This document shows, piece after piece, positions 1 to 64,000 of a DNA stretch of 64,000 bases (the first letter of the stretch is position 1; the number at the start of each line of letters is the position of its first letter). This DNA comes from Cellulosimicrobium cellulans (GTDB lineage Bacteria > Actinomycetota > Actinomycetes > Actinomycetales > Cellulomonadaceae): the NCBI RefSeq assembly GCF_006539945.1, contig NZ_BJNZ01000008.1, positions 62,001 to 126,000 of the forward strand. The letters are read 5' to 3'. Under the pieces are notes generated by a model, which saw only the letters and a list, made by a program, of their open reading frames with translations, was not told the DNA's origin and ran no database searches. A program made the translations under genes and the position numbers.

Positions 1-376
1 CCCAGCGCGGGCACGGCACACCGAGCTCGGTGAGCCGCCCCCGCATGACGATCTTGTCCTGCGCGTGCACGAGCGCGTCGGGTCCGGGACGCACGGGCGT
101 GCCGTGCTCGAGGAGGTCGGTGAGCAGCGCGTTCGGGACGTGCTCGTGCTCGAAGGTCAGCACGTCCGCCGGGGTCGCACCCGCGGGGGCGATGAGGGAG
201 CGGATCGCGGCCTCGTCGGACGCGACGCCCACGGGGGCGTCGACCACGACCTGGGCCGCGGACGAGTCCGGGGCCTCCACGAGCACGCGCAGGTGCACGC
301 CGAGCTCTCCGGCCGCCGGTGCCATCATGCGTGCGAGCTGTCCTCCGCCGACCACGGCGATCACTGGGGCTGCCAC
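1..376 (-). CDS. purK: 5-(carboxyamino)imidazole ribonucleotide synthase, N-terminal part
   Basis: The reverse strand reads MAAPVIAVVGGGQLARMM, the nucleotide-binding Gly loop that opens PurK, followed by the family's LTFEHEHVP segment and PGPDALVHAQDK near the window edge. PurK makes N5-carboxyaminoimidazole ribonucleotide from AIR, bicarbonate and ATP in purine synthesis. The gene runs off the left edge, so only about 125 residues of an expected 370-390 are visible. Two in-frame GTG codons compete (382 and 376). A TAGGGT -10 box at 385-390 on the reverse strand puts the transcription start near 378, so 376 is preferred and the mRNA would be practically leaderless. It is divergent from the GtrA-like gene. 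Identity is secure; the exact start is moderately sure. Confidence 0.93.
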   Translation of the reverse strand, partial: MAAPVIAVVGGGQLARMMAPAAGELGVHLRVLVEAPDSSAAQVVVDAPVGVASDEAAIRSLIAPAGATPADVLTFEHEHVPNALLTDLLEHGTPVRPGPDALVHAQDKIVMRGRLTELGVPCPRW

Positions 377-501
377 GTGCACCCACCCTAGTGCCTGGGC
401 GCCACGGGTCCACGCGACGACCGCGTGCCGGACGCCTCGGCCGTCGGCCGGCCCACCCCGGGGCGGGCGGCGGCACCCGGGCGACGCTCAGGAGCGCCCG
501 G

Positions 502-507
502 TAGCCT
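502..507 (+). promoter_or_regulatory. -10 box of the GtrA-like gene (leaderless)
   Basis: TAGCCT ends 6 nt before the GTG at 514. There is no Shine-Dalgarno sequence, so transcription is predicted to begin at the start codon. No good -35 match is visible. Confidence 0.55.
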
Positions 508-513
508 CGTGGG

Positions 514-1038
514 GTGACGAGCGACCTGGACCGCCGAGCGGAGGCGGACGCGGCGGCCCTGCCGCGCCGCGAGCGCGTCCTCGCCCGCGTGCGGGAGCTC
601 GCGAAGTTCGGGTCCGTCGGCGCGGTCGCCTACGTGGTCGACCTGGGCCTGTTCAACCTGCTCAGCTTCGGACCGGGCGAGCTCCTCGGGCACAAGCCGC
701 TCACCGCCAAGATCGTGTCCGTCACGGTCGCGACGCTCGTCGCGTGGGTCGGCAACCGGTACTGGACCTTTTCCGCACGCCGCACCCAGGCGCGCGGTCG
801 CGAGCTCGCGGCCTTCGTCGTCGTCAACGTCGGCGGGATGCTCATCGCGGTCGGCTGCCTCGCGATCTCCACGTACGCGCTCGGCCTCACGTCCCCGCTC
901 GCCAAGAACGTCTCGGCGAACGTCGTGGGGCTCGCGCTCGGCACCGCGTTCCGCTACGTCGCGTACCGACGCCTCGTGTTCACGGGCGACCGTGCGGAGG
1001 ACGCCCCCGCCGCGCCCCAGGACGTCGCGGCACGCTGA
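514..1038 (+). CDS. GtrA-like multipass membrane protein
   Basis: This 174-residue protein has four hydrophobic segments (about residues 32-52, 66-86, 97-118 and 126-146). It carries the GtrA hallmarks KFGSVGAVAYVVDLGLFNLL near residue 29 and NRYWTF near residue 84. GtrA proteins are thought to help flip polyprenyl-phosphate-linked sugars for cell-surface glycosylation. A gene of this family next to purK is common in actinobacteria, though no functional link to purine synthesis is known. The start follows a TAGCCT -10 box by 6 nt with no ribosome binding site, so translation is probably leaderless. Substrate unknown. Confidence 0.85.
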   Translation: MTSDLDRRAEADAAALPRRERVLARVRELAKFGSVGAVAYVVDLGLFNLLSFGPGELLGHKPLTAKIVSVTVATLVAWVGNRYWTFSARRTQARGRELAAFVVVNVGGMLIAVGCLAISTYALGLTSPLAKNVSANVVGLALGTAFRYVAYRRLVFTGDRAEDAPAAPQDVAAR

Positions 1039-1068
1039 CGGGCCCGTCGCAGCGCGAGCAGCGGGGCG

Positions 1069-2403
1069 TCAGCCGCGGCGGCGACGGCGACGCCGACCGT
1101 GCGCGGAGACCGCGACCCCCGTCGGCAGGACGATGCGCGGGTCCAGGCGCCGCGGCACACCCGCGAGGAAGAGCGCGAACACGGCAGGACGGCGCTGCGC
1201 GAGCTCGAGCCGACCGCCGTCGGACGCCGCGAGGTCGCGCGCGAGCGCGAGCCCCAGGCCGGTCCCGGCACCGGAGGTCACCTCGCGCTCGAAGATGCGC
1301 GGCGCCAGCTCGTCGGGGACGCCGGCGCCCTCGTCCGAGACCTCCGTGACGATCGCCCCGCTCGTGCCGGACGGGCGCGCGCGGACCGTCGTCGTCCCGC
1401 CGCCGTGCTTGAGCGAGTTCTCGATGAGCGTCGCCAGGACCTGCGCGAGCGCCCCGGGCGTCGCGAGCACCTGGTACTCCGCGGGGACGTCGACGACGAG
1501 CTCGCGCCCCGCCTTGGTGAACGTCGGGACCCACTCCTCCTCCTGCTGGTGCACGACGTCGAGCAGGTTCACGGCCTCCGTCGTGCCGCCCTGGGCGCGA
1601 CGCGAGGACGCCAGGAGGTCGTCGACGACGCCGACCAGGCGCTCGACCTGCTCGAGCGAGATCCGGGCCTCCTCCTGCACGGCCGGGTCGTCCGAGGCCA
1701 TCGAGATCTCCTCGAGCCGCATGCTGAGCGCCGTGAGCGGCGTGCGGAGCTGGTGGGAGGCGTCCGCCGCGAACTGGCGCTCCGCGGCGAGGCGCCCCGC
1801 GAGGCGGTCGGAGCTGCGGGCGAGCTCGGCGGCGACGAGGTCGATCTCCTCGACCCCTGACGGCTCGAGCCGCGGGCGCACCTGCCCCGAGCCGAGCTGC
1901 TCGGCGGAGGCCGCGAGGTAGACCAGGGGCGCGGCGATGCGGTTGGCCTGCCACACCGCCATGCCGATGCCCGCCGCGAACGCGACGATGGCGGCGGCCA
2001 CGACGAGGAGCACGACCTGGGCGGCCCGGAGGTAGGCGTCCCAGTACGAGACGGTGAGCGTGACGAGCGCACCCGACTCGGAGTGCAGTGGCTGCTCGAT
2101 CCCGCGTCCGGTGACCTCCGGGCCGGCCGTGAGCACGGTGCCGTCGGGCAGCGTGACGTAGACCTGGGCCGGCGGGTCGCTCGCACGGGGCTGGACCGCG
2201 TCCTCGATGACGTAGTCCGGGATCTCGTCACCGGCGGCGAGCCGGGCGTCGATCGACCGGGCGAGGCGCTCGACGCGCGACGTGACGTCGTCGACCTCGC
2301 CCTGGAGCACGAACCGCGCGCCGTAGAACGCGAGCGGGAAGCCCAGGAGGATGACGGCCACGGCCACGGCCGCCACCGTGGCCTGCAGCATCCGACGCCG
2401 CAC
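1069..2403 (-). CDS. membrane sensor histidine kinase (OmpR-type partner)
   Basis: This 444-residue kinase has a transmembrane segment at about 8-28, an extracytoplasmic sensor region of roughly 90 residues, a second transmembrane segment near 128-152 and a HAMP linker. The HisKA box reads DASHQLRTPL with the phosphorylated His at 217. The HATPase domain shows the N box (ENSLKHGG), DEGAGVP and GTGLGLALA. It ends in a run of Arg residues. The GTG start has a gagg-type ribosome binding site and lies 43 nt downstream of its response regulator, so the two form an operon. It presumably phosphorylates that regulator in response to an envelope signal, which the sequence does not reveal. Confidence 0.93.
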   Translation of the reverse strand: MRRRMLQATVAAVAVAVILLGFPLAFYGARFVLQGEVDDVTSRVERLARSIDARLAAGDEIPDYVIEDAVQPRASDPPAQVYVTLPDGTVLTAGPEVTGRGIEQPLHSESGALVTLTVSYWDAYLRAAQVVLLVVAAAIVAFAAGIGMAVWQANRIAAPLVYLAASAEQLGSGQVRPRLEPSGVEEIDLVAAELARSSDRLAGRLAAERQFAADASHQLRTPLTALSMRLEEISMASDDPAVQEEARISLEQVERLVGVVDDLLASSRRAQGGTTEAVNLLDVVHQQEEEWVPTFTKAGRELVVDVPAEYQVLATPGALAQVLATLIENSLKHGGGTTTVRARPSGTSGAIVTEVSDEGAGVPDELAPRIFEREVTSGAGTGLGLALARDLAASDGGRLELAQRRPAVFALFLAGVPRRLDPRIVLPTGVAVSAHGRRRRRRRG

Positions 2404-2446
2404 GCTGCTCCTCGCTCCCGTGTCCTCGTCCCCTGGCCGGGGTCGG

Positions 2447-3130
2447 TCAGCTCTCGCCGGTCTCGAAACGGAAGCCGAGACCGCGGACGGTCGAGATGTA
2501 GCGCGGCGCGTTCGCGTCGTCGCCGAGCTTGCGGCGCAGCCACGACACGTGCATGTCGAGCGTCTTCGTCGAGCCGACCGGCTCCGATCCCCAGACGTCC
2601 CGCATGAGGGCGTCGCGCACGACGACCGAGCCCGCGCTCGCGACGAGCACGCGCAGCAGCTCGAACTCCTTGGTGGTCAGGTGCAGCTCGCGCTCGCCCT
2701 GGAACGCGCGGTGCGCGGAGACGTCGATGCGCACGTCCTGCGCGGCGAGCTCCTCCTCGTCCACCTGCTCGCCGTGCGAGCGGCGCAGGAGCGCCCGCAC
2801 GCGGGCGAGCAGCTCGGCGAGGCGGAACGGCTTCGTGACGTAGTCGTCGGCACCGGCGTCCAGGCCCACGACGAGGTCCACCTCGTCGGCCCGGGCGGTG
2901 AGCACGAGCACCGGGGTGGTGAGACCCTTGTGACGGATCTCGCGCGCGACGTCGAGGCCGTCCATGTCCGGAAGGCCCAGATCGAGCACCACGATGTCCG
3001 CACCGCTCGCAGAGTCGATCGCCCCTTGACCAGTTCCTTGGACGACGACGTTGTAACCCTCACGTGTCAGTGCGCGCGCCAAAGGTTCGGCAATCGCCGG
3101 GTCGTCCTCCGCTAGCAGTACGTGGGTCAT
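2447..3130 (-). CDS. OmpR/PhoB-type response regulator
   Basis: This 227-residue protein has an N-terminal receiver domain with the acidic pair EDD at 8-10, the phosphoacceptor Asp50 in VVLDLGLPDMDG, and the Thr/Lys switch residues (VLTARAD, VTKPF). The C-terminal winged helix contains the Trans_Reg_C signature TKEFELLRVLV and ends with RGLGFRFE. It is the first gene of a two-gene operon with the histidine kinase downstream. A TAGCAT -10 box at 3137-3142 on the reverse strand ends 6 nt before the ATG, which suggests a leaderless transcript and confirms the start. Target genes cannot be read from the sequence. Confidence 0.94.
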   Translation of the reverse strand: MTHVLLAEDDPAIAEPLARALTREGYNVVVQGTGQGAIDSASGADIVVLDLGLPDMDGLDVAREIRHKGLTTPVLVLTARADEVDLVVGLDAGADDYVTKPFRLAELLARVRALLRRSHGEQVDEEELAAQDVRIDVSAHRAFQGERELHLTTKEFELLRVLVASAGSVVVRDALMRDVWGSEPVGSTKTLDMHVSWLRRKLGDDANAPRYISTVRGLGFRFETGES

Positions 3131-3136
3131 TCGCTC

Positions 3137-3142
3137 ATGCTA
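3137..3142 (-). promoter_or_regulatory. -10 box of the OmpR-type regulator (leaderless)
   Basis: On the reverse strand TAGCAT is followed by six bases and then the ATG at 3130. It has the same layout as the divergent -10 at 3223-3228. Confidence 0.6.
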
Positions 3143-3222
3143 GGGCATCAGTACGACTTCGGTCCCATCGTGTCTCGTGAACTCTGCGACCCTGGTCGGA
3201 CGCCCCGTCGCCGCCCTCTGCC

Positions 3223-3228
3223 TAGGCT
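3223..3228 (+). promoter_or_regulatory. -10 box of the NarL-type kinase gene (leaderless)
   Basis: TAGGCT ends 7 nt before the ATG at 3236, with no ribosome binding site between them. This argues against the longer open frame beginning at 3122. Confidence 0.6.
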
Positions 3229-3235
3229 GGAACGC

Positions 3236-4807
3236 ATGGGATGGTACGAGCGACTCGGGCAGTGGTCCGACGAGCACCGGTTCGGTGTGGACCTCACCGT
3301 CACGCTCGTCCTCGCGGTCGTGTTCGTGCCCGCGTCCGCGGCGTTCACGTCGATGGGCGGGGGCGGTGGCGGCACGAGCGGCGGGTGGGCCGCGTTCTGG
3401 GCGCTGCTGCTCCTCGCCCCGCTGCCCTGGCGCCGCTCCCGCCCGCTCGCGTCGGCGATCACGGTGTACTCCGTCGCGCTCGTGCACCTGCTGGCCGGCT
3501 ACCTCGTGATCTTCCCCGCCGACTTCGCGGTGCTCGTCGCGCTCTACTCCGTCACGGTCTACGGTCCCCGCTGGGCGCACCGGACGGCCATCGTGTCCTC
3601 CCTCGTCGGGGCGGTCGTCCTCGGGGTCGCGCTCGGCCTGCTGTCCGGTCGTCTCGCCGACCTCGCGACGATGGTCTTCTTCACGTCCGCGTTCGGTGGC
3701 ATGACCTTCCTCGCGGTGTGGGCGTTCGGCCTCGTGCGCCGATCCCGGCGCGAGACGATCGCCGCGCTCGTCGACCGCGCGGAACGGCTCGAGGTCGAGC
3801 GCGACCAGCAGGCGCAGATCGCGACCGCCGCCGAGCGGGCCCGCATCGCGCGGGAGATGCACGACATCGTCGCCCACTCCCTCTCCGTCGTCATCGCCCA
3901 GGCCGACGGCGGCCGGTACGCCGCCGCCCACGACCCCGAGGCCGCGACGCGCGCGCTCGCGACCGTGTCCGAGACCGGCCGCGCGGCGCTGGCGGACATG
4001 CGCCGGCTCCTGGGCGTCCTCCGGTCGGAGCCGCCGCGCGTCGTCGTGCCCCCGGGCGCCGCCGTCGGGCCGTCCGGGACGCTCGCGCTGCCGTCGGGAC
4101 GCGGCGCCGGGACACCGCCCGACGGCTCGCCCTACGGGCCCGCCGCACCCGGGCACCCGGCGCCCGCGAGCGCCGCGACGGCGGCGCTCGAGCGCGCGCC
4201 CCAGCCGGACACCGCGGACCTCGAGACGCTCGTCGCGCAGGTGCGCGACAGCGGCATGCGCGTGTCGTTCGTCCGCGTCGGCCAGGCGCGTCCGCTGCCG
4301 CCCGGGGCCGGGCTCACGGTCTACCGCGTGTGCCAGGAGGCGTTGACCAACGTGCTCAAGCACGCCGGTCCCGACCCGGAGGTCACCGTCGTCGTGCGGT
4401 GGGGCGCCGCCACCCTGGACCTGGAGGTCGAGGACGACGGGCGGGGCGCGTCGACGTCCGCCGCGGCGCGCCAGGACGCCCGGCCCGGCGGCTACGGCGT
4501 CCTCGGCATGCGCGAGCGCGCCGCGCTCTTCGGCGGGTCCGTGCAGGTGGGCCCGCGTCCCGGGGGCGGCTTCCGCGTGCACCTGCGCATCCCCGTGCCC
4601 GCCCTGCCGGGTGCCGCGCCCGTGCCCGGGCCCGGCACCTTCCCCCGGGCCTCGGGACAGCCCGGCCCCGGACGGCCGCCCGCGCCGTCGGGCAGGATGG
4701 CTCCGGGCCGCCCGTCCGCCGCGACGACCCCGCTGCCACCGCCACCGCCGGTCGGGCCAGGCTCCTCGCACCCGGCCCTCGACCGACCGACCGACAGGAC
4801 ACCATGA
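3236..4807 (+). CDS. NarL-type sensor histidine kinase (DesK/LiaS-like)
   Basis: This 523-residue protein begins with about five hydrophobic segments (residues 18-160), followed by a coiled stretch and a HisKA_3 dimerisation domain, RIAREMHDIVAHSLS, with His209 as phosphoacceptor. The HATPase domain shows the N box CQEALTNVLKHA and the DDGRGA and GYGVLGMRER motifs. A Pro/Ala/Gly-rich loop at about 265-310 separates the two catalytic halves, and the last 60 residues are a Pro-rich tail. Both are unusual length additions. The start follows a TAGGCT -10 box by 7 nt. Its stop overlaps the start of the response regulator (ATGA). Together with the downstream ABC transporter this resembles an antimicrobial-peptide or envelope-stress module; that role is inference. 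Confidence 0.92.
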   Translation: MGWYERLGQWSDEHRFGVDLTVTLVLAVVFVPASAAFTSMGGGGGGTSGGWAAFWALLLLAPLPWRRSRPLASAITVYSVALVHLLAGYLVIFPADFAVLVALYSVTVYGPRWAHRTAIVSSLVGAVVLGVALGLLSGRLADLATMVFFTSAFGGMTFLAVWAFGLVRRSRRETIAALVDRAERLEVERDQQAQIATAAERARIAREMHDIVAHSLSVVIAQADGGRYAAAHDPEAATRALATVSETGRAALADMRRLLGVLRSEPPRVVVPPGAAVGPSGTLALPSGRGAGTPPDGSPYGPAAPGHPAPASAATAALERAPQPDTADLETLVAQVRDSGMRVSFVRVGQARPLPPGAGLTVYRVCQEALTNVLKHAGPDPEVTVVVRWGAATLDLEVEDDGRGASTSAAARQDARPGGYGVLGMRERAALFGGSVQVGPRPGGGFRVHLRIPVPALPGAAPVPGPGTFPRASGQPGPGRPPAPSGRMAPGRPSAATTPLPPPPPVGPGSSHPALDRPTDRTP

Positions 4808-5547
4808 CCGACGCCTTCCCCGTCCCGGACGGGGCGTACGCCGCAGACCCGCTCGCGCCCCTCGAGCCCGTGCGCATCGCGCTCGTCGACGACCAGCAGC
4901 TCGTGCGCGCGGGCTTCCGCATGGTCATCGACTCGCAGCCGGACCTCACCGTCGCTGTCGAGGCGGGGGACGGGCTCCAGGCCCTGCGCCTGCTCGCCGA
5001 CCACCCGGTCGACGTCGTGCTCATGGACGTCCGCATGCCGCACCTCGACGGGCTCCAGACGACGGCCCGGCTCACGGCCGCGGCGGCCGACGGCGGGCAC
5101 GCGCCCAAGGTCATCGTCCTCACCACGTTCGACCTCGACGAGTACGTGCTCGAGGCCATCCGCTCCGGCGCGAGCGGGTTCCTGCTCAAGGACGCGCCGC
5201 CCGAGGAGATGCTCGCCGCGATCCGCACGGTCCACCGCGGCGACGCCGTCATCGCGCCGTCCTCCACGCGGCGCCTGCTCGAGCACCTGGTGACCGCGCT
5301 GCCCGCCGAGCAGGTCGAGGACTCCCCCGCGCACGCCGCCGTCGAGGGCCTCACCGAGCGCGAGCGCGAGGTCCTCGTCCTCATGGCGCGCGGCCGGTCC
5401 AACACCGAGATCGCGAGCGACCTGTTCGTCGCCGAGGCGACGGTCAAGACGCACGTGGGCCGCATCCTCGCCAAGCTCGGTGCGCGCGACCGCGTCCAGG
5501 CCGTCGTCACGGCCTACGAGACGGGTCTGGTCCGCCCGGGCGTCTGA
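4804..5547 (+). CDS. NarL/LuxR-type response regulator
   Basis: This 247-residue regulator starts within the kinase stop codon, so the two are translationally coupled. The receiver domain has VDD at 28-30, phosphoacceptor Asp75 (VLMDVRMP) and the conserved Thr and Lys (VLTTF, LLKDAP). The C-terminal LuxR helix-turn-helix is clear: LTEREREVLVLMARGRSNTEIA, then VKTHVGRILAKLGARDRVQAV. A hairpin terminator follows 16 nt after the stop. It probably activates the ABC transporter genes that begin 250 nt downstream, a common arrangement for this class, though no operator is evident. Confidence 0.94.
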   Translation: MTDAFPVPDGAYAADPLAPLEPVRIALVDDQQLVRAGFRMVIDSQPDLTVAVEAGDGLQALRLLADHPVDVVLMDVRMPHLDGLQTTARLTAAAADGGHAPKVIVLTTFDLDEYVLEAIRSGASGFLLKDAPPEEMLAAIRTVHRGDAVIAPSSTRRLLEHLVTALPAEQVEDSPAHAAVEGLTEREREVLVLMARGRSNTEIASDLFVAEATVKTHVGRILAKLGARDRVQAVVTAYETGLVRPGV

Positions 5548-5563
5548 CTCCCGCCCGTCCCGT

Positions 5564-5599
5564 CGGCGCCCCACCGGTCCCCGGACCCGTGGGGCGCCG
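5564..5599 (+). terminator. hairpin terminator after the NarL-type regulator
   Basis: Perfect 11-bp arms (5564-5574 and 5589-5599) enclose a 14-nt loop that can itself pair (GGTCC/GGACC). No T-tract follows, as is common in very GC-rich actinobacteria. It separates the two-component operon from the ABC transporter genes. Confidence 0.6.
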
Positions 5600-5797
5600 T
5601 CGTGTCAGCCCTCGACGCAGGTCGGGTACGACCACGGGATGACCCGCCTCCCGTGCAGGACCCGACCCTCGCCGGACGCGGCGGGGCGGGCCCGGTCCGT
5701 AGCGTCGTCCACGATCCCGGCGTACGCCTCCGACCTGGTCGGTGCGAGCGCACGCCGGACCCGACGACGACCCTCGACGACGTACCCAGGAGATGAC

Positions 5798-6622
5798 GTG
5801 GACACGACCGTGTACCGCCCCACCGACCCCGCCCCCGCCGGCCCGCCCGCGGTCCGGGCCCGTTCGCTGCGCAAGACCTACGGCACGGGCGAGGCGGCGG
5901 TGCACGCGCTCGACGGCGTGGACGTGGACTTCGAGCGCGGCCACTTCACGGCCATCATGGGCCCGTCGGGCTCGGGCAAGTCGACGCTCATGCACCTGCT
6001 CGCGGGGCTGGACACCGCGACGAGCGGCCACGCCTTCATCGGCGACACCGAGGTCACGGGGCTGAACGACAACGCGCTCACGCAGCTGCGGCGCGACCGG
6101 GTGGGCTTCGTCTTCCAGTCGTTCAACCTCCTGCCGATGTTCACGGCGGAGCAGAACATCACGCTGCCCGTCGAGCTCGCGAACGGCAAGGTCGACCGGG
6201 CATGGTTCGACACCCTGGTGCGCACGCTCGGCCTCGAGGCGCGCCTGAGCCACCGGCCGAGCGAGCTGTCCGGCGGGCAGCAGCAGCGCGTCGCCATCGC
6301 GCGCGCCCTCATCGCCGGGCCGGAGGTCGTCTTCGCCGACGAGCCGACGGGCAACCTCGACTCGCGCTCGGGCGCGGAGGTGCTGAGCTTCCTGCGCCGG
6401 TCGGTCCGCGAGCTCGGCCGCACGATCATCATGGTCACGCACGACCCGACGGCCGCCGCCTACGCGGACCGCGTCGTGCTCATCGCCGACGGCCGGATCG
6501 CCGGCGACATCAGCGACCCGACGCCCGAGTCGGTGCTCGCCGGGCTCGACGCCCTGCGCACGCTCGAGGCGCCGGGCGCCGACGGCCCCGCCACGACCGC
6601 GTCGCAGGCGGTGCGCGCCTGA
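5798..6622 (+). CDS. ABC transporter ATP-binding protein (MacB/LolD type)
   Basis: This 274-residue ATPase has Walker A GPSGSGKS at 55-62, a Q-loop in VFQSFNLL, the signature LSGGQ at 157-161, Walker B VVFADEP at 177-183 and the H-loop MVTHD. The GTG at 5798 is chosen because an AGGAGA ribosome binding site lies 5 nt upstream; an upstream in-frame extension has none. Its stop overlaps the permease start (TGATG), so the two are translationally coupled. Family members power FtsX-type permeases that move lipids or peptides or act as mechanotransmitters. The adjacent NarL-type two-component system makes a role in envelope stress or peptide resistance plausible. Confidence 0.95.
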   Translation: MDTTVYRPTDPAPAGPPAVRARSLRKTYGTGEAAVHALDGVDVDFERGHFTAIMGPSGSGKSTLMHLLAGLDTATSGHAFIGDTEVTGLNDNALTQLRRDRVGFVFQSFNLLPMFTAEQNITLPVELANGKVDRAWFDTLVRTLGLEARLSHRPSELSGGQQQRVAIARALIAGPEVVFADEPTGNLDSRSGAEVLSFLRRSVRELGRTIIMVTHDPTAAAYADRVVLIADGRIAGDISDPTPESVLAGLDALRTLEAPGADGPATTASQAVRA

Positions 6623-9180
6623 TGCTCCGCCTCACCCTGGCGCAGATGCGCCGCAGCATCGGCCGCCTCGTCGCGGCCGGCGTCGCGATCGTCATCGGGA
6701 CGGCGTTCGTCACGGCGACCCTGATCGCGGGCAACGTCATCACCCAGACCACGAACGACTCGATCGCCGCACAGTTCGCGGACGCTGACCTCGTCGTGTC
6801 CGCGCCGAGCGACCTCACGGCGTCCGACGTGGACGCCCTGCGCTCCGTCGCGGGCGTCGACGCGGTGGACGCCGTCCAGTTCACCTACCTCGACCTGTCG
6901 CACGGCGCGAAGCGCGTGTTCCAGCTCGGCGTCCCGGCGCCGTCGGACCCGCGCTTCGAGGCGCTCGAGGTCGTCGAGGGCTCGATGCCGACGGCCTCCG
7001 GCCAGCTCTCCCTCCCCACCGCCGTCGCCGAGCGCCTGGGCGTCGGCATCGGGGACACCGTCACGAGCTCGCGCAACGTGTGGGACGCCGCCGCGCCCGA
7101 CGGCGGCGCCTACGAGGAGGTCCGCGACGAGCTGACCGTCGTCGGCACGACCGACGACCCCTACGGCGCGTACGCCCAGATGGGCGGGGCCGTCGTGGTG
7201 ACGGCCGAGGACGTGGCCGCGTGGCAGGCCGCGCAGGCCACGCCCGACGACCCCGAGCGCACCTACTCCGCCGCGATGGTGGGACTCGCCCCGGGCACCG
7301 ACCTCGAGACGGCGCGCGCGGCCCTCGTCGCCGCGTCGCCGGACGAGGCCGAGGCCGTCACCCCTGACGAGCACGCCCAGGCGCAGGCCCAGAAGATGAC
7401 GGGCGGCCAGGACGTCTTCACGTACGTCATCCTCGGCTTCGCCGCCGTGGCGCTGCTCGTCGCGGCGCTCGTCATCGCGAACACGTTCCAGGTGCTCGTC
7501 GCGCAGCGCACGCGCACCCTCGCCCTCCTGCGCGCCGTCGGCGCGAACCGGTCCCAGCTCGCCCGGTCGGTCCTGTCCGAGGCGACGATCCTCGGCGTCC
7601 TGTCCTCCGTGGGCGGCATCCTGCTCGGCTGCCTGCTCACCCAGGTCGCGCTCCTCGTGGCCCGCGGTGCCGACCTGGGCGTGCCGATCCCGGCGGCCAT
7701 CACGGTGACGCCCGCGGTCGTGCTCGTGCCTCTCCTCGTGGGAACCCTCGTGACGGTCGTCGCGTCGTTCGCCCCGGCCCGGGCCGCCACGCGCGTCGCG
7801 CCGCTCGAGGCGCTGCGCCCCGCCGACGCGCCGAGCCTGACGCGCGGCGGGGGCCGCGTGCGCCTCGTGATCGCGACCCTGCTCACCCTCGGGGGCCTCG
7901 CCGTCCTCGGCGCAGGGATCTGGCTCGGCAGCACCGGCAGCCCCGAGGTCGGCCTCCTCGCCGGGGTCGCGGGCGGCGCCCTGTCGTTCGTCGGCGTCCT
8001 CGTCGGCGCCGTGTACTGGCTGCCGGGCGTCGTGTCGTTCGTGGGCCGGCTGCTCGCCGGCACCGGGTCGACGGCGCGGCTCGCCACCGCGAACACGCTG
8101 CGCAACCCGCGCCGCACCACGGCGACGAGCACCGCGCTGCTCATCGGCGTCACGCTCGTCGCGATGATGTCGACCGGCGCCGCCAGCGCCCGCACGTCCC
8201 TCGACGCGGCGCTCGACGACCAGTACCCGGTCGACGTCCTCGTCGCGACGGACGCCTACGGGTCGACGGGCGACGCCGTGCCGGACGACGTCGTGCGCGC
8301 CGTCTCGGGGACCGAGGGCGTCTCGCGCGTCGTCGAGCTCTCCGGGGCGACGGTCACGCTGCCCGACGGCACCGAGATGACGATGCACGGCGTCGACCCG
8401 GGCCAGGCGCGCGACGTCGTGCGCACGCCCGACGTGCTCGCGGCGTTCGCCCCGGGCACGGTCATGGTCCCCGAGGCCGACGCCGAGGTCTGGGACGTCG
8501 CCGAGGGCGACACGCTGGAGCTCACCGGGCCGGACGGGGCGACCCTCGGGCTGACCGCCCACGTCGGCGCCATCGGGACCGGCTGGCTCCTCGACGCCGA
8601 GGACGCGAGGACCCTGGCCCCGGACGCCCTCGTGTCCCGGCTGTGGGTCGGGCTCGACGACACGGGAGACGCGACGCAGGTCGTGCCCGCGATCCAGGAC
8701 GCGATCGTCTCGTCGGACACGCCCGTCGAGGTCGCCGGCGTCGCGGTCGAGCGCGCGGCGATGCAGAGCGTCATCGACACGATCCTCGGGGTCATCGTGG
8801 GCCTGCTCGCGGTCGCCGTCGTCATCGCGCTCATCGGCGTGGCGAACACGCTGTCGCTCTCGGTGATCGAGCGGCGACGCGAGTCGGCGACGCTGCGCGC
8901 GATCGGCCTCAGCCGCGCCCAGCTGCGGTGGATGCTCGCGATCGAGGGCATGCTCATCGCGGGCGTGGGCGCGGTCCTCGGCATCGTGCTGGGCGTCCTG
9001 TACGGCTGGGCCGGTGCGGCGACGGCGCTGAGCGTCATGGGCGACGTGTCGCTCGCGGTGCCGTGGCGGGACGTCGCGCTCGTGCTCGTCGTCGCGCTCG
9101 TGGCGGGGCTCGTCGCGTCGGTCGTGCCCGGCCGGACGGCCGCCCGCACGTCGCCCGTCGCGGCGCTCGCCGTGGACTGA
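6622..9180 (+). CDS. ABC transporter permease with two FtsX domains
   Basis: This 852-residue membrane protein overlaps the ATPase stop codon. An N-terminal transmembrane helix (about 13-35) is followed by a MacB-like periplasmic domain and a three-helix FtsX domain (about 270-395). After a central pair of helices comes a second periplasmic domain and a second FtsX domain ending in PVAALAVD. The coupling-helix motifs ALLRAVGANRSQL and TLRAIGLSRAQLRWM are both present. This duplicated form is typical of Gram-positive-type lipoprotein, peptide or lipid exporters partnering a MacB-like ATPase. Substrate unknown. A strong hairpin follows about 30 nt after the stop. Confidence 0.93.
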   Translation: MLRLTLAQMRRSIGRLVAAGVAIVIGTAFVTATLIAGNVITQTTNDSIAAQFADADLVVSAPSDLTASDVDALRSVAGVDAVDAVQFTYLDLSHGAKRVFQLGVPAPSDPRFEALEVVEGSMPTASGQLSLPTAVAERLGVGIGDTVTSSRNVWDAAAPDGGAYEEVRDELTVVGTTDDPYGAYAQMGGAVVVTAEDVAAWQAAQATPDDPERTYSAAMVGLAPGTDLETARAALVAASPDEAEAVTPDEHAQAQAQKMTGGQDVFTYVILGFAAVALLVAALVIANTFQVLVAQRTRTLALLRAVGANRSQLARSVLSEATILGVLSSVGGILLGCLLTQVALLVARGADLGVPIPAAITVTPAVVLVPLLVGTLVTVVASFAPARAATRVAPLEALRPADAPSLTRGGGRVRLVIATLLTLGGLAVLGAGIWLGSTGSPEVGLLAGVAGGALSFVGVLVGAVYWLPGVVSFVGRLLAGTGSTARLATANTLRNPRRTTATSTALLIGVTLVAMMSTGAASARTSLDAALDDQYPVDVLVATDAYGSTGDAVPDDVVRAVSGTEGVSRVVELSGATVTLPDGTEMTMHGVDPGQARDVVRTPDVLAAFAPGTVMVPEADAEVWDVAEGDTLELTGPDGATLGLTAHVGAIGTGWLLDAEDARTLAPDALVSRLWVGLDDTGDATQVVPAIQDAIVSSDTPVEVAGVAVERAAMQSVIDTILGVIVGLLAVAVVIALIGVANTLSLSVIERRRESATLRAIGLSRAQLRWMLAIEGMLIAGVGAVLGIVLGVLYGWAGAATALSVMGDVSLAVPWRDVALVLVVALVAGLVASVVPGRTAARTSPVAALAVD

Positions 9181-9209
9181 GCCGCGGCTCGTCGGGCCTG
9201 ACGGTCGAC

Positions 9210-9249
9210 GCGCGCCCCTGTGGACGGAACTCCGTCCACAGGGGCGCGC
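9210..9249 (+). terminator. 19-bp perfect hairpin terminator
   Basis: The arms 9210-9228 and 9231-9249 are perfect inverted copies (GCGCGCCCCTGTGGACGGA on the left) with only two bases between them. No T-run follows. The position after the permease stop fits termination of the ABC operon. Confidence 0.7.
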
Positions 9250-9293
9250 TCGTTCCCGGGCGGCTGCGTCGCCCTGTCGGGCACCATCGCCAC

Positions 9294-12200
9294 GTGCCGC
9301 CCGCCCTCGCCTCGACTCCCTCCGTCACCGCCCCCGCGCCACCCGCACCCGAGCGCGCCGGGCCGCGCGGCGAGGCGTGGCTGCGCGTCACGGTGCACCC
9401 CGCCACGGACGTCCTGCTCCCGTCCGGGGCACGCCTGGGCGACGTCCGCGCCGGTCTCGCCGAGCTCGTGTGCCGCCCGGAGCTGCGCACCGCCGCCCTG
9501 CTCGTGGACGGCGTCCCGGTCGACGACGACCAGCGCTGCGGGACCCGCCCCCTGCTCCCCGGGGCGACGGTCGCCGTCCCGCCCGCGGGCGGGAGGCCGG
9601 TCGCCGGCACGGCTCGCCCGGACGCCGTGCTCGCCGCCCCGCTCCACGTCGCCGTCCTCGCGGGCGGGGACGCGGGGCGGCTCGTCGCCGTCCCGGACGG
9701 CGCGGGCCGCACCCGGGTCGACGCGCTCGACGTCCGCCGCCGCGTCACGCGCCGCGGCACGCGGGTCCGCGTCCGCGTGCCGCGCGGGACCCGGCGCGTG
9801 CCCGACGACGCGGGGGTCCTCGTCGCACGACCTGCCGGGGCCGGCCGCCGGGTCGCGTCGTGGCGCACGGTCCGGTGGCGCACGGGCGACGCGCTCTCGA
9901 CCCCCCACGGCGTCTACGCCCTGCGACCGCGCCCCCTCCTCGTGCACGGACCCCGCACCGGCCCCGTCGACCCGGCCGCCGTCGACGCGTCCCCGGGTCG
10001 GCCGAGCGCGAGCCACCTCGCGACCGCGGCAGCACCCGCGGTCGCGTCGCTGGCCCTCGCCGTGGCGTTCCGCCAGCCGCTGTACGCGCTGCTCGCCCTC
10101 GCCGGGCCGCTCGCGCTCCTCGTCCCCGCGCTCGTCGAGGCGCACCGACGCCGCGCGGCCCGCGGGGGCGGCGGGGGTCCGGGGTCCGACGCGAGGCGAT
10201 CGCCGGGTGACGACGGTGCGCGGACGACGGCGCCCGTCGACCCGTTGCGCCCTCGGCCCGCCGACGCGCTCACCTGGGCGACGGTCGCCCGGCTCGCACC
10301 GGTCGCCGCGCCGCCCGGTGGGGCTCCGCCAGGCGCGGGCGCCGACCCGAGCGCCGCGGTGGCACCCGTCGCGCCCGTGCGGCTCCCCGACGGCTGCGTC
10401 GCCGTCGTCGGTCCCCGCGCCCTCGCGCTCGCGGCCGCGCGGGCCGTGCTCGGGGAGCTCCTGTCGACGGGCGCCGTACCGACGTTCCGGCACCCGCCGC
10501 ACTCCGCGTCCGACTGGGCCTGGTGCCGCTGGCTCCCTCGGGCGAGCGCCGTCGGCTCGCTGGACGCCGCACGGCCGCCGACCGGCCCGGCCACCGTCCT
10601 CGTCGTCGACGGGGCCCCGCCCGCGGGCGAGCTCGCCCGGGCGTGGGAGCGGCTCGGGCCCGCGGGGACCGACCTGCTCCTCGTGCTCGACGACGCGGCC
10701 CGCGTCCCGGCGTGGTGCCGGACGGTCGTGGACGTGGCCGGCCCGAGCGTCGTGGTCACCGGCCCGGACGACGCACGCACCGTGCGCGAGCACGTCGGGG
10801 CGAGCGAGGAGTGGGCCGTCGCGCTCGCCCGTCGGCTCGCCGCGGCGGACCACCTCGGTCGCCTGGACGGCACCGTCCCGGCCGGGCACGATCCCGGCGA
10901 CCCGACCTCGCCCTCGCTCCCGGCAGACGTCGCGCTCGGCGACCTCCTCGGCCTGCCGGGCGAGCCGGACGAGCTCACGGCGTGGGTCGACGCCCGCTGG
11001 CAGGACGCGGCGCAGCGCGACGGGACCGGCCTGCGGGCTGCGCTGGGCGTCGGGGCCGGGGGCGCACCGGTGACCGTGGACCTCGTCCGCGACGGCCCGC
11101 ACGTGCTCGTGGCCGGGACCACGGGGGCGGGCAAGTCGGAGCTCCTCCAGACCCTCGTCACGGGGCTCGCGCTGGGGCGCTCGCCGGCGGAGCTGTCGAT
11201 CGCGCTCGTCGACTTCAAGGGCGGCGCGAGCTTCGGGGCGTGCGGGCTCCTGCCGCACGTCGTGGGCACGGTGACCGATCTCGACCCGGGTCTCGCCGGC
11301 CGCGCGCTCGCCGGGCTGCGGTCCGAGCTGCGCCGGCGCGAGCGCGTGCTCGCCGCGGCGGGCGCGACCAGCGTCGACGAGCTCCCCCGAGGACGCCTGC
11401 CCCGGCTCGTCGTCGTGGTGGACGAGTTCCGGGCGCTCGCCGACGACCTGCCCGACCTGCTGCCCGGCCTGCTGCGCGTCGCCGCCCAGGGCCGCTCCCT
11501 CGGCGTGCACCTCGTGCTGGCGACGCAGCGGCCTGCCGGCGCGGTGAGCGCCGACGTCCGGGCCAACATCACCCTGCGCCTCGCCCTGCGGGTGGTCGAC
11601 GCCGCCGACTCGCGCGACGTCGTCGAGTCACCGCTCGCCGCGCTCGTCCCGGCGTCGGTGCCGGGGCGGCTCGTCCTGCGCCGGGGCGCCGAACCTCCGC
11701 TCGCGGTGCAGTGCGCCCGGGCCGGGGCCCCGGCGCGCGTCTCGGCGTCGGGTGCGCGCGGCGCTCCCCCGTGGGGCGTCGCAGGAGGCCTCCCCCACGG
11801 AGGCTCCCGCGCGCACGACGGCCACGCGCCCGGCACGGGAGCACCCCGGCCCGCCGACGACCGGCTCCCCCTGATCGTGGCGGCGGCCCGCGACGTCGCG
11901 GAGCGTGCCGGCCTGCGCCCGGCGCCGCCGCCGTGGCTGCCTGCCCTCCCCGACCAGGTCGGGCAGGACGACCTCGCGGACCTCGCGCGCGCGGCCGGCG
12001 CCGTGGCGCACGACGGCAGGCTCGGGACCGACGGCAGGCTCGGGACCGCCGACCCGCCGGGCGACGCTGCGCACCTCGGTGACGGTCGGGCCGACGCCGG
12101 GGTCGGCACGGTGCTCGCCGGAGCCGCGGGGCTGCCCGTCGCGCTCGGCGACGTCCCCGACCTGCAACGCCGGACCGTCGTCCGGTGGGACCCCCACGAC

Positions 12201-13655
12201 GGGCACCTCGCAGTGCTGGGCCGCGCACGCTCAGGGCGGACGACGGCGCTGCGGACCGTAGGACGGGCCGCGCTCGCGCTCGGGTGGGCGGTCCACGCCG
12301 TCGGGTCGGGGCTCGCCGACCTCGCGTCCCATCCCGGGACGGGGACGGTCGTCGACCGCGACGACCCGCGTCGGCTCGTCCGCCTCCTGCGGCTGCTCGC
12401 CGGTCACGACGACGGCCAGGGGCGCCCCGCGAGGACCGACGCCACCGACCGGGTCCTCCTGCTCGTCGACGACATCGAGGCCGTCCGGTCGGCCCTCGCG
12501 GGCGTGGCGGGCGGTGCCGGCGCCGACGCGCTCGCGGACGTGCTCACCGGCCCCGCCGCGGTCGCCATGGGGTGCACCGGCCCGACGGTCGCGGGGCTGT
12601 CGTCGCTGGTCGGGGTGCGCGCGGTCATGGTGTCGCGCGACCGTCACGACGACGTGGCGCTGGGCGTGCCCTCCGCGCTCGCCGGACAGGGAGGCCCGGC
12701 GGGGCGTGCCGTGTGGCTCGGTCCCGGCGAGCCGGTCCTGTGCCAGCTCGCTCTCTCCGCGACGCCGCCGGAGCACGCTCCCGGGAGGTCGGCGCTCCCG
12801 GCCGCCGACGGGCCGGGCACGCCGGACCGGGACGCTCCGCCCGGCGCGTTCCGGCTCGCACCCCTGCCCGCGCGAGTCGCGCCCGCCGACCTCACCACCC
12901 CGGATCCGCTCCTCGCGTCGGCCGGTCCGGGCATCGAGCCGACGGGTTCGCGCCTCGCGTCGGCTGCGCTCCACGTCCCGGTGGGTCGGGGCGGCGACAC
13001 GGCCGTCACGGTCACGCTGGACGTGTCGGGCGGAGCGCTCGTGGTCGGCCCGCCGGGCTCGGGGCGCACGAGCGCGCTGACCCTCCTCGCGCGGCACGTG
13101 GCGCGCGCGGGCGCCCTGCGCGCGGTCGTCGCCCGCGACGACGCGCTCGCCGCGGCCGCCAGACCCGGGACCGAGGTGGTCCGCCGGTACGCGCCGGCCG
13201 ACGTCGGCGCTCTCCTCGACGTCGTCGGCACGCGCGAGCCCGGGCAGGAGGATGCGTGCGAGAACGGTCCACGGGGACTGCCCGGTGTGGTCGTGGTCGA
13301 CGACCTGGAGGTCCTCGTCCAGCTCTGCGTGGTCGAGGGCGAACGGCTCGCGGCAGCGTGCCGGGACGGCCTCGTGCTCCTCGCGTCCGCGACGACCGGC
13401 GGCGCCGCGTCGGCGCTGCGCGGCCCGCTCGCGGACCTGCGCGGCGTGCGCGCCGGCATCGTCCTCGCGCCGGGTGAGCGCGGCAGCACCGAGGTGTTCG
13501 GTCGTGGCCTCGAGTGGCTCGCCGAGCCGGGACGACCGCGGCCCGGCCGCGGGGTGCTCGTCCAGGGCGCCCGGCTCACACCGGTGCAGCTCGCGCTGCC
13601 CTCGGCGGGCGGTCGAGGCTCAGGGACCTACGCGCAGCCAGGGCGTCGGGCGTGA
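9294..13655 (+). CDS. FtsK/SpoIIIE-like triple-ATPase protein (EssC/EccC-like), orphan
   Basis: This 1453-residue protein begins with a ubiquitin/FHA-like region (about 20-100), then a low-complexity section and a transmembrane pair near 245-280. Three RecA-like domains follow. The first has a canonical Walker A, GTTGAGKS at 608-615, and Walker B LVVVVDEF. In the second and third the Walker A Lys is Arg (GRARSGRTT near 980, GPPGSGRTS near 1252), as expected for degenerate regulatory domains of EssC/EccC-type coupling ATPases of type VII secretion. No WXG100, EccB/D/E or mycosin gene is nearby. The GTG at 9294 is the first plausible start after the terminator and has no clear ribosome binding site. 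Which substrates it moves is unknown. Confidence 0.86.
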   Translation: MPPALASTPSVTAPAPPAPERAGPRGEAWLRVTVHPATDVLLPSGARLGDVRAGLAELVCRPELRTAALLVDGVPVDDDQRCGTRPLLPGATVAVPPAGGRPVAGTARPDAVLAAPLHVAVLAGGDAGRLVAVPDGAGRTRVDALDVRRRVTRRGTRVRVRVPRGTRRVPDDAGVLVARPAGAGRRVASWRTVRWRTGDALSTPHGVYALRPRPLLVHGPRTGPVDPAAVDASPGRPSASHLATAAAPAVASLALAVAFRQPLYALLALAGPLALLVPALVEAHRRRAARGGGGGPGSDARRSPGDDGARTTAPVDPLRPRPADALTWATVARLAPVAAPPGGAPPGAGADPSAAVAPVAPVRLPDGCVAVVGPRALALAAARAVLGELLSTGAVPTFRHPPHSASDWAWCRWLPRASAVGSLDAARPPTGPATVLVVDGAPPAGELARAWERLGPAGTDLLLVLDDAARVPAWCRTVVDVAGPSVVVTGPDDARTVREHVGASEEWAVALARRLAAADHLGRLDGTVPAGHDPGDPTSPSLPADVALGDLLGLPGEPDELTAWVDARWQDAAQRDGTGLRAALGVGAGGAPVTVDLVRDGPHVLVAGTTGAGKSELLQTLVTGLALGRSPAELSIALVDFKGGASFGACGLLPHVVGTVTDLDPGLAGRALAGLRSELRRRERVLAAAGATSVDELPRGRLPRLVVVVDEFRALADDLPDLLPGLLRVAAQGRSLGVHLVLATQRPAGAVSADVRANITLRLALRVVDAADSRDVVESPLAALVPASVPGRLVLRRGAEPPLAVQCARAGAPARVSASGARGAPPWGVAGGLPHGGSRAHDGHAPGTGAPRPADDRLPLIVAAARDVAERAGLRPAPPPWLPALPDQVGQDDLADLARAAGAVAHDGRLGTDGRLGTADPPGDAAHLGDGRADAGVGTVLAGAAGLPVALGDVPDLQRRTVVRWDPHDGHLAVLGRARSGRTTALRTVGRAALALGWAVHAVGSGLADLASHPGTGTVVDRDDPRRLVRLLRLLAGHDDGQGRPARTDATDRVLLLVDDIEAVRSALAGVAGGAGADALADVLTGPAAVAMGCTGPTVAGLSSLVGVRAVMVSRDRHDDVALGVPSALAGQGGPAGRAVWLGPGEPVLCQLALSATPPEHAPGRSALPAADGPGTPDRDAPPGAFRLAPLPARVAPADLTTPDPLLASAGPGIEPTGSRLASAALHVPVGRGGDTAVTVTLDVSGGALVVGPPGSGRTSALTLLARHVARAGALRAVVARDDALAAAARPGTEVVRRYAPADVGALLDVVGTREPGQEDACENGPRGLPGVVVVDDLEVLVQLCVVEGERLAAACRDGLVLLASATTGGAASALRGPLADLRGVRAGIVLAPGERGSTEVFGRGLEWLAEPGRPRPGRGVLVQGARLTPVQLALPSAGGRGSGTYAQPGRRA

Positions 13656-13686
13656 CGTACCGGGTGTGCCCGGGTGCCCGGCACGG

Positions 13687-13735
13687 CCCGGGAGTCAGGC
13701 CGCCGCCCGGGAGTCAGGCCGCGGCGCGGGAGTCA
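13687..13735. repeat. 19-bp-period tandem repeat, 2.5 units
   Basis: The unit CCCGGGAGTCAGGCCGC occurs at 13687-13703 and 13706-13722, and a degenerate third unit (GCGGGAGTCAC) starts near 13725. It overlaps the 3' end and stop codon of the leftward membrane-protein gene. It looks like local slippage. Confidence 0.6.
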
Positions 13736-14187
13736 CGGGTCGTGGCCTCGACGACCGGCCGCAGCATGAGGAGGACGAAGACCACCACGGCGAGCACGAG
13801 CGCGGCGACGACCCACGGCGTGACACCCACCTGGAGCGAGCTGATCGCCACGACGGCCTGGAGGATCTGCCACGTCGCGACCGGCGACCGCGCCCAGCGC
13901 TGCCCGCGCAGCAGACCACGCAGGCTCGCGGCGAGCACCGCGGCGACGCCCAGCGCGAAGACGACGAGGAACACGCTGACCCCGAACGACTGCGACCCGC
14001 CGCGCACGAGCTCGACGAGGAGGAGGACCGCGCCGACGACGAGGACCGCGGCCTCGATCCCGACCCCGACGAGGAGCGCGGTCAGCGCCGGGGGTCGCGA
14101 GGCGCCGTCGGGCGCCGGACCAGGCGTCGGGACGGGCGTCGTCGGGGGCTGCTCGGGCGGCTGTCCGGAGGGCTTGCGGGGAGGCAC
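13714..14187 (-). CDS. small four-helix membrane protein, unknown function
   Basis: This 157-residue protein starts with a Pro-rich cytoplasmic segment (PPRKPSGQPPEQPPTT) followed by four hydrophobic helices (about 39-63, 70-92, 105-122 and 126-146) and a short polar tail. I do not recognise a named family. The GTG at 14187 is preferred over an in-frame GTG at 14193 because a TACGCT -10 box (14196-14201, reverse strand) would place the transcription start at 14187-14189. It is convergent with the EssC-like gene and divergent from whiB1. Its last codons overlap a tandem repeat. It could simply be a structural membrane protein. Confidence 0.72.
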   Translation of the reverse strand: MPPRKPSGQPPEQPPTTPVPTPGPAPDGASRPPALTALLVGVGIEAAVLVVGAVLLLVELVRGGSQSFGVSVFLVVFALGVAAVLAASLRGLLRGQRWARSPVATWQILQAVVAISSLQVGVTPWVVAALVLAVVVFVLLMLRPVVEATTRDSRAAA

Positions 14188-14218
14188 GATCACCCAGCGT
14201 ACGCGCCGACCTGCGGCT

Positions 14219-14232
14219 TCACACCCGTGTGA
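14219..14232. promoter_or_regulatory. palindrome TCACAC-CC-GTGTGA upstream of whiB1
   Basis: A 6+2+6 perfect inverted repeat lies in the divergent region between the membrane-protein gene and whiB1. The half-sites are ordered opposite to a CRP site (TGTGA-N6-TCACA), so a CRP-family regulator is not implied. Confidence 0.35.
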
Positions 14233-14298
14233 CGAAGACCTCACGATTCATGCGACGGAAACTTTCTCGTAACCCCTTGTGCTGCGCTTCACGAGGTG

Positions 14299-14311
14299 TG
14301 AACCTGGTTCA
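14299..14311. promoter_or_regulatory. palindrome TGAACC-T-GGTTCA upstream of whiB1
   Basis: A perfect 6+1+6 inverted repeat lies about 112 nt upstream of the whiB1 ATG. It is a candidate operator; its protein is unknown. Confidence 0.4.
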
Positions 14312-14422
14312 AGCATCAATCACCCCCGCCTCGAGCCCTGGTCCAGGCAGCCCCTGCTGGGCATCACCGCGACGAGTCATCACCTCGCGACCAGGCTCCC
14401 CTCTGCCAAGGAGACGACGATC

Positions 14423-14671
14423 ATGGACTGGCGCCACCGCGCAGCCTGCCTCGACGAAGACCCTGAGCTCTTCTTCCCCATCGGCAACACCGGACCCGCG
14501 CTCCTCCAGATCGAGGAGGCGAAGGCCGTGTGCCGTCGCTGCGACGTCGTCGACACGTGCCTCAAGTGGGCCATCGAGTCCGGGCAGGACGCGGGCGTCT
14601 GGGGCGGCCTCTCCGAGGACGAGCGCCGCGCGCTCAAGCGCCGCACCGCTCGCGCGCGCCGCGCCGGCTGA
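14423..14671 (+). CDS. whiB1: WhiB-family iron-sulfur transcription factor
   Basis: This 82-residue protein has the four cluster ligands Cys9, Cys37, Cys40 and Cys46, the GVWGG turn at 58-62 and a basic C-terminal tail (RRALKRRTARARRAG). The opening MDWRH, the DEDPELFFP and GPALLQI segments and the short length match M. tuberculosis WhiB1 and Streptomyces WblE closely. WhiB1 carries a nitric-oxide-sensitive [4Fe-4S] cluster and works with the primary sigma factor. An AGGAGACG ribosome binding site precedes the ATG. It is convergent with pdtaS, the same pairing as in M. tuberculosis (whiB1, pdtaS), with a bidirectional terminator between them. Confidence 0.96.
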   Translation: MDWRHRAACLDEDPELFFPIGNTGPALLQIEEAKAVCRRCDVVDTCLKWAIESGQDAGVWGGLSEDERRALKRRTARARRAG

Positions 14672-14706
14672 CCACGCTCCGCCCCCACGGGCGTCGAGCA
14701 GCACGT

Positions 14707-14748
14707 CGACGACGGGCCGTCATCCTCCGGGGTGGCGGCCCGTCGTCG
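14707..14748. terminator. bidirectional hairpin terminator between whiB1 and pdtaS
   Basis: Perfect 13-bp arms (14707-14719 and 14736-14748, CGACGACGGGCCG on the left) flank a 16-nt loop. It lies between convergent genes. Confidence 0.75.
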
Positions 14749-14806
14749 TAACAGGCGGTCGAACCTGGCGATCGTGCCAGGCGCGCGACCGACAGGACGC
14801 GAGGTC

Positions 14807-16297
14807 TCAGCCCTGCCGGTTGCCGTCGCGCAGGACGAGGGCGAGCACGACCTGCGTACCCCCGCCAGGTCGCGGCGACCACTCGATGGTGCCGCCGAGC
14901 TCGTTCGTGACGAGCGTGCGCACGATCTGCGTCCCCAGGCCGCTCTTCGCGGCCTTGCCTGCCCGGGCGACATCGCCGTCGGGCATGCCGATGCCGTCGT
15001 CCGCGACCACGATGCGCAGCGCGGAGCCCTCGCGCTCGACCGCGACCTCGACGGTCCCGGTGTCCTGCTTGGCGAGGCCGTGCTCGACCGCGTTGGTGAC
15101 GAGCTCGGTGAGGATGAGTGCGAGCGGCGTCGCGTCCTCCGCCGGCACGAGGCCGAAGCTCCCGGTGCGGACGGTGCGCACGCTCGTGTCCGCCGACGCG
15201 ACGTCGGCGGCGAGGCGCAGGGCCCGGCCCACCATGTCGTCGAACTCGACCTCCTCGTCGAGCGTCTGCGACAGACTCTCGTGCACGAGCGCGATCGTCG
15301 CGACGCGACGCATGGCCTCCTCGAGGGCGGCGCGCGCCTCGGGCACGTCCATGCGGCGGGCCTGGAGGCGCAGGAGCGCGGCGACGGTCTGGAGGTTGTT
15401 CTTCACGCGGTGGTGGATCTCGCGGATCGTCGCGTCCTTGGTGATGAGCTCGCGCTCGCGCCGCCGCAGCTCGGACACGTCGCGGCACAGCAGGACGGCG
15501 CCGATGCGCTGGCCCGACTCGGTGAGCGGCAGCGCGCGCAGCGACAGCGCGACGCGCTGCGCCTCGATCTCCGTGCGCCAGGGCGCGCGGCCCATGACGA
15601 CGAGCGGGAGCGACTCGTCGACGGGGGTCTGGTGCTCGATGAGGTCGGCCGTGACCTCGGCGAGCGACCGCCCGACGAGCGGGCCGATGACGCCGAGGCG
15701 GTGGAAGCAGCTCAGCGCGTTGGGGCTCGCGTAGAGGACCTCGCCCTCGGAGTTGAGCCGGATGAGGCCGTCGCCGACGCGCGGGGCGCCGCGGCGCGGT
15801 CCGGTCGCCGCGTTGGGGAAGGGGAACTCGCCGCGGGAGATCATCGCGATGAGGTCGTCCGCGGCCTCGACGTAGTTGAGCTCGAGGCGGCTGGGCGTGC
15901 GCCCGCTGCCGAGGTTGGTCTGCCGCGCGACGACGGCGATCGCGCGCCCGGCGTGCAGCACGGGGATCGCCTCCTCCCGCACCGCGTACGCGCCGAACCA
16001 GCGCGGCTCGCGCGAGCGCTGGGAACGGACCTCGGTGAGCGCGCGCTCGAGCTGCGGGCGCTGCCCCTCGGGGGCGGACGAGCCCACGATGTCGTCGTAG
16101 TGGACGGTCGCGCCGGTCGACGGGCGGCACTGCGAGACGGCGACGAAGTTGCCGTCGGTCGTGGGGAGCCACAGCACGAGGTCGGCGAACGCGAGGTCGG
16201 AGATCACCTGCCAGTCGCCCACGAGCAGGTGCAACCACTCGTTGTCCGCCGGGCTGAGGTCGGCGTGGCGGGAGATGAGGTCACTCATGGCAGACAC
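14807..16297 (-). CDS. pdtaS: PdtaS-type sensor histidine kinase
   Basis: This 496-residue protein has an N-terminal GAF-like domain (about 5-160), a PAS domain (about 185-275), and then a HisKA_2 domain with EIHHRVKNNLQTVAALLRLQ. The first His of the HHR motif is residue 295. The HATPase domain shows ELVTNAVEHGL, DDGIGMP and SGLGTQIVRTLV. This soluble architecture and the placement beside whiB1 match M. tuberculosis PdtaS, which signals through an ANTAR-domain regulator (PdtaR) that acts on RNA; no PdtaR gene is in this window. A TACGCT -10 box (16305-16310, reverse strand) ends 7 nt before the GTG at 16297, favouring that start over the ATG at 16288. Confidence 0.93.
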   Translation of the reverse strand: MSAMSDLISRHADLSPADNEWLHLLVGDWQVISDLAFADLVLWLPTTDGNFVAVSQCRPSTGATVHYDDIVGSSAPEGQRPQLERALTEVRSQRSREPRWFGAYAVREEAIPVLHAGRAIAVVARQTNLGSGRTPSRLELNYVEAADDLIAMISRGEFPFPNAATGPRRGAPRVGDGLIRLNSEGEVLYASPNALSCFHRLGVIGPLVGRSLAEVTADLIEHQTPVDESLPLVVMGRAPWRTEIEAQRVALSLRALPLTESGQRIGAVLLCRDVSELRRRERELITKDATIREIHHRVKNNLQTVAALLRLQARRMDVPEARAALEEAMRRVATIALVHESLSQTLDEEVEFDDMVGRALRLAADVASADTSVRTVRTGSFGLVPAEDATPLALILTELVTNAVEHGLAKQDTGTVEVAVEREGSALRIVVADDGIGMPDGDVARAGKAAKSGLGTQIVRTLVTNELGGTIEWSPRPGGGTQVVLALVLRDGNRQG

Positions 16298-16304
16298 GGA
16301 CCCC

Positions 16305-16310
16305 AGCGTA
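16305..16310 (-). promoter_or_regulatory. pdtaS: -10 box of pdtaS (leaderless)
   Basis: TACGCT on the reverse strand is followed by seven bases and the GTG at 16297. No ribosome binding site lies between. Confidence 0.6.
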
Positions 16311-16433
16311 AGGGGGTCGGACCGGTAGAGTCCCCTCAGCGCCCGCCCGCGCGGTCGCCCGAACCCGCCGACCGGCCCGGCGGCCGACCCGCACGGGTCG
16401 GCGGCAGGTCGGCCCGTGGCCCGAGGAGGTCCC

Positions 16434-16934
16434 GTGCACCTGAGCGTCGAGCTCCGCTATCCCGCCGCCGTCCCCGTGGTCGGCGCGATGCTCGCCGACG
16501 AGGAGTTCGTGCGCTGGCGCGCCGCACGCTCGGGCGGCGACGGGGCCCACGTCGAGCAGGTCGACGTCACCGGCGGTGCCGCCGAGGGGTTCACCGTGAC
16601 GGTCCGCCGCACCCTGCCCACCGACCAGATCCCGGCCCACGTCCGGTCCTTCGTCGGGGGCCAGCTCGAGATCCGTCAGGCCGAGGCGTGGGAGCCCGAG
16701 CGCGACGGCGAGCGGGCCGGGACCGTGTCGCTCGAGATCACCGGCGCCCCGGTGCGGCTCACGGGCACGGTCACGCTCTGGTCCGACGGCGACGGCACCG
16801 TGGAGCGCTACGCGGGCGAGGTGAAGGCCTCGGTGCCGCTGTTCGGGGGCGCGATCGAGCAGGCCGCCGCGGAGGCCGTGCGCGCCGCGCTGGCGGCGGA
16901 GGAGGCGGCGGGTCGGGAGTGGCTCGCCCGCTGA
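16434..16934 (+). CDS. DUF2505 family protein
   Basis: This 166-residue protein is a single alpha/beta domain with no signal peptide or membrane helix. It opens HLSVELRYPAAVPVVGAMLADEEFVRWR and contains TLPTDQIPAHVRSFVG, which fits the actinobacterial DUF2505 family (START/polyketide-cyclase-like fold, ligand unknown). The GTG at 16434 has an AGGAGG ribosome binding site 4 nt upstream, which decides the start. It is divergent from pdtaS. No function is established for the family; lipid or hydrophobic ligand binding is conjecture from the fold. Confidence 0.82.
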   Translation: MHLSVELRYPAAVPVVGAMLADEEFVRWRAARSGGDGAHVEQVDVTGGAAEGFTVTVRRTLPTDQIPAHVRSFVGGQLEIRQAEAWEPERDGERAGTVSLEITGAPVRLTGTVTLWSDGDGTVERYAGEVKASVPLFGGAIEQAAAEAVRAALAAEEAAGREWLAR

Positions 16935-17049
16935 GGTCGCGGTCGACTCCAGGGCGCCCGCGGAGCCGGTCTCGAACCGGTAACGATTTCCGCCGAACCC
17001 GACCGGACGGTAGGTCGCAATAACGCTCTGACCTGCGTCGATGCGGTAG

Positions 17050-17063
17050 TGGGAGCGCGACCA
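17050..17063. promoter_or_regulatory. upstream CelR/CebR-type operator (O1)
   Basis: TGGGAGCGCGACCA resembles the palindrome TGGGAGCGCTCCCA bound by CelR of Thermobifida and CebR of Streptomyces. It lies about 25 bp upstream of the -35 box, so it may act by looping with O2 and O3. Confidence 0.6.
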
Positions 17064-17087
17064 CACCGCATCGAGGGTGACCGGCGC

Positions 17088-17117
17088 TTGACACGGGATC
17101 GGCAGGGAAAGCACGAT
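17088..17117 (+). promoter_or_regulatory. promoter of the cebE-like operon
   Basis: A consensus -35 TTGACA (17088-17093) and a weaker -10 CACGAT (17112-17117) are separated by 18 bp. The predicted transcription start is near 17124, just ahead of two LacI-type operators. Confidence 0.6.
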
Positions 17118-17129
17118 CACCCCGTTGTG

Positions 17130-17143
17130 TGGAAGCGCTACCA
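17130..17143. promoter_or_regulatory. CelR/CebR-type operator (O2)
   Basis: TGGAAGCGCTACCA is a near-perfect CebR/CelR palindrome just downstream of the predicted transcription start. Confidence 0.75.
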
Positions 17144-17151
17144 CTTCGTGG

Positions 17152-17165
17152 TGGGAGCGCTGCCA
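17152..17165. promoter_or_regulatory. CelR/CebR-type operator (O3)
   Basis: TGGGAGCGCTGCCA differs from the perfect palindrome at one position. It starts exactly 22 bp after O2, two helical turns, so both face the same side of the DNA. Confidence 0.78.
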
Positions 17166-17195
17166 CGACCCCGCCCCACCGACAAGGGAGTCACC

Positions 17196-18530
17196 GTGCT
17201 GAGCAGCACCCGTACGACCCGCCGGCCCCGCAAGGCGATCACCGCCGTCGCAGGCCTCGCGGCCATCACCCTCACCCTGACCGCGTGCTCGAGCGGCTCC
17301 GGCTCGAACGACGACGAGACGGGCTCCGGCGACGGCGAGAAGATCACCCTCACCGTGGCCACGTTCAACGACTTCGGCTACACCGACGAGCTCCTCGCCG
17401 CGTACACCGAGGAGCACCCGAACGTCACGGTCAAGCAGACCAAGGCCGCCAAGTCCGAGGACGCGCGCACCAACCTCACCACCAAGCTCGCCGCCGGCGG
17501 CGAGGGCCTGGCGGACATCGAGGCCATCGAGGTCGACTGGCTCCCGGAGCTCATGCAGTACCCCGACCTCTTCACCGACCTCACCGACTCGGCGCTCGAC
17601 GGCCGCTGGGTGGACTGGAAGGTCCAGCAGGCCACGACGCCGGACGGCAAGCTCATCGGCTACGGGACGGACATCGGCCCGAGCGCGATCTGCTACCGCC
17701 AGGACCTCTTCGAGGCCGCCGGCCTGCCGACCGACCCCGCCGAGGTGGCGGAGCTCCTCGGTGGCGAGGACGCGACGTGGGACGACTACTTCGCCGCAGG
17801 CAAGACCTTCGTCGCCGCGAGCGACGCGGCCTGGTACGACTCGGCCATGTCGATCTCGCAGGGCATGGTCAACCAGATCGACAACGCCTACGAGGAGTCC
17901 GACGGCACGCCCAAGGACCTCGCGACGAACCAGCCGATCATCGACATCTACGACACCGTCCTCGAGCAGTCCACGACCAACGAGCTCTCCGCGGGCCTCG
18001 AGCAGTGGACGCCCGACTGGGACGCCGCGTTCCAGAACGACGGCTTCGCGACGATGATCTGCCCCGCGTGGATGACCGGCCCGGTCGAGGAGCGCTCGGG
18101 TGGCGTCACCGGCTGGAACGTCGCGGACGTCTTCCCCGGCGGCGGCCTCAACTGGGGCGGCTCGTTCCTCACGGTCCCGGCCTCCGGCCCGAACGCCGAG
18201 GCGGCCAAGGAGCTCGCTGCCTGGCTGACCGACCCGGCGCAGCAGACGACGGCCTTCGAGAACGCGGGCACGTTCCCGTCGCAGATCGAGGCGCAGGAGT
18301 CCGACGCCGTGCAGTCGTTCACGAACGACTTCTTCAACAACGCCCCGGTCGGCACGATCTTCGTGAACCGTGCGCTCGCGATCGACAGCGCCCCGTTCAA
18401 GGGCGCCAACTACTTCTCGATCCACACGACCGTCCAGGACGGCATCAAGCGCGTGGACGTCGAGAAGACCGACGACGCCGCGGCTTCGTGGCAGAAGACG
18501 CTCCAGTCCTTCCAGGACCTGGGCCTGTGA
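17196..18530 (+). CDS. cebE: cellobiose/beta-glucoside ABC transporter substrate-binding lipoprotein
   Basis: This 444-residue family-1 solute-binding lipoprotein has a basic N-terminus, a hydrophobic segment and a lipobox ending LTAC, with Cys31 as the lipidation site, followed by a Ser/Gly/Asp linker. The mature domain has the usual SBP pattern (TVATFNDFG, GYGTDIGPSAICYRQDLFEAAG, ASGPNAEAAKELAAWL). It should capture oligosaccharide outside the membrane for the two permeases downstream. Cellobiose or related beta-glucosides are inferred from the GH1 enzyme and CebR-type operators in the same operon. The GTG start follows AAGGGAG. No ATPase gene is present, so a shared MsiK-like ATPase encoded elsewhere is expected. 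Confidence 0.86.
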   Translation: MLSSTRTTRRPRKAITAVAGLAAITLTLTACSSGSGSNDDETGSGDGEKITLTVATFNDFGYTDELLAAYTEEHPNVTVKQTKAAKSEDARTNLTTKLAAGGEGLADIEAIEVDWLPELMQYPDLFTDLTDSALDGRWVDWKVQQATTPDGKLIGYGTDIGPSAICYRQDLFEAAGLPTDPAEVAELLGGEDATWDDYFAAGKTFVAASDAAWYDSAMSISQGMVNQIDNAYEESDGTPKDLATNQPIIDIYDTVLEQSTTNELSAGLEQWTPDWDAAFQNDGFATMICPAWMTGPVEERSGGVTGWNVADVFPGGGLNWGGSFLTVPASGPNAEAAKELAAWLTDPAQQTTAFENAGTFPSQIEAQESDAVQSFTNDFFNNAPVGTIFVNRALAIDSAPFKGANYFSIHTTVQDGIKRVDVEKTDDAAASWQKTLQSFQDLGL

Positions 18531-18536
18531 CCTGAC

Positions 18537-18572
18537 GGGGCCGGGGCGGCACCACGGTGCCGCCCCGGCCCC
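18537..18572 (+). terminator. 17-bp hairpin between cebE and cebF
   Basis: Perfect 17-bp arms (18537-18553 and 18556-18572) start 6 nt after the binding-protein stop. Within an operon such a stem probably stabilises the upstream mRNA and reduces read-through, giving more binding protein than permease. Confidence 0.7.
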
Positions 18573-18653
18573 GCTCGCGTCCACCGCCGGGCGACGCCGC
18601 CCCGGCGGCCGCCCGACCGCCACCCGCAGTCACCAGCAGCCCAGGAACCTCAC

Positions 18654-19778
18654 ATGGCCGTCCTCTCGCCCACCCAGCCCTCCCCGGGGCTCAGCGGGCC
18701 GACGCCGCGCACGCCGCGACGCGTCGGCTTCTCCCAGCGTCTGAGCCGCTGGGACGTCAAGGTCTCGCCCTACCTCTACATCTCGCCCTTCTTCATCCTG
18801 TTCGCGATCACGGGGCTCTTCCCGCTCGTGTACACCGCCGTGGTGTCGGTCTACGACTGGAACCTGCTCGGCGGCCAGGGCGACTTCGTCGGCCTCCAGA
18901 ACTACACGGACGTCCTCGCGCAGCCCACGTTCTGGAAGTCGCTGCGCAACACGTTCTCGATCTTCCTGCTGTCGTCCGTGCCGCAGGTGATCGCCGCCAT
19001 CGCGATCGCCGCTCTCCTCGACCAGAACCTGCGCGCCGCCACGTTCTGGCGCATGGGTGTCCTGCTCCCCTACGTCGTCGCCCCCGTCGCGGTGTCGATG
19101 ATCTTCGGCCGCCTCTTCGCCGACCAGTACGGCCTCATCAACGAGCTCCTCGGCCTCGTCGGCATCGAGCCGATCCGCTGGCACGCGGACGCGCTCGCGA
19201 GCCACGTCGCCATCGCGTCGATGGTGAACTTCCGCTGGACGGGCTACAACGCGCTGATCTTCCTCGCCGCGATGCAGGCTGTGCCGCGCGAGCTGTACGA
19301 GGCCGCGATCATCGACGGCGCCGGCCGCGTGCGCCAGTTCTTCTCCGTGACCGTCCCGCAGATCCGCGCGACGATCATCTTCGTGGTCATCACGTCGACC
19401 ATCGGCGGGCTCCAGATCTTCGACGAGCCCCGCATGTACGACGCGCAGGGCCTCGGCGGCGCCGACCGGCAGTGGATGACCACCGTGCTGTACCTCTACG
19501 ACGTCGCGTGGGGCAACCAGAAGAACTTCGGCCGCGCGGCCGCGGTCGCCTGGCTGCTGTTCCTCCTCATCCTCGTCATCGGGATGATCAACTTCCTCGT
19601 GACCCGGCGTATCGCCACCTCCAACGCCCAGCCGCGCCCGCCGCGGTGGGTCAGACGGCGTCGTGAGACCCAGAAGCGCCTGCGCGCCGAGGGCGCCATG
19701 TCCGCGCAGCGCTCCGCTGCCGGGGACCAGGCGTCCGCACCGACCGCCGCCCGCACGACCGACCGGAGGAAGCGATGA
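18654..19778 (+). CDS. cebF: sugar ABC transporter permease (MalF/CebF type)
   Basis: This 374-residue protein has six membrane segments (first near 42-62) and the binding-protein-dependent transport EAA loop, ELYEAAIIDGAGRVRQFFSVTVPQI. The Gly of that loop docks with the cytoplasmic ATPase. N-terminal (about 35 residues) and C-terminal (about 50 residues, Arg/Ala-rich) cytoplasmic extensions flank the core. The ATG follows AGGAACC, and the stop overlaps the next gene by ATGA, indicating coupling. It pairs with the downstream permease to form the membrane channel. The symbol rests on operon context. Confidence 0.9.
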   Translation: MAVLSPTQPSPGLSGPTPRTPRRVGFSQRLSRWDVKVSPYLYISPFFILFAITGLFPLVYTAVVSVYDWNLLGGQGDFVGLQNYTDVLAQPTFWKSLRNTFSIFLLSSVPQVIAAIAIAALLDQNLRAATFWRMGVLLPYVVAPVAVSMIFGRLFADQYGLINELLGLVGIEPIRWHADALASHVAIASMVNFRWTGYNALIFLAAMQAVPRELYEAAIIDGAGRVRQFFSVTVPQIRATIIFVVITSTIGGLQIFDEPRMYDAQGLGGADRQWMTTVLYLYDVAWGNQKNFGRAAAVAWLLFLLILVIGMINFLVTRRIATSNAQPRPPRWVRRRRETQKRLRAEGAMSAQRSAAGDQASAPTAARTTDRRKR

Positions 19779-20695
19779 GCTCCGTCCCCGTCATCGCCCA
19801 GACCGCGGGCCCGGGTGCGGCCCGCGCCGCAGCCCGACGCCGCGGTGCCGGCAAGAACGTCGGCGGCACCCAGCGCCGCCCGCGCTGGGTCACGTACACC
19901 ATCCTCGGGGTCGTCCTGCTGATCTCGGTGTTCCCGCTGTACTTCACCCTCATCCTGGGCTCGTCGACGCCCGAGGAGATCTCGCGGAGCGCGCTGCCCC
20001 AGCTCCTGCCGGACGCGAGCCTGTTCGACCGGTTCGCCGAGGTCATCAACTCCGACGCGATCAACTTCTGGAAGGCCGCCTGGAACTCGGTGGTCGTCGC
20101 GGTGCTCACGTCGCTGTCCGTCGTGCTCTTCTCGACGCTCGCGGGCTTCTCGTTCGCCAAGCTCCGGTTCCGGGGGCGCGGGCCGCTCCTCGTCTTCGTC
20201 ATCGCGACGATGGCGGTCCCGACGCAGCTCGGCGTCATCCCGATGTACATCCTCATGTCGGACCTCGGGTGGATCGGCAAGCTCCAGGCCGTCATCGTGC
20301 CCGCGCTCGTCACCGCGTTCGGCGTCTTCTGGATGACGCAGTACCTGGGCGAGGCGCTCCCGTACGAGCTCATCGAGGCGGCCCGCGTCGACGGCGCGTC
20401 GATGTTCCGCACGTTCTGGTCCATCGCGCTCCCTGCGGCGCGCCCTGCCGCCGCGATGCTCGGTCTGTTCACCTTCGTGCAGCAGTGGACGAACTTCTTC
20501 TGGCCGTCGATCGTGCTCAACCAGAACAACCCGACGTTGCCGCTGGTCGTCCGGTCCCTCCAGGCGAACTTCTTCGTCGACTACTCGCTCGTCATGGCGG
20601 GGATCTTCCTCGTGACCCTGCCGCTGATCGTCATCTTCATCTTCACCGGCCGCCAGCTCGTGGCGGGCATCATGCAGGGCGCCGTCAAGGGCTGA
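19775..20695 (+). CDS. cebG: sugar ABC transporter permease (MalG/CebG type)
   Basis: This 306-residue protein has six predicted membrane helices and the EAA motif YELIEAARVDGASMFRTFWSIALP. It ends GAVKG, as usual for MalG-type subunits. The start overlaps the preceding permease stop (ATGA). A 134-nt gap with a strong hairpin follows before the beta-glucosidase gene. It forms the heterodimeric channel with the preceding subunit. Confidence 0.91.
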   Translation: MSSVPVIAQTAGPGAARAAARRRGAGKNVGGTQRRPRWVTYTILGVVLLISVFPLYFTLILGSSTPEEISRSALPQLLPDASLFDRFAEVINSDAINFWKAAWNSVVVAVLTSLSVVLFSTLAGFSFAKLRFRGRGPLLVFVIATMAVPTQLGVIPMYILMSDLGWIGKLQAVIVPALVTAFGVFWMTQYLGEALPYELIEAARVDGASMFRTFWSIALPAARPAAAMLGLFTFVQQWTNFFWPSIVLNQNNPTLPLVVRSLQANFFVDYSLVMAGIFLVTLPLIVIFIFTGRQLVAGIMQGAVKG

Positions 20696-20764
20696 CGCCC
20701 GGCGCCACCGCGCGGAGCCCGACCGCGCACCACCCCGGTGCGCGACGCCCGCGCGGCAGACCGT

Positions 20765-20796
20765 CGCGCGGGCGGGCCCACCGGCCCGCCCGCGCG
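20765..20796 (+). terminator. 14-bp hairpin between cebG and the beta-glucosidase gene
   Basis: Perfect 14-bp arms (20765-20778 and 20783-20796) flank a CACC loop. It could be an intra-operon attenuator or a processing site. Confidence 0.55.
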
Positions 20797-20829
20797 CCAC
20801 TCCTCGACCTCTCGAAGGACAATCGACCC

Positions 20830-22365
20830 ATGACCAGCTTCGTCCCGTCCGCGCCCCTCCTCCCGAACCCGGCGACCGCGACCGGACGCGTCGAGATGCC
20901 CCCGGGCTTCCTCTGGGGCGCCGCGACCGCCGCGTTCCAGATCGAGGGCGCGGGGCACACCGACGGCCGCACGGACTCGGTGTGGGACGCGTTCGCCCGC
21001 GTCCCGGGTGCCGTCGTGAACGGCGACGACGGCATGGTCGCGTGCGACCACTACCACCGGTACCGCGAGGACGTCGCGCTCATGCGCGAGCTCAACCTCG
21101 GCACGTACCGGTTCTCGACGTCGTGGGCGCGCGTCCGGCCCGACGGCGGCGCGCCCAACCCGGCGGGCATCGCCTTCTACGACCGCCTCGTCGACGAGCT
21201 GCTCGGCGCGGGCATCCTGCCGTGGCTGACGCTGTACCACTGGGACCTCCCGCAGGCCCTCGAGGAGAGGGGCGGCTGGACCTCGCGCGACACGGCCTAC
21301 CTCTTCGCCGAGTACGCCGTGACGATGCACGAGGCCCTCGGCGACCGCGTCGGCGTGTGGACGACGCTCAACGAGCCGTGGTGCTCGGCCTTCCTCGGCT
21401 ACACCGCGGGCGTGCACGCGCCGGGCCGCCAGTCGCGCGAGGACGGCCTCGCCGCGGCGCACCACCTCCTGCTCGGCCACGGCCTCGCGGTCCAGGCGCT
21501 GCGCGAGCGTGCGCCGGAGGCGAACCTCGGCCTGACGCTGAACTTCACCGTCTCCGACCCGGTCGACCCGCAGGACCCGGCCGACGTCGACGCCGCGCGC
21601 CGCATCGACGGGCAGTTCAACCGGATCTTCCTCGACCCGGTCTTCCACGGCGAGTACCCCGCGGACGTCCTGGAGGACGTCGCGCCCTACGGGCTGCTCG
21701 ACCACGTCAAGGACGGCGACCTGGAGATCATCTCCACGCCGATCGACACGCTCGGTGTCAACTACTACAACGGCGGCGCCGTCTCGGGGCACCCGCTGCC
21801 CGCGACGGAGTCCGGCGGCGGGACGCGTCCCGAGGGCGTGCGCGACGAGCCCGCGGACGACGCGCCGGTGCGCGCGACGTCGTCCCCCTTCCCGGCCGCG
21901 GACGACGCGCACGACCGCTCGCGCGGCCTGCCCCGGACGGACATGGGCTGGGAGGTGCAGCCCGAGGGGCTGACGCGCCTGCTCACGCGCCTCCAGCGGG
22001 ACTTCACCGGCCCGCGCGGCGTGGCGATGTACATCACGGAGAACGGCGCGGCCTACCCCGACCAGGTGGCCGAGGACGGCACCGTGGACGACCAGGACCG
22101 GCTCGAGTTCATCGACGCGCACCTGCGCGCGACGCGCGACGCGATCGACGCCGGCGCGGACGTGCGCGGGTACTTCGCGTGGTCGCTGCTCGACAACTTC
22201 GAGTGGGCGCTCGGGTACACCAAGCGGTTCGGCATCGTCCGCGTCGACTACGAGACGCAGGAGCGCACGGTCAAGGCGAGCGGCGCCTGGTACGCGCAGG
22301 TCGCGCGCGACAACGCGGTGCCGGCGCGCGACGCGGCCGCCGCGGACGCCACCGCCGGGGAGTGA
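20830..22365 (+). CDS. bglC: GH1 beta-glucosidase, cytoplasmic
   Basis: This 511-residue family-1 glycoside hydrolase opens with the GH1 signature FLWGAATAAFQIEGA. The general acid/base is Glu182 in TLNEPW and the nucleophile is Glu404 in YITENG; the C-terminal WSLLDNFEW substrate loop is present. There is no signal peptide, so it should split imported cellobiose or beta-glucosides inside the cell. Position behind the transporter and ahead of a LacI regulator mirrors cebEFG-bglC of Streptomyces. The ATG follows CGAAGGAC. A variable loop near residues 325-370 is acidic and low in complexity. Confidence 0.94.
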   Translation: MTSFVPSAPLLPNPATATGRVEMPPGFLWGAATAAFQIEGAGHTDGRTDSVWDAFARVPGAVVNGDDGMVACDHYHRYREDVALMRELNLGTYRFSTSWARVRPDGGAPNPAGIAFYDRLVDELLGAGILPWLTLYHWDLPQALEERGGWTSRDTAYLFAEYAVTMHEALGDRVGVWTTLNEPWCSAFLGYTAGVHAPGRQSREDGLAAAHHLLLGHGLAVQALRERAPEANLGLTLNFTVSDPVDPQDPADVDAARRIDGQFNRIFLDPVFHGEYPADVLEDVAPYGLLDHVKDGDLEIISTPIDTLGVNYYNGGAVSGHPLPATESGGGTRPEGVRDEPADDAPVRATSSPFPAADDAHDRSRGLPRTDMGWEVQPEGLTRLLTRLQRDFTGPRGVAMYITENGAAYPDQVAEDGTVDDQDRLEFIDAHLRATRDAIDAGADVRGYFAWSLLDNFEWALGYTKRFGIVRVDYETQERTVKASGAWYAQVARDNAVPARDAAAADATAGE

Positions 22366-22420
22366 CGACACGGTGAGCGGGGCGGTGCGGTCGGCGGGGC
22401 GCGCGCGGGATACTGTCCTG

Positions 22421-23437
22421 ATGAACAGCCTGCGCTCCGCGCCGACCCTGGACGAGGTGGCCCAGACGGCGGGTGTCTCGCGCTCGACCGCGTCGCGCGC
22501 GATCAACGGCGGCCTGCGCGTGTCGCCCGAGGCCCAGGCGGCGGTCGACGCCGCCGTCGCCCAGCTCGGCTACACGCCCAACCGCGCCGCCCGCTCCCTC
22601 GTGACGCGCCGCACCGACTCGATCGCGCTCGTGGTCCCCGAGCCGGACGAGCGCATCCTCACCGACCCGTTCCTCGCGGGCACGATGCGCGGCGTGAGCG
22701 CCGCGCTCGGGGGCACGGACCTCCAGCTCGTCCTGCTGTTCGCGCGGCCCGACGAGCAGCCGGGCCGCATCGTCCGGTACCTGAGCAGCGGGCACGTGGA
22801 CGGCGCGATCGTCGCGTCGCACCACCGCGACGACGAGCTCGAGGAGGCGCTGCTCGCGGCCCGGCTGCCCGCGGTCTTCGTCGGGCGTCCGTTCCGCCCG
22901 ACGCCCGACCTCCTCTACGTCGACGTCGACAACGTCGAGGGCGGCCGCCTCGCGGCGCGCCGGCTCGTCGAGGCGGGCCGCCGCCGCATCGCGACGATCG
23001 CCGGTCCGCAGGACATGACGGCCGGCGTCGACCGGCTCACGGGCTGGCGCGAGGTGCTCCAGGGTGCGGGCCTGCCCGACGACGCGGTCGAGATCGGCGA
23101 CTTCGCCGTAGCCGGCGGCGCCGCCGCGATGGAGCGCATCCTCGCGGCACACCCCGACGTCGACGGCCTGTTCGTCGCGTCGGACCTCATGGCCGAGGGC
23201 GCGCTGCGCGTCCTGGCGGCGCACGGGCGCGACGTGCCGCGCGACGTGTCCGTGGTCGGGTTCGACAACCTCGCGACCGCCGCCTCGACGGTGCCGCCGC
23301 TCACGACGGTCCAGAACCCGATGGTCGAGATGGTCCGCGGTGCGACGGACCTCCTGCTCGACCTCGTCGGCGGGCGCGGGGACGAGATCGCGTCGCAGGT
23401 CCTCTCCCCCGAGCTCGTCGAGCGCGACTCGGTCTGA
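22421..23437 (+). CDS. cebR: LacI-type regulator of the beta-glucoside operon (CebR/CelR-like)
   Basis: This 338-residue regulator has an N-terminal helix-turn-helix (PTLDEVAQTAGVSRSTASRA) and the hinge-helix segment ending NRAARSLVTRR, followed by a periplasmic-binding-protein-like sensor domain with VDGLFVASDLMAEGAL and SVVGFDNL. CebR and CelR of this family bind TGGGAGCGCTCCCA and are released by cellobiose; three such sites lie before the operon. The ATG lies 4 nt after a TACTGT -10-like box (22411-22416), so it may have its own near-leaderless promoter beyond read-through from the operon. A hairpin terminator follows directly. Confidence 0.92.
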   Translation: MNSLRSAPTLDEVAQTAGVSRSTASRAINGGLRVSPEAQAAVDAAVAQLGYTPNRAARSLVTRRTDSIALVVPEPDERILTDPFLAGTMRGVSAALGGTDLQLVLLFARPDEQPGRIVRYLSSGHVDGAIVASHHRDDELEEALLAARLPAVFVGRPFRPTPDLLYVDVDNVEGGRLAARRLVEAGRRRIATIAGPQDMTAGVDRLTGWREVLQGAGLPDDAVEIGDFAVAGGAAAMERILAAHPDVDGLFVASDLMAEGALRVLAAHGRDVPRDVSVVGFDNLATAASTVPPLTTVQNPMVEMVRGATDLLLDLVGGRGDEIASQVLSPELVERDSV

Positions 23438-23489
23438 CCTCCCCCGTCGCCGTGGCGCCCTACCCGGGGTGCCGCGGCGACGTGGGAGG
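23438..23489 (+). terminator. hairpin terminator after the LacI gene
   Basis: Arms of 15 bp (23438-23452 and 23475-23489, one mismatch) begin right after the stop codon. They close the beta-glucoside operon. Confidence 0.7.
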
Positions 23490-23496
23490 GTCCTCG

Positions 23497-23502
23497 TAGC
23501 CT
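23497..23502 (+). promoter_or_regulatory. -10 box of the AlkZ-like gene (leaderless)
   Basis: TAGCCT ends 7 nt before the GTG at 23510, and there is no ribosome binding site. Confidence 0.55.
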
Positions 23503-23509
23503 GAGGTTC

Positions 23510-24712
23510 GTGACCTCGTCCTCGGCACTCCCGACCCCGCTCTCGCGCGCCGACGTGCTCACGGCGCGCTGGCACGCCCAGCAGCTCGACCGCGCGCCCG
23601 ACGCGGCCGACTCCCCGATCGACGTCGCCGTCCTCGACCTGGGCGTCCAGGACACCGGGCCCGACGGCGCCGCCTGGGGGCTCGCGGTGCGCGGCGCCCC
23701 GGCCGTGACGCCGGGCAGCCTCCCGCCGGACCTCGCCCTCGCCTGGACCCTGCGCGGCGCGCCGCACGTCTACCGTCGCGCGGACCTGGACGACGTCGCC
23801 GTCGCGACCGCCCCGCTCTCCGAGGCCGACGCCGCCAAGCGGGTCTTCGACGCGAGCAAGCCGCTGCGCGCGGCGGGACTCGCCGTGCTCGACGCGTTGC
23901 GCACGGAGGCGCGGCTCGAGCGCGAGATCGTCGTCGACCCGACCGTCAAGGGGGACCTCTCGACGCGGCTCACGCAGCGCCTCCCCGAGCAGCACCTGCG
24001 CTGGTGCCGGTCGTGCGGCGCGACGCACAGCTACGAGCAGACGTTCCGCCTCGCCGCGCTCCAGGCCGGGCTCGAGCTGGAGCCCGGCACGTCGCCGCCG
24101 GTGCTGCGGCGGGTGCCGGGCCTCGAGCCGTCGCTCTACGGCAGGCTCGGGACCGAGGCCGTGCCGCACCACGACGTCGTGCGGGGCTACCTGCGCTTCT
24201 TCCCCGCCGCGACCGTCCAGGACGTCGCGGGGTTCCTCGACGCGCCGGTCAAGGACGTGCGCGCCCTCTGGCCCGACGACGCCGTGCGTGTGGAGATCAC
24301 CGACGCCGAGCCCGGCGCGCGCCCGGCCGAGCGCTGGGCGCTGGCCGACGACGTCGAACAGCTCCGGGGCGCCGCGGCCCGACACCGCGACGTGCGGCCG
24401 GGCACCGGTGCCCCCGTGGTCCGGCTCGTGGGCCCGTACGACCTGTACCTCCAGCTCCGCGACCGCGCCACGCTCGTGGCCGACGCGGCGCGCGCCAAGG
24501 ACTTGTGGCGCGTCCTCGGCCGGCCCGGGGCCGTGCTCGCGGACGGCGAGGTCGTCGGGACGTGGCGGCCCCGCGCGTCGGGCCGGCGGCTCACCGTCCT
24601 CACGGACCCGTGGGTCCCGTGGGACGCCGCGCTCACGGACGCCGTCGCCGAGCAGGCCGAGCGCCTGCGAGCGTTCCGCGACGCGGCGTCCGTGACCGTC
24701 TCGTCGGCGTAG
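23510..24712 (+). CDS. AlkZ-like winged-helix DNA-binding protein (HTH_42)
   Basis: This 400-residue protein matches the tandem winged-helix HTH_42/AlkZ family: LSRADVLTARWHAQQL at the start, SLPPDLALAWTLRGAPHVYRR in the first third, and near the C-terminus the family block PYDLYLQLRDRATLVAD. Streptomyces AlkZ is a DNA glycosylase that unhooks azinomycin crosslinks and protects the producer; most other members are uncharacterised repair-like proteins. No biosynthetic cluster is nearby, so a general alkylation-repair role is likelier than self-resistance. The start is set by a TAGCCT -10 box. It is convergent with putA. Confidence 0.8.
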   Translation: MTSSSALPTPLSRADVLTARWHAQQLDRAPDAADSPIDVAVLDLGVQDTGPDGAAWGLAVRGAPAVTPGSLPPDLALAWTLRGAPHVYRRADLDDVAVATAPLSEADAAKRVFDASKPLRAAGLAVLDALRTEARLEREIVVDPTVKGDLSTRLTQRLPEQHLRWCRSCGATHSYEQTFRLAALQAGLELEPGTSPPVLRRVPGLEPSLYGRLGTEAVPHHDVVRGYLRFFPAATVQDVAGFLDAPVKDVRALWPDDAVRVEITDAEPGARPAERWALADDVEQLRGAAARHRDVRPGTGAPVVRLVGPYDLYLQLRDRATLVADAARAKDLWRVLGRPGAVLADGEVVGTWRPRASGRRLTVLTDPWVPWDAALTDAVAEQAERLRAFRDAASVTVSSA

Positions 24713-24732
24713 GCCGCGACGAGGTAGCGGGA

Positions 24733-27700
24733 TCAGCGCTTCACGTGGCCGTACCGGTGCGTCGTGCGGCTGACGGCCTGCTCGTGCAGGACCGTGAGCA
24801 GCTCACGGCGACCGCTCGCGACGATGCGGTGGTCCAGGACCGTGACCTCGCCGACGCGCTCGGCCGCAGCCTCGTGCAGCCCGGGCGCGGAGCCGACGAC
24901 GCGGACCCTGCCCCGGACCGCTCCGGACGCGACGCGGCGCGCGAAGTCGTCGTCGCTCACCGCGGAATCGCCGGACGACGGCACGACGACCACGGGCACG
25001 CCCGCCGTGCGCGCGGCGTGCAGCACGCGCTCGACCTCGACCGGCAGCGCGTCGGCGCCGACCCGCACCGTGAGCACGTCGACCGGCCGGTAGCGGAAGA
25101 CGTTCGACTCGACGTGCAGGCCCGAGGGGTCGTGGCCGGCGGAGAACTCCCGCTCCCACCAGCGCGCGTCGTCGGCCTTCGCCCACGCGAGCCACGCCTC
25201 GGGCGCGGCCTCGCGCGCGGGCGGTGCGACGGGTTCGGCTCGCCCGGGCGCCGTGGTGCCCGACGACGTCCGCGCGCCCTCGTCAGCGCCCTCGCCCGTC
25301 GCGTCGGCCCAGCCGCCGAGCTGCGCGACGTAGTTCGGCCCACCCGCCTTGGCGCCCGGCCCGACGGCCGACTGCTTCCAGCCGCCGAACGACTGCCGCT
25401 GCACGATCGCGCCGGTGATGTGCCGGTTCACGTAGGCGTTGCCCACCTGGACGGCGTCGAGCCAGCGCTCCACCTCGGCCTCGTCGAGGCTGTGGATGCC
25501 GCCGGTGAGCCCGAACGGGACGGCGTTCTGGAGCGCGATCGCCTCGTCGAGCGTCGCGGCGGTCATGATCCCGAGGACGGGGCCGAAGTACTCGGTGAGG
25601 TGGAACGGCGACCCGGGCGCGACGCCCTCCTTGAGGCCGGGCGTCCAGAGGCGGCCCTCGAGGTCCGGCCCACCGTCCAGCTGCCGGGGCCGCACGAGCC
25701 ACGACTCGCCGGGCTCGAGCGTCGTCAGGGCGTGCAGGAGCTTGCCGGACGCGGGCTCGGTGAGCGGCCCCATGGTCGTCGAGACGTCGGTCGCGGGCCC
25801 GACCGCGAGCGAGCGCACCGCGTCCACGAGCTGGCGCCGCACGCGGCGCCCCGTCTCGGTCCGCGGGTCGCCCGCCGAGCCGACGAGGATCGCGAGCGAC
25901 GCGGCCGAGCACTTCTGCCCCGCGTGCCCGAACGCCGAGCGCACGAGGTCGGCCACCGCGAGGTCGAGGTCCGCCGACGGCGTGATGACGAGCGCGTTCT
26001 TGCCCGACGTCTCGGCGAGCACCGGGCGCCACGGCTTCCACCGCGCGAAGAGCTGCGCGGTCTCGATCGAGCCCGTGAGCACGACGCGCGCGACGTCGTC
26101 GTGCGTGACGAGGCGCTTGCCGAGCTCGTCGTCGGGCACGCGGACGTACTGCACGACCTCGGTGACCGAGCCCGCGTCCAGTCCCGCGAAGTCCTCCGGC
26201 GCGGCCGCGACCGCGTCGCGCAGGCCCGCGCGGATCGCCTCGACCGCCACCTCGAGGCAGCGCGGCGTCGGCGGCGCGGGCTTGGCGAGCACGGCCGACC
26301 CGGCCGCGAGCGCCGCGAGGACCCCGCCCACGGGGATCGCGACGGGGAAGTTCCACGGCGGCGTGACGAGCGTGACGCCGTCGGGCGTGAAGCGGGCGCC
26401 CGGGACGCGCTGAAGGTCCTCGGCCGACCGCGCGTAGTAGCTCGCGAAGTCGACGGCCTCGCTCACCTCGGGGTCGGCCTCGGCGACGGTCTTGCCCGGC
26501 TCGTGCACCATCGCGGCGACGAGGTCGGTGCGCGCCGCCTCGAGCCGCCGGGCGACGGCGCGCAGCGCGGCGGCGCGGGCCGTCGGCGCAACTCGCGCCC
26601 ACGCCGCGGTCGCGCGCACGGCGGTCGCGACGGCGTCGTCCACCTGAGCGACGGAGGTGAGCGGGGACGTGCGGACGGCCACGAACCCGGACTCGGTCCC
26701 GGTCACGCGCCGCGCCCAGTCGCGCGACGCGGCGACGGCGGGGTCGGTGTCGGCGGCGTTGACGAACCCGCCGAACCCAGGGTTACGGGCGGGTTCGGCG
26801 CCATCCTTGCCGATAACCCCGGGTTCGGCGGGCTGGTGTGGGCCGACGGTGGTCGGGGCCCCCGCACCAGGACGGCGGCGGGGGGTTACGTCGGCGTCCT
26901 CGTAGTGCACCCCGTGGCGCACGGACGCGCGGAACGCCGTCTCCTGGCGACCCATCGGGGTGCCCGCGGGCGACCCGTCGGGCGCGAACATGGCGTGCAG
27001 GAAGTTCTGCTCGGCGGCGTTCTCCTCGAGGCGGCGCACGAGGTAGGAGATCGCGACGTCGAAGTCCTCGTCGCGCACGACGGGCGTGTACAGCACGACG
27101 CGCCCGCCGCGCCCCGCGTGCGGGCCGGTCTCGACGCGGTCGGCCGCGACCTCGTCGCGCACGGCACGTGCCTCGCCGGGGGCCATGCCCTGGAGCATCT
27201 CGACGTCGAGCGCGTGGCTCACGCCGCGGGCGCGGCCGAGCAGCACGGCGAGCGCGACGTGGAACAGGTTGTGGCTCGCGACGCCGATGCGGACGGCGTC
27301 GGTGCGGGGCTCGCGCAGCGCGTGGTCGAGCAGGCGGACGTAGTTCGCGTCCACGTCGGGCTTGGTCGGGTAGGGCGCCTGCGGCCACCCGTGCAGCTCG
27401 GCCTCGACGGCCTCCATCGCGAGGTTCGCGCCCTTGACGAGGCGCACCTTGACCGGCGCTCCCCCGGCGGCGACGCGCTCGGCCGCGAAGCGCGTGAGGC
27501 CGTCGAGCGCACCGAGCGCGTCGGGCAGGTACGCCTGGAGCACGATCCCGGCCTCGAGGTCGTGCAGGTCGTCGTGCGCGAGGAGCTCACGGAACACCGC
27601 GGTCGTCAGCGCGAGGTCCTTGTACTCCTCCATGTCGAGGTTGAGGAACACGCCGTGGTCGCGCGCCGCGCGGTAGAGCGGCAGGAGCCGCTCGACGACG

Positions 27701-28368
27701 CGCGCGCACGACCCGTCGAGGTCCCACGTGACGAGCTGCGACGCCACGGACGACACCTTGACCGACACGTAGTCGACGTCGGGACGCCGCACGAGCGCGA
27801 GCGTGCGCTCGAGGCGTGCGTCCGCCTCGGCCTCGCCGAGCACGGCCTCGCCGAGGAGGTTGACGTTGAGCGCGTAGCCCTCCGCGCGGGTCCGGGCGAG
27901 GTGCGGGCCGAGGCCGCTCCCGGCGTCGGCGACGAGGTGACCCACGAGCTGACGCAGCCGCACGCGCGCTGCCGGGACGACGACGCGCGGCAGCACCGGT
28001 GCGACGCCCGCCCCGACGCGCAGCAGCGTCCGGTCGACCGGGCCGAGGAACGACCCCGCGCTCCCCGCGAGCTCCCCGAGACGGCCGAGCGCCCGCGCGG
28101 CGACCTGCACGTCCTGGGGCCGCGCGACGTCGTCGACGAACCGGACCGCGAGCTCGAGGCCCGTGGGGTCGGAGACGAGCGCGCCGAGCCGCTCGGCGGT
28201 CTTCCGGGCGTGGGTGTCACCCGCCGCAGTGCCGGTTCGCGAGCTCGCGGCGAGCCAGCGCCGGGCCAGCGCGACGGCCTCCTCGACGAGGTCGTCCGGG
28301 GAGGTGAGGCTCGTGTCGCCGACGGCTCCGGGGGTGGGGAGCGGCCGGGCGGGCGCGTCGTTGCTCAT
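24733..28368 (-). CDS. putA: bifunctional proline dehydrogenase / L-glutamate gamma-semialdehyde dehydrogenase
   Basis: This 1211-residue PutA has an FAD-binding proline dehydrogenase barrel (about 90-490; VKVSSVASQL, VRLVKGANLAMEA, IGVASHNL) and an aldehyde dehydrogenase domain (about 570-1060; TPPWNFPVAIPVGG, GHAGQKCSAAS with catalytic Cys820, LTEYFGPVLGIM). It converts proline to glutamate in two channelled steps. The interdomain linker at residues 513-534 is encoded by an interspersed palindromic repeat. A further roughly 90-residue C-terminal region follows the ALDH domain. GGAGGG directly abuts the ATG at 28368, an unusually short spacing. Glutamate dehydrogenase nearby could take the product to 2-oxoglutarate. 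It is divergent from a PAS-AraC regulator. Confidence 0.95.
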   Translation of the reverse strand: MSNDAPARPLPTPGAVGDTSLTSPDDLVEEAVALARRWLAASSRTGTAAGDTHARKTAERLGALVSDPTGLELAVRFVDDVARPQDVQVAARALGRLGELAGSAGSFLGPVDRTLLRVGAGVAPVLPRVVVPAARVRLRQLVGHLVADAGSGLGPHLARTRAEGYALNVNLLGEAVLGEAEADARLERTLALVRRPDVDYVSVKVSSVASQLVTWDLDGSCARVVERLLPLYRAARDHGVFLNLDMEEYKDLALTTAVFRELLAHDDLHDLEAGIVLQAYLPDALGALDGLTRFAAERVAAGGAPVKVRLVKGANLAMEAVEAELHGWPQAPYPTKPDVDANYVRLLDHALREPRTDAVRIGVASHNLFHVALAVLLGRARGVSHALDVEMLQGMAPGEARAVRDEVAADRVETGPHAGRGGRVVLYTPVVRDEDFDVAISYLVRRLEENAAEQNFLHAMFAPDGSPAGTPMGRQETAFRASVRHGVHYEDADVTPRRRPGAGAPTTVGPHQPAEPGVIGKDGAEPARNPGFGGFVNAADTDPAVAASRDWARRVTGTESGFVAVRTSPLTSVAQVDDAVATAVRATAAWARVAPTARAAALRAVARRLEAARTDLVAAMVHEPGKTVAEADPEVSEAVDFASYYARSAEDLQRVPGARFTPDGVTLVTPPWNFPVAIPVGGVLAALAAGSAVLAKPAPPTPRCLEVAVEAIRAGLRDAVAAAPEDFAGLDAGSVTEVVQYVRVPDDELGKRLVTHDDVARVVLTGSIETAQLFARWKPWRPVLAETSGKNALVITPSADLDLAVADLVRSAFGHAGQKCSAASLAILVGSAGDPRTETGRRVRRQLVDAVRSLAVGPATDVSTTMGPLTEPASGKLLHALTTLEPGESWLVRPRQLDGGPDLEGRLWTPGLKEGVAPGSPFHLTEYFGPVLGIMTAATLDEAIALQNAVPFGLTGGIHSLDEAEVERWLDAVQVGNAYVNRHITGAIVQRQSFGGWKQSAVGPGAKAGGPNYVAQLGGWADATGEGADEGARTSSGTTAPGRAEPVAPPAREAAPEAWLAWAKADDARWWEREFSAGHDPSGLHVESNVFRYRPVDVLTVRVGADALPVEVERVLHAARTAGVPVVVVPSSGDSAVSDDDFARRVASGAVRGRVRVVGSAPGLHEAAAERVGEVTVLDHRIVASGRRELLTVLHEQAVSRTTHRYGHVKR
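26769..26830. repeat. palindromic repeat family A, copy 1 (inside putA)
   Basis: Arms 26769-26785 and 26814-26830 are 17-bp inverted copies with one mismatch (CGCCGAACCCAGGGTTA on the left). The 62-bp element is in frame in putA and encodes part of the interdomain linker. Related copies lie at 29218-29273 and 43193-43248. Confidence 0.75.
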
Positions 28369-28421
28369 CCCTCCAGGGTGCCTCGGGTCGCGGTGACTCG
28401 TCTTGTACGATCCGGGGCGAC

Positions 28422-29180
28422 ATGACACCCGACCGCGACAACGCCGAGACCTCGCCGCCCGCGGCGGACCGGCTCCTCCGAGCGCTCAGCCCCGCCATGG
28501 TCGCGCTCATGGACGAGCTGCCGGACACGATGTTCTGCGCGAAGGACGTCACGGGCCGGTACGTCGCGGTCAACCCGGTGTTCGTCGCGCGGACGACCGA
28601 GCGTTCGCGCCGCGCGGTGCTGGGCCGGCGCGCGCGCGATCTGTTCGTCCCGCAGCTCGCGGAGCGCTACGAGCAGCAGGACGCCGAGGTGCTGCGCGGG
28701 CGCGCGCTGCGCGGCGAGCTCGAGCGCATCCGGCGGCTCGGCGGCACGTCGGGCTGGTTCCTCACGTCCAAGCTCCCCGTGCACGACGACGCCGGTCGCC
28801 TCGTGGGGATCGTGTCCGTCTCGCACGACCTGCGCGCGGGCGCGGCCGACGACGCGACCATGGACTCCCTCGCCGCGCTCGTCGCCACGGTCGAGACAGA
28901 CCTCGGCGCCCGCTGGACGACGGCGCGGCTCGCCGAGGCGGCGGGCTGCACGTCCGCGGTGCTCGACCGGCGCGTGCGGCGCGTGTACGGCGTGACGCCG
29001 CGCCAGCTCGTGCTGCGCACCCGGGTCGACCACGCGACGCGACTGCTCGCCGGGAGCACCGCCTCGATCGGCGAGATCGCGGCGGAGAGCGGCTTCTACG
29101 ACCAGCCGTCGTTCACCCGCACGTTCGCGCGCCTCGCGGGCGAGACCCCGGCCCAGTACCGCCGTCGCACCCGCCGCTGA
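28422..29180 (+). CDS. PAS-domain AraC-type regulator, probable putA regulator
   Basis: This 252-residue protein combines an N-terminal PAS domain (about 28-140; MDELPDTMFCAKDVTGRYVAVNPVFV) with a C-terminal AraC helix-turn-helix (about 165-250; TTARLAEAAGCTSAVLDRRVRRVYG and EIAAESGFYDQPSFTRTFARLAGETPAQYRRR). It lies 53 bp divergent from putA, and PAS-AraC proteins often activate an adjacent catabolic gene, so it likely senses proline or redox state and controls putA; this is inference. A TACGAT box ends 10 nt before the ATG and no ribosome binding site is visible. Confidence 0.88.
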   Translation: MTPDRDNAETSPPAADRLLRALSPAMVALMDELPDTMFCAKDVTGRYVAVNPVFVARTTERSRRAVLGRRARDLFVPQLAERYEQQDAEVLRGRALRGELERIRRLGGTSGWFLTSKLPVHDDAGRLVGIVSVSHDLRAGAADDATMDSLAALVATVETDLGARWTTARLAEAAGCTSAVLDRRVRRVYGVTPRQLVLRTRVDHATRLLAGSTASIGEIAAESGFYDQPSFTRTFARLAGETPAQYRRRTRR

Positions 29181-29217
29181 ACGCCCACGGCACCGCCGCC
29201 GCCGGAACCGCCCGTGG

Positions 29218-29273
29218 CGAGCCCGGGGTTGCGGGTCACTCCGGGCGTCGGCCGACCGCGAACCCCGGGTTCG
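29218..29273. repeat. palindromic repeat family A, copy 2
   Basis: Arms 29218-29233 and 29257-29273 pair with one mismatch and one indel (CGAGCCCGGGGTTGCG on the left). The copy is intergenic, between the AraC-type gene and the aldo/keto reductase gene, where it could also act as a terminator. Confidence 0.7.
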
Positions 29274-29352
29274 GCGTTCGGGTGACGCACGGCCCCGGTT
29301 CGGGGAGCTGCCGCGGTGGCGAGCGACGGCGTCGGGCACGGAGACTGACTGC

Positions 29353-30162
29353 ATGACCTCAGCAGCAGACTCTTCCCCCGGCGCCGTCCCGACCGTCGAC
29401 CTGCCCGGCGGCGCGATGCCGCTGCTCGGCCTGGGCACGTGGCAGTCCGAGGGCGACGACGCGTACCGCGCCGTGCGCCACGCGCTCGACGTGGGCTACC
29501 GGCACGTCGACACCGCGACGGGCTACGGCAACGAGGCGCAGGTCGGGCGCGCGCTCGCCGAGTCGTCCGTCGACCGCGCCGACGTGTTCGTCACGACCAA
29601 GCTCCCGCCGGACGCCGCGGGCCGCGAGCGCGAGACGCTCGAGGCGTCGCTGCGCGACCTCGGCACGGACCACGTGGACCTGTGGCTCATCCACTGGCCG
29701 CCGGCAGGCGAGGCGTCGCCCTGGGTCTGGGAGCGCTTCGTCGAGCTGCGCGACGAGGGCAGGGTGCGCTCGATCGGGGTGAGCAACTACTCGGTCGAGC
29801 AGGTCGACGTCCTCTCCGACCAGGTCGGCGAGACGCCCGCCGTCGACCAGATCCCGTGGAGCCCGGCCGACTACGACCACCGCGTCGTGCACGAGCTCGC
29901 GCAGCGCGGCGTCGTGCTCGAGGGGTACAGCCCCTTCAAGCGCACCGACCTCGACGCGCCCGTGCTCGCCGACGTCGCGGCCGCGCACGGCGTCACGCCC
30001 ACGCAGGTCGTGCTGCGCTGGCACCTCGACCACGGGTTCGTCGTCATCCCGAAGTCCGTGACGCCGTCGCGCATCGAGGCGAACTTCGCGGTGACCGGGT
30101 TCTCCCTCTCCGCGGACGAGCTCGCGGCGATCGACGCCCTGGGGCACCGCCGGGGCGCGTGA
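29353..30162 (+). CDS. aldo/keto reductase (2,5-diketo-D-gluconate reductase-like)
   Basis: This 269-residue single-domain TIM-barrel oxidoreductase shows the AKR signatures: GYRHVDTATGYGNEAQVG with the catalytic Asp and Tyr, TTKLPP with the catalytic Lys, LWLIHWP with the active-site His, and the NADPH-binding stretch VIPKSVTPSRIEANF near residue 233. It would reduce aldehydes or ketones with NADPH in the cytoplasm; the natural substrate is unknown. It stands alone between a palindromic repeat and the glutamate dehydrogenase leader. The start follows GGAG at a 9-nt spacing. Confidence 0.92.
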   Translation: MTSAADSSPGAVPTVDLPGGAMPLLGLGTWQSEGDDAYRAVRHALDVGYRHVDTATGYGNEAQVGRALAESSVDRADVFVTTKLPPDAAGRERETLEASLRDLGTDHVDLWLIHWPPAGEASPWVWERFVELRDEGRVRSIGVSNYSVEQVDVLSDQVGETPAVDQIPWSPADYDHRVVHELAQRGVVLEGYSPFKRTDLDAPVLADVAAAHGVTPTQVVLRWHLDHGFVVIPKSVTPSRIEANFAVTGFSLSADELAAIDALGHRRGA

Positions 30163-30194
30163 GCGGCGAGCGCCCGCTCCGGAGGTAGCGTGAC

Positions 30195-30226
30195 CCTCGG
30201 TGCCGCACACCCCCGCGGCACCGAGG
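30195..30226 (+). terminator. hairpin between the aldo/keto reductase and glutamate dehydrogenase genes
   Basis: Perfect 12-bp arms (30195-30206 and 30215-30226, CCTCGGTGCCGC on the left) with an 8-nt loop end 22 nt before the glutamate dehydrogenase start. It could terminate the upstream gene or form the 5' leader structure of the downstream one. Confidence 0.5.
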
Positions 30227-30248
30227 AGAACCTCGAACCGGAGGAACC

Positions 30249-31589
30249 GTGACGACGACGTCCGTGCCGCCCACCCTCGACGGCGGCGAAACCACCCCGA
30301 ACGATCCCGCTCCCCGTACGGCCTCTCGGCCCGACGCCGCGACCGCACCGGCGTCCGCGCTCGACACCGCGCACGCGCAGCTCGCCGGCGCGGTCGACTT
30401 CCTCGGCTACGACGACGGCCTCCACGAGATGCTCGCGACGCCGCGCCGCGAGGTGAACGTCGCCGTGCCGCTGCGGCGCGACGACGGCCGCACCGTCCTC
30501 TTCCACGGCTACCGGGTGCAGCACAACGTCTCGCGCGGCCCCGGCAAGGGCGGCCTGCGCTACGCCCCGAGCGTCGACGTCGACGAGGTGCGCGCGCTCG
30601 CGATGTGGATGACGTGGAAGTGCGCCCTCGTGGACCTGCCGTACGGCGGGGCGAAGGGCGGGGTCGCGATCGACCCGCGCTGCTACTCCGAGGCCGAGCT
30701 CGAGCGCGTCACGCGCCGCTACACGTCGGAGATCATGCCGGTGATCGGCCCGGAGCGGGACATCATGGCGCCCGACATGGGCACGAGCGAGCGGACCATG
30801 GCGTGGGTCATGGACACGTACTCGGTCAACCAGGGCTACACGATCCCGGCCGTCGTGACCGGCAAGCCGATCACCGTGGGCGGGTCGCTCGGGCGCACGA
30901 CGGCGACCAGCGCGGGCGTCGTGCACGTCACCGCGGCGGCGCTCGACGAGGCGGGTGTGCCGCTGTCCCACGTGCGCGTCGCCATCCAGGGCTTCGGCAA
31001 GGTCGGCTCGCACGCGGCGGCGCTGTTCGCGGCGCGCGGGGCGCGCGTCGTCGCGGTCTCCGACCAGTACGGGGGCGTGCACGACCCGGACGGGCTGGAC
31101 GTGCGCGCGCTGTTCGAGCACGTCGCCGCGACCGGCAGCGTCGTGGGCTTCGACCGCGCCGAGCCGGTCGACAACGACGCGCTGCTCGCGCTCGACGTCG
31201 ACGTGCTGGTCCCCGCGGCCGTCGAGGGCGTGCTCGACGGCGACACCGCCCGCACCGTGCGCGCGCGCTGGGTCGTCGAGGGCGCGAACGGCCCGACGAC
31301 GGCCGAGGGCGACCGGGTGCTCGCCAAGAACGGCGTGACGGTCGTGCCGGACGTGCTCGCGAACGCGGGCGGCGTCGTCGTCTCCTACTTCGAGTGGGTG
31401 CAGGCCAACCAGGCGTACTGGTGGACCGAGCAGGAGATCGGCGAGAAGCTCGAGCACCGCATGCTGCACGCGTACGAGGAGGTCGCGGGCCTCGCGCGCC
31501 GCGAGGAGCTGAGCCTGCGCGACGCCGCGCTCGTCATCGGCGTGCAGCGCGTGGCGGAGGCGCACCAGATCCGCGGCCTCTACCCCTGA
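30249..31589 (+). CDS. gdhA: glutamate dehydrogenase
   Basis: This 446-residue Glu/Leu/Phe/Val dehydrogenase has the substrate-binding segment GPGKGGLRYAPSV, the catalytic Lys region LPYGGAKGGVAIDP, APDMGTSERTMAWVMD and the Rossmann loop GFGKVGSHAA. Length and the first-domain pattern fit the hexameric glutamate dehydrogenase group rather than the leucine or phenylalanine enzymes. It interconverts glutamate and 2-oxoglutarate plus ammonia. A GGAGGAACC ribosome binding site precedes the GTG. The gene ends at a bidirectional terminator. Proximity to putA makes a proline-to-2-oxoglutarate route plausible. Confidence 0.93.
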   Translation: MTTTSVPPTLDGGETTPNDPAPRTASRPDAATAPASALDTAHAQLAGAVDFLGYDDGLHEMLATPRREVNVAVPLRRDDGRTVLFHGYRVQHNVSRGPGKGGLRYAPSVDVDEVRALAMWMTWKCALVDLPYGGAKGGVAIDPRCYSEAELERVTRRYTSEIMPVIGPERDIMAPDMGTSERTMAWVMDTYSVNQGYTIPAVVTGKPITVGGSLGRTTATSAGVVHVTAAALDEAGVPLSHVRVAIQGFGKVGSHAAALFAARGARVVAVSDQYGGVHDPDGLDVRALFEHVAATGSVVGFDRAEPVDNDALLALDVDVLVPAAVEGVLDGDTARTVRARWVVEGANGPTTAEGDRVLAKNGVTVVPDVLANAGGVVVSYFEWVQANQAYWWTEQEIGEKLEHRMLHAYEEVAGLARREELSLRDAALVIGVQRVAEAHQIRGLYP

Positions 31590-31604
31590 CCTGCGCGGCA
31601 CGAC

Positions 31605-31670
31605 CCCGCCGAGCACGGGGGCCGCGGCCGTCCTGGGCTCGGCCCGGCCGCGGACCGCGTGCTCGGCGGG
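31605..31670. terminator. bidirectional hairpin terminator
   Basis: Arms 31605-31617 and 31658-31670 (CCCGCCGAGCACG) are perfect 13-bp inverted copies. An inner GC stem (CCGCGGCCG/CGGCCGCGG) extends the hairpin. It separates the convergent glutamate dehydrogenase and TspO-like genes. Confidence 0.75.
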
Positions 31671-31673
31671 TGG

Positions 31674-32504
31674 TCAGGCGCGCGCCGGGCGGGTCGCGGC
31701 GACGACCGCCGCCACGATCGCGACCGCGGACGCGCCGACGGCCGCCCAGGCCACGGTGGTGTCCACGAGCTCGCCCTGGAACCGCCCGACGGCGATCCAC
31801 GCGAGACCCCACGACATGGCGAGGCCGATGCCGAGCGCGACCGCGCGACGCCCTGCGGCGAACGCCGCCCACGCGACGGACAGCACCGCGGCGAGCACGA
31901 CGAGCACGACCGACCAGCCCGTCGCTCCGAGGCCGAGCTCACCGACGCCGGCGTCGGTGAGCGCCGCGGCGACGTTCGCGAGCGTCGCGACGCTCACCCA
32001 GCCGGTGTAGAGCCCCATGGTCCCGTCGAGCACGACGGCCTGCGCGGTCGACTCCGGCCGCCGGCGCACGAGCCGCACCACGACCACCGCGTTGACGGCG
32101 AGCAGCGCCGCGATGACGACGACGCTCAGCGGGATCCACCCCGCCTGCACGACGCCGATCCACGCGGCGTTGAGGACCATCGACACCAGGACCCACCACG
32201 CGGTCGCGCGCAGGCGCGGGCTCGTCGCGTGCCGCGGCAGGACCTGGTAGACGGCGAACGCGAAGAGGCCGAGGTAGATCACGGACCAGATGCGGAACGC
32301 CGGGTTGTCGGGCGCCACGGGCGTCGCGGTCGAGGACAGCGCGCCCCCGGCGGTCTGCTCGACGGCGGTGCCGCCGAACGCGCCTGCGCCGTACGCCGCG
32401 GCACCGGCCGCGACGAGCGAGCCGACGAGGACGACGACCTGGCGTACACGGTCGGAGGGCGCGGGGGCGGGGACGGCGCCCGCCGGGACGGCTGCTGTGG
32501 TCAT
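31674..32504 (-). CDS. TspO/MBR-related membrane protein
   Basis: This 276-residue protein has about eight hydrophobic segments, more than the five of classical TspO. It contains the family-like stretches FRIWSVIYLGLFAFAVYQ, NAAWIGVVQAG and GLYTGWVSVATLAN. Such tryptophan-rich sensory-protein homologues are thought to bind porphyrins or lipids. It lies next to the haem genes hemQ and hemH, which fits a tetrapyrrole link, but this is inference. A GGAGG ribosome binding site precedes the ATG at 32504, and a 14-bp perfect palindrome lies 19 bp upstream, so it may be repressor-controlled. Confidence 0.75.
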   Translation of the reverse strand: MTTAAVPAGAVPAPAPSDRVRQVVVLVGSLVAAGAAAYGAGAFGGTAVEQTAGGALSSTATPVAPDNPAFRIWSVIYLGLFAFAVYQVLPRHATSPRLRATAWWVLVSMVLNAAWIGVVQAGWIPLSVVVIAALLAVNAVVVVRLVRRRPESTAQAVVLDGTMGLYTGWVSVATLANVAAALTDAGVGELGLGATGWSVVLVVLAAVLSVAWAAFAAGRRAVALGIGLAMSWGLAWIAVGRFQGELVDTTVAWAAVGASAVAIVAAVVAATRPARA

Positions 32505-32522
32505 GCCTCCAGCGTGACATCA

Positions 32523-32536
32523 CTCAGCATGCTGAG
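32523..32536. promoter_or_regulatory. 14-bp perfect palindrome, candidate operator of the TspO-like gene
   Basis: CTCAGCATGCTGAG is fully self-complementary and overlaps a second palindrome, ATGCTCAGCAT on the reverse strand. It sits immediately upstream of the TspO-like start, the usual place for a MarR- or PadR-like repressor site. Confidence 0.5.
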
Positions 32537-32552
32537 CATCTGGGGCCGTACT

Positions 32553-32633
32553 GCCGAGAACGACTCTGCTCGCCGCCGAGAACGACTCTGGTGTCGTTAT
32601 CCGTCGGATAACGACACCAGAGTCGTGTTCGGC
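32553..32633. repeat. interspersed hairpin element family B, copy 1
   Basis: The main hairpin has 29-bp arms (32575-32603 and 32605-32633, 27 of 29 paired) around one central base. The left end reads GCCGAGAACGAC and the right end GTCGTGTTCGGC. The first 16 bases of the left arm are repeated at 32553-32568, giving a small extra stem. It lies 3' of hemQ and 5' of the TspO-like gene. Related copies are at 37350-37423 and 44475-44529. Confidence 0.85.
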
Positions 32634-32644
32634 GCGGCGCTCGG

Positions 32645-33379
32645 TCACGCCAAGGGCTGGCGGTCCGCCCAGGCGGTGAGCGTCGTGCGCGGGCCCGTGA
32701 AGAACGGGACCTCCTCGCGCACGTGGCGGCGAGCCTCGGTCGCGCGCAGCTCGCGCATGAGGTCGACGATGCGGTGCAGCTCGTCGGCCTCGAACGCGAG
32801 GATCCACTCGTAGTCGCCGAGCGCGAACGACGCGACCGTGTTGGCGCGCACGTCCGGGTAGTCCTTCGCCGCGAGGCCGTGGTCGCGCAGCATGGTGCGG
32901 CGCTCGGCGTCGGGCAGCAGGTACCAGTCGTACGACCGCACGAACGGGTACACCGACAGGTAGTCGCGCGGCGCCTCGCCCGCGAGGAACGCCGGCACGT
33001 GGCCCCGGTTGAACTCGGCGGGACGGTGCAGCGCCGCGTTCGACCACACCGGCTCCAGGTGCGCCCCGAGGCCGCTCGCGCGCAAGCGCTGGTAGGCACC
33101 CTGCACCGACTCGATCGTCGGCCCGTGCCACCACACCATGAGGTCGGCGTCCGAGCGCAGGCCCGCGACGTCGTACCAGCCGCGCACGACGAGGTCGCCG
33201 TCCGTCGCGGCCGGGTCGTCACCGCCGCCGACGGCGGCCAGCGCGTCGGCCACGAGGCCCGCTCGCTCGTCCGCGTCGGCGGGCAGGGGCGCCGCCGTCG
33301 CGAAGACGGACCACATCGCGTAGCGGATGGTGGTGTTGATCTGCTCGTGGTCCGCGGGCACGCGCGCGGCGTCGTTCAT
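32645..33379 (-). CDS. hemQ: coproheme decarboxylase
   Basis: This 244-residue protein belongs to the chlorite-dismutase-like family. [13 protein letters not shown] carries the catalytic Tyr of actinobacterial HemQ, MLRDHG supplies the likely proximal haem His, and [14 protein letters not shown] is the conserved second ferredoxin-like domain. HemQ performs the last step of the coproporphyrin-dependent route, decarboxylating two propionates of coproheme. It lies 41 nt downstream of ferrochelatase in one operon, behind a GAGGAA ribosome binding site, which is consistent with coproporphyrin ferrochelatase feeding HemQ. Confidence 0.94.
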
Positions 33380-33420
33380 CGGGGTTCCTCTCGGGTCCGT
33401 GCGGGGGTGTCCGCCGGGGT

Positions 33421-34650
33421 TCAGCTGTGGACGTCAGTGCTGCACAGCGCCGGGACGCCGCTCGGCTCGCCGTCGCGGCGCAGGCAGCAGCCCGGCGCGC
33501 ACACCGAGCGGAACGCGGGCAGCGCGCCGACCGTGGCCTGCTCGACGTCCTCGCCGCGCGCGAGCGCCGCACGCTCGACGAGCAGGTCCACGAGTCCGCG
33601 CACGAACGGCTCGCGCGTGCTCACGGTGCCCGCGCGGACCGCGGTCATCCCGAGCCCCGTCGCGGTCTCCATCGCCTCGGTGTCGAGGTCGTACGCGACC
33701 TCCATGTGGTCGGAGACGAAGCCGATCGGCGACAGCACGACGTCGCGGACGTCGTCCTGCGCGAGGGCCTCGAGGTGGTCGTTGACGTCGGGCTCGAGCC
33801 ACGGCTGGCTCGGCGGGCCGGACCGCGAGCAGTACGCGAGGTCCCACGCGACGTCGTGACCCAGGCGGGCCGAGACCTCCGCCGCGATCACGCGCGCGAG
33901 GTCGAGGTGCTGCTCGGAGTACGTCGCGAAGGAGATGCGCGACGCCGCCTCCATGGTGTCCGGGATGGAGTGCGTGACGAACACGAGCCGCGCGGCCGCG
34001 CCGTCGCCGCCCTTGTCCGCGAGCGCCGCGTAGCCGTCGAGCACCGCGTCGACGTTCGCCTGCGCGAAGCCCGGGTGGTTGAAGTAGGAGCGCACCTTGT
34101 CGAACTGCACGCCCGTCGAGCCGTCGGGGCCGAGCTGGCCGCGGCCGTCGAGCACGACCGCGAGGTCCTCGCGGTACTGGCGGCAGCCGGAGTACGACGA
34201 GTACGCGGACGTCACGAGCGCGACGGCGTTCTGCGCGCCCAGCGCCTCGAGCTCGTCGATCGCGTCGGTCGTGTACGGCTCCCAGTTGCGGTTGCCCCAC
34301 ACGACGGGCAGCTCGACGCCGCGGCGCGCGAGCTCGGCCTCGAGCGCCGCCTTGAGCGCGAGGTTCTGCTCGTTGATGGGGCTCTTGCCGCCGAAGCCGT
34401 AGTAGTGCTCGCCGACCTCCTCGAGACGCGAGTCCGGGATGCCCTTGCCCGCGGTGACGTTGCGCAGGAAGGGCACGACGTCCTCGGGCTTGTTGGGCCC
34501 GCCGAACGAGTACAGCAGCAGCGCGTCGTACGGGCGCAGGTCAGGGGTGGGACCGGGGTCGACGGCGCTCGCGGGGGTGGCGGCGGGCACGACGGGCTCG
34601 GCGGCCCGGCCCGTGTCGGCAGTGACGTCCTGGGGGGAGAACGGGGGCAT
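33421..34650 (-). CDS. hemH: coproporphyrin ferrochelatase with iron-sulfur ligands
   Basis: This 409-residue enzyme inserts iron into the porphyrin. It contains [18 protein letters not shown], the active-site block [12 protein letters not shown] and the C-terminal [19 protein letters not shown] Cys in [11 protein letters not shown] and a C-terminal Cys cluster ([10 protein letters not shown], then ALC) match the [2Fe-2S] ligand pattern known from actinobacterial ferrochelatases. With HemQ next in the operon it should act on coproporphyrin III (CpfC). The ATG at 34650 is chosen for its purine-rich ribosome binding site; an ATG near 34662 and a longer frame to 34746 are also open. The 40-residue N-terminal extension is Ala/Pro-rich. 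Confidence 0.93.
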
Positions 34651-34851
34651 GCTCCCGATCATGGCACCCGCTCGTGAGCCCGCTCGTCCGGAAGCGGGCA
34701 CCTCGGACGTGACATTGACGGGACAAGGTGTCACCTCGTGGCTCACGAGGACGGTCGAGCCCTAGACTCGGGCCGCTCGCCCCTCGGGCAGCGTCGCGGG
34801 TACCGAGGCCCGCGCACGAGCCGCCCGAGCCGACCACGTGGAGGTGGAGCG

Positions 34852-35892
34852 GTGCCGCTCCCGGAGATCACCGAGCGCGTGCCGCTCACGCGCCCCGACG
34901 GCCGCCTCGACCGCCGGGCCGTCGGCTGGGCGCGCCAGCCCCTCGTCGACACCGACGCGATCGGGCGCGGCGGGGCGGGCGGCCCGCGCCGGTTCGGCCG
35001 GAACAAGCGCTGGGAGTACTGGGGCGTCACGACCCCGACGCACGTGCTCGCCCTGACCGTCTCCTCGATCGACTACGCCGCGGTGCACGAGGTGTGGGTC
35101 CTGGACCGGGAGTCGGGGCGGACGTGGGGCGCCGCCGCGACCGTCGTGCCGGCGCGCGGCGTCGAGCTCCCCGGCACGCTGGGCGAGGGCCCGGCACGCG
35201 CCCGGGCGAAGAACCTCGCGATCGACCTCGACGAGGTCGACGGCGGCACGCGCCTGCGGGCGCGCACGCGCGACGTCTCGTTCGACGTCGTCGCCGCGCT
35301 GCCGCCGGGTCACGAGCGGCTCGCGGTGGTGGTGCCGTGGAGCGACACGCGGTTCCAGTACACGGTCAAGGACGTGGCCCGCCCGGCGCTCGGGACGTTG
35401 TGGGTGGACGGCCGGACGGTCGACGTGCCCGCCGGGTCGTCGTGGGCCGTGCTCGACCACGGACGCGGGCGCTGGCCGTACGACGTCCGGTGGAACTGGG
35501 GGGCGGGCTCGGGCGAGAGCCACGGCCGGGTCGTCGGGATCCAGGTGGGCGGCCGCTGGACCGCCGGCACGGGCTCGACCGAGAACGCGGTCCTCGTCGA
35601 CGGGTGCCTCCACCACCTCCCCGACGAGCTGGTCTGGGACTACGACCTCGCCGACCCGGACCGGCCGTGGCGGGTCACCGGCGGCGGTCTCGACGCGACG
35701 TTCGAGCCCTTCCACACCAAGGTGACGCGTACGCACCTCGGCGTCGTGTCGTCGTCGACCGACCAGTGCTTCGGGACCTGGTCGGGCACGTTCACCCCGC
35801 CCGACGGCGGCCCGTCGGGATCCACGGCGACCGGGCCGGTGCGGTTCGACGGGCTCGTCGGCTGGGCCGAGGAGGTCCACAACCGCTGGTGA
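34852..35892 (+). CDS. DUF2804 family protein
   Basis: This 346-residue protein opens with EITERVPLTRPDGRLDRRAVGWARQPL and has RNKRWEYWGVTTPTHVLALTVSSIDYA, the N-terminal pattern of DUF2804. The repeated GTGSTENAVLVDG and HHLPDELVWDYD segments suggest a beta-rich lipocalin-like body. There is no signal peptide. Function is not established. The GTG at 34852 is chosen because GGAGGTGGAG lies 4 nt upstream; an open upstream frame begins at 34738 without a ribosome binding site. It is divergent from the haem operon. Confidence 0.82.
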   Translation: MPLPEITERVPLTRPDGRLDRRAVGWARQPLVDTDAIGRGGAGGPRRFGRNKRWEYWGVTTPTHVLALTVSSIDYAAVHEVWVLDRESGRTWGAAATVVPARGVELPGTLGEGPARARAKNLAIDLDEVDGGTRLRARTRDVSFDVVAALPPGHERLAVVVPWSDTRFQYTVKDVARPALGTLWVDGRTVDVPAGSSWAVLDHGRGRWPYDVRWNWGAGSGESHGRVVGIQVGGRWTAGTGSTENAVLVDGCLHHLPDELVWDYDLADPDRPWRVTGGGLDATFEPFHTKVTRTHLGVVSSSTDQCFGTWSGTFTPPDGGPSGSTATGPVRFDGLVGWAEEVHNRW

Positions 35893-35914
35893 GCGCGGTG
35901 CGACTCCGCCCCGC

Positions 35915-35942
35915 TTGCCAGTGCCCGGGGCGTGCCTAGCGT
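35915..35942 (+). promoter_or_regulatory. promoter of the alkaline phosphatase gene
   Basis: TTGCCA (35915-35920) and TAGCGT (35937-35942) are separated by 16 bp. The start of transcription would be near 35949, leaving a leader of about 108 nt that contains an 8-bp hairpin at 35952-35973. No PHO-box repeat is evident. Confidence 0.5.
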
Positions 35943-36056
35943 GGGGACGATCCGGCGGCACCGACGCCGCCGGGCGCGGCCCGCGCGCGACGGCGACACC
36001 GTCCCCTCCGCGGCCGTGCCGGCACCGGCAGCGACGCCGGTGGGAAGGGGAAGCTC

Positions 36057-37349
36057 ATGCAGTCACGACGAGGACAGCTCCGGGCGGGTACCACGGGGGT
36101 CGCGGCGGCCGCGGCGCTCGTGATGCTCCTGCCGTTCGGCGGGAGCGAGCGCGGCGACGGCCAGGGCCACGGTCAGGGCCACGGGAACGACCGGGCGCGC
36201 AACGTCATCTTCATCCAGGGCGACGGGCTCGGCCTGTCGCACCGCGAGCTGATCCGGCTCGCGACGGTCGGCAAGGACGGGCAGCTCGCGATGGACTCGC
36301 TCGAGCACGCCGGCTGGACCACCACGGACTCGGCCGACCCCGAGGAGGCGGTCACCGACTCCGCCGCAGGCGCGACCGCGTTCGCGTCGGGGGTGCGGAC
36401 GTACAACGGGGCGGTCGGCGTCGACGTCGACGGCAACCCGGTCCCGACCCTCCTCGAGGCGGCCCGGGGCGCGGGCAAGGCCACCGGCCTGGTCACGACG
36501 GCCCAGGTGACCGACGCGACCCCCGCGGCGTTCGGCGCGCACGTGCCCGACCGCGGCGACCAGAGCGAGATCGCGCGCCAGTTCCTCGAGAGCTCGCGGC
36601 CCGACGTCGTGCTCGGCGGCGGCGAGGACTGGTGGTACCCGGCGGGCGACCCCGGCGCGTGGGAGGACAACCCCGCGAAGGACCCCACCGAGCAGAGCAA
36701 GGGGACGAAGGGGAACCTCGTCGAGCGCGCGCAGGACCTCGGCTACACGTACGTGAGCGACGCCGAAGGGCTCGCGGACGCACGCGGACGCAAGCTGCTC
36801 GGCCTGTTCGCGAACGAGGAGATGTTCGAGCAGCGCAACGAGGGCGAGGGCGACCTGTACGAGCCGGAGGTGCCGCTCGTCGACATGACGGCCAAGGCGC
36901 TCGACGTGCTGTCGCGCGACCGTGACGGGTTCCTCCTGCTCGTCGAGGAGGAGGCCGTGGACGAGTTCGCGCACCGCAGCAACGCGACGCGCACGATCCA
37001 GGCCGGGCAGGCGCTCGACGAGACCGTCGCGCTCGCGCTCGACTTCGCGGAGAAGAACCGGGGCACGCTCGTGCTCGTCGTGGGCGACCACGCCACGGGC
37101 GGGCTCGCGATCGAGAACGTCGACCCGGACGACGAGAGCGGCGAGGGCGCCACGACCGAGGACGGCCCGTTCGACCTCGCGGGGTCGGACCTGCAGTTCA
37201 CGGTCGACTGGACCACGGGCGGCCACACGGGCGAGGCCACGCCGATCACCGCGCAGGGCCCGGGCGCCGCACGCCTCGCGGGCGCGCAGCGCAACACCGA
37301 CGTCCACGACGCCGTGCTGCGCGCCATGCAGGGCCGCGGCCGCGGCTGA
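36057..37349 (+). CDS. phoA: secreted alkaline phosphatase (PhoA family)
   Basis: This 430-residue enzyme has an N-terminal signal peptide (basic SRRGQLR, hydrophobic to about residue 28), then a Gly/His/Gln-rich spacer (GDGQGHGQGHG). The catalytic domain shows IFIQGDGLG (metal ligand), VTDSAAGATAFASG with nucleophile Ser102, EEEAVDEFAHRSN, VGDHATGG and TGGHTGE, which together supply the two-zinc/magnesium site. It should hydrolyse phosphate monoesters outside the cell. A GGGAAGGGGAAG ribosome binding site precedes the ATG. A family B hairpin begins right after the stop. No pst or phoU genes are near. Confidence 0.94.
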   Translation: MQSRRGQLRAGTTGVAAAAALVMLLPFGGSERGDGQGHGQGHGNDRARNVIFIQGDGLGLSHRELIRLATVGKDGQLAMDSLEHAGWTTTDSADPEEAVTDSAAGATAFASGVRTYNGAVGVDVDGNPVPTLLEAARGAGKATGLVTTAQVTDATPAAFGAHVPDRGDQSEIARQFLESSRPDVVLGGGEDWWYPAGDPGAWEDNPAKDPTEQSKGTKGNLVERAQDLGYTYVSDAEGLADARGRKLLGLFANEEMFEQRNEGEGDLYEPEVPLVDMTAKALDVLSRDRDGFLLLVEEEAVDEFAHRSNATRTIQAGQALDETVALALDFAEKNRGTLVLVVGDHATGGLAIENVDPDDESGEGATTEDGPFDLAGSDLQFTVDWTTGGHTGEATPITAQGPGAARLAGAQRNTDVHDAVLRAMQGRGRG

Positions 37350-37423
37350 GCACGACCCTGCTCGCGGTCGAGAACGACTTTGGTGTCGTTATCCGCGGGA
37401 TAACGACACCAAAGTCGTGTTCG
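37350..37423. repeat. interspersed hairpin element family B, copy 2
   Basis: Arms 37369-37394 and 37398-37423 (26 bp, 24 paired) enclose GCG. The left end CGAGAACGAC and right end GTCGTGTTCG are identical to copy 1, including the same two unpaired positions. One arm position changes from C:G in copy 1 to T:A here, a compensatory change. A small stem (GAGCA/TGCTC) overlaps the phoA stop. It lies between convergent genes and could terminate both. Confidence 0.85.
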
Positions 37424-37435
37424 GCGACGGACGTG

Positions 37436-38509
37436 TCAGCCCTTGACCGCTCCTCCCAGGCCGGCGCCCTGGAGGAACATGCGCTGGAACACCAGGAACA
37501 GCGCGACCGGGATGAGCGTGGAGATCGCGAGGGCCGCGAGGAACACGCCGAGGTCGGTCGACGCCTCGATGGACGGGAGGCGCACGGACAGCGGCTGGAT
37601 CGCCGGGTCCTTGAGGACGAGCAGCGGCCAGAGGAAGTCCTTCCAGGCCGCGATGACCGCGAACACCGAGACCACGCCGACGATCGGCTTGGACATCGGC
37701 AGCACGACCGACCAGAACAGCCGGTACGGTCCCGCGCCGTCCATGCGCGCGGCCTCGAACACCTCGCGCGGGAGGCTGTCGAAGAACCGCTGGACGAGCA
37801 GCACGTTGAACGCGCTCGCGCCCGCGGGCAGCCACACGGCCCAGAAGCTGTTGATGAGCGACCGGCCGAGCAGCGGCGGGTCGAGGATCGTCAGGTACAG
37901 CGGGACGAGCAGGACGATCGCCGGGACGAACATGGTCGACAGGACGAGCGCCTGCACGACCTTCCCGTACCGCGGCCGCAGGACGGACAGCGCGTAGCCG
38001 CCCGTCGTCGCGACGAGGATCTGGGACGCCCACGACCCGACCGCGAGCCAGATCGTGTTGAGGAAGTACCGGCTGACCTGCACGTCGTTCCACGCCTTGT
38101 CGAGGTTGTCCCACGCGATGCCGTTCGGGAAGATCGCCATGGGCGTGCGCAGGATGTCCTGCGTCGGGGTGACCGCGTACTTGGCGAGCAGCAGCATCGG
38201 GCCGAGCCCCGCGACGACGAGGATCACGAGCAGCAGGACGTGCGTGGTGCCCATCCCCCACCGGATGGACGGGCGGCGCCAGTCCGCCTCGGAGAGCGCG
38301 CCGCGGTCCTCGACGCCGTCGAGCACCTTGCGACGCTGCGCGCGCACCCTGCGACGCTCGGACTCGCGCCGGGACCGGCTCGCCTCGGCGGCGCGGCGCG
38401 CGGTGCCCGTGCCGTCCGTCGGGCCCGCCGGCGTGCTGTCGGCCGTCGCCGCGGAGTCCTGCGAGACGACGCCGATCTCGCTCGGGTTGTCGGTGGGCGA
38501 GAGTGTCAT
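37436..38509 (-). CDS. alpha-glucoside ABC transporter permease (MalG type)
   Basis: This 357-residue protein has an unusually long polar N-terminal extension of about 75 residues, rich in Arg/Ser/Thr, before six membrane helices. The EAA loop reads EVFEAARMDGAGPYRLFWSVVLPMSKP, and it ends GLGGAVKG. It is the last gene of the operon; its start overlaps the stop of the preceding permease (ATGA). Together they form the channel for the sugar delivered by the binding protein. Alpha-glucosides are inferred from the GH13 gene at the head of the operon. Confidence 0.91.
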   Translation of the reverse strand: MTLSPTDNPSEIGVVSQDSAATADSTPAGPTDGTGTARRAAEASRSRRESERRRVRAQRRKVLDGVEDRGALSEADWRRPSIRWGMGTTHVLLLVILVVAGLGPMLLLAKYAVTPTQDILRTPMAIFPNGIAWDNLDKAWNDVQVSRYFLNTIWLAVGSWASQILVATTGGYALSVLRPRYGKVVQALVLSTMFVPAIVLLVPLYLTILDPPLLGRSLINSFWAVWLPAGASAFNVLLVQRFFDSLPREVFEAARMDGAGPYRLFWSVVLPMSKPIVGVVSVFAVIAAWKDFLWPLLVLKDPAIQPLSVRLPSIEASTDLGVFLAALAISTLIPVALFLVFQRMFLQGAGLGGAVKG

Positions 38510-39471
38510 GACGTGCTCCAGGACCGGGTGAGCCGGAAGTAGAGGATCGAGAAGACCGCGAGGACGGCCGCCAGCATGATCGACAGCGCGGTCGCGGCCC
38601 CGTAGTCGCCGCCGAGGCTGTTCTGGAAGGCGTAGCGGTAGATGAGCAGCAGGATCGTCAGCGTCGCGTTGTTCGGCCCGCCGCCCGTGAACAGGTAGGG
38701 CTCGAGGAAGACCTGCGCCGTGCCGATGACCTGGAGGATCAGCGTGATGAACAGCACGCCGCGCAGCGCCGGGAGCGTGACGTGCCAGATCTTGCGCCAC
38801 AGTCCCGCGCCGTCCACCTCGGAGGCGTCGTAGAGCTCGGGCGGCACGCTCGTCAGGGCGGCGAGGTAGATGATGATCGTCCCGCCCGCGCCGGCCCACG
38901 TGGCGGCGAGCACGAGCGAGGGCATCGCCGTCGAGGCGTCCTGGAGCCACGGGTACGGGCCGAGCCCGACCCAGCCGAGGATCGTGTTGAACACGCCCGT
39001 CGGGCTGCCGTTGTAGAAGAACTTCCACAGCAGCACGGCGACGACCGGCGGCACGACGACCGGGAGGTAGGCGAGCGCGGAGTACAGCCCGCGCGCCCGG
39101 CGGACCTCGCGCATGAGCACCGCGGCGACGAGCGGGATCGGGTACCCGAACAGCAGGGCGAGGAACGCGAAGTACAGCGTGTTTCTCACGGCCTTCCACA
39201 GGAGCGGGTCGTTCAGCACCTGGCGGAAGTTGTCGAGCCCGACGAACGTCGGGTCGCTCACGAGGTTGGTCTCCTGGAAGCTCATGATCACCGCGCGCAC
39301 GATGGGGAACCACGAGAAGACGCCGAAGATCAGGATCAGCGGCAGCAGGAAGACGAGGTTGCTCAGGCCGCCGCCACGGAACCACGTCACGGGGCTGCGG
39401 CGTCGGCCGTCGCGGTCGGCCCGCGCGTGGGAGGCGGGTCCCCGTCGCGGCGGTGCGGTGGTGGCGGTCAC
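38506..39471 (-). CDS. alpha-glucoside ABC transporter permease (MalF type)
   Basis: This 321-residue subunit has six predicted membrane helices beginning near residue 38 and the EAA loop ELYDASEVDGAGLWRKIWHVTLPAL, where the usual EAA is DAS. The GTG at 39471 is taken as the start because GAAGGACG lies about 8 nt upstream; a longer open frame to 39537 has no such site. It overlaps the next permease by 4 nt. No ATPase gene is in the operon, so a multi-substrate MsiK-like ATPase encoded elsewhere should energise it. Confidence 0.91.
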   Translation of the reverse strand: MTATTAPPRRGPASHARADRDGRRRSPVTWFRGGGLSNLVFLLPLILIFGVFSWFPIVRAVIMSFQETNLVSDPTFVGLDNFRQVLNDPLLWKAVRNTLYFAFLALLFGYPIPLVAAVLMREVRRARGLYSALAYLPVVVPPVVAVLLWKFFYNGSPTGVFNTILGWVGLGPYPWLQDASTAMPSLVLAATWAGAGGTIIIYLAALTSVPPELYDASEVDGAGLWRKIWHVTLPALRGVLFITLILQVIGTAQVFLEPYLFTGGGPNNATLTILLLIYRYAFQNSLGGDYGAATALSIMLAAVLAVFSILYFRLTRSWSTS

Positions 39472-39629
39472 GGGCGAACGTCCTTCGGTGCGGTGGGAGG
39501 TGCCCGACGACGCGAGGTGCGTCGCGCCGTCGGGCACCGGCGGGGTGCGGGTCGGCCGGCAGGGGGCGCTGCCGGCCGGCCCGGGTCTGCGGGTCGCGCG
39601 GTCCGGTGCGGACCGCGCGACCTCGGGCG

Positions 39630-41030
39630 TCAGCCCTGGTCGAGCAGGGCCTGCGCCTCGGTGTTCGCCTGCTCCAGCAGCGCGTCCACGTCGGCGTTCT
39701 CGTCCGTCAGGACGGCCTGGACGACCGGGTCGAGCAGGGCGTAGATCTCCTGCGTCTTCTGCGACGGCTCACCGACGAGCGGCAGGTCGAACATCGTGTC
39801 CGTGTAGCTCGTCATCTGGTCGAGCGGGACGTTGATGAGGTCCGCGATCCACTCCTGGTTCTGCTCGTACTGCTCCTGGGAGAACATCGGCAGGACGGGG
39901 GTACCCACGGGCTGGTCGTTCGCGACGAGCGTCTCGGCGTCGGCGACGGCGCGCTTCTCGTCCACGAGCTTGGCGAGGTAGAAGAAGTCGATCCACTTGA
40001 TCGCGGCCTCCTTCTTCGCCTCGTCCACGTTCGCCGGCATCGCGGCGAGCGTGCCGCCGGTGAGGACGCCGGCGTCGTCGCCCTCGAGCGGGAGCGCCGC
40101 GAGGCCGTACGTGGTCTGGTCGAGGTCGTTGGTCTGCACGAGCGACGTGAAGACGTCCGAGCCCGACGTGTACATCGCGACCTGGCCGGCGGCGAACGCC
40201 TGGTTCATGGTTCCCCAGTCGAGGAGGAAGTTGCTCCCGAGGGAGTTGTCCTCCCAGCGCATGGCCTGGAGCCACTCGAGCGCTTCCTTGGTCCCGTCGT
40301 TGGTGAGCGTCGAGGTGGCCGTGCCGTCGTCCGCGACCTCCTGCGTGCGGCCGCCGCGCGCGAACGTGTTGACCGTGAGCTGCCAGCCGCCCGTGTTGTT
40401 CTGCGACATCTGCATGTAGCCCGCCACGCCGGGGTTGGCGTCCGCGATCTTCTTCGCCGCCTCGCGGACCTCGTCCCACGTGGTCGGCGGCTGGTCGGGG
40501 TCGAGCCCGGCGGACTCGAACAGCGCACGGTTGTAGTGCAGTCCCACGCCGTACACGTTCTTCGCGGGGATCGCGTAGACGTGGCCGTCGGCCCCCGTCC
40601 CGGCCTCGATGATCGCCGGGTTGAACTTGTCGGCGTACGGCAGGGTGCGGAACTGCTCGTCGAGGTCGGCGAGCTGGCCGTTCTCGACGAGCGTCTTCGC
40701 GTCGGTGAACGGGATCTCGAAGACGTCGGGCAGCGTGCCGCCGGCGAGCTGGGGGGCGAACGTCGTCGCCTTCCACTCGTACTCCTCCGGCACGATGTCG
40801 ATGTCCGGGTTCGCGGCCTCGAACTCCTCGACCTGCGCGTCGAAGGCGTCGATCGCCTCCTGCTCGGAGCCCGGGAGGAGGGAGACCACCTTGAGGGTGA
40901 CCTTCCCGTCGCCGTCCGAGCCGCTGGTCTCGTCGTCGCTGCCCGAGCCGCCGCTCGAGCACGCGGCGAGCGTGCTGATCGCGAGCGCCCCCGCGAGGGT
41001 GAAGGCGATCGCCTGACGTGTGGACTTCAT
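39630..41030 (-). CDS. alpha-glucoside ABC transporter substrate-binding lipoprotein
   Basis: This 466-residue solute-binding lipoprotein has a hydrophobic signal with lipobox LAAC (Cys25) followed by a Gly/Ser/Asp linker. The mature protein shows the family-1 fold: VVSLLPGSEQEAIDAF, YAIPAKNVYGVGLHYNRALFESAGL and MYTSGSDVFTSL. It should bind maltose-like or other alpha-glucosides outside the membrane. The ATG at 41030 follows CAGGAGTGACG. Three ACCCAGCAC units at an 11-bp period lie in the leader between the GH13 stop and this start. A gap of about 160 nt separates it from the permeases. Confidence 0.9.
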   Translation of the reverse strand: MKSTRQAIAFTLAGALAISTLAACSSGGSGSDDETSGSDGDGKVTLKVVSLLPGSEQEAIDAFDAQVEEFEAANPDIDIVPEEYEWKATTFAPQLAGGTLPDVFEIPFTDAKTLVENGQLADLDEQFRTLPYADKFNPAIIEAGTGADGHVYAIPAKNVYGVGLHYNRALFESAGLDPDQPPTTWDEVREAAKKIADANPGVAGYMQMSQNNTGGWQLTVNTFARGGRTQEVADDGTATSTLTNDGTKEALEWLQAMRWEDNSLGSNFLLDWGTMNQAFAAGQVAMYTSGSDVFTSLVQTNDLDQTTYGLAALPLEGDDAGVLTGGTLAAMPANVDEAKKEAAIKWIDFFYLAKLVDEKRAVADAETLVANDQPVGTPVLPMFSQEQYEQNQEWIADLINVPLDQMTSYTDTMFDLPLVGEPSQKTQEIYALLDPVVQAVLTDENADVDALLEQANTEAQALLDQG

Positions 41031-41051
41031 CGTCACTCCTGTGTTCCGGTG

Positions 41052-41082
41052 GTGCTGGGTGTGTGCTGGGTGGGTGCTGGGT
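41052..41082. repeat. three GTGCTGGGT units at exact 11-bp period
   Basis: Identical 9-mers start at 41052, 41063 and 41074, one per helical turn. They lie in the leader of the leftward binding-protein gene, where the mRNA reads ACCCAGCAC three times. They may be a protein-binding array or simple slippage. Confidence 0.65.
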
Positions 41083-41148
41083 GTCCGGGCCGACCGGCTC
41101 GCGGCCCGGGGACTGGTGGCGGTCAGGCCTGACGGCTCGCGCGCGCCG

Positions 41149-42909
41149 TCACGCGCGCAGCCAGACCGCGGTGTCGGGGGCGAGGTGCGTCGGTGGCTCC
41201 GACGCGTCCGCCCCGCGCGGGGTGCCGCTGTGGAGGAGGACCTCGGCGTCCGCGGGCAGCGGCACGTCGTCGGCCCCGAGGTTGACGACGCACGCGACCG
41301 CGCGGTCGTCGTCGCCGCGGGTGTCCCCGCGGACGAAGGCGAGCACGTCGTCGCCGAGCGCGACCCCGCCGAGGGAGTCGAGCCAGCGGAACGCCTCGCC
41401 GTGCAGCGCGGGCTCCGCGCGCCGTGTCGCGAGGACGCGGCGGTAGAGCGCGAGCATCGACGTCTCGTCGTCGGCCTGCGCCTCGACGGACACCTCGCCC
41501 CAGCCCGCGGGCTGAGGCAGCCAGGGCCGCGCGCCGCCGTCGGGCCCGAACCCGTGGCTCGACCCGTCACGGGTCCACGGGATCGGGACGCGGCAGCCGT
41601 CGCGACCGGGGTCGACGCCGTCGGAGCGGAAGTGCATGGGGTCCTGGATCGCGTCGAGCGGCAGGTCCTCGACCTCGGGCAGGCCGAGCTCGTCACCCTG
41701 GTAGAGGTACAACGACCCCGGCAGCGCTGCCGAGAGCAGCGCCGCGGCACGGACCCGACGGCGCCCGGTCTCCAGGTCCGTCGGCGTACCGAAGCGCTTG
41801 GTCGCGAACGCGAACGAGCTGTCCTCGCGGCCGTAGCGCGTCACGGGGCGCGTCACGTCGTGGTTCGAGAGCACCCACGTCGCGGGCGCAGCGACCGGGG
41901 CGTGCGCGTCGAGCGTCGTCTGGACCGACTCGCGCAGCGCCTTCGCGTCCCACGGGCGCGCCATGAAGTCGAAGTTGAACGCCGTGTGCATCTCGTCCGG
42001 GCGCAGGTACTGGGCGAACCGGGCACGGTCCGCGAGCCACACCTCGCCCACGAGCACGCGCGGCTCCTCGTAGGAGTCGGCGACGGCACGCCAGCCCCGG
42101 TAGATGTCGTGCAGCTCGTCGCGGTCGACGTGCGGGTGCTCCCCCGGGCCGGGGTGGGCCGGGACCTCGGGCAGCGCCGGGTCCTTGACGAGCTGGGCCG
42201 CCGAGTCGATGCGGATGCCCGCGGCGCCGCGGTCGAACCAGAACCGCAGGATGTCCTCGTGCTCCCGACGCACGTCGGGGTGGTTCCAGTTGAGGTCCGG
42301 CTGCTCGGGCGCGAACACGTGCAGGTACCACTCGCCGGGCGTGCCGTCGGCGTTCGTCGTGCGCGTCCACGTGCTGCCCTGGAACTCCGACACCCAGCGC
42401 GTCGGGATCTGGGACCCGTCCTCGCCCTTGCCCGGGTGGAACCAGAAGCGCTCGCGCTCGGGCGATCCGGGGCCGGCCGCGAGGGCCGCCTTGAACCACT
42501 CGTGCTCGGACGAGACGTGGTTGGGGACGACGTCGATGATCGTGCGGATGCCGAGCTCGCGGGCCTCCGCGATGAGCCTCTCCGCCTCGGCCAGCGTGCC
42601 GAACTGCGGGTCGATCGCGCGGTAGTCCGCGACGTCGTAGCCGCCGTCGGCCAACGGGGACACGTACCAGGGGGTGAACCAGATCGCGTCGACCCCGAGG
42701 TCGCGCAGGTAGGTGAGGCGCTGCCGCACGCCCGCGAGGTCGCCCGTGCCGTCGCCGTTCCCGTCCGCGAAGCTGCGCACGTAGACCTGGTAGATCACGG
42801 CGCTGCGCCACCAGTCGGGCGACGCCGCCGCCGGCTCCCGCACCGCCTGCGCGAGGGTCGCGTCGGGGGTGGGTTCGCCGTCGGCGACTCGGGGGTGATC
42901 GTTGCTCAC
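41149..42909 (-). CDS. GH13 alpha-glucosidase (oligo-1,6-glucosidase-like)
   Basis: This 586-residue family-13 hydrolase has AVIYQVYVRSFADGNGDGTGDL at the start of the barrel and VDAIWFTPWYVSP. The catalytic nucleophile is Asp235 in GIRIDSAA, the acid/base is Glu289 in VGEVW, and the transition-state stabiliser is Asp351 in SNHD. There is no signal peptide, so it acts on imported sugar. It heads the operon with the binding protein and permeases. The GTG at 42909 follows AGAGGACGC. The promoter lies about 140 nt upstream with a LacI-type half-site over its -35. Confidence 0.93.
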   Translation of the reverse strand: MSNDHPRVADGEPTPDATLAQAVREPAAASPDWWRSAVIYQVYVRSFADGNGDGTGDLAGVRQRLTYLRDLGVDAIWFTPWYVSPLADGGYDVADYRAIDPQFGTLAEAERLIAEARELGIRTIIDVVPNHVSSEHEWFKAALAAGPGSPERERFWFHPGKGEDGSQIPTRWVSEFQGSTWTRTTNADGTPGEWYLHVFAPEQPDLNWNHPDVRREHEDILRFWFDRGAAGIRIDSAAQLVKDPALPEVPAHPGPGEHPHVDRDELHDIYRGWRAVADSYEEPRVLVGEVWLADRARFAQYLRPDEMHTAFNFDFMARPWDAKALRESVQTTLDAHAPVAAPATWVLSNHDVTRPVTRYGREDSSFAFATKRFGTPTDLETGRRRVRAAALLSAALPGSLYLYQGDELGLPEVEDLPLDAIQDPMHFRSDGVDPGRDGCRVPIPWTRDGSSHGFGPDGGARPWLPQPAGWGEVSVEAQADDETSMLALYRRVLATRRAEPALHGEAFRWLDSLGGVALGDDVLAFVRGDTRGDDDRAVACVVNLGADDVPLPADAEVLLHSGTPRGADASEPPTHLAPDTAVWLRA

Positions 42910-43049
42910 CGCGTCCTCTTCCGTGAGTTCGTGGGCTGCACGTGCCTGGGCCGTGCCTCGCCTGCTGCTGCGCACTGCGTTCGATCCGACCGGGTGGGGG
43001 TCCCGGGACGGCCGTCGTGCACCGGGTGCCGACCGCGCCGTCGTGGACG

Positions 43050-43078
43050 ACTGTAACTAGACGACAGGATGCGCGCAA
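43050..43078 (-). promoter_or_regulatory. promoter of the alpha-glucoside operon with overlapping operator half-site
   Basis: On the reverse strand TTGCGC (43078-43073) and TACAGT (43055-43050) are 17 bp apart. CTTGCG overlaps the -35, as at the LacI gene's own promoter, so repression by that regulator is likely. Confidence 0.5.
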
Positions 43079-43192
43079 GAACCTGACAGTGCTGTTATCG
43101 GAACGCTATCTCTTGACGTCGAGAGACCTACGACTACTTGCGGAAGCCTCTCCGAGACGGATTGCCCGGGCCGACGCGCGTCCCGACGGCGT

Positions 43193-43248
43193 CGAACCCG
43201 GGCTGTCTCCCCACGCCGGGGCGCAGGTCGGGAGACATCCCGGGTTCG
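43193..43248. repeat. palindromic repeat family A, copy 3
   Basis: Arms 43193-43211 and 43230-43248 are 19 bp with one mismatch (CGAACCCGGGCTGTCTCCC on the left). The copy lies 3' of the LacI gene. Confidence 0.75.
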
Positions 43249-43332
43249 GCGATGCGCGGGGAGGACGACGAGGGCCCCGGTCCGGCGCGCGCGAGCGGCC
43301 GGGCCAGGGCCCTGGGGGAGTTGGGGCGCAGA

Positions 43333-44364
43333 CTAGGAGGCGGTGGCCTCGCGGGCGGCGGTGTGCGCCGCGGCGGTCGAGCCGCGCACGACGAGCTCGG
43401 GCTCGAACAGGAGCTCGTCGCGCGAGACGTCGGCGCCCGCGATCATGCTCGCGAGCAGGTCCACGGCGGCCCGGCCCATGGGCTCGATGGGCTGGCGGAC
43501 CGTGGTCAGCGCCGGGTCCGTGGAGTTCATGAGGTTCGAGTCGTCGTAGCCGACGACGGAGACGTCCGTCGGGACGTCGAGCCCCGCGCGCCGCACCGCG
43601 CGCACGGCGCCGAGGGCGAGCGGGTCGCTCGCGCACACGATGGCCGTCGCTCCCGCCTCGAGCAGCCGGTTCGCCGCGGCCTGCCCGCTCTCGAGCGAGT
43701 ACTGGCTGTGCACGACGAGCGACGGGTCGAGCACGTGCCCCTGCCGCTCGGCGAACGCCTGCGCCGCGGCGAGCTTGCGCTCGGACGGCACGTGGTCCGC
43801 CGGGCCGAGCAGCAGGCCGACCTTCTCGTGGCCGAGCGAGAGCACGTGGCCGAGCGCCTGGTTCATCGCGACGAGGTCGTCGCACGAGACACGCGGGAAG
43901 TCGAGGTCCTCGATCGAGGCGTTCATGAGCACCACGGGCAGCCCGAGCTTCTCGAGCCGGCGGAAGTGCGCGTGGTCGGCCAGGCGCTCGGCGTAGAAGC
44001 CGCCCGCGAAGATCACGCCGGACACGTGCTGGCCCAGCAGGAGGTCGATGTACTCGGCCTCCGTGACACCGCCCGCGGTCCGCGTGCACAGCACCGGCGT
44101 GAACCCCTGCTGAGCGAGCGCGCCGCCGATGACCTCGGCGAACGCCGGGAAGATCGGGTTGACGAGCTCGGGGAGCACGAGCCCGACGAGGCGACCGCGC
44201 TCGCCGCGCAGCTTGGTCGGTCGCTCGTACCCGAGCACGTCGAGCGCGGTGAGCACCGCGTCGCGCGTCGCCTGCGACACCCCGGGCTTCCCGTTGAGCA
44301 CGCGGCTCACCGTGGCCTCGCTGACACCGACCTTGGTGGCGACCTCCGCCAGACGTCTCGACAT
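43333..44364 (-). CDS. LacI-type regulator of the alpha-glucoside operon
   Basis: This 343-residue regulator opens with RLAEVATKVGVSEATVSRVLNGKPGVS, the LacI helix-turn-helix, followed by the hinge and a sugar-binding sensor domain (GLVLPELVNPIFPAFAEVIG, TAIVCASDPLALGAV, SVVGYDDSNLMNS). The ATG at 44364 follows a strong TATAGT -10 (44372-44377, reverse strand) by 7 nt, so the transcript is probably leaderless. A GCAAG-CCG-CTTGC palindrome covers the -35 region, consistent with autoregulation. It likely controls the GH13-ABC operon downstream and perhaps the divergent GH20 operon. Confidence 0.92.
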   Translation of the reverse strand: MSRRLAEVATKVGVSEATVSRVLNGKPGVSQATRDAVLTALDVLGYERPTKLRGERGRLVGLVLPELVNPIFPAFAEVIGGALAQQGFTPVLCTRTAGGVTEAEYIDLLLGQHVSGVIFAGGFYAERLADHAHFRRLEKLGLPVVLMNASIEDLDFPRVSCDDLVAMNQALGHVLSLGHEKVGLLLGPADHVPSERKLAAAQAFAERQGHVLDPSLVVHSQYSLESGQAAANRLLEAGATAIVCASDPLALGAVRAVRRAGLDVPTDVSVVGYDDSNLMNSTDPALTTVRQPIEPMGRAAVDLLASMIAGADVSRDELLFEPELVVRGSTAAAHTAAREATAS

Positions 44365-44371
44365 GCCGTCG

Positions 44372-44399
44372 ACTATACGCCGCGCTGCAAGCCGCTTGC
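44372..44399 (-). promoter_or_regulatory. LacI gene promoter with overlapping operator
   Basis: TATAGT at 44377-44372 (reverse strand) lies 7 nt from the ATG. The palindrome GCAAGCCGCTTGC (44387-44399) covers the -35. GCTTGCGT recurs at 44394-44401 and 44425-44432, 31 bp apart, about three helical turns. Confidence 0.6.
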
Positions 44400-44474
44400 G
44401 TGATTCCGGACGCGCCGAACGCACGCTTGCGTCATGAGGCTTCGCGCCGACCCGCGCCGCACGCGCACCTCTGC

Positions 44475-44529
44475 CGAACACGACATGAAGGTCGTCTTGG
44501 CGCTCATACCGACCGCCATGTCGTTCTCG
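44475..44529. repeat. interspersed element family B, copy 3 (inverted, different core)
   Basis: Ends CGAACACGACATG (44475-44487) and CATGTCGTTCTCG (44517-44529) match the ends of copies 1 and 2 read on the other strand, with the same asymmetry. The 29-nt core is unrelated and pairs only weakly (GGTCG/CGACC). It lies between divergent genes, so it is not a terminator here. Confidence 0.75.
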
Positions 44530-44533
44530 ACGC

Positions 44534-44587
44534 GGGGTGGGGGCGGGGGGTGGGGGGGTGGGGGTGGCTGGCTCGGTGGGGGTGGGG
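44534..44587 (+). promoter_or_regulatory. G-quadruplex-forming G tract upstream of the GH20 gene
   Basis: Seven runs of four or more G (4 to 7 each), mostly parted by a single base, lie on the coding strand from 44534 to 44587, ending 31 nt before the GTG. They cover the -35 region of the predicted promoter. Confidence 0.7.
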
Positions 44588-44606
44588 AGTCTGCAGCGGG
44601 AGAGGC

Positions 44607-44612
44607 TAGGCT
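44607..44612 (+). promoter_or_regulatory. -10 box of the GH20 gene (leaderless)
   Basis: TAGGCT ends 6 nt before the GTG at 44619. The nearest purine-rich stretch, GGGAGAG, is too far upstream to serve as a ribosome binding site. Confidence 0.6.
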
Positions 44613-44618
44613 CGTTCG

Positions 44619-46436
44619 GTGTCCTTCCAAAAGGTGCCCGCGCCCCACCCCGCGTCCACGACGGACCCGTTCGGGATCGTTCCTGCTCCCGCGGCGCTGA
44701 CGCCCGGCGACGGCACGACCGCCGTCGTCGACGGGACGCGGGTCGCGGCCGACCCGGCGCTGCGTGCCGCCGCGCGCTGGTGGCGCCGCGTGACCGAGGA
44801 CGCCTTCGGCCTCGACCTCGTGCCGGCTGACCCGTCGTCCGGTGGGTCGGCCGATCCGACGACCTCGGTGCTCGCCGGTGCCTCGGACCCCCGCACCACG
44901 GTGACGTTCGCGCTCGACGGCGGCCTCCCGGCGTCGGGCTACCGCCTCACGGTCGACGCCGCCGGCGTCCGCGTGGACGCCGGTGACCTCGACGGCGCGC
45001 ACGCCGCCGCGCAGACGCTCCGCCAGCTCGCCGGCCCGGCCGCGTTCCGGCGCGCCCCCGCCGCCACCTCCGCCACGCCGACTGTGGTCCTGCCGCACGT
45101 CACGATCACGGACCACCCCCGGTTCGCGTGGCGCGGCGTGCTGCTCGACGTCGCGCGCCACTTCCTGCCCACGGCGGACGTGCTGCGGTTCGTCGACCTC
45201 GCCGCGGCGCACCGGCTCAACGTGCTCCAGCTCCACCTCACGGACGACCAGGGGTGGCGCATGGAGATCGCGCGCTACCCGCGTCTGACCGAGGTCGGGG
45301 CATGGCGGCGCGAGTCGGGCGTCGGCACGTGGCGCGCCGGGGTCCTCGACGGCCGCCCGCACGGCGGCTTCTACACGCAGGACGACCTGCGCGAGATCGT
45401 CGCGTACGCGCGCGAACGCGGGGTGACGGTCGTGCCGGAGATCGACGCGCCGGGGCACGTCGAGGCCGCCGTGGCGGCGTACCCCGAGCTCGGCACGCGC
45501 AAGCAGCCGCACGAGGTCCGCACCACCTGGGGGGTGAGCACGGAGGTGCTCGACCCGTCCGAGGAGTCGCTGACGTTCTTCCGGCACGTGCTCGACGAGG
45601 TCCTCGACGTGTTCGACGCGCCGTTCGTGGCGATCGGCGGCGACGAGGTGCCGACGACGCTGTGGCGCGAGAACCCGGCGATCGTGGCGCGCGCGGAGGC
45701 GCTCGGGCTCGACGACGTCGGCGGGCTGCACGGGTGGTTCCTCGCCCGGCTCGCGGAGCACGTCGCGTCGCGCGGTCGTCGCGCGGTCGTGTGGGACGAG
45801 GCGTTCGGCCCCGCGCTCCCCCGCGACGTCGTCGTGACGTCGTGGCGCGGCTGGGCCGTCGGGGCGGACGCGCTCGCCGCCGGGCACGACGTCGTCATGG
45901 CACCGGAGCAGGTCGTCTACCTCGACCACCGCGGCGGCGACGCCCCGGACGAGCCGGTCCCCGTCGGGTTCCTCAGCACGCTCGACGACGTGTACGCGTT
46001 CGAGCCGCTGCCGGCGGGGCTCGCGGGCTCGCGAGCGGACTCGGAGCCGAGCAGGGACGGCGACCGGCCGGGCGTCCTGCTCGGCGGTCAGGCCGAGCTG
46101 TGGTCCGAGCACCTCGACTCGGCGCGCCGCGTCGACTACGCCGCGTTCCCCCGCCTCGCGGCGTTCGCGGAGGTCATGTGGTCGCCCGAGACCGACCGCT
46201 CCCCCGGCTCTCCCGCGTCGCGGGCGTTCCACGAGCGCCTGGTGACGCACCACCTGCCGCGCCTCGACGCGTACGGGGTCGAGTACCGGCCGCTCGACGG
46301 CCCGCACCCGTGGCAGACCCGGCCGGGCGTCGCGGGCTGGCCGCGCGACCGCGCGGCCGAGCTCGCCGCGGGCGGCCTGCGCGGCGTCGGCGGCTGGGTC
46401 GAAGGGCGCGACGAGGACGAGGGCGGCCCCGCATGA
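44619..46436 (+). CDS. GH20 beta-N-acetylhexosaminidase
   Basis: This 605-residue enzyme has a GH20b-type N-terminal domain (about 60-150) and a catalytic barrel containing PRFAWRGVLLDVARHF, LQLHLTDDQGWRMEI, VVPEIDAPGH and IGGDEVP, with the substrate-assisted pair Asp342-Glu343. It removes terminal GlcNAc or GalNAc from chitin or peptidoglycan fragments. No signal peptide is visible, so it is likely intracellular. The start rests on a leaderless TAGGCT promoter; GTG at codon 6 is an alternative. Its stop overlaps the deacylase start (ATGA). Neighbours suggest handling of muropeptides or other D-amino-acid conjugates. Confidence 0.92.
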   Translation: MSFQKVPAPHPASTTDPFGIVPAPAALTPGDGTTAVVDGTRVAADPALRAAARWWRRVTEDAFGLDLVPADPSSGGSADPTTSVLAGASDPRTTVTFALDGGLPASGYRLTVDAAGVRVDAGDLDGAHAAAQTLRQLAGPAAFRRAPAATSATPTVVLPHVTITDHPRFAWRGVLLDVARHFLPTADVLRFVDLAAAHRLNVLQLHLTDDQGWRMEIARYPRLTEVGAWRRESGVGTWRAGVLDGRPHGGFYTQDDLREIVAYARERGVTVVPEIDAPGHVEAAVAAYPELGTRKQPHEVRTTWGVSTEVLDPSEESLTFFRHVLDEVLDVFDAPFVAIGGDEVPTTLWRENPAIVARAEALGLDDVGGLHGWFLARLAEHVASRGRRAVVWDEAFGPALPRDVVVTSWRGWAVGADALAAGHDVVMAPEQVVYLDHRGGDAPDEPVPVGFLSTLDDVYAFEPLPAGLAGSRADSEPSRDGDRPGVLLGGQAELWSEHLDSARRVDYAAFPRLAAFAEVMWSPETDRSPGSPASRAFHERLVTHHLPRLDAYGVEYRPLDGPHPWQTRPGVAGWPRDRAAELAAGGLRGVGGWVEGRDEDEGGPA

Positions 46437-48103
46437 GCGCGCTCGTGGTCCGCGGCGCCCGGCTCGTCGAGCCCGACGGCGGTGCCTCCTCCCCCGTGGA
46501 CGTGACGGTCCGCGGGGGCCGGGTCGAGCGCGTCGCCACCGCGGCAGGGGCCGGAGCGCTGCCCGACGACGCGGCGTTCGTCGAGGCCGACGGGCGTCTG
46601 CTGGTGCCGGGGTTCGTGGACGCGCACGTGCACGGCGAGGCCGCCGTCCTGGACGAGGACGTGCAGCTCGCGATGCTGCGCCAGGGCGTGACGAGCGTCG
46701 TCGTCGGGCAGGACGGGGTGTCCTACGCGCCCTCACCCGCCCCGGGCGAGACGCGGACCGGAAGCGACGGGACGGCGTCGGGCCTGCACGACGCCGCGGC
46801 CTGGGCGAGCGGGTACTTCGCCGCGATCAACGGCGAGCACCCCACGTTCCGTGGCGGGTCCGTCGCCGACCTGCTCGCGACCTACGACCGCACGACCCGG
46901 GTCAACGTCGGCTACCTCGCCCCGCACGGCACGATCCGCTACGCGGTCCTGGGCGCCGCCGCCCGCGCCGCGACGCCCGCCGAGACGGACCGCATGCGCG
47001 CGCTGCTCTCCGCCGCGCTCGACGACGGCGCCCTGGGGATGTCGACCGGCCTGGAGTACGTCCCGGCCACCTCCGCCGACGAGGCCGAGCTCGTCGCCCT
47101 CACGAGCGTCCTCGCGGCGCGCGGGCTCCCCCACGTGTCGCACATGCGCGGCTACGAGGACAAGGCCGGCCCGGCGTTCGCCGAGCTCGTGCGCGTCGCG
47201 CGCGCGTCGGGGGTCGCGACGCACGTCTCGCACTACCACGGCCCGGCCGCGGAGCTGCTGGGCTACGTCGACGACGCCCACGCCCAGGGCCTGGACGTCA
47301 CGTTCGACTCCTACCCCTACCTGCGCGGCTGCTCGATCCTGTCGATGGTGTCCCTGCCGACCTGGTTGCCCATCGCCGACGTCGACGCGACGGTGGCCGC
47401 CCTGACCGACCCGGCCGTCCTCGACTGCCTGCACCTCGAGCACTTCCCCGCCCTGACCGACCTGTGGCCCCGCGTCACCCTGGCCGCCGTCCCCACCGGC
47501 ACCGCCGCCGGCGCACCCCACGGCGGAACCGCCGACGACCTGACCTGGGCCGAGGGCAGGACCCTGCCCGACGTCGCCGCCCGCCTGGGCATGACCCCCG
47601 CCCAGGCCGCGGTGCACCTGCTCGTCGCGACGCGCCTGCGCGCCTCGTGCGTCTTCGCCCAGCCGCCGACCAACTCGCCCGAGTCCGTGCGCGCCCTGCT
47701 GCGCCACCGCGCGCACGTGGGCGGCTCCGACGCGATCTATGCACCCGTCGGAGGTGGTGGCCGGCCCCACCCGCGCGGGTGGGGCGCCTTCGCGCGCTTC
47801 CTCGCCGAGCACGTGCGTACGCTCGGGGACTGGACGTGGCACGACGCGGTCACGCACCTGTCGACGCGGCCCGCCGAGCGGTTCGCGCTCGCCGGGCGCG
47901 GCGTCGTCGCGCCGGGGGCGGTCGCGGACCTCGCGCTCGTCGACCCCGACCGGGTCCGCGACGAGGCGACGTACGAGGACCCGCGCCGCCCGGCGTCGGG
48001 CGTGGACGACGTGCTCGTCGCGGGCGTGCCCGTCCTGCGCGACGGCTCGCTCACCGACGCTCTCCCGGGCCGGCCCCTGCGCCCGGGCGTGCCGACAGCG
48101 TGA
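46433..48103 (+). CDS. N-acyl-D-amino-acid deacylase (amidohydrolase)
   Basis: This 556-residue member of the D-aminoacylase group has the metal motif VPGFVDAHVHGE near residue 58, YLAPHGTIR, HMRGYEDKAG, HVSHYHG and GSDAIYAP with the catalytic Asp. It hydrolyses N-acyl-D-amino acids to the free D-amino acid. The HxH motif is followed by GE where many relatives have xD. The start overlaps the hexosaminidase stop, and a PLP enzyme for D-amino acids follows 46 nt later. N-acyl-D-glutamate or -alanine from cell-wall turnover are possible substrates; this is inference. Confidence 0.87.
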   Translation: MSALVVRGARLVEPDGGASSPVDVTVRGGRVERVATAAGAGALPDDAAFVEADGRLLVPGFVDAHVHGEAAVLDEDVQLAMLRQGVTSVVVGQDGVSYAPSPAPGETRTGSDGTASGLHDAAAWASGYFAAINGEHPTFRGGSVADLLATYDRTTRVNVGYLAPHGTIRYAVLGAAARAATPAETDRMRALLSAALDDGALGMSTGLEYVPATSADEAELVALTSVLAARGLPHVSHMRGYEDKAGPAFAELVRVARASGVATHVSHYHGPAAELLGYVDDAHAQGLDVTFDSYPYLRGCSILSMVSLPTWLPIADVDATVAALTDPAVLDCLHLEHFPALTDLWPRVTLAAVPTGTAAGAPHGGTADDLTWAEGRTLPDVAARLGMTPAQAAVHLLVATRLRASCVFAQPPTNSPESVRALLRHRAHVGGSDAIYAPVGGGGRPHPRGWGAFARFLAEHVRTLGDWTWHDAVTHLSTRPAERFALAGRGVVAPGAVADLALVDPDRVRDEATYEDPRRPASGVDDVLVAGVPVLRDGSLTDALPGRPLRPGVPTA

Positions 48104-48149
48104 GCGGCGAACCGTCCAGCATGAGAGACCCGCTCCCGAGGAGGACCCC

Positions 48150-49535
48150 ATGACCGGCACGACGGACGAGACCGCACGTCCCGCACCCGAACGCCCCTGG
48201 GCGGGCGACCGCGTCGGGCCCCGGACCAAAGGACTGCGGCTCGACGCCCCGGCGACGGTCGCGGACGTGCTCGCGGGCTCGCCGCGCGTCACGGACGACG
48301 CGTTCTCCTGGCCGCTGCTCACGCTCGACGACGCGACGCTCGACCACAACGTCGGCGTCGTCGCGCGCGTGTGCGTGGAGCGCGGCGTCGAGCACGCGCC
48401 GCACGTGAAGACCACGATGTCGCGCGCCCTCTACGCGCGGCAGGCCGCCGCGGGCGCGTGGGGCGCGACCGTCGCGACGCCCGCGCAGCTCCGGACGGTG
48501 CGCGACTGGGGCGTGCCGCGCGTCCTGCTCGCGAACGAGCTGCTCGACCCGCGCGAGATCGCGTGGCTGCGGGACGACCTGTCGGGCGTCCTCGACGAGG
48601 GCCACCCGGGCGCCGACGCCGAGGTGTGGCTGTGCGTGGACTCGCCGCACGGCGTCGACCTGCTCGCGCGCGGGTTCGCCGACGCGCCCGCCGCGGTCCG
48701 GGCGCGCCTCGGCGTGCTCGTCGAGCTCGGCGTCCCGGGCGGGCGCACGGGGGTGCGCAGCACGGCCGCGGCGCTCGACCTCGCGCGCGCGGTCCGCGCG
48801 TCCGGTCTGCGCCTGCTCGGCGTCACGGGGTACGAGGGCTCGGTCGCGGGCGGCACGACCGGCGACGAGCTCGCCGCCGTCGCCGCGTGGTGCGACGGGC
48901 TGCGCGACCTCGGCGCCGCGTTCGTCCGCGAGGGGCTCGCGGGCGTCGACGAGCCGCTCGTGCTGTCCGCGGGCGGCAGCTCGTTCCTCGACGTCGTGCT
49001 GACCGAGCTGCCCGGACCGGTCCCGGGCGCCGACGGGAGCGAGGCCGAGGTCCGCGTCGTCGTGCGCTCGGGCGCGTACGTCACCCACGACCACGGCTTC
49101 TACTCGCGCACCGACCCGTGGAGCCGCATCCCCGGCGCGGAGCCGCTCCGGGGCGCGGCGACGGTCTGGGGCCAGGTGCTCTCGGTCCCGGAGCCGGGTC
49201 TCGCGATCTGCGGCATCGGGCGCCGCGACGTGTCGTTCGACATCGACCTGCCCGTCGCGCTCTGGCTGCGCTCGCAGTCCGACGACGGCTGGCTGCCCGC
49301 GCGCGAGCTGGCCGGGACGCGTGTCACCGCGCTCAACGACCAGCACCTCTACCTCGCGCTCGACGCGGGAGAACCCGGTGCCAGTCAGGTCACCGGCCCC
49401 GCGACCGCCCAGGTCCGCCCGGGCGACGTCGTCGGGTTCGGCATCTCCCACCCCTGCACGACGTTCGACCGCTGGCGCGTGGCCGCCGTCGTGCGCGGCG
49501 ACGAGGTCCTGGACCTCGCGACCATCGATCTCTGA
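48150..49535 (+). CDS. D-serine/D-threonine-type PLP enzyme (DSD1/D-threonine aldolase family)
   Basis: This 461-residue protein has the alanine-racemase-like PLP barrel with the Schiff-base Lys87 in HVKTTM, and a C-terminal D-serine dehydratase-like domain with the zinc ligands His434 and Cys436 in HPCTTFD. Family members either dehydrate D-serine and D-threonine or cleave D-threonine by retro-aldol. The RidA gene directly downstream favours a dehydratase, because RidA clears the 2-aminoacrylate this reaction releases. A GAGGAGG ribosome binding site precedes the ATG. There is no signal peptide. Confidence 0.86.
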   Translation: MTGTTDETARPAPERPWAGDRVGPRTKGLRLDAPATVADVLAGSPRVTDDAFSWPLLTLDDATLDHNVGVVARVCVERGVEHAPHVKTTMSRALYARQAAAGAWGATVATPAQLRTVRDWGVPRVLLANELLDPREIAWLRDDLSGVLDEGHPGADAEVWLCVDSPHGVDLLARGFADAPAAVRARLGVLVELGVPGGRTGVRSTAAALDLARAVRASGLRLLGVTGYEGSVAGGTTGDELAAVAAWCDGLRDLGAAFVREGLAGVDEPLVLSAGGSSFLDVVLTELPGPVPGADGSEAEVRVVVRSGAYVTHDHGFYSRTDPWSRIPGAEPLRGAATVWGQVLSVPEPGLAICGIGRRDVSFDIDLPVALWLRSQSDDGWLPARELAGTRVTALNDQHLYLALDAGEPGASQVTGPATAQVRPGDVVGFGISHPCTTFDRWRVAAVVRGDEVLDLATIDL

Positions 49536-49588
49536 CCCTCGCCCGTGACCACGCCACCCGGCGACCCCCGAAGAACCGAGAGGACATC

Positions 49589-49996
49589 ATGACCAGCGAG
49601 AAGACCGCGATCTCGACCCCCGACGCCCCGGCTCCCGCGCACACGTTCCACCAGGGCGTGCGCAAGGGCCCGTTCGTCCAGGTCTCGGGCCAGGGCCCCG
49701 TCGACCCCGCGACGAACGAGTACCTGTACCCCGGTGACGTCGCCGCGCAGACCACGCGCACGCTCGAGAACGTGCGGGCGATCGTCGAGGCGTCCGGCGC
49801 GACGTTCGACGACGTCGTCATGCTGCGCGTCTACCTCACGAAGCGCGAGGACTTCCCGATCATGAACGACGCCTACGGCGCGTTCGTCGCGCAGCACACC
49901 ACGAAGGGCGTGCTCCCCAGCCGCACCACCGTGTTCACGGGCCTGCCGCGCGAGGAGATGCTCGTCGAGATCGACGCCTTCGCGATCACGGACTGA
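49589..49996 (+). CDS. ridA: RidA family enamine/imine deaminase
   Basis: This 135-residue Rid protein shows the fold's FVQVSGQGPVDP, QTTRTLENVRAIVEASGATFDDVV and LPSRTTVF, with the substrate-carboxylate-binding Arg in the last. RidA hydrolyses reactive 2-aminoacrylate and 2-aminocrotonate made by PLP dehydratases. It closes the operon with the D-amino-acid PLP enzyme, which strongly suggests it detoxifies that enzyme's intermediate. An AGAGGACATC ribosome binding site precedes the ATG. The N-terminal 15 residues are a disordered extension. Confidence 0.9.
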   Translation: MTSEKTAISTPDAPAPAHTFHQGVRKGPFVQVSGQGPVDPATNEYLYPGDVAAQTTRTLENVRAIVEASGATFDDVVMLRVYLTKREDFPIMNDAYGAFVAQHTTKGVLPSRTTVFTGLPREEMLVEIDAFAITD

Positions 49997-50121
49997 GCCC
50001 CGCCCCGCGCTGTGGGCCCTCTTCCTGGATACGGATGTCCACCACCTCCCGGGGACGGGCGTCCGCGGCACGGCTGCGCCCGCGTGGGAGGCGACGCGTA
50101 GCGTGCGCGGCGGAGGTGACG

Positions 50122-51333
50122 ATGCTCGCGACGATCGCCGTGGAGGGCTACCGCTCGCTGCGCAGCCTGGTCCTGCCGCTCGGCCGGCTCACGGTCGTGA
50201 CCGGGGCCAACGGGACCGGCAAGTCGAGCCTGTACCGCGCGCTGCGCCTGCTCGCGGAGTGCGCGCTCGGGGGCGCGGTGGGTGCGGTCGCACGCGAGGG
50301 CGGGCTGCGCTCGACGCTGTGGGCCGGGCCGGAGCAGGGCGGCGGCCGCGCGCTGCGTGGCGGCGGCCCGGTGCAGGGCACCCGGCGGACCGCGCCCGTC
50401 GCGCTGCGGCTGGGGTTCGCGGGCGTCGCTCCGGGTGACCTCGGCTACGCCGTCGACCTCGGGCTGCCGCAGCACGCCGGCTCCGCGTTCGGCCTGGACC
50501 CGGAGATCAAGGTCGAGACGATCTGGTCCGGACCGGCCCCGCGCCCCGCGACGCTCCAGCTCGAGCGGCGCGGGCCGGCCGTCCGCGTGCGGGACGACGC
50601 CGGGGGCTGGGTCTCCTCCCCCGCCCGCCTCCGGTCGTTCGACAGCGTGCTCACCGAGCTCGTCGACCCCGTGGGCGCGCCGGAGGTCGTCGCGGTGCGG
50701 GAGGCGCTGCGCTCGTGGCGGTTCTACGACCAGCTCCGCACCGACGCCGGCGCCCCGGCGCGCGCGCCGCAGGTCGGCACCCGCACGCCGGTCCTCGCGC
50801 ACGACGGCGCGGACCTCGCCGCGGCGCTCGAGACCGTGCGCGACCTCGGCCGCGGCGACGAGCTCGACGACGCCGTCGCGCGCGCGTTCCCCGGGAGCCG
50901 CCTCGCGGTGCACGCCGACGACGGACGGTTCGAGCTCGCCCTCCACCAGCAGGGCCTGCTGCGCCCCCTCACCGGCGCCGAGCTGAGCGACGGCACGCTG
51001 CGCTACCTGTTCCTCGTCGCCGCGCTGCTCTCGCCGCGCCCACCCGAGCTCCTCGTGCTCAACGAGCCCGAGACGAGCCTGCACCCCGACCTGCTGCCCG
51101 CGCTCGGCACGCTCGTGCACGCCGCGGCCCGGGAGACGCAGGTCGTCGTGGTGACCCACGCGGCGCCGCTCGTCGAGGCGCTGCGGGACGCGACGGCGTC
51201 GGGCACGGCCGACCTGCCGGGCCCCGACGACCTCCTCGAGGTCGAGCTCGTCCGCTCGCCGTTCGGCGAGACGACGGTCGCCGGGCGTGAGGGCCTGCTC
51301 GACCAGCCGCCCTGGGGCTGGCCCCGGCGGTGA
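50122..51333 (+). CDS. AAA-family ATPase (RecF/OLD-like, DUF2813 type)
   Basis: This 403-residue ABC-type ATPase has Walker A GANGTGKSS at 28-36 after the SMC-like opening IAVEGYRSLRSLVLPLGRLTVVTG. The C-terminal half shows LSDGTLRYLFLVAALL (signature), LLVLNEPETSLHPDLLPAL (Walker B) and VVVTHAAPLVEAL (switch His). No TOPRIM domain follows, so it is not a full OLD nuclease. Such proteins act in DNA metabolism or as the ATPase half of defence pairs; no partner gene is adjacent. A GGAGG ribosome binding site supports the ATG at 50122. Confidence 0.87.
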   Translation: MLATIAVEGYRSLRSLVLPLGRLTVVTGANGTGKSSLYRALRLLAECALGGAVGAVAREGGLRSTLWAGPEQGGGRALRGGGPVQGTRRTAPVALRLGFAGVAPGDLGYAVDLGLPQHAGSAFGLDPEIKVETIWSGPAPRPATLQLERRGPAVRVRDDAGGWVSSPARLRSFDSVLTELVDPVGAPEVVAVREALRSWRFYDQLRTDAGAPARAPQVGTRTPVLAHDGADLAAALETVRDLGRGDELDDAVARAFPGSRLAVHADDGRFELALHQQGLLRPLTGAELSDGTLRYLFLVAALLSPRPPELLVLNEPETSLHPDLLPALGTLVHAAARETQVVVVTHAAPLVEALRDATASGTADLPGPDDLLEVELVRSPFGETTVAGREGLLDQPPWGWPRR

Positions 51334-51378
51334 CACCGGCGGCCCGGGCCTCCGGGCGCGAGCCCCGACTCGGGGCGG

Positions 51379-52581
51379 TCAGCGCCGCGAGGCGACGTGG
51401 AGGCTCGTGACCGTCGCGGCGAGGTCGGTCAGCCGGGAGGCCGTCCGGTCGAGGAGCTCGTCGAGCTCGATGGGTCCGGGGGCGATGCTGAACGCCGCGG
51501 CGATGCCGGCGTCGCGCGCCTGGTGCGCCGGCAGCAGCACGCGCCCCGCGAGCACGACGACCGGCGGGCGGTGCGGTGCCTCGGCGGCGAGCGCGCCCAT
51601 CGCGTCGGCGACCTTCCCGTTGACCGACTGCGAGTCGAACGACCCCTCGCCCGTGACGACCAGGTCCGCGCGACGGATCGCGTCCGGCAGCCCGACGGCC
51701 TCGGCGACGAGGCGCGCGCCGGGCTCCAGCTCGGCGCCGAGGACGCCGACCATCGCCGCGGGCACGCCGCCCGCGGCCCCGGCGCCCGCGAGCTCGGACA
51801 CGTCGAACCCGGCCTCCTCGACGAGCACGCCCGCCCAGCGACGCAGCGCGTCGTCGAGGAACGCCACGTCCGCCTCCTGGGCACCCTTCTGCGGGCCGAA
51901 CACGTGCGCCGCGCCGCGCTCACCGTGCAGGGGGTTGGTCACGTCGACCGCGAGGCGCCAGCGCACGTCGCGGGCGCGCGGGTGCAGCCCGGACAGGTCC
52001 AGGCGCGCGACGCGCGCGAGCCCCTCCCCGCCGTCGGGCACCTGCGCGCCGGCGGCGTCCAGGAGACGCGCGCCGAGACCGGTGAGGATCCCCGAGCCGC
52101 CGTCGGTCGACGCCGACCCGCCGAGGCACACGATCACCTCGTCGACGCCCGCGTCGAGCACGGCCGCGGCCGCCGCCCCGGTGCCGAGGGTGTGCGCGTG
52201 CAGGGGCTGGAGCGCGACGTCGCTCACCTGCGGCAGGCCGCTCGCCTCCGCGAGCTCCACGACGCCCAGGCGCCCGTCGGCGGAGACCCCGTACCGCGCG
52301 GTGCGCGGACGCCCGATCGCGTCGACCGTCGCGACCTCGCGCGCCGGCACGCCCCACACCGCGAGGAGCGCCTCGAGGGTCCCCTCGCCGCCGTCGGCCA
52401 TGGGGAGCTCGACGACGTCGGCATCGGGGACGACGCTGCGGATCCCGGCGGCGACGGCGCGCGCGACGTCCGCGGCGCTCAGGCTGCCCTTGAACGAGTC
52501 GGGCGCGACGACGACGCGCAGCGGGCCGTCGGGGCGCGGCAGGGCGGGACCGGTCGGGGTGGTGCTCGGCGTTGAGGACAC
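51379..52581 (-). CDS. glxK: glycerate kinase
   Basis: This 400-residue type-II glycerate kinase opens VVVAPDSFKGSLSAADVA and carries LPMADGGEGTLEAL, VCLGGSASTDGGSG and VVTGEGSFDSQS. It phosphorylates D-glycerate to 2- or 3-phosphoglycerate, linking glyoxylate or hydroxypyruvate breakdown to glycolysis. A TAGGAT -10 box (52588-52593, reverse strand) ends 6 nt before the GTG, so the mRNA is probably leaderless. It is convergent with the ATPase gene. No other glyoxylate genes are near. Confidence 0.93.
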   Translation of the reverse strand: MSSTPSTTPTGPALPRPDGPLRVVVAPDSFKGSLSAADVARAVAAGIRSVVPDADVVELPMADGGEGTLEALLAVWGVPAREVATVDAIGRPRTARYGVSADGRLGVVELAEASGLPQVSDVALQPLHAHTLGTGAAAAAVLDAGVDEVIVCLGGSASTDGGSGILTGLGARLLDAAGAQVPDGGEGLARVARLDLSGLHPRARDVRWRLAVDVTNPLHGERGAAHVFGPQKGAQEADVAFLDDALRRWAGVLVEEAGFDVSELAGAGAAGGVPAAMVGVLGAELEPGARLVAEAVGLPDAIRRADLVVTGEGSFDSQSVNGKVADAMGALAAEAPHRPPVVVLAGRVLLPAHQARDAGIAAAFSIAPGPIELDELLDRTASRLTDLAATVTSLHVASRR

Positions 52582-52587
52582 GCTCGC

Positions 52588-52593
52588 ATCCTA
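52588..52593 (-). promoter_or_regulatory. -10 box of the glycerate kinase gene (leaderless)
   Basis: TAGGAT on the reverse strand is followed by six bases and the GTG at 52581. Confidence 0.6.
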
Positions 52594-52658
52594 GGCAGCC
52601 GGACCCGCCCTGGTCCGCCCGGGAACGGACGGACCGGACGTGTTCCCCGCCACAGCGC

Positions 52659-53189
52659 TCAGGGTCGCCGCTCGGCCGTCCGCGGGTCCACCGCGTCCGG
52701 GATCGTGGACTGCGCCGCGCGCAGCCGCTCGAGGAGCGTGCCGAGGGTCGCGAGCTCCTCGTCGTCGAGCGCCCCGCCCACGTAGGTCGCGATGGCCCGG
52801 GCGTGCGCGCGTCCGGTCGCTCGCTGGAGGTCCCGGCCCGCCGGGGTGAGCCGGACGAGGGTGCCGCGTGCGTCGTCGGGCGCGGACGTCCGCTCGACGA
52901 GACCGCGCGTCGCCAGCCGGTCCACCATGCGGCTCAGCGAGGGCTGGCTGAGCAGGATGTAGACGTTGAGGTCGCGCAGGCGCATCCCCTCGTCGGGGCC
53001 CTTGGTGAGGGAGAAGAGCACGTCGTACTCGCGCAGGGTCAGGCCGTCCCAGACGGGGTCCGACCGGAGCCGGCGCATGATGGTCACCTGCGCCCGGAAG
53101 AGCGACTCCCACGTCTCGACCGCGAGGCGCGGGCTCGCGTGGCCGGGTGCGGTCACGGGTCCGTCGTCGCGGCGGCCCTGCTCGGCCAT
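52659..53189 (-). CDS. MarR-family transcriptional regulator
   Basis: This 176-residue protein has the MarR winged helix: LTLREYDVLFSLTKGPDEGMRLRDLNVYILLSQPSLSRMVDRLATRGLVERTSAPDDARGTLVRLTPAGRD, where the DxR wing motif is DDAR. N- and C-terminal helices for dimerisation flank it. A perfect 8+2+8 palindrome lies 21 nt upstream of the ATG, directly behind a TAAGGT -10 box, so autorepression is likely. No adjacent transporter or enzyme identifies its ligand; glycerate kinase lies downstream on the same strand after 77 nt. Confidence 0.9.
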   Translation of the reverse strand: MAEQGRRDDGPVTAPGHASPRLAVETWESLFRAQVTIMRRLRSDPVWDGLTLREYDVLFSLTKGPDEGMRLRDLNVYILLSQPSLSRMVDRLATRGLVERTSAPDDARGTLVRLTPAGRDLQRATGRAHARAIATYVGGALDDEELATLGTLLERLRAAQSTIPDAVDPRTAERRP

Positions 53190-53209
53190 GACACCCCCGG
53201 ACGGCTCGA

Positions 53210-53227
53210 TCGATGCGTTCGCATCGA
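53210..53227. promoter_or_regulatory. MarR-type operator palindrome
   Basis: TCGATGCG-TT-CGCATCGA is a perfect 18-bp inverted repeat. A TAAGGT box (53228-53233, reverse strand) abuts it, so a bound repressor would cover the transcription start. Confidence 0.7.
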
Positions 53228-53249
53228 CCTTACCGGCTGAGCGACGGGA

Positions 53250-54011
53250 TCAGCGGCCGAGCCGGCGCTCGCGCTGGGAGTAGGCGCGCAGCGCGCGCAG
53301 GTAGTCCACGCGCCGGAAGTCGGGCCAGTACGCCTCGCAGAAGTAGAACTCGGAGTGCGCGCTCTGCCACAGCAGGAACCCGCCGAGGCGCTGCTCGCCC
53401 GACGTGCGGATGACGAGCTCCGGGTCCGGCTGACCCTTGGTGTACAGGTGCTCCTCGATGTGCTCGACGTCGAGGTTTTCCGCAAGATCCTGCAGGCGCG
53501 CGCCCGCGGCAGCCTGCTCGCGGAGGTAGGACCGCACCGCGTCGGCGATCTCGTGCCGGCCGCCGTACCCGATGGCCACGTTCACCTGGAGACCGTCGAC
53601 CGAGGCCGTGCGCTGCTGCGCCTCGCGCAGCGCGGCCGTGAGGCGCTCGGGGAGCAGGTCGAGCCGACCCATGACCCGTAGGCGCCAGCGGCCCGAGTCG
53701 GCGAGGTCGCGCACCGCGTCCTCGATGATGTCGAGCAGCGCCGAGAGCTCCTCCTGCGAGCGCGAGAGGTTGTCGGTCGAGAGCATCCACAGCGTGACGA
53801 CCTCGACGCCCTGGTCCTCGCTCCAGCCCAGGAACTCCGCGATCTTGTCCGCACCGCGGCGGTGGCCGGTCGCCGTCGACTCGCCGAACGAACGCGCCCA
53901 GCGCCGGTTGCCGTCGAGGATGACGCCCACGTGGCGCGGCACGCTCTCGTGCGAGAGGGTCGCGGCGAGGCGACGCTCGTAGAGTCCGTAGACAGGGCGG
54001 GGCAGGCGCAC
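53250..54011 (-). CDS. cis-prenyl transferase (short-chain Z-isoprenyl diphosphate synthase)
   Basis: This 253-residue UppS-family enzyme has the pyrophosphate-binding signature VGVILDGNRRWAR, LWMLSTDNLSRS, VNVAIGYGGRHEI, LVIRTSGEQRLGGFLLWQSAHSEFYF and YWPDFRRVDYLRAL. It adds isopentenyl units in cis for polyprenyl phosphate carriers. Neighbours TrhA, mca, DUF4307 and greA mirror M. tuberculosis Rv1080c-Rv1086, where Rv1086 makes Z,E-farnesyl diphosphate, so that short-chain product is favoured over a full undecaprenyl one; this is inference. The GTG at 54011 has a GAGGA site 6 nt upstream. Confidence 0.91.
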   Translation of the reverse strand: MRLPRPVYGLYERRLAATLSHESVPRHVGVILDGNRRWARSFGESTATGHRRGADKIAEFLGWSEDQGVEVVTLWMLSTDNLSRSQEELSALLDIIEDAVRDLADSGRWRLRVMGRLDLLPERLTAALREAQQRTASVDGLQVNVAIGYGGRHEIADAVRSYLREQAAAGARLQDLAENLDVEHIEEHLYTKGQPDPELVIRTSGEQRLGGFLLWQSAHSEFYFCEAYWPDFRRVDYLRALRAYSQRERRLGR

Positions 54012-54189
54012 GACGGTTCCTCGACGGTGGAAGGACGGGTGTCGCCCGGCGGGCTGGTCCCTGGTCGGAACACGCTGGCCGAACCCGCACACGCTACCGC
54101 CCCGCGCCGCCCGGACGGCAGGGCAGCGGCGGCCGCTCACGCCCCTGCCCAGGATCTTCACACCGCGGCGCCGTCCGCGGTCGTCTACC

Positions 54190-54220
54190 TACGCTGCCGT
54201 AACCTACGATGGCGTAGGTT
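54190..54220. promoter_or_regulatory. twin TetR-like operators upstream of trhA
   Basis: AACCTACG-ATGG-CGTAGGTT (54201-54220) is a perfect 8+4+8 palindrome. A second core, TACG-CTGC-CGTA (54190-54201), lies 15 bp away centre to centre. Both share TACG-N4-CGTA. The region is divergent between the prenyl transferase and trhA; no TetR gene is in the window. Confidence 0.6.
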
Positions 54221-54305
54221 GACCGGGACGGTGCCGTGCGCCGGCCCCGCACGACCGAGCACGACCCTGACCGCGCCTGATCCGGCCCGACCCCGAGGAG
54301 ACGCC

Positions 54306-55049
54306 GTGGACCGACCGACCGACAGCGACCGCACACCCGGCGCGCCCGACGCCGGCGCCCTGGAGAGCGTCCGCGAGAACGTGGGCGACGCCGTCGAGAA
54401 GGTCGCCGAGGCGGTCAAGCCCCGCCTGCGCGGGTGGATCCACGCCGGGACGTTCCCCGTCGTCCTCGTCGCGAGCATCGTCCTCGTCGTCGTCGCTCCG
54501 CCGGTCGCGGGCAAGGTGTCGTGCGCGATCTTCGGGCTCAGCGCGTGCCTCCTCTTCGGCACGAGCGCCGTCTACCACCGCGGCACGTGGTCGCCGCGCG
54601 TCGCCGGGATCCTCCGCCGCGCCGACCACTCGAACATCTTCCTCATCATCGCGGGCACCTACACGCCCCTCGCCGTGCTCCTCCTCCCTCAGCGGACCGC
54701 GACGATCCTGCTCGCGATCGTGTGGGGCGGCGCCGTGCTCGGCCTCCTCGCCCGGATCCTGTGGCTCGACGCCCCGCGGTGGGTCTACGTGCCGATCTAC
54801 GTCGCCCTCGGCTGGGTCGCCGTCGGCTACATGCCGCAGTTCTGGACCACGACGAACGGGCCGGCGATCGTCTGGCTCGTCGCCGCCGGCGGCCTCGCCT
54901 ACACGCTCGGCGCCGTCGTCTACGGCATCAAGAAGCCGAACCCCAGCCCCCGCTGGTTCGGCTTCCACGAGATCTTCCACGTGCTCACCGTCGTCGGGTT
55001 CACGTGCCACTACGTCGCGATCATGCTCGCGGCGGTCGCCGCGCGCTAA
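54306..55049 (+). CDS. trhA: TrhA/haemolysin III family (PAQR) membrane protein
   Basis: This 247-residue protein has an amphipathic N-terminal segment (ENVGDAVEKVAEAV) and seven membrane helices. It shows the PAQR/haemolysin III metal-binding motifs SAVYHRGTW, RRADHSNIFLIIAGTYTP and HEIFHVLTVVGFTCHY. The family is linked to membrane fluidity or energetics and may be hydrolases; cytolysis is doubtful. The GTG has a GAGGAG site 6 nt upstream. Pairing with a cis-prenyl transferase matches M. tuberculosis Rv1085c-Rv1086. Confidence 0.9.
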   Translation: MDRPTDSDRTPGAPDAGALESVRENVGDAVEKVAEAVKPRLRGWIHAGTFPVVLVASIVLVVVAPPVAGKVSCAIFGLSACLLFGTSAVYHRGTWSPRVAGILRRADHSNIFLIIAGTYTPLAVLLLPQRTATILLAIVWGGAVLGLLARILWLDAPRWVYVPIYVALGWVAVGYMPQFWTTTNGPAIVWLVAAGGLAYTLGAVVYGIKKPNPSPRWFGFHEIFHVLTVVGFTCHYVAIMLAAVAAR

Positions 55050-55058
55050 CCGCGCCGC

Positions 55059-55865
55059 TCAGTCGCGCGGGACGACGGCGTAGCGGCGGTTGGCGAGGGA
55101 CGGGTTGCGCTCGCGCACGCCCGCCAGAGCCGCAGGGTCGAGGTCGGCGCTGCGGAGCTCGGCACGCTCGCCCAGCTCGAGGCCGACCTGGCCGTCCGGG
55201 CCCACGAGGAGCGAGCGGCCGGTCACGCCCCTGCCCGCCTGGCCGACCGCGAGCACGACGGCGGTGTTCTCGATGGCCCGCGCCCGGGCCAGGGTGCGCC
55301 ACTGGTCGGCCTTGAGGTCGCCCGCCGCCCACGCCGCGGGCACGACCAGCACGTCCGCACCGGCGTCGACGAGCCGCCGCGCGCTCTCGGGGAACCGCAG
55401 GTCGTAGCACGTCATGACGCCGAAGGTCAGGTCGCCGAGTCGCAGGACCAGCGGGGGCGCCGCCGGGTCGCCGGCGTCGAGCCTGTCGGACTCGCGGTGC
55501 CCGAACGCGTCGTAGAGGTGGACCTTGCGGTAGGTGCCCACGAGCTCGCCGGACGCGTCGACGGCGACCACCACGTTGACCGCACGTCCCGCCGCGCTGC
55601 CGGGCACGAGGGTGCCCGCGATCGCGGCGACCCCGTGCTCGCGCGCGAGCCGGCGCAGGGTCGTCACGAACGGCCCGTCGAGCGGCTCGGCGTGCTCGAC
55701 GCCCGTGCCCCGGGGGTCGAAGCCCGCCGCGTACTCGGGCAGGACGAGCAGGTCCGCGCGCACGCGCGCCGCCTCCCGGAACGCGGCGCCGACCGCCACG
55801 AGGTTGGCCGCGTGGTCGGCCGACACCTCGAGCTGACCGATCGTGACCCGCGCCCCGGTGGCCAC
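55059..55865 (-). CDS. nitrilase-superfamily amidohydrolase
   Basis: This 268-residue carbon-nitrogen hydrolase carries the Glu-Lys-Cys triad in LLVLPEYAAG, YRKVHLYDAFG and MTCYDLRFPE. Its KVHLYDAFG and CYDLRFPE are typical of the deaminated-glutathione/omega-amidase branch (Nit1/YbeM-like). It presumably repairs or degrades small amides in the cytoplasm. It starts 2 nt after the stop of a small membrane protein, so it belongs to the mca operon, which may tie it to thiol metabolism. The 3' end is convergent with trhA with only 9 nt between. Confidence 0.9.
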   Translation of the reverse strand: MATGARVTIGQLEVSADHAANLVAVGAAFREAARVRADLLVLPEYAAGFDPRGTGVEHAEPLDGPFVTTLRRLAREHGVAAIAGTLVPGSAAGRAVNVVVAVDASGELVGTYRKVHLYDAFGHRESDRLDAGDPAAPPLVLRLGDLTFGVMTCYDLRFPESARRLVDAGADVLVVPAAWAAGDLKADQWRTLARARAIENTAVVLAVGQAGRGVTGRSLLVGPDGQVGLELGERAELRSADLDPAALAGVRERNPSLANRRYAVVPRD

Positions 55866-55867
55866 GG

Positions 55868-56269
55868 TCAGCCCTGCCGCGCGGGTCCGCCGGGTGCCCC
55901 GTCGGGAGCGCCGCCGCCGGGTGTGCCGTCGTCGCCCGTCGCGCCGTCGGGCGACTCGCCGCCGGAGGTCGCACCGTCACCCGGCTCCAACGGTCCGTCC
56001 GCGCCGATGCCCTGCACCTCGGCGTTGTGCCGCATGCGCCGGAGCTGGCGGGACAGCGCGAAGAACAGGCCGACGGTCGCCAGGGCCACCGCGAAGATGG
56101 CGAGGAAGCCGACGAGGCCCGGCGACACGTCGTTCGGGTCGAGGTCCTCGCGCAGGGGGTCGTCCGAGGGGCTCGGCGTCGCGGTCTCGGCGACGACGTC
56201 GGCCGCCCAGCCCGGGCCGCCCGCACCGGTCGCCGCCAGGGAGTCCGCGAGGGACGTCGTCGTGGTCAC
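55868..56269 (-). CDS. small single-pass membrane protein downstream of mca
   Basis: This 133-residue protein has an extracytoplasmic-looking N-terminus, one hydrophobic helix (about 51-74, VSPGLVGFLAIFAVALATVG), a basic stretch (RQLRRMRHN) and a disordered Gly/Pro/Asp-rich tail. The DPNDVSPGLVGFLAIFAVA pattern recurs in small proteins beside mca in actinobacteria. The GTG overlaps the mca stop (GTGA), showing coupling. Function unknown. Confidence 0.75.
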   Translation of the reverse strand: MTTTTSLADSLAATGAGGPGWAADVVAETATPSPSDDPLREDLDPNDVSPGLVGFLAIFAVALATVGLFFALSRQLRRMRHNAEVQGIGADGPLEPGDGATSGGESPDGATGDDGTPGGGAPDGAPGGPARQG

Positions 56270-57207
56270 GAGACCGCCCCCTCGCTCGCGACGAGCTCGC
56301 GGACGCCCGCGAAGAGGTCGTCCTCGGGCAGCTGCGTGGGGACGCGCGACTCGGCGAGCTCGAACTCCTCGAACGGCCACACGTCGACCTCGAGGTCGCG
56401 CGGGATCGCGAAGAAGAAGCCGTCGGGGTCGATCTGCGAGGCGTGCGCGATGAGCGCCGCGTCGCGCTGCGCGTAGTAGCGCGCGACGTGGACGCGCGTC
56501 GTGACCTCGCGCTCCGGGATCTCCCGCGCGGACCGCGACTCGACCCAGTCGCCGAAGGGCGACTCCAGACCGGCGCCCTGCATCGCCTCGTGCAGCGTGC
56601 GGATCCGGTTCATCGAGAAGTCGTGGTTGTAGTACAGCTTGAGCGGTGCCCACGGCGCCGCGCCGCCCTCGCGGCGGTAGCGGTCGGGGTCGCCCGCGGC
56701 GTGGAACGCCTCGAACGCGACGCGGTGGCACATGACGTGGTCGGGGTGGGGGTAGCCGCCCGACGGGTCGTACGTCGTCACGACGTGGGGCCGGAACTCG
56801 CGCACGAGCTCGACCAGCGGCGCGGCCGCCTCCTCGAGCGGGACCAGGCCGAAGGACCCCTCGGGCAGCGGGGGCAGCGGGTCGCCCTCCGGGAGGCCCG
56901 AGTCGACGAACCCGAGCCACTGCTGACGCACCCCGAGCGCGCGCGCCGCGGAGGCCATCTCGACACGGCGCAGGGCGCGCATGCCCTCGATGCCGTCGGG
57001 CCCCGCGCCGAAGCTCGGGTTGAGGATGTCGCCGCGCTCGCCGCCCGTGCACGTCGCGACGAGCACGTCGACGCCCTCGGCCGCGTAGCGAGCGGCGGTC
57101 GCGGCGCCCTTGCTCGACTCGTCGTCGGGGTGGGCGTGCACGGCCAGGAGACGGAGCGTCTCCGGCTGCGCGCGGTGGGTGGTCGATCCGGCCGCGGGTT
57201 CGGCCAC
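56266..57207 (-). CDS. mca: mycothiol conjugate amidase
   Basis: This 313-residue zinc amidase has the deacetylase-family ligands in LLAVHAHPDDESSKGAATAARYA and YPHPDHVMCHRVAFEAF, and CTGGERGDILNP typical of Mca/MshB. The C-terminal WPFEEFELAES and length favour Mca over MshB. It cleaves mycothiol S-conjugates so that mercapturic acids can be exported and glucosaminyl-inositol recycled. The GTG at 57207 has GGGAGGACCA upstream; the much longer open frame beyond it has no coding support. It leads the operon with the small membrane protein and nitrilase. Confidence 0.93.
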   Translation of the reverse strand: MAEPAAGSTTHRAQPETLRLLAVHAHPDDESSKGAATAARYAAEGVDVLVATCTGGERGDILNPSFGAGPDGIEGMRALRRVEMASAARALGVRQQWLGFVDSGLPEGDPLPPLPEGSFGLVPLEEAAAPLVELVREFRPHVVTTYDPSGGYPHPDHVMCHRVAFEAFHAAGDPDRYRREGGAAPWAPLKLYYNHDFSMNRIRTLHEAMQGAGLESPFGDWVESRSAREIPEREVTTRVHVARYYAQRDAALIAHASQIDPDGFFFAIPRDLEVDVWPFEEFELAESRVPTQLPEDDLFAGVRELVASEGAVS

Positions 57208-57402
57208 TGGTCCTCCCGGGTGCGTCGTACGTCTCCTCGCGCGGCCGGACCTGTCGTGGGTGCACGACGAGCGCCCGGGCTCTGCGAAGATGGGTCGAGG
57301 ACATGATCCCCCACCGCGCCCACACCTGACGAACCGCCGGGACCACCGGCAGGACGCCGGGTGCGCGACCGGACGCGGCGGCACCGACCACGGGACCGCA
57401 CC

Positions 57403-57837
57403 ATGACGAACGAGACCACCGCCCCGCCGCCGAGCCCGGGCGCCCCCCTGCGACCGCCGGCGGGCCGCTACGGTCCCGAGCCGACCGAGCGACGCCGACG
57501 ACTGGCCGTCGTCGGGATCGTGCTCGTCGCGATCGTCGGGCTCGCGATCACGCTCGTCATCGGCCTGCGGTACGCGAACGAGCCGGTGCGGTTCAAGGAC
57601 TTCGGCTACACCGTCGTGAGCCCGGAGCGCGTCGACGTGACGTTCGAGGTCTACATGGACCCGGGGACGACGGCGACGTGCACGCTCGACGCCCTCGCCG
57701 AGAGCTTCGCGCAGGTCGGGACGGTCGACGTGACGGTCGGCCCGGTCGAGGTCACGGAGTCCCGGTACACGGTGAGCGTGGCGACCTCCGAGCTCGCCAC
57801 GACGGGCATCGTCCAGTCCTGCCGCCTCGTCCCGTGA
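57403..57837 (+). CDS. DUF4307 single-pass membrane protein
   Basis: This 144-residue protein has a Pro-rich cytoplasmic N-terminus containing RYGPEPTERRRRLAVVG, one transmembrane helix (about 37-58) and an extracytoplasmic immunoglobulin-like domain (KDFGYTVVSPERVDVTFEVYMDPGTTATCTLDAL). DUF4307 proteins sit between mca and greA in many actinobacteria (M. tuberculosis Rv1081c). Function unknown. The ATG has no clear ribosome binding site. It is divergent from mca. Confidence 0.85.
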   Translation: MTNETTAPPPSPGAPLRPPAGRYGPEPTERRRRLAVVGIVLVAIVGLAITLVIGLRYANEPVRFKDFGYTVVSPERVDVTFEVYMDPGTTATCTLDALAESFAQVGTVDVTVGPVEVTESRYTVSVATSELATTGIVQSCRLVP

Positions 57838-58145
57838 CGCGCCCCGGGGCGTCGGCCCCGCGCGCCTGCTGACCTGGGGCGTCGCTGTCGGCCCCCTGTG
57901 CTTTGCTATCCTGAGGGATTCCCGCACCCGACCGTGTGGAGCCCGAGACTGCGTGCCGGTGACAGGTACGCGTCCCCCGGGCGCCCCGGGTGATCAGCGG
58001 GAGACCAGTCCTACGCGCTGCCACCCGGCCAGCGTCACCGACCCGGGCAGGCAGGCGCACCGCGAACGCACGCGCCCCGGCTGCCCGTACCCGCACGGCC
58101 GTGCGACCGACCCGGCCGTCGACCATGGAAAGGAAGGAGCGAACC
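57838..58145. other. 308-nt non-coding region, long greA leader
   Basis: No gene is supported here. An extended -10 element (TGC-TATCCT, -10 at 57907-57912) would start a greA leader of about 225 nt. The leader contains small stems (for example 57951-57957 with 57965-57971) and ends at AAGGAAGGAG before the greA GTG. I cannot assign it to a known leader class. Confidence 0.55.
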
Positions 58146-58628
58146 GTGACCGACACCACCGTCACCTGGCTGACCCAGGAGGCGTACGACAGGCTGCAGG
58201 CCGAGCTCGCCCACCTGTCCGGCGAGGGCCGTACCGAGATCGCGGAGCGCATCGCCGCCGCGCGCGACGAGGGCGACCTCAAGGAGAACGGCGGCTACCA
58301 CGCCGCGCGTGAGGAGCAGGCCAAGAACGAGGCCCGCATCCGCGAGCTCACCGAGAAGCTGCGCAACGTGCAGGTCGGGACCCCGCCGGACGACGGCATG
58401 GTCGAGGCCGGCATGGTCGTCACCGCGCTCGTCGCGGGCGACGAGATGACGTTCCTCCTCGGCTCGCGCGAGATCGCCGGCACGACCGACCTCGACGTGT
58501 ACTCGCCGACGTCGCCGCTCGGCGCCGCGATCGACGGCAAGACCGTCGGTGACGAGACGAGCTACACCGCGCCCAACGGCAACGAGATCGCCGTGAAGAT
58601 CGTCGCCGCGAAGCCCTTCGAGGGCTGA
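58146..58628 (+). CDS. greA: transcription elongation factor GreA
   Basis: This 160-residue factor has an N-terminal coiled-coil domain (LTQEAYDRLQAELAHL, then EIAERIAAARDEGDLKENGGYHAAREEQ with the acidic tip DEGDLKEN) and a C-terminal FKBP-like domain ending in TSYTAPNGNEIAVKI. It enters the secondary channel of backtracked RNA polymerase and stimulates transcript cleavage. The GTG at 58146 is chosen for the AAGGAAGGAG site; an in-frame ATG at 58125 lacks one. A strong terminator follows. Confidence 0.96.
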   Translation: MTDTTVTWLTQEAYDRLQAELAHLSGEGRTEIAERIAAARDEGDLKENGGYHAAREEQAKNEARIRELTEKLRNVQVGTPPDDGMVEAGMVVTALVAGDEMTFLLGSREIAGTTDLDVYSPTSPLGAAIDGKTVGDETSYTAPNGNEIAVKIVAAKPFEG

Positions 58629-58662
58629 CGCGCCACCGGTGGCCACGCCGCCGGTGAGACGT

Positions 58663-58704
58663 GAGAAGTGGCCCTTCCGACACACGTCGGAGGGGCCATT
58701 TCTC
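58663..58704 (+). terminator. greA hairpin terminator
   Basis: Arms 58663-58681 and 58686-58704 pair over 19 bp with two G-U or mismatch positions. The downstream bases TTCTCGCTTCTCG form the first of two 13-bp direct repeats that flank the next gene. Confidence 0.8.
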
Positions 58705-58712
58705 GCTTCTCG
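58700..58712. repeat. 13-bp direct repeat, left copy
   Basis: TTCTCGCTTCTCG. The identical right copy is at 59627-59639. The two copies bracket the truncated DUF559-type gene. Confidence 0.7.
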
Positions 58713-58789
58713 GGCGCTCATGCCCGGGTCGTCCACAGGTCCGGGCCGCTCGGCGGCGCCCAGACGCCGTCCTCGGCCAGACTCGCGGC

Positions 58790-59809
58790 ATGCCCGTCCC
58801 CGTCCCTGACCCGCCGTTCCTCGTCGCGGACGCGCTCCGCCTCGGGGTCACCCGCAAGCAGCTGCGCTCACCGCGGCTCCACGGCCCGGTGCGGGGCGTC
58901 CGGATGGACGCCGCCCGGCGAGAGGACCTGCTGTCCGTCACGGCGGCCGTCCGGCTCGCACTCCCGCGGACGGCCGCCTTCTCCCACACGACGGCGGCGG
59001 CGTTGTGGGACCTGCCGCTGCCCCGGGACGTCACGGGCCTCGCCCCGCTGCACGTGTCAGGGCCGTCCGGCTCGCGGCCCCTCGATGCCGCAGGCGTCGT
59101 CTCGCACGGAGGCTTGCCGGCACGCGACGTCGTCGTCCGGCACGGAGTTGACGTGACCTGCCTCGACAGGACCGTCGCGGACCTCGCGACCCTCGTCGCC
59201 GCGGGCGCACCCGGGTTCACGGAGACCGACCTCGTCGTCGTCGTGGACTCGGTCCTCGGCGGCCGAGGGCGTGTGCGTCCGTACCCGCCCGACCAGCTGG
59301 CCGAGCGACTGCGAGGGATGCGGGGGCGGCGCGGCGCCGTCCCGCTCGCGTCCGCGCTCGACCGGGCACGGCGCTTCGTGGACTCGCCCATGGAGACGCG
59401 ACTGCGTCTGCGTCTGGTCGACGCCGGATTCCCGTGCCCTGTCGTCGGCGCCGACGTCTTCGACGACGACGGGCGCTGGCTCGCACGCCCGGACCTGTGC
59501 TGGCCGGACCTGCGGATCGCGCTGGAGTACGACGGGCAGCACCACCTGACCTCCGCGCGTCAGCGCCTGAACGACGTCGCGCGGCAGGAGGAGCTGGAAC
59601 GCCTGGGCTGGCGGGTGATCGTGCTCTTCTCGCTTCTCGTCAGAGGCGGGGCGAGCCGCCGTCGCTGCGCTCGACGCGGTAACCCTCGGAGCGCAGGTGC
59701 GCGACGAGCTCGTCGCAGTGCTCCGGGCCCTTGGTCTCCACCTGCATACGCACCCACGCCTCGCCGATCGCGAGGCCCACGTCGGTGCGGTCGTGGTCGA
59801 TGTGCATGA
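58790..59809 (+). pseudogene. AbiEi-like/DUF559 endonuclease-type gene, 3'-truncated
   Basis: The N-terminal part resembles AbiEi-like winged-helix proteins (LVADALRLGVTRKQLRSPRLHGPVRGV). The C-terminal part is a DUF559 (Vsr-like nuclease) domain with ETRLRLRLVDAGF, RPDLCWPDLRIALEYDGQHHL and RQEELERLGWRVI. After GWRVI the family's final strand and helix are missing. The frame instead continues as VLFSLLV at the right-hand 13-bp direct repeat, then about 55 Arg/Pro-rich residues antisense to ilvA to a stop at 59809. The gene is therefore probably truncated and non-functional, though the core DYDGQHH-type active site region remains. The ATG follows a CAGACT box by 6 nt. Confidence 0.75.
59627..59639. 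repeat. 13-bp direct repeat, right copy
   Basis: TTCTCGCTTCTCG, identical to 58700-58712. It abuts the ilvA stop codon (59640-59642) exactly. Confidence 0.7.
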
Positions 59810-60905
59810 TGTTGCCCCGCTTGGTCGCGATGACCTCGAGCATGCGCGCGAGGGCACCGGGACGGTCGTCGAGCAGCACCTGGAGCTGGATGTACCGGCC
59901 GGCCGCCGCGAGGCCGTGCCGCACGACCCGCAGCAGCACGAGCGGGTCGATGTTCCCCCCGGACAGGACGACGACGACGGGACCCTCGACCGGGTCCGCC
60001 GCGCCCGCGTCGACGGCGGCCGTCCCGGAGAGGAGCGCGGCGACGCCGGTGGCCCCGGCGGGCTCGACGAGCAGCTTGGCGCGCTCGGCGACCATGAGCA
60101 GCGACCGGGAGATCTCCTCCTCGGTCACCGTGCGGACCTCCACACCGTGCTGGGCCAGGATCCCGAACGGCACGTGCCCGGGCGTCCCGACCGCGATGCC
60201 GTCGGCCATCGTCGCGGCGAGCCGCGCCGTCGTCGGCTCCCCCGCGGCGAGCGAGCCCGGGTAGGCGGCGGCGCGCTCCGCCTGCACCCCGATCACGCGC
60301 ACGTGCGGCGCCGTCTGCGCGAACGCCCCGGCGAGGCCCGCGACGAGCCCGCCACCACCGAGCGGCGCGATCACGGTCCGGACGTCGGGCACCTGCTCGA
60401 GGATCTCCAGCGCGATCGTCGCCTGACCTGCCACGACGTCGGGGTGGTCGAACGGGTGGATGAAGACGGCGCCCGTACGATCGGCCTCGGCGCGCGCCGC
60501 GGCGAGCGTCTCGTCCACGTCCGCGCCGACGAGCCGGACCTCGGCGCCGTACTGGCGCGTCGCCGCGACCTTGGGCAGCGCGGCGTCGACCGGCATGTAC
60601 ACGACGGCGCGGATGCCGAGCAGACCGGCCGCGAACGCGACGCCCTGCGCGTGGTTGCCGGCGCTCGCCGCGACGACGCCGCGCGCCTTCTCGTCGGCGC
60701 TCAGGCGCGCCATGCGCACGTACGCGCCGCGCACCTTGAACGACCCTGCGCGCTGGAGGTTCTCGCACTTGAGCAGCACGCGGACTCCCGCGGCCTCGCT
60801 GATGGCGCGCGTCGTCTGCACCGGGGTGCGGTACGCGACACCGTCGAGCAGTCGGGCGGCGTCGCGGACGTCGTCGAGCGGGACCGGTACCGGTCCCGGC
60901 GTCAC
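59640..60905 (-). CDS. ilvA: threonine ammonia-lyase (catabolic/biosynthetic threonine dehydratase)
   Basis: This 421-residue PLP enzyme has the Schiff-base Lys57 in AGSFKVRGAYVRM, the phosphate-binding loop LGGGGLVAGLAGA and LSGGNIDP. It ends in an ACT-like domain (about 340-421; LQVLLDDRPGALARMLEVIATKRGNIMHIDHDR). It deaminates threonine to 2-oxobutyrate for isoleucine synthesis or energy. A single short ACT-like tail suggests the ilvA/tdcB-intermediate type common in actinobacteria. The GTG overlaps the AI-2E transporter stop (GTGA), so the two are coupled. It ends beside a 13-bp direct repeat. Confidence 0.94.
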   Translation of the reverse strand: MTPGPVPVPLDDVRDAARLLDGVAYRTPVQTTRAISEAAGVRVLLKCENLQRAGSFKVRGAYVRMARLSADEKARGVVAASAGNHAQGVAFAAGLLGIRAVVYMPVDAALPKVAATRQYGAEVRLVGADVDETLAAARAEADRTGAVFIHPFDHPDVVAGQATIALEILEQVPDVRTVIAPLGGGGLVAGLAGAFAQTAPHVRVIGVQAERAAAYPGSLAAGEPTTARLAATMADGIAVGTPGHVPFGILAQHGVEVRTVTEEEISRSLLMVAERAKLLVEPAGATGVAALLSGTAAVDAGAADPVEGPVVVVLSGGNIDPLVLLRVVRHGLAAAGRYIQLQVLLDDRPGALARMLEVIATKRGNIMHIDHDRTDVGLAIGEAWVRMQVETKGPEHCDELVAHLRSEGYRVERSDGGSPRL

Positions 60906-62197
60906 CGCGACTCCCCGGGCGCGTCCTCCGTCGGGCCGACGTCCTGCGGACCGACGACGGCGGAGTCCTCGCCGGCGCCCCCGCGGTTCCGACGGCGCGC
61001 GCCCACGTCCTCGAGGTCCGCCTCCGCGCGCGCGATCACGGGCGGTTGCGGGCTCCCCCGCACCACGACGCGGTCGTCCGTCCCGAGCTCGGGGAACTTG
61101 TCGTGCCCGTGCAGGTAGAGGACGACGGTGTTGAGGACCGCCGCGATCGGGACGGCGAAGAGCGCCCCGACGATCCCCGCGGCGAAGCTCCCCGCCGCGA
61201 CGACGAGGAGCACGGCGACCGGGTGCAGCGAGACCGCGTGGCCCATGAGGAACGGCTGGAGGATGTGGCCCTCGATCTGCTGCACGAGCAGCACGATGCC
61301 GAGCATGATCAGCGCCTGCACCCACCCCTGCGCGACGAGCACGACGAGCACCGCGATGGACCCGGTGACGATGGCACCGACGATCGGGATGAACGACCCG
61401 ACGAACACGAGGATGCCCAGCGGGAGCGCGAGCGACGGGACGAAGAACGCGGCGCCGATGCCGATGCCGACCGCGTCGACCGCCGCGACGAGGATCTGCG
61501 TGCGCGTGTACGCGGCGAGCGTCACGATGCCGCGGCGGCCGGCCTGGTGGACGTTGTCGCGCGCACGCAGCGGCAGCAGCCCGACGACCCACGACCAGAT
61601 CGTGCGCCCGTCGAGCAGGAAGAAGAACGTGCAGAACAGCGCGATGAGGGCGCCGGCGACCACGTGGCCGATGGTCGTGGCCGCGCCGAGCGCACCGGAG
61701 ACGATCGAGTCCTGGTTCTCCGAGACCGCGGTCCCGGCCTGGTCGAGCCAGTGCGAGATCGTGGTCGAGTCGAGCCCGAGCGGACCGTCGGCGAGCCACT
61801 CGGTGAACTGCTCGAAGCCCTCGACGGCCTGGTCGCGCAGGTCCTGGAAGCCGCTGACGATCTGCTGCCCCGCGATCGCCACGAGCCCCGCGACGACGAC
61901 GACGAGCGTGATGAGCGACGCCCCGGACGCGAGCCCGCGCGACATGCGCAGGTGACGCCGGAAGAACCGCTGGACGGGCGTGAGCAGCACCGTGAGCAGG
62001 AGCGCCACCGCGATGGGGACGACGATCACCTTGAGCTGCGTGACGAGCCACAGGCCCGCCGCGATCGTCAGGCCGATGAGCAGCAGCCGCCACGACCAGG
62101 CGGCGGCCGAGCGCACCGAGTCGGGCACCGCCGTCGCGCCGGGGCGCCCGGGGGGAAGCGGGTCGGGGGTGCTGTGCTGGTCCGTCTGCGCGCTCAC
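60902..62197 (-). CDS. AI-2E family transporter
   Basis: This 431-residue protein has about eight membrane helices: a pair at 30-75, one near 90-110, then a group at about 210-360. It contains the family features VVVPIAVALLLTVLLTPVQRFF, LGILVFVGSFIPIVGAIVTG and HAVSLHPVAVLLVVAAGSFAAGIVGALFAVPIAAVL. Members have been proposed as autoinducer-2 exporters or as ion/proton antiporters; substrate unknown here. A TAGGGT -10 box (62204-62209, reverse strand) ends 6 nt before the GTG, suggesting a leaderless mRNA. The C-terminus is hydrophilic and Arg/Gly-rich. Confidence 0.9.
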   Translation of the reverse strand: MSAQTDQHSTPDPLPPGRPGATAVPDSVRSAAAWSWRLLLIGLTIAAGLWLVTQLKVIVVPIAVALLLTVLLTPVQRFFRRHLRMSRGLASGASLITLVVVVAGLVAIAGQQIVSGFQDLRDQAVEGFEQFTEWLADGPLGLDSTTISHWLDQAGTAVSENQDSIVSGALGAATTIGHVVAGALIALFCTFFFLLDGRTIWSWVVGLLPLRARDNVHQAGRRGIVTLAAYTRTQILVAAVDAVGIGIGAAFFVPSLALPLGILVFVGSFIPIVGAIVTGSIAVLVVLVAQGWVQALIMLGIVLLVQQIEGHILQPFLMGHAVSLHPVAVLLVVAAGSFAAGIVGALFAVPIAAVLNTVVLYLHGHDKFPELGTDDRVVVRGSPQPPVIARAEADLEDVGARRRNRGGAGEDSAVVGPQDVGPTEDAPGESR

Positions 62198-62203
62198 AGC
62201 GCA

Positions 62204-62209
62204 ACCCTA
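62204..62209 (-). promoter_or_regulatory. -10 box of the AI-2E transporter gene (leaderless)
   Basis: TAGGGT on the reverse strand is followed by six bases and the GTG at 62197. Confidence 0.6.
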
Positions 62210-62299
62210 GGTGAGCGACCCTCCGCTCGCGGCGCTGAATACCCGCGCCGCGCCCGGTGTGCGCAGGATCTCCCCACCGCTCGGCGGGACGTGCCCGTG

Positions 62300-63541
62300 C
62301 TACCCCAGCGCCTGGGTGAGGTCCGCGACGAGGTCCTCGACGTCCTCGATGCCGACGGAGAGGCGGACGAGGTCGTCGGGCACCTCGAGCGCGGTCCCGG
62401 CGACGGAGCCGTGGGTCATGCGGCCCGGGTGCTCGATGAGCGACTCGACGCCGCCCAGGGACTCCGCGAGCGTGAAGACCTGGGTGCGCGCGCACACGTC
62501 GAGCGCCTTCGCCTCGCTGCCCGCGCGGAACGACACCATGCCGCCGGACCCGCTCATCTGGCGCGCCGCGAGCTCGTGCCCGGGGTGCGACGCGAGGCCG
62601 GGGTAGATCACCTCGGTGACCGCCGGGTGGGCGGCGAGGAAGTCGGCGACGGCCGCGGCGTTCGCCTGGTGGCGGTCCATGCGCACCGCGAGCGTCTTGA
62701 GGCCGCGCAGGGTGAGCCACGCGTCGAACGGCCCGGCGACGGCGCCCGACGCGTTCTGGTGGAACCCGACCGCGCCGGCGACGTCGGTCCCGCCCGCGGG
62801 CGAGGCGAGTCCGCCCGGGAGCGGCGCGCTCGACGCCACGACGAGAGCTCCCCCGACGACGTCGCTGTGCCCCCCGATGTACTTGGTGGTCGAGTGCACG
62901 ACGACGTCCGCGCCCAGCGCGAGCGGCTGCTGGAGGTACGGGGTCGCGAAGGTGTTGTCGACGACGAGCAGCGCCCCGGCGTCGTGCGCGACTCCCGCGA
63001 GCGCCGCGATGTCGGAGACCCCGAGCAGCGGGTTGGTCGGGGTCTCGACCCAGACCACACGCGTCTCGGGGCGCACCGCGGCGCGGACCGCCTCGACGTC
63101 CGTGAGGTCGACGGGCGTGTGCTCCACGCCCCACGGCCCGAACACCCGGGCGATGAGCCGGTAGGTGCCGCCGTAGGCGTCGTCGGGCACGATCACGTGG
63201 TCGCCGGGCCGCACGACGGCGCGCAGCAGCGTGTCCTCCGCGGCCAGGCCGGACGCGAAGGCGAACCCGCGCGCGGCGGGCGACCCGTCCGCCGTCGGGC
63301 CGAGACCGCCGGACTCCGCGGCCGCGAGCGCCTCCTCGAGCGCGGTGCGCGTGGGGTTCGCGGAGCGCGAGTACTCGTAGCCCCCGCGCAGCCCGCCGAC
63401 GCCGTCCTGCTTGTACGTCGAGACCTGGTGGATGGGCGGCACGACGGCGCCGGTCGTCGCGTCCGGGTCCTGGCCCGCGTGGATCGCACGCGTGGAGAAG
63501 CCGGTGGTGGTCCAGTCGGGGTGCTCGCTCGGGGTGGTCAC
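62300..63541 (-). CDS. metB: cystathionine gamma-synthase
   Basis: This 413-residue Cys/Met-metabolism PLP enzyme has GFSTRAIHAGQ at the start, YEYSRSANPTRTALE, ASGLAAEDTL, VETPTNPLLGVSDI and the Schiff-base Lys220 in VVHSTTKYIGGHSD, then SLGGVESLIEHPGRMTH. It joins O-acylhomoserine with cysteine in transsulfuration; gamma-synthase and gamma-lyase activities are hard to separate by motif. Nearness to mca and greA mirrors metB (Rv1079) of M. tuberculosis. A TAGGCT -10 box (63548-63553, reverse strand) ends 6 nt before the GTG, indicating a leaderless mRNA. Confidence 0.92.
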   Translation of the reverse strand: MTTPSEHPDWTTTGFSTRAIHAGQDPDATTGAVVPPIHQVSTYKQDGVGGLRGGYEYSRSANPTRTALEEALAAAESGGLGPTADGSPAARGFAFASGLAAEDTLLRAVVRPGDHVIVPDDAYGGTYRLIARVFGPWGVEHTPVDLTDVEAVRAAVRPETRVVWVETPTNPLLGVSDIAALAGVAHDAGALLVVDNTFATPYLQQPLALGADVVVHSTTKYIGGHSDVVGGALVVASSAPLPGGLASPAGGTDVAGAVGFHQNASGAVAGPFDAWLTLRGLKTLAVRMDRHQANAAAVADFLAAHPAVTEVIYPGLASHPGHELAARQMSGSGGMVSFRAGSEAKALDVCARTQVFTLAESLGGVESLIEHPGRMTHGSVAGTALEVPDDLVRLSVGIEDVEDLVADLTQALG

Positions 63542-63547
63542 CCGACC

Positions 63548-63553
63548 AGCCTA
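63548..63553 (-). promoter_or_regulatory. metB: -10 box of metB (leaderless)
   Basis: TAGGCT on the reverse strand is followed by six bases and the GTG at 63541, with no ribosome binding site. Confidence 0.6.
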
Positions 63554-63709
63554 CGGCGCGCCCTGCGCCGAGCAGGCGGCGGACCGTTGCGCGCGGGCGC
63601 ACCGGCGTCGGCCCGGAACACCCGCCGCCCCTGCGACGTTCTACCCCGTGCCAGGACGATGCGTCGTGGGCCAGCGCCCCGGTCGTCCGGGTACTTCAGG
63701 AGGTAAGCG

Positions 63710-64000
63710 ATGAACTCGATCTTCGACGCGATCTTCGGCTCGTCCGGCAAGACGACGATGATCGCCCCCGAGGACGCGCTGCCCGGACGCCAGTCGCCCG
63801 TGCTGCAGACCCCGCGTCCCCACACCGTGCTCGGCACGTCCATCACCGGCCCGTGGCCCGAGGGCACGCGCGTGCTCTACCTCGCGATGGGCTGTTTCTG
63901 GGGAGCCGAGGAGATCTTCTGGCAGGTCCCCGGGGTGGTGAGCACCGCCGTCGGGTACATGGGCGGCACGACGCCGAACCCCACCTACGAGGAGGCGTGC
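63710..64000 (+). CDS. msrA: peptide-methionine (S)-S-oxide reductase, N-terminal part
   Basis: The frame runs off the right edge after 97 codons. It contains [21 protein letters not shown] with the catalytic Cys62 and then [17 protein letters not shown], both diagnostic of MsrA. The enzyme repairs methionine-S-sulfoxide in proteins using thioredoxin. A roughly 45-residue N-terminal segment before the core is typical of actinobacterial MsrA. The AGGAGGT ribosome binding site 5 nt upstream sets the ATG. It is divergent from metB. Confidence 0.95.

Follow-up and report, generated by a model that had tools for sequence, protein, structure and literature searches.

The window, by which we mean the whole 64,000-nucleotide stretch of Cellulosimicrobium cellulans DNA that was analysed, carries copies of a palindromic element in gaps between genes. 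A chlorite-dismutase-family (hemQ-type) gene ends at 32645, an alkaline phosphatase gene (phoA) at 37349 and an ABC permease gene at 37436. A preliminary description had placed two hairpins at the 3' ends of hemQ and of phoA and the ABC permease, and this gene context holds; the degenerate third copy was absent from it. The features are as follows.

32555..32634, + strand: copy 1, complete 80-bp unit with the extra half-site at its left, the hairpin and a closing GGCG; lies between the hemQ 3' end and the start of a TspO/MBR-family gene; limits from column statistics over 51 copies; model match 92.3 bits
32555..32564, + strand: copy 1, extra half-site CGAGAACGAC, 22 bp ahead of the left arm
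32578..32630, + strand: copy 1, 53-nt palindrome (a half-site and its inverted counterpart around a 6-nt spacer, then 5 nt and the mirror image)
37347..37426, + strand: copy 2, whole unit, between the convergent phoA and ABC permease genes; model match 94.6 bits
37370..37422, + strand: copy 2, 53-nt palindrome
44472..44551, - strand: copy 3, degenerate, hairpin at 44476-44528, flanked by divergent genes of the lacI type and of GH20; strand assignment uncertain (64.1 bits for -, 63.1 bits for +)

In both copies 1 and 2 the hairpin starts with GAGAACGAC and ends with GTCGTGTTC, and a plain scan allowing two mismatches gives stems of 29 bp for copy 1 and 26 bp for copy 2, each with a loop of 3. 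The common ends and nearly identical 26-29 bp stem described earlier are thus present. Apart from two loop bases, the only difference between the two hairpins is pair 11/43 of the 53-mer, C:G in copy 1 and T:A in copy 2, which confirms the compensatory change. Two non-pairing end positions had also been reported and occur in both copies, as one G:T pair and one A:G mismatch, but they reflect alternative forms of the end word (GAACAC, GAGCAC, GAGAAC and GACCAC among other copies) rather than a fixed feature. Of the proposed small upstream stem, a clear form (5 bp) is present in copy 2 only. Upstream of the hairpin the two copies have in common one more end word, placed 22 bp ahead of it, and the stem makes more sense as an additional half-site; in copy 1 the 14 nt starting there are identical to the start of the left arm. 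The first three bases of the copy 2 unit, TGA, are the phoA stop codon (ORF end 37349). RNA folding gives -39.4 kcal/mol for copy 1 (shuffled mean -13.9, z -8.4) and -36.7 kcal/mol for copy 2 (shuffled mean -12.3, z -8.8), a stability far beyond chance.

A model search (E <=0.0011) located the element at 63 or more distinct places in the source genome, a count that excludes four matches with E >0.1. The possibility that only two copies exist, or that their identity stems from one recent duplication without covariation, is ruled out by this count and by the covariation described below, and the many copies anticipated genome-wide were found. All 17 genomes of the host genus that were searched contain matches, as do at least 12 of the 25 genera of the host family, host genus included; since the model was built from copies similar to copy 1, the matches in other genera are skewed to words resembling its own. 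Conservation ends abruptly at -22 and +57, delimiting an 80-bp unit, according to column statistics over 51 of the 63 copies (contig-edge, indel-bearing and weakest copies excluded). The unit carries an extra 9-bp word on one side only, followed by the 53-nt palindrome with four further copies of the word. This palindrome is in turn a mirror-image pair of 24-bp imperfect palindromes, each made of two 9-bp words around a 6-nt spacer. Except at two positions the outer words hardly vary, while the 6-nt spacers do; the spacers of the two halves are mutually complementary in most of 26 aligned copies, with spacer columns 36-41 paired in at least 92% except for column 40 at 81%. At the outer ends of 52 full-length copies, CGTC (23), TGTC (4) or CCTC (3) was found on the left and CGCC (34) or CGTC (7) on the right, and both ends are able to pair when the dimer folds. 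Palindromes with this plan but other words occur in Promicromonospora citrea (CGAGGTAGTCA), a Cellulomonas (CGAGTGTGCA) and Myceligenerans (GGTCGGTCCC), and the 53-nt layout is largely constant, which would also fit a functional module.

The location at gene 3' ends, expected from the first two copies, was borne out by 47 of the 51 copies that could be assigned to a gap: 22 lie between convergent and 25 between tandem genes, and 4 between divergent ones. The 12 unplaced copies of the 63 are at locus or contig edges (6) or inside ORFs predicted by a simple caller (6). In tandem gaps the upstream stop lies a median of 19 nt from the hairpin and the next start 103 nt, the stop being closer in 22 of 25 (p = 1e-5). 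Of these tandem copies, 11 point the same way as the upstream gene and 14 the opposite way. Ordinary enzymes and transporters make up the 25 commonest of 172 Pfam families matched by 112 flanking proteins, and no transposase is among these 25; a rarer one could be hidden, because only the commonest families were considered. Among the best-scoring matches listed, the dnaA-side half of the chromosome holds 41 of 42 copies in genome G008 (p = 2e-11) and 34 of 55 in G011 (p = 0.10), so this clustering is not general.

Further covariation is strong both among copies and at orthologous sites. At the phoA site the stem is kept in 11 aligned sequences and 10 of 26 pairs have changed on both sides. Compared with 500 shuffles, the values were 11/500 for pairs changed on both sides and 65/500 for further pair types, so not all measures beat the shuffles. 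This alignment (A3) excludes the indel-bearing G004 and G013, and the count of double and single changes also excludes G002 and G010; a further alignment (A4) was confined to species with a clear copy. Comparing the same site between species, Watson-Crick double changes outnumber single changes. In the 52 copies with a full 91-base match, G:U and A:C pairs are equally frequent (38 vs 38). Gene context was available for 40 of these (21 convergent, 19 tandem), and on the transcribed strand of the 19 tandem copies G:U (15) shows no clear preference over A:C (10). An excess of double changes together with equal G:U and A:C numbers is what templated copying predicts, a process described for hairpins in PMC8794818. 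Covariation thus agrees no less with arm-to-arm copying, or with exchange of whole copies, than with selection on an RNA stem. The pair change between copies 1 and 2 had been read as pairing kept while the sequence changed; with fewer single than double changes, G:U no commoner than A:C and several stem types at one site, the step from there to a hairpin kept by selection is unsupported as it was put.

Occupancy of orthologous sites varies between species. No element is present at C1:238648 in G002, G004, G006 and G010, but others have it there; G004 and G005 lack one at C1:234105. At hemQ it is absent from G003, G013 and G014, G005 retains a remnant, and in G004 the hairpin is rearranged; at each site several further genomes could not be resolved. 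The phoA site holds the element or a variant in its own genome and in 12 of the 16 other genus genomes, which looks like retention. Filled and empty sites also differ in flank length, and because of this no clean cut-in is visible; loss could account for some empty sites. Visual inspection gave one flank match of 9 bp at C1:234105 in G011, which was discarded as a target duplication, as relatives do not share it. One site can carry several stem types across species: at hemQ the spacer is ATGAGG in G011 and G016, and TCTGGT (four), CCTGGT (two) or GTTGGT-like (one) in the other seven. Of eleven sites without a typical element, among them the four C1:238648 sites that are empty, eight had enough sequence for folding, which covered both strands, and none was clearly better than shuffles, the best being the rearranged remnant in G004 (z -2.1 and -1.7 in two foldings); the remaining three leave only 12, 12 and 21 nt between two stop codons. 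The idea that the element replaced a native terminator was therefore dropped. Copy number, covariation and 3'-end position agree with the maintained hairpin family envisaged in the preliminary description, but the element-lacking sites have no clearly significant hairpin of their own.

Searches for a mover or a known family returned the following. The Y1_Tnp domain of RAYT (PF01797) was found in none of the 17 host-genus genomes, two of them <90% complete, while a control search gave matches in 5 of 14 known genomes; a RAYT-driven REPIN was rejected on this ground. No target-site duplication emerged from 54 copies (best z 2.99 over 1080 settings), which likewise disposes of a MITE with target duplication, and no autonomous relative was found. 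Plasmids, phages and IMG/VR, with one query or pattern each, gave no match. Rfam yielded none at the gathering score in 82,713 bases holding 17 copies; copy 1 has only sub-threshold matches to two miRNA models and one sRNA model. Among titles and abstract openings, mostly of non-subscription papers, we found none that describes this family. The 13-mer CGYCGANMACGAC was counted 323 times genome-wide (145 + 178, against 9 for the backward control). Many of the first-listed places are outside elements, in forms such as CGTCGAGCACGAC, which frequent codon words in genes would explain, and accordingly we make no claim of a DNA-uptake-like abundance.

We consider it probable, at roughly 0.6, that the element is a dispersed palindromic repeat akin to REPs and REPINs, a non-autonomous 80-bp unit without RAYT that is spread by another enzyme or by recombination and whose arms are matched at the DNA level. 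In its favour are the number of distinct places, the abrupt boundaries with an extra half-site on one side only, the variable occupancy and copy replacement at orthologous sites, the pattern of pair changes, the ordinary flanking genes and the distribution relative to genes, which is the one given for REPs in PMC3733652 (Di Nocera et al. 2013): gene 3' ends close to stop codons, with convergent and tandem gaps favoured over divergent ones. Weighing against it are the failure to find a moving enzyme, a target-site duplication or an autonomous relative in the searches above, the absence of a clean cut-in, the covariation measures that do not beat the shuffles, the largely constant layout and the apparent retention at the phoA site. 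A possible but less probable explanation is that the copies are selected two-way terminators or protectors of mRNA 3' ends, a conserved cassette whose shared sequence is recognized by a factor and whose hairpin is kept by selection on RNA. Their position directly behind stops and between convergent genes, folding at about -37 to -39 kcal/mol (copy 1 on both strands) and the stem kept at the phoA site suit this explanation. The hairpins, however, have no U-tract and are followed by G-rich sequence, and a terminator scan detects none of them. The weakly folding or very short element-lacking sites, the G:U and A:C numbers on the transcribed strand, the mixed orientation, the four divergent copies and a total of only about 60 copies for a whole genome also speak against such a role.

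The palindrome could also be the by-product of paired binding sites, the 9-bp word GANMACGAC being recognized two at a time by a protein such as a regulator, a nucleoid protein or a replication or recombination factor. Five words in fixed register, with centres 22, 15, 14 and 15 bp apart, near-fixed outer words beside variable spacers, and a 24-5-24 layout kept by each of the nine elements examined in genera g34 and g35, two of which are identical, would suit such a protein. We nevertheless regard this as improbable: complementary half-spacers are needless for two independent sites, the words of other genera deviate at several positions, and G002 and G010 retain the palindrome while losing the inner word. 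Least credible, to the point of being very improbable, is a folded single-stranded recombination site like integron attC, in which two tyrosine-recombinase core sites (9-bp arms, 6-bp spacer) fold together. The mirror-image pair of 9-6-9 dyads that can fold into a hairpin, asymmetric end positions in some copies, the one extra arm site and the missing target duplication recall such sites. In attC, though, the central spacer is unpaired and bases are extrahelical, whereas the spacers pair here; the word is also unlike the R boxes of attC, and in place of cassette arrays single copies are scattered beside ordinary genes.

For the REP-like repeat that we favour, the unit would spread or be exchanged as a whole, through a transposase or recombination between copies, and copies would survive mainly just behind stop codons. 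The arms may stay complementary when one templates the other during replication, by template switching, or through whole-copy replacement, with selection perhaps contributing. At an insertion site, transcripts from either direction would form a very stable hairpin, which may stop one or both neighbouring messages or mark or protect their 3' ends, possibly as a side effect. A bolder version, which we hold to be unlikely, would make the family a REPIN-like class of mobile palindromes in Actinobacteria with a mover other than a Y1 transposase; what that enzyme recognizes would be the arrangement of five fixed half-sites (22, 9-6-9, 5, 9-6-9), and the CGAGGTAGTCA, CGAGTGTGCA and GGTCGGTCCC palindromes would be its lineage-specific dialects.

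Proteobacteria provide the best-described cases of small dispersed palindromes. The Y1 transposase RAYT is believed to move the GTAG class, and the CGTC superfamily has no dedicated transposase and no known mover (PMC3733652). In that account CGTC REPs have a stem of 8-9 bp, a loop of 4-5, a CCA tail and an unpaired CGTC (or TGTC, CCTC) at one end. The main text mentions untagged REP-like repeats in M. tuberculosis and does not use the words actinobacteria, Micrococcus or Cellulomonas. Our element resembles REPs (PMC3733652) and REPINs (cf. PMC3116915) in its short palindromes paired head-to-head in a dimer foldable as one large hairpin, its tens of copies, its predominantly extragenic siting at gene ends near stops and its variation between related species. 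CGTC REPs lack a dedicated transposase, and here none was seen among the 25 commonest of the 172 flanking families. It departs from REPs and REPINs in its monomer stem with two mismatches, its 6-nt loop and missing CCA tail, in tags able to pair within the dimer and a one-sided fifth half-site, and in G:U pairs that do not exceed A:C; no Y1 transposase was found in the genus. From GTAG REPs it is set apart by the lack of a GTAG tag, the unit ends being mostly CGYC-like.

Two other types of element invite comparison. MITEs are non-autonomous derivatives of DDE transposons; the present family shares with them sharp and inverted ends, copy number and presence/absence between species, but neither a target-site duplication nor a parent transposon was found. 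TRIT, which is reportedly from the RNIE paper (Gardner, 2011), is a model of a repeated terminator in M. tuberculosis. By its description it too is a repeated, sequence-conserved gene-end hairpin in a high-GC actinobacterium; unlike TRIT, the present element is sometimes missing from orthologous sites and termination is only putative. The name TRIT also appears in PMC3526491.

Overall, a well-bounded and countable family without RAYT, polymorphic between close species of a high-GC actinobacterial family, makes the movement of such repeats directly testable. It is also a clear case of hairpin covariation that does not have to reflect selection on RNA, as the arms appear to change jointly at the DNA level.

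The preliminary description held that two hairpins of the window share their ends and a near-identical stem, and the sequence of both bears this out. The claimed C:G versus T:A stem difference is also present, as pair 11/43. A plain scan allowing two mismatches gave stems of 29 bp (copy 1) and 26 bp (copy 2), each with a 3-nt loop, and the folding energy of each is lower than that of shuffled sequence by more than 8 standard deviations. The neighbours named were confirmed, namely chlorite-dismutase-family (hemQ-type), alkaline phosphatase and ABC permease genes, and a TspO/MBR-family gene also neighbours the copies. At copy 2 the phoA stop codon forms the first three bases of the repeat unit.

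Copies of the element in the window
32578-32630: copy 1 hairpin, by sequence match and fold
37370-37422: copy 2 hairpin, by sequence match and fold
44476-44528: copy 3, degenerate, between a lacI-type gene and a GH20 gene

The proposed whole-genome covariance-model search, using copy 1 as query and then a model built from 26 copies, found the element at no fewer than 63 distinct places in the own genome (E up to 0.0011). The two strands together gave 128 matches; the four weakest (E above 0.1) were excluded from the count. In an alignment of 51 of the 63 copies, conservation runs from -22 to +57 relative to the hairpin, and we therefore define an 80-bp unit; outside it little is conserved, save for a mild excess of C ahead of the unit and of G behind it. 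The unit reads CGAnMACGAC, about 13 nt, GAnMACGAC - N6 - GTCGTTATC - 5 nt - GATAACGAC - N6' - GTCGTGTTC - GGCG. One 9-bp word thus occurs five times per unit, in register, as an extra half-site and the four half-sites of a 53-nt palindrome, whose two halves mirror each other through complementary 6-nt spacers. Fifty-two of the 63 places fit the model over all of its 91 positions with no change in length, and among them ATGAGG is the commonest spacer (14/52). Among the 26 copies, the outer words are nearly invariant save two positions and the inner words are less constant. The spacer pairs vary by matching changes: in 12 of 26 pairs both partners have changed, and 92% of cells are paired; the covariation score exceeds all 500 shuffles, a signal that kinship among sequences can also yield without structure. 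In a sub-family of three copies (C1:234105, C15:14058 and C45:1077, by contig), the left inner half-site is GGACGGAAAG, unpaired with the right one; the variant at C1:234105 recurs in four other genomes of the genus (G001, G006, G011 and G016). Five of the 63 copies are found no more than about 150 bp from a contig end (C1, C7, C15, C43 and C47), against a chance expectation estimated at roughly 0.25 for 62 contigs. Short-read assembly may be interrupted at the hairpin, in which case copy counts from draft genomes would be too low.

Using a simple codon-based gene caller, we assigned 51 of the 63 copies to gaps: 22 convergent, 25 tandem and 4 divergent. Other gaps of at least 60 bp at the same loci number 14, 65 and 45, respectively (p = 7e-7). 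With every other gene pair as the reference, whatever the gap, the three-way test gave p = 9e-6, and the shortage of divergent gaps taken alone did not reach significance (p = 0.07). Tandem copies have their hairpin a median 19 nt after the upstream stop and 103 nt ahead of the next start; 22 of 25 are closer to the stop (p = 1e-5). Seen from the upstream gene, the extra half-site has no fixed side (11 versus 14 of these 25). Of the remaining 12 copies, six border a locus or contig edge and six fall within predicted ORFs.

With 19 candidates scored per genome, matches occur in all 17 genus genomes, in at least 60 of 204 other genomes of the family and in at least 12 of 25 genera, the own included. 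A C. funkei record with a 99% identical HemQ carries elements at the places of both window copies. Ten genomes from seven other genera, picked for having matches, hold 10 to 91 each, both strands counted. In two other genera of the family (g34 and g35), 9/9 elements read (two identical) have the 24-5-24 layout built from altered words, and elements of several other genera place similar outer words around unrelated inner stems. Plasmids, phages, IMG/VR and Rfam gave no match with the queries used. On the chromosome of G008 the dnaA-side half holds 41 of the 42 best copies among the matches listed; on that of G011 it holds only 34 of 55 listed, with a second cluster opposite dnaA, a difference that a rearrangement or misassembly of G011 could explain.

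In the stretches analysed from three related genera there are long hairpins in which a short word of different sequence recurs, both directly and inverted. At the hemQ 3' end of Promicromonospora citrea (L147, 10719-10844), the same gene end as copy 1, a 126-bp palindrome framed by CGCCGAG and CTCGGCG carries the different word CGAGGTAGTCA four times direct at 16-nt spacing, then three times inverted, one imperfect. Cellulomonas sp. ACRRI (L157, 20208-20276) has a 33-bp stem and Myceligenerans salitolerans (L155, 11921-11988) a 32-bp stem, with two direct copies, about 20 nt apart, of CGAGTGTGCA and GGTCGGTCCC, respectively, in the left arm.

We compared two regions with five sites across the genus, part of the genomes being callable at each. 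At C1:238648, G002, G004, G006 and G010 have no element, their stop-to-stop gaps measuring 51, 12, 12 and 21 nt, and C1:234105 is empty in G004 and G005; anchors flanking the empty sites are about 90-96% identical to the own genome. At the hemQ site (copy 1), G003, G013 and G014 have no element, G005 a remnant and G004 a rearranged hairpin. The spacer there is ATGAGG in G011 and G016, and among the other seven sequences TCTGGT in four and CCTGGT in two. The phoA site (copy 2) holds an element or variant, of several stem types, in the own genome and 12 of 16 others; G007 has a weak match only, G015 another palindrome, and G003 and G014 gave no call. From filled, empty and switched sites we conclude that copies were gained, lost or replaced between species. 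No target-site duplication was seen in 54 copies, and PF01797, the domain of the RAYT transposase, had no match in the 17 genus genomes; in a control search, 5 of 14 known genomes gave a match. The phoA sites of G010 and G002 (L227, 1222-1326; L228, 5640-5744) carry a 54-nt variant hairpin, preceded in G010 by three more 21-nt direct repeats resembling the left-arm start, which suggests that the extra half-site arose by slippage.

Covariation also appears at single sites: matched changes affect 10 of 26 pairs (32 cells) among 11 phoA sequences, 10 of them distinct, and 12 of 26 pairs (24 cells) among nine hemQ sequences. Both covariation scores lie above every one of 500 shuffles. Two further measures at phoA fall short of this, both-side changes being reached by 11/500 and further pair types by 65/500. 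Counted over all sequence pairs, which are not independent, and leaving out the two end columns, phoA shows 100 Watson-Crick double changes against 30 changes that involve G:U and 29 that involve a mismatch or other pair; the corresponding counts at hemQ are 125, 5 and 56. Several close pairs differ by doubles only (window versus G005 at phoA and versus G009 at hemQ, each 4 double, 0 single) and some by singles only (window versus G006 at hemQ, 0 double, 3 single). Such matched changes would arise by arm-to-arm copying, the template switching of one arm onto the other described in PMC8794818, or by replacement with another copy; selection may act in addition. G:U and A:C are equally frequent in 52 own-genome copies (38 each). 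When 19 tandem copies are read in the sense of their upstream gene, the split is 15 G:U to 10 A:C, no clear preference in so small a sample. G:U should be favoured where an RNA stem is read from a single strand, and need not be where it is read from both, so equal counts are compatible with an RNA role at convergent sites. Eleven sites lacking the typical element were examined. Three have only 12 to 21 nt between stop codons, and none of the eight foldable ones folds clearly better than shuffles: seven gave z of -0.7 to 1.2 on the window strand and -1.25 at most on the other, and the rearranged G004 remnant -2.1 in one folding and -1.7 and -1.4 in another. These sites therefore do not, as a rule, need a strong hairpin. 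The maintained hairpin family of the preliminary description is supported in part, by the many copies, the single-site covariation and the position at gene 3' ends; that the pair change shows a hairpin kept by selection is not supported as it stands. Arm copying or whole-copy replacement is the simplest account of the covariation.

REPs as described by Di Nocera et al. (PMC3733652) form inverted pairs, lie in convergent and tandem gaps a short way past ORF ends, and vary between related species. Inverted-pair structure, gene-end position and between-species variation are common to the element. The CGTC class is described there as having no dedicated transposase; for the element none was seen either, as far as PF01797 in the 17 genus genomes and the 25 commonest Pfam families of 112 flanking proteins (172 families in all) can show. 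It resembles a head-to-head REP dimer, with CGTC or CGCC at many outer ends. However, it has neither the stem and loop sizes that define REPs nor the CCA tail, and it has a fifth half-site; we therefore call it REP/REPIN-like only, and membership in the GTAG or CGTC superfamilies was set aside on the same grounds. A terminator scan found no T run at the hairpins. We describe the element as a REP/REPIN-like dispersed repeat, for which position and fold point to a putative role in termination or 3'-end protection.
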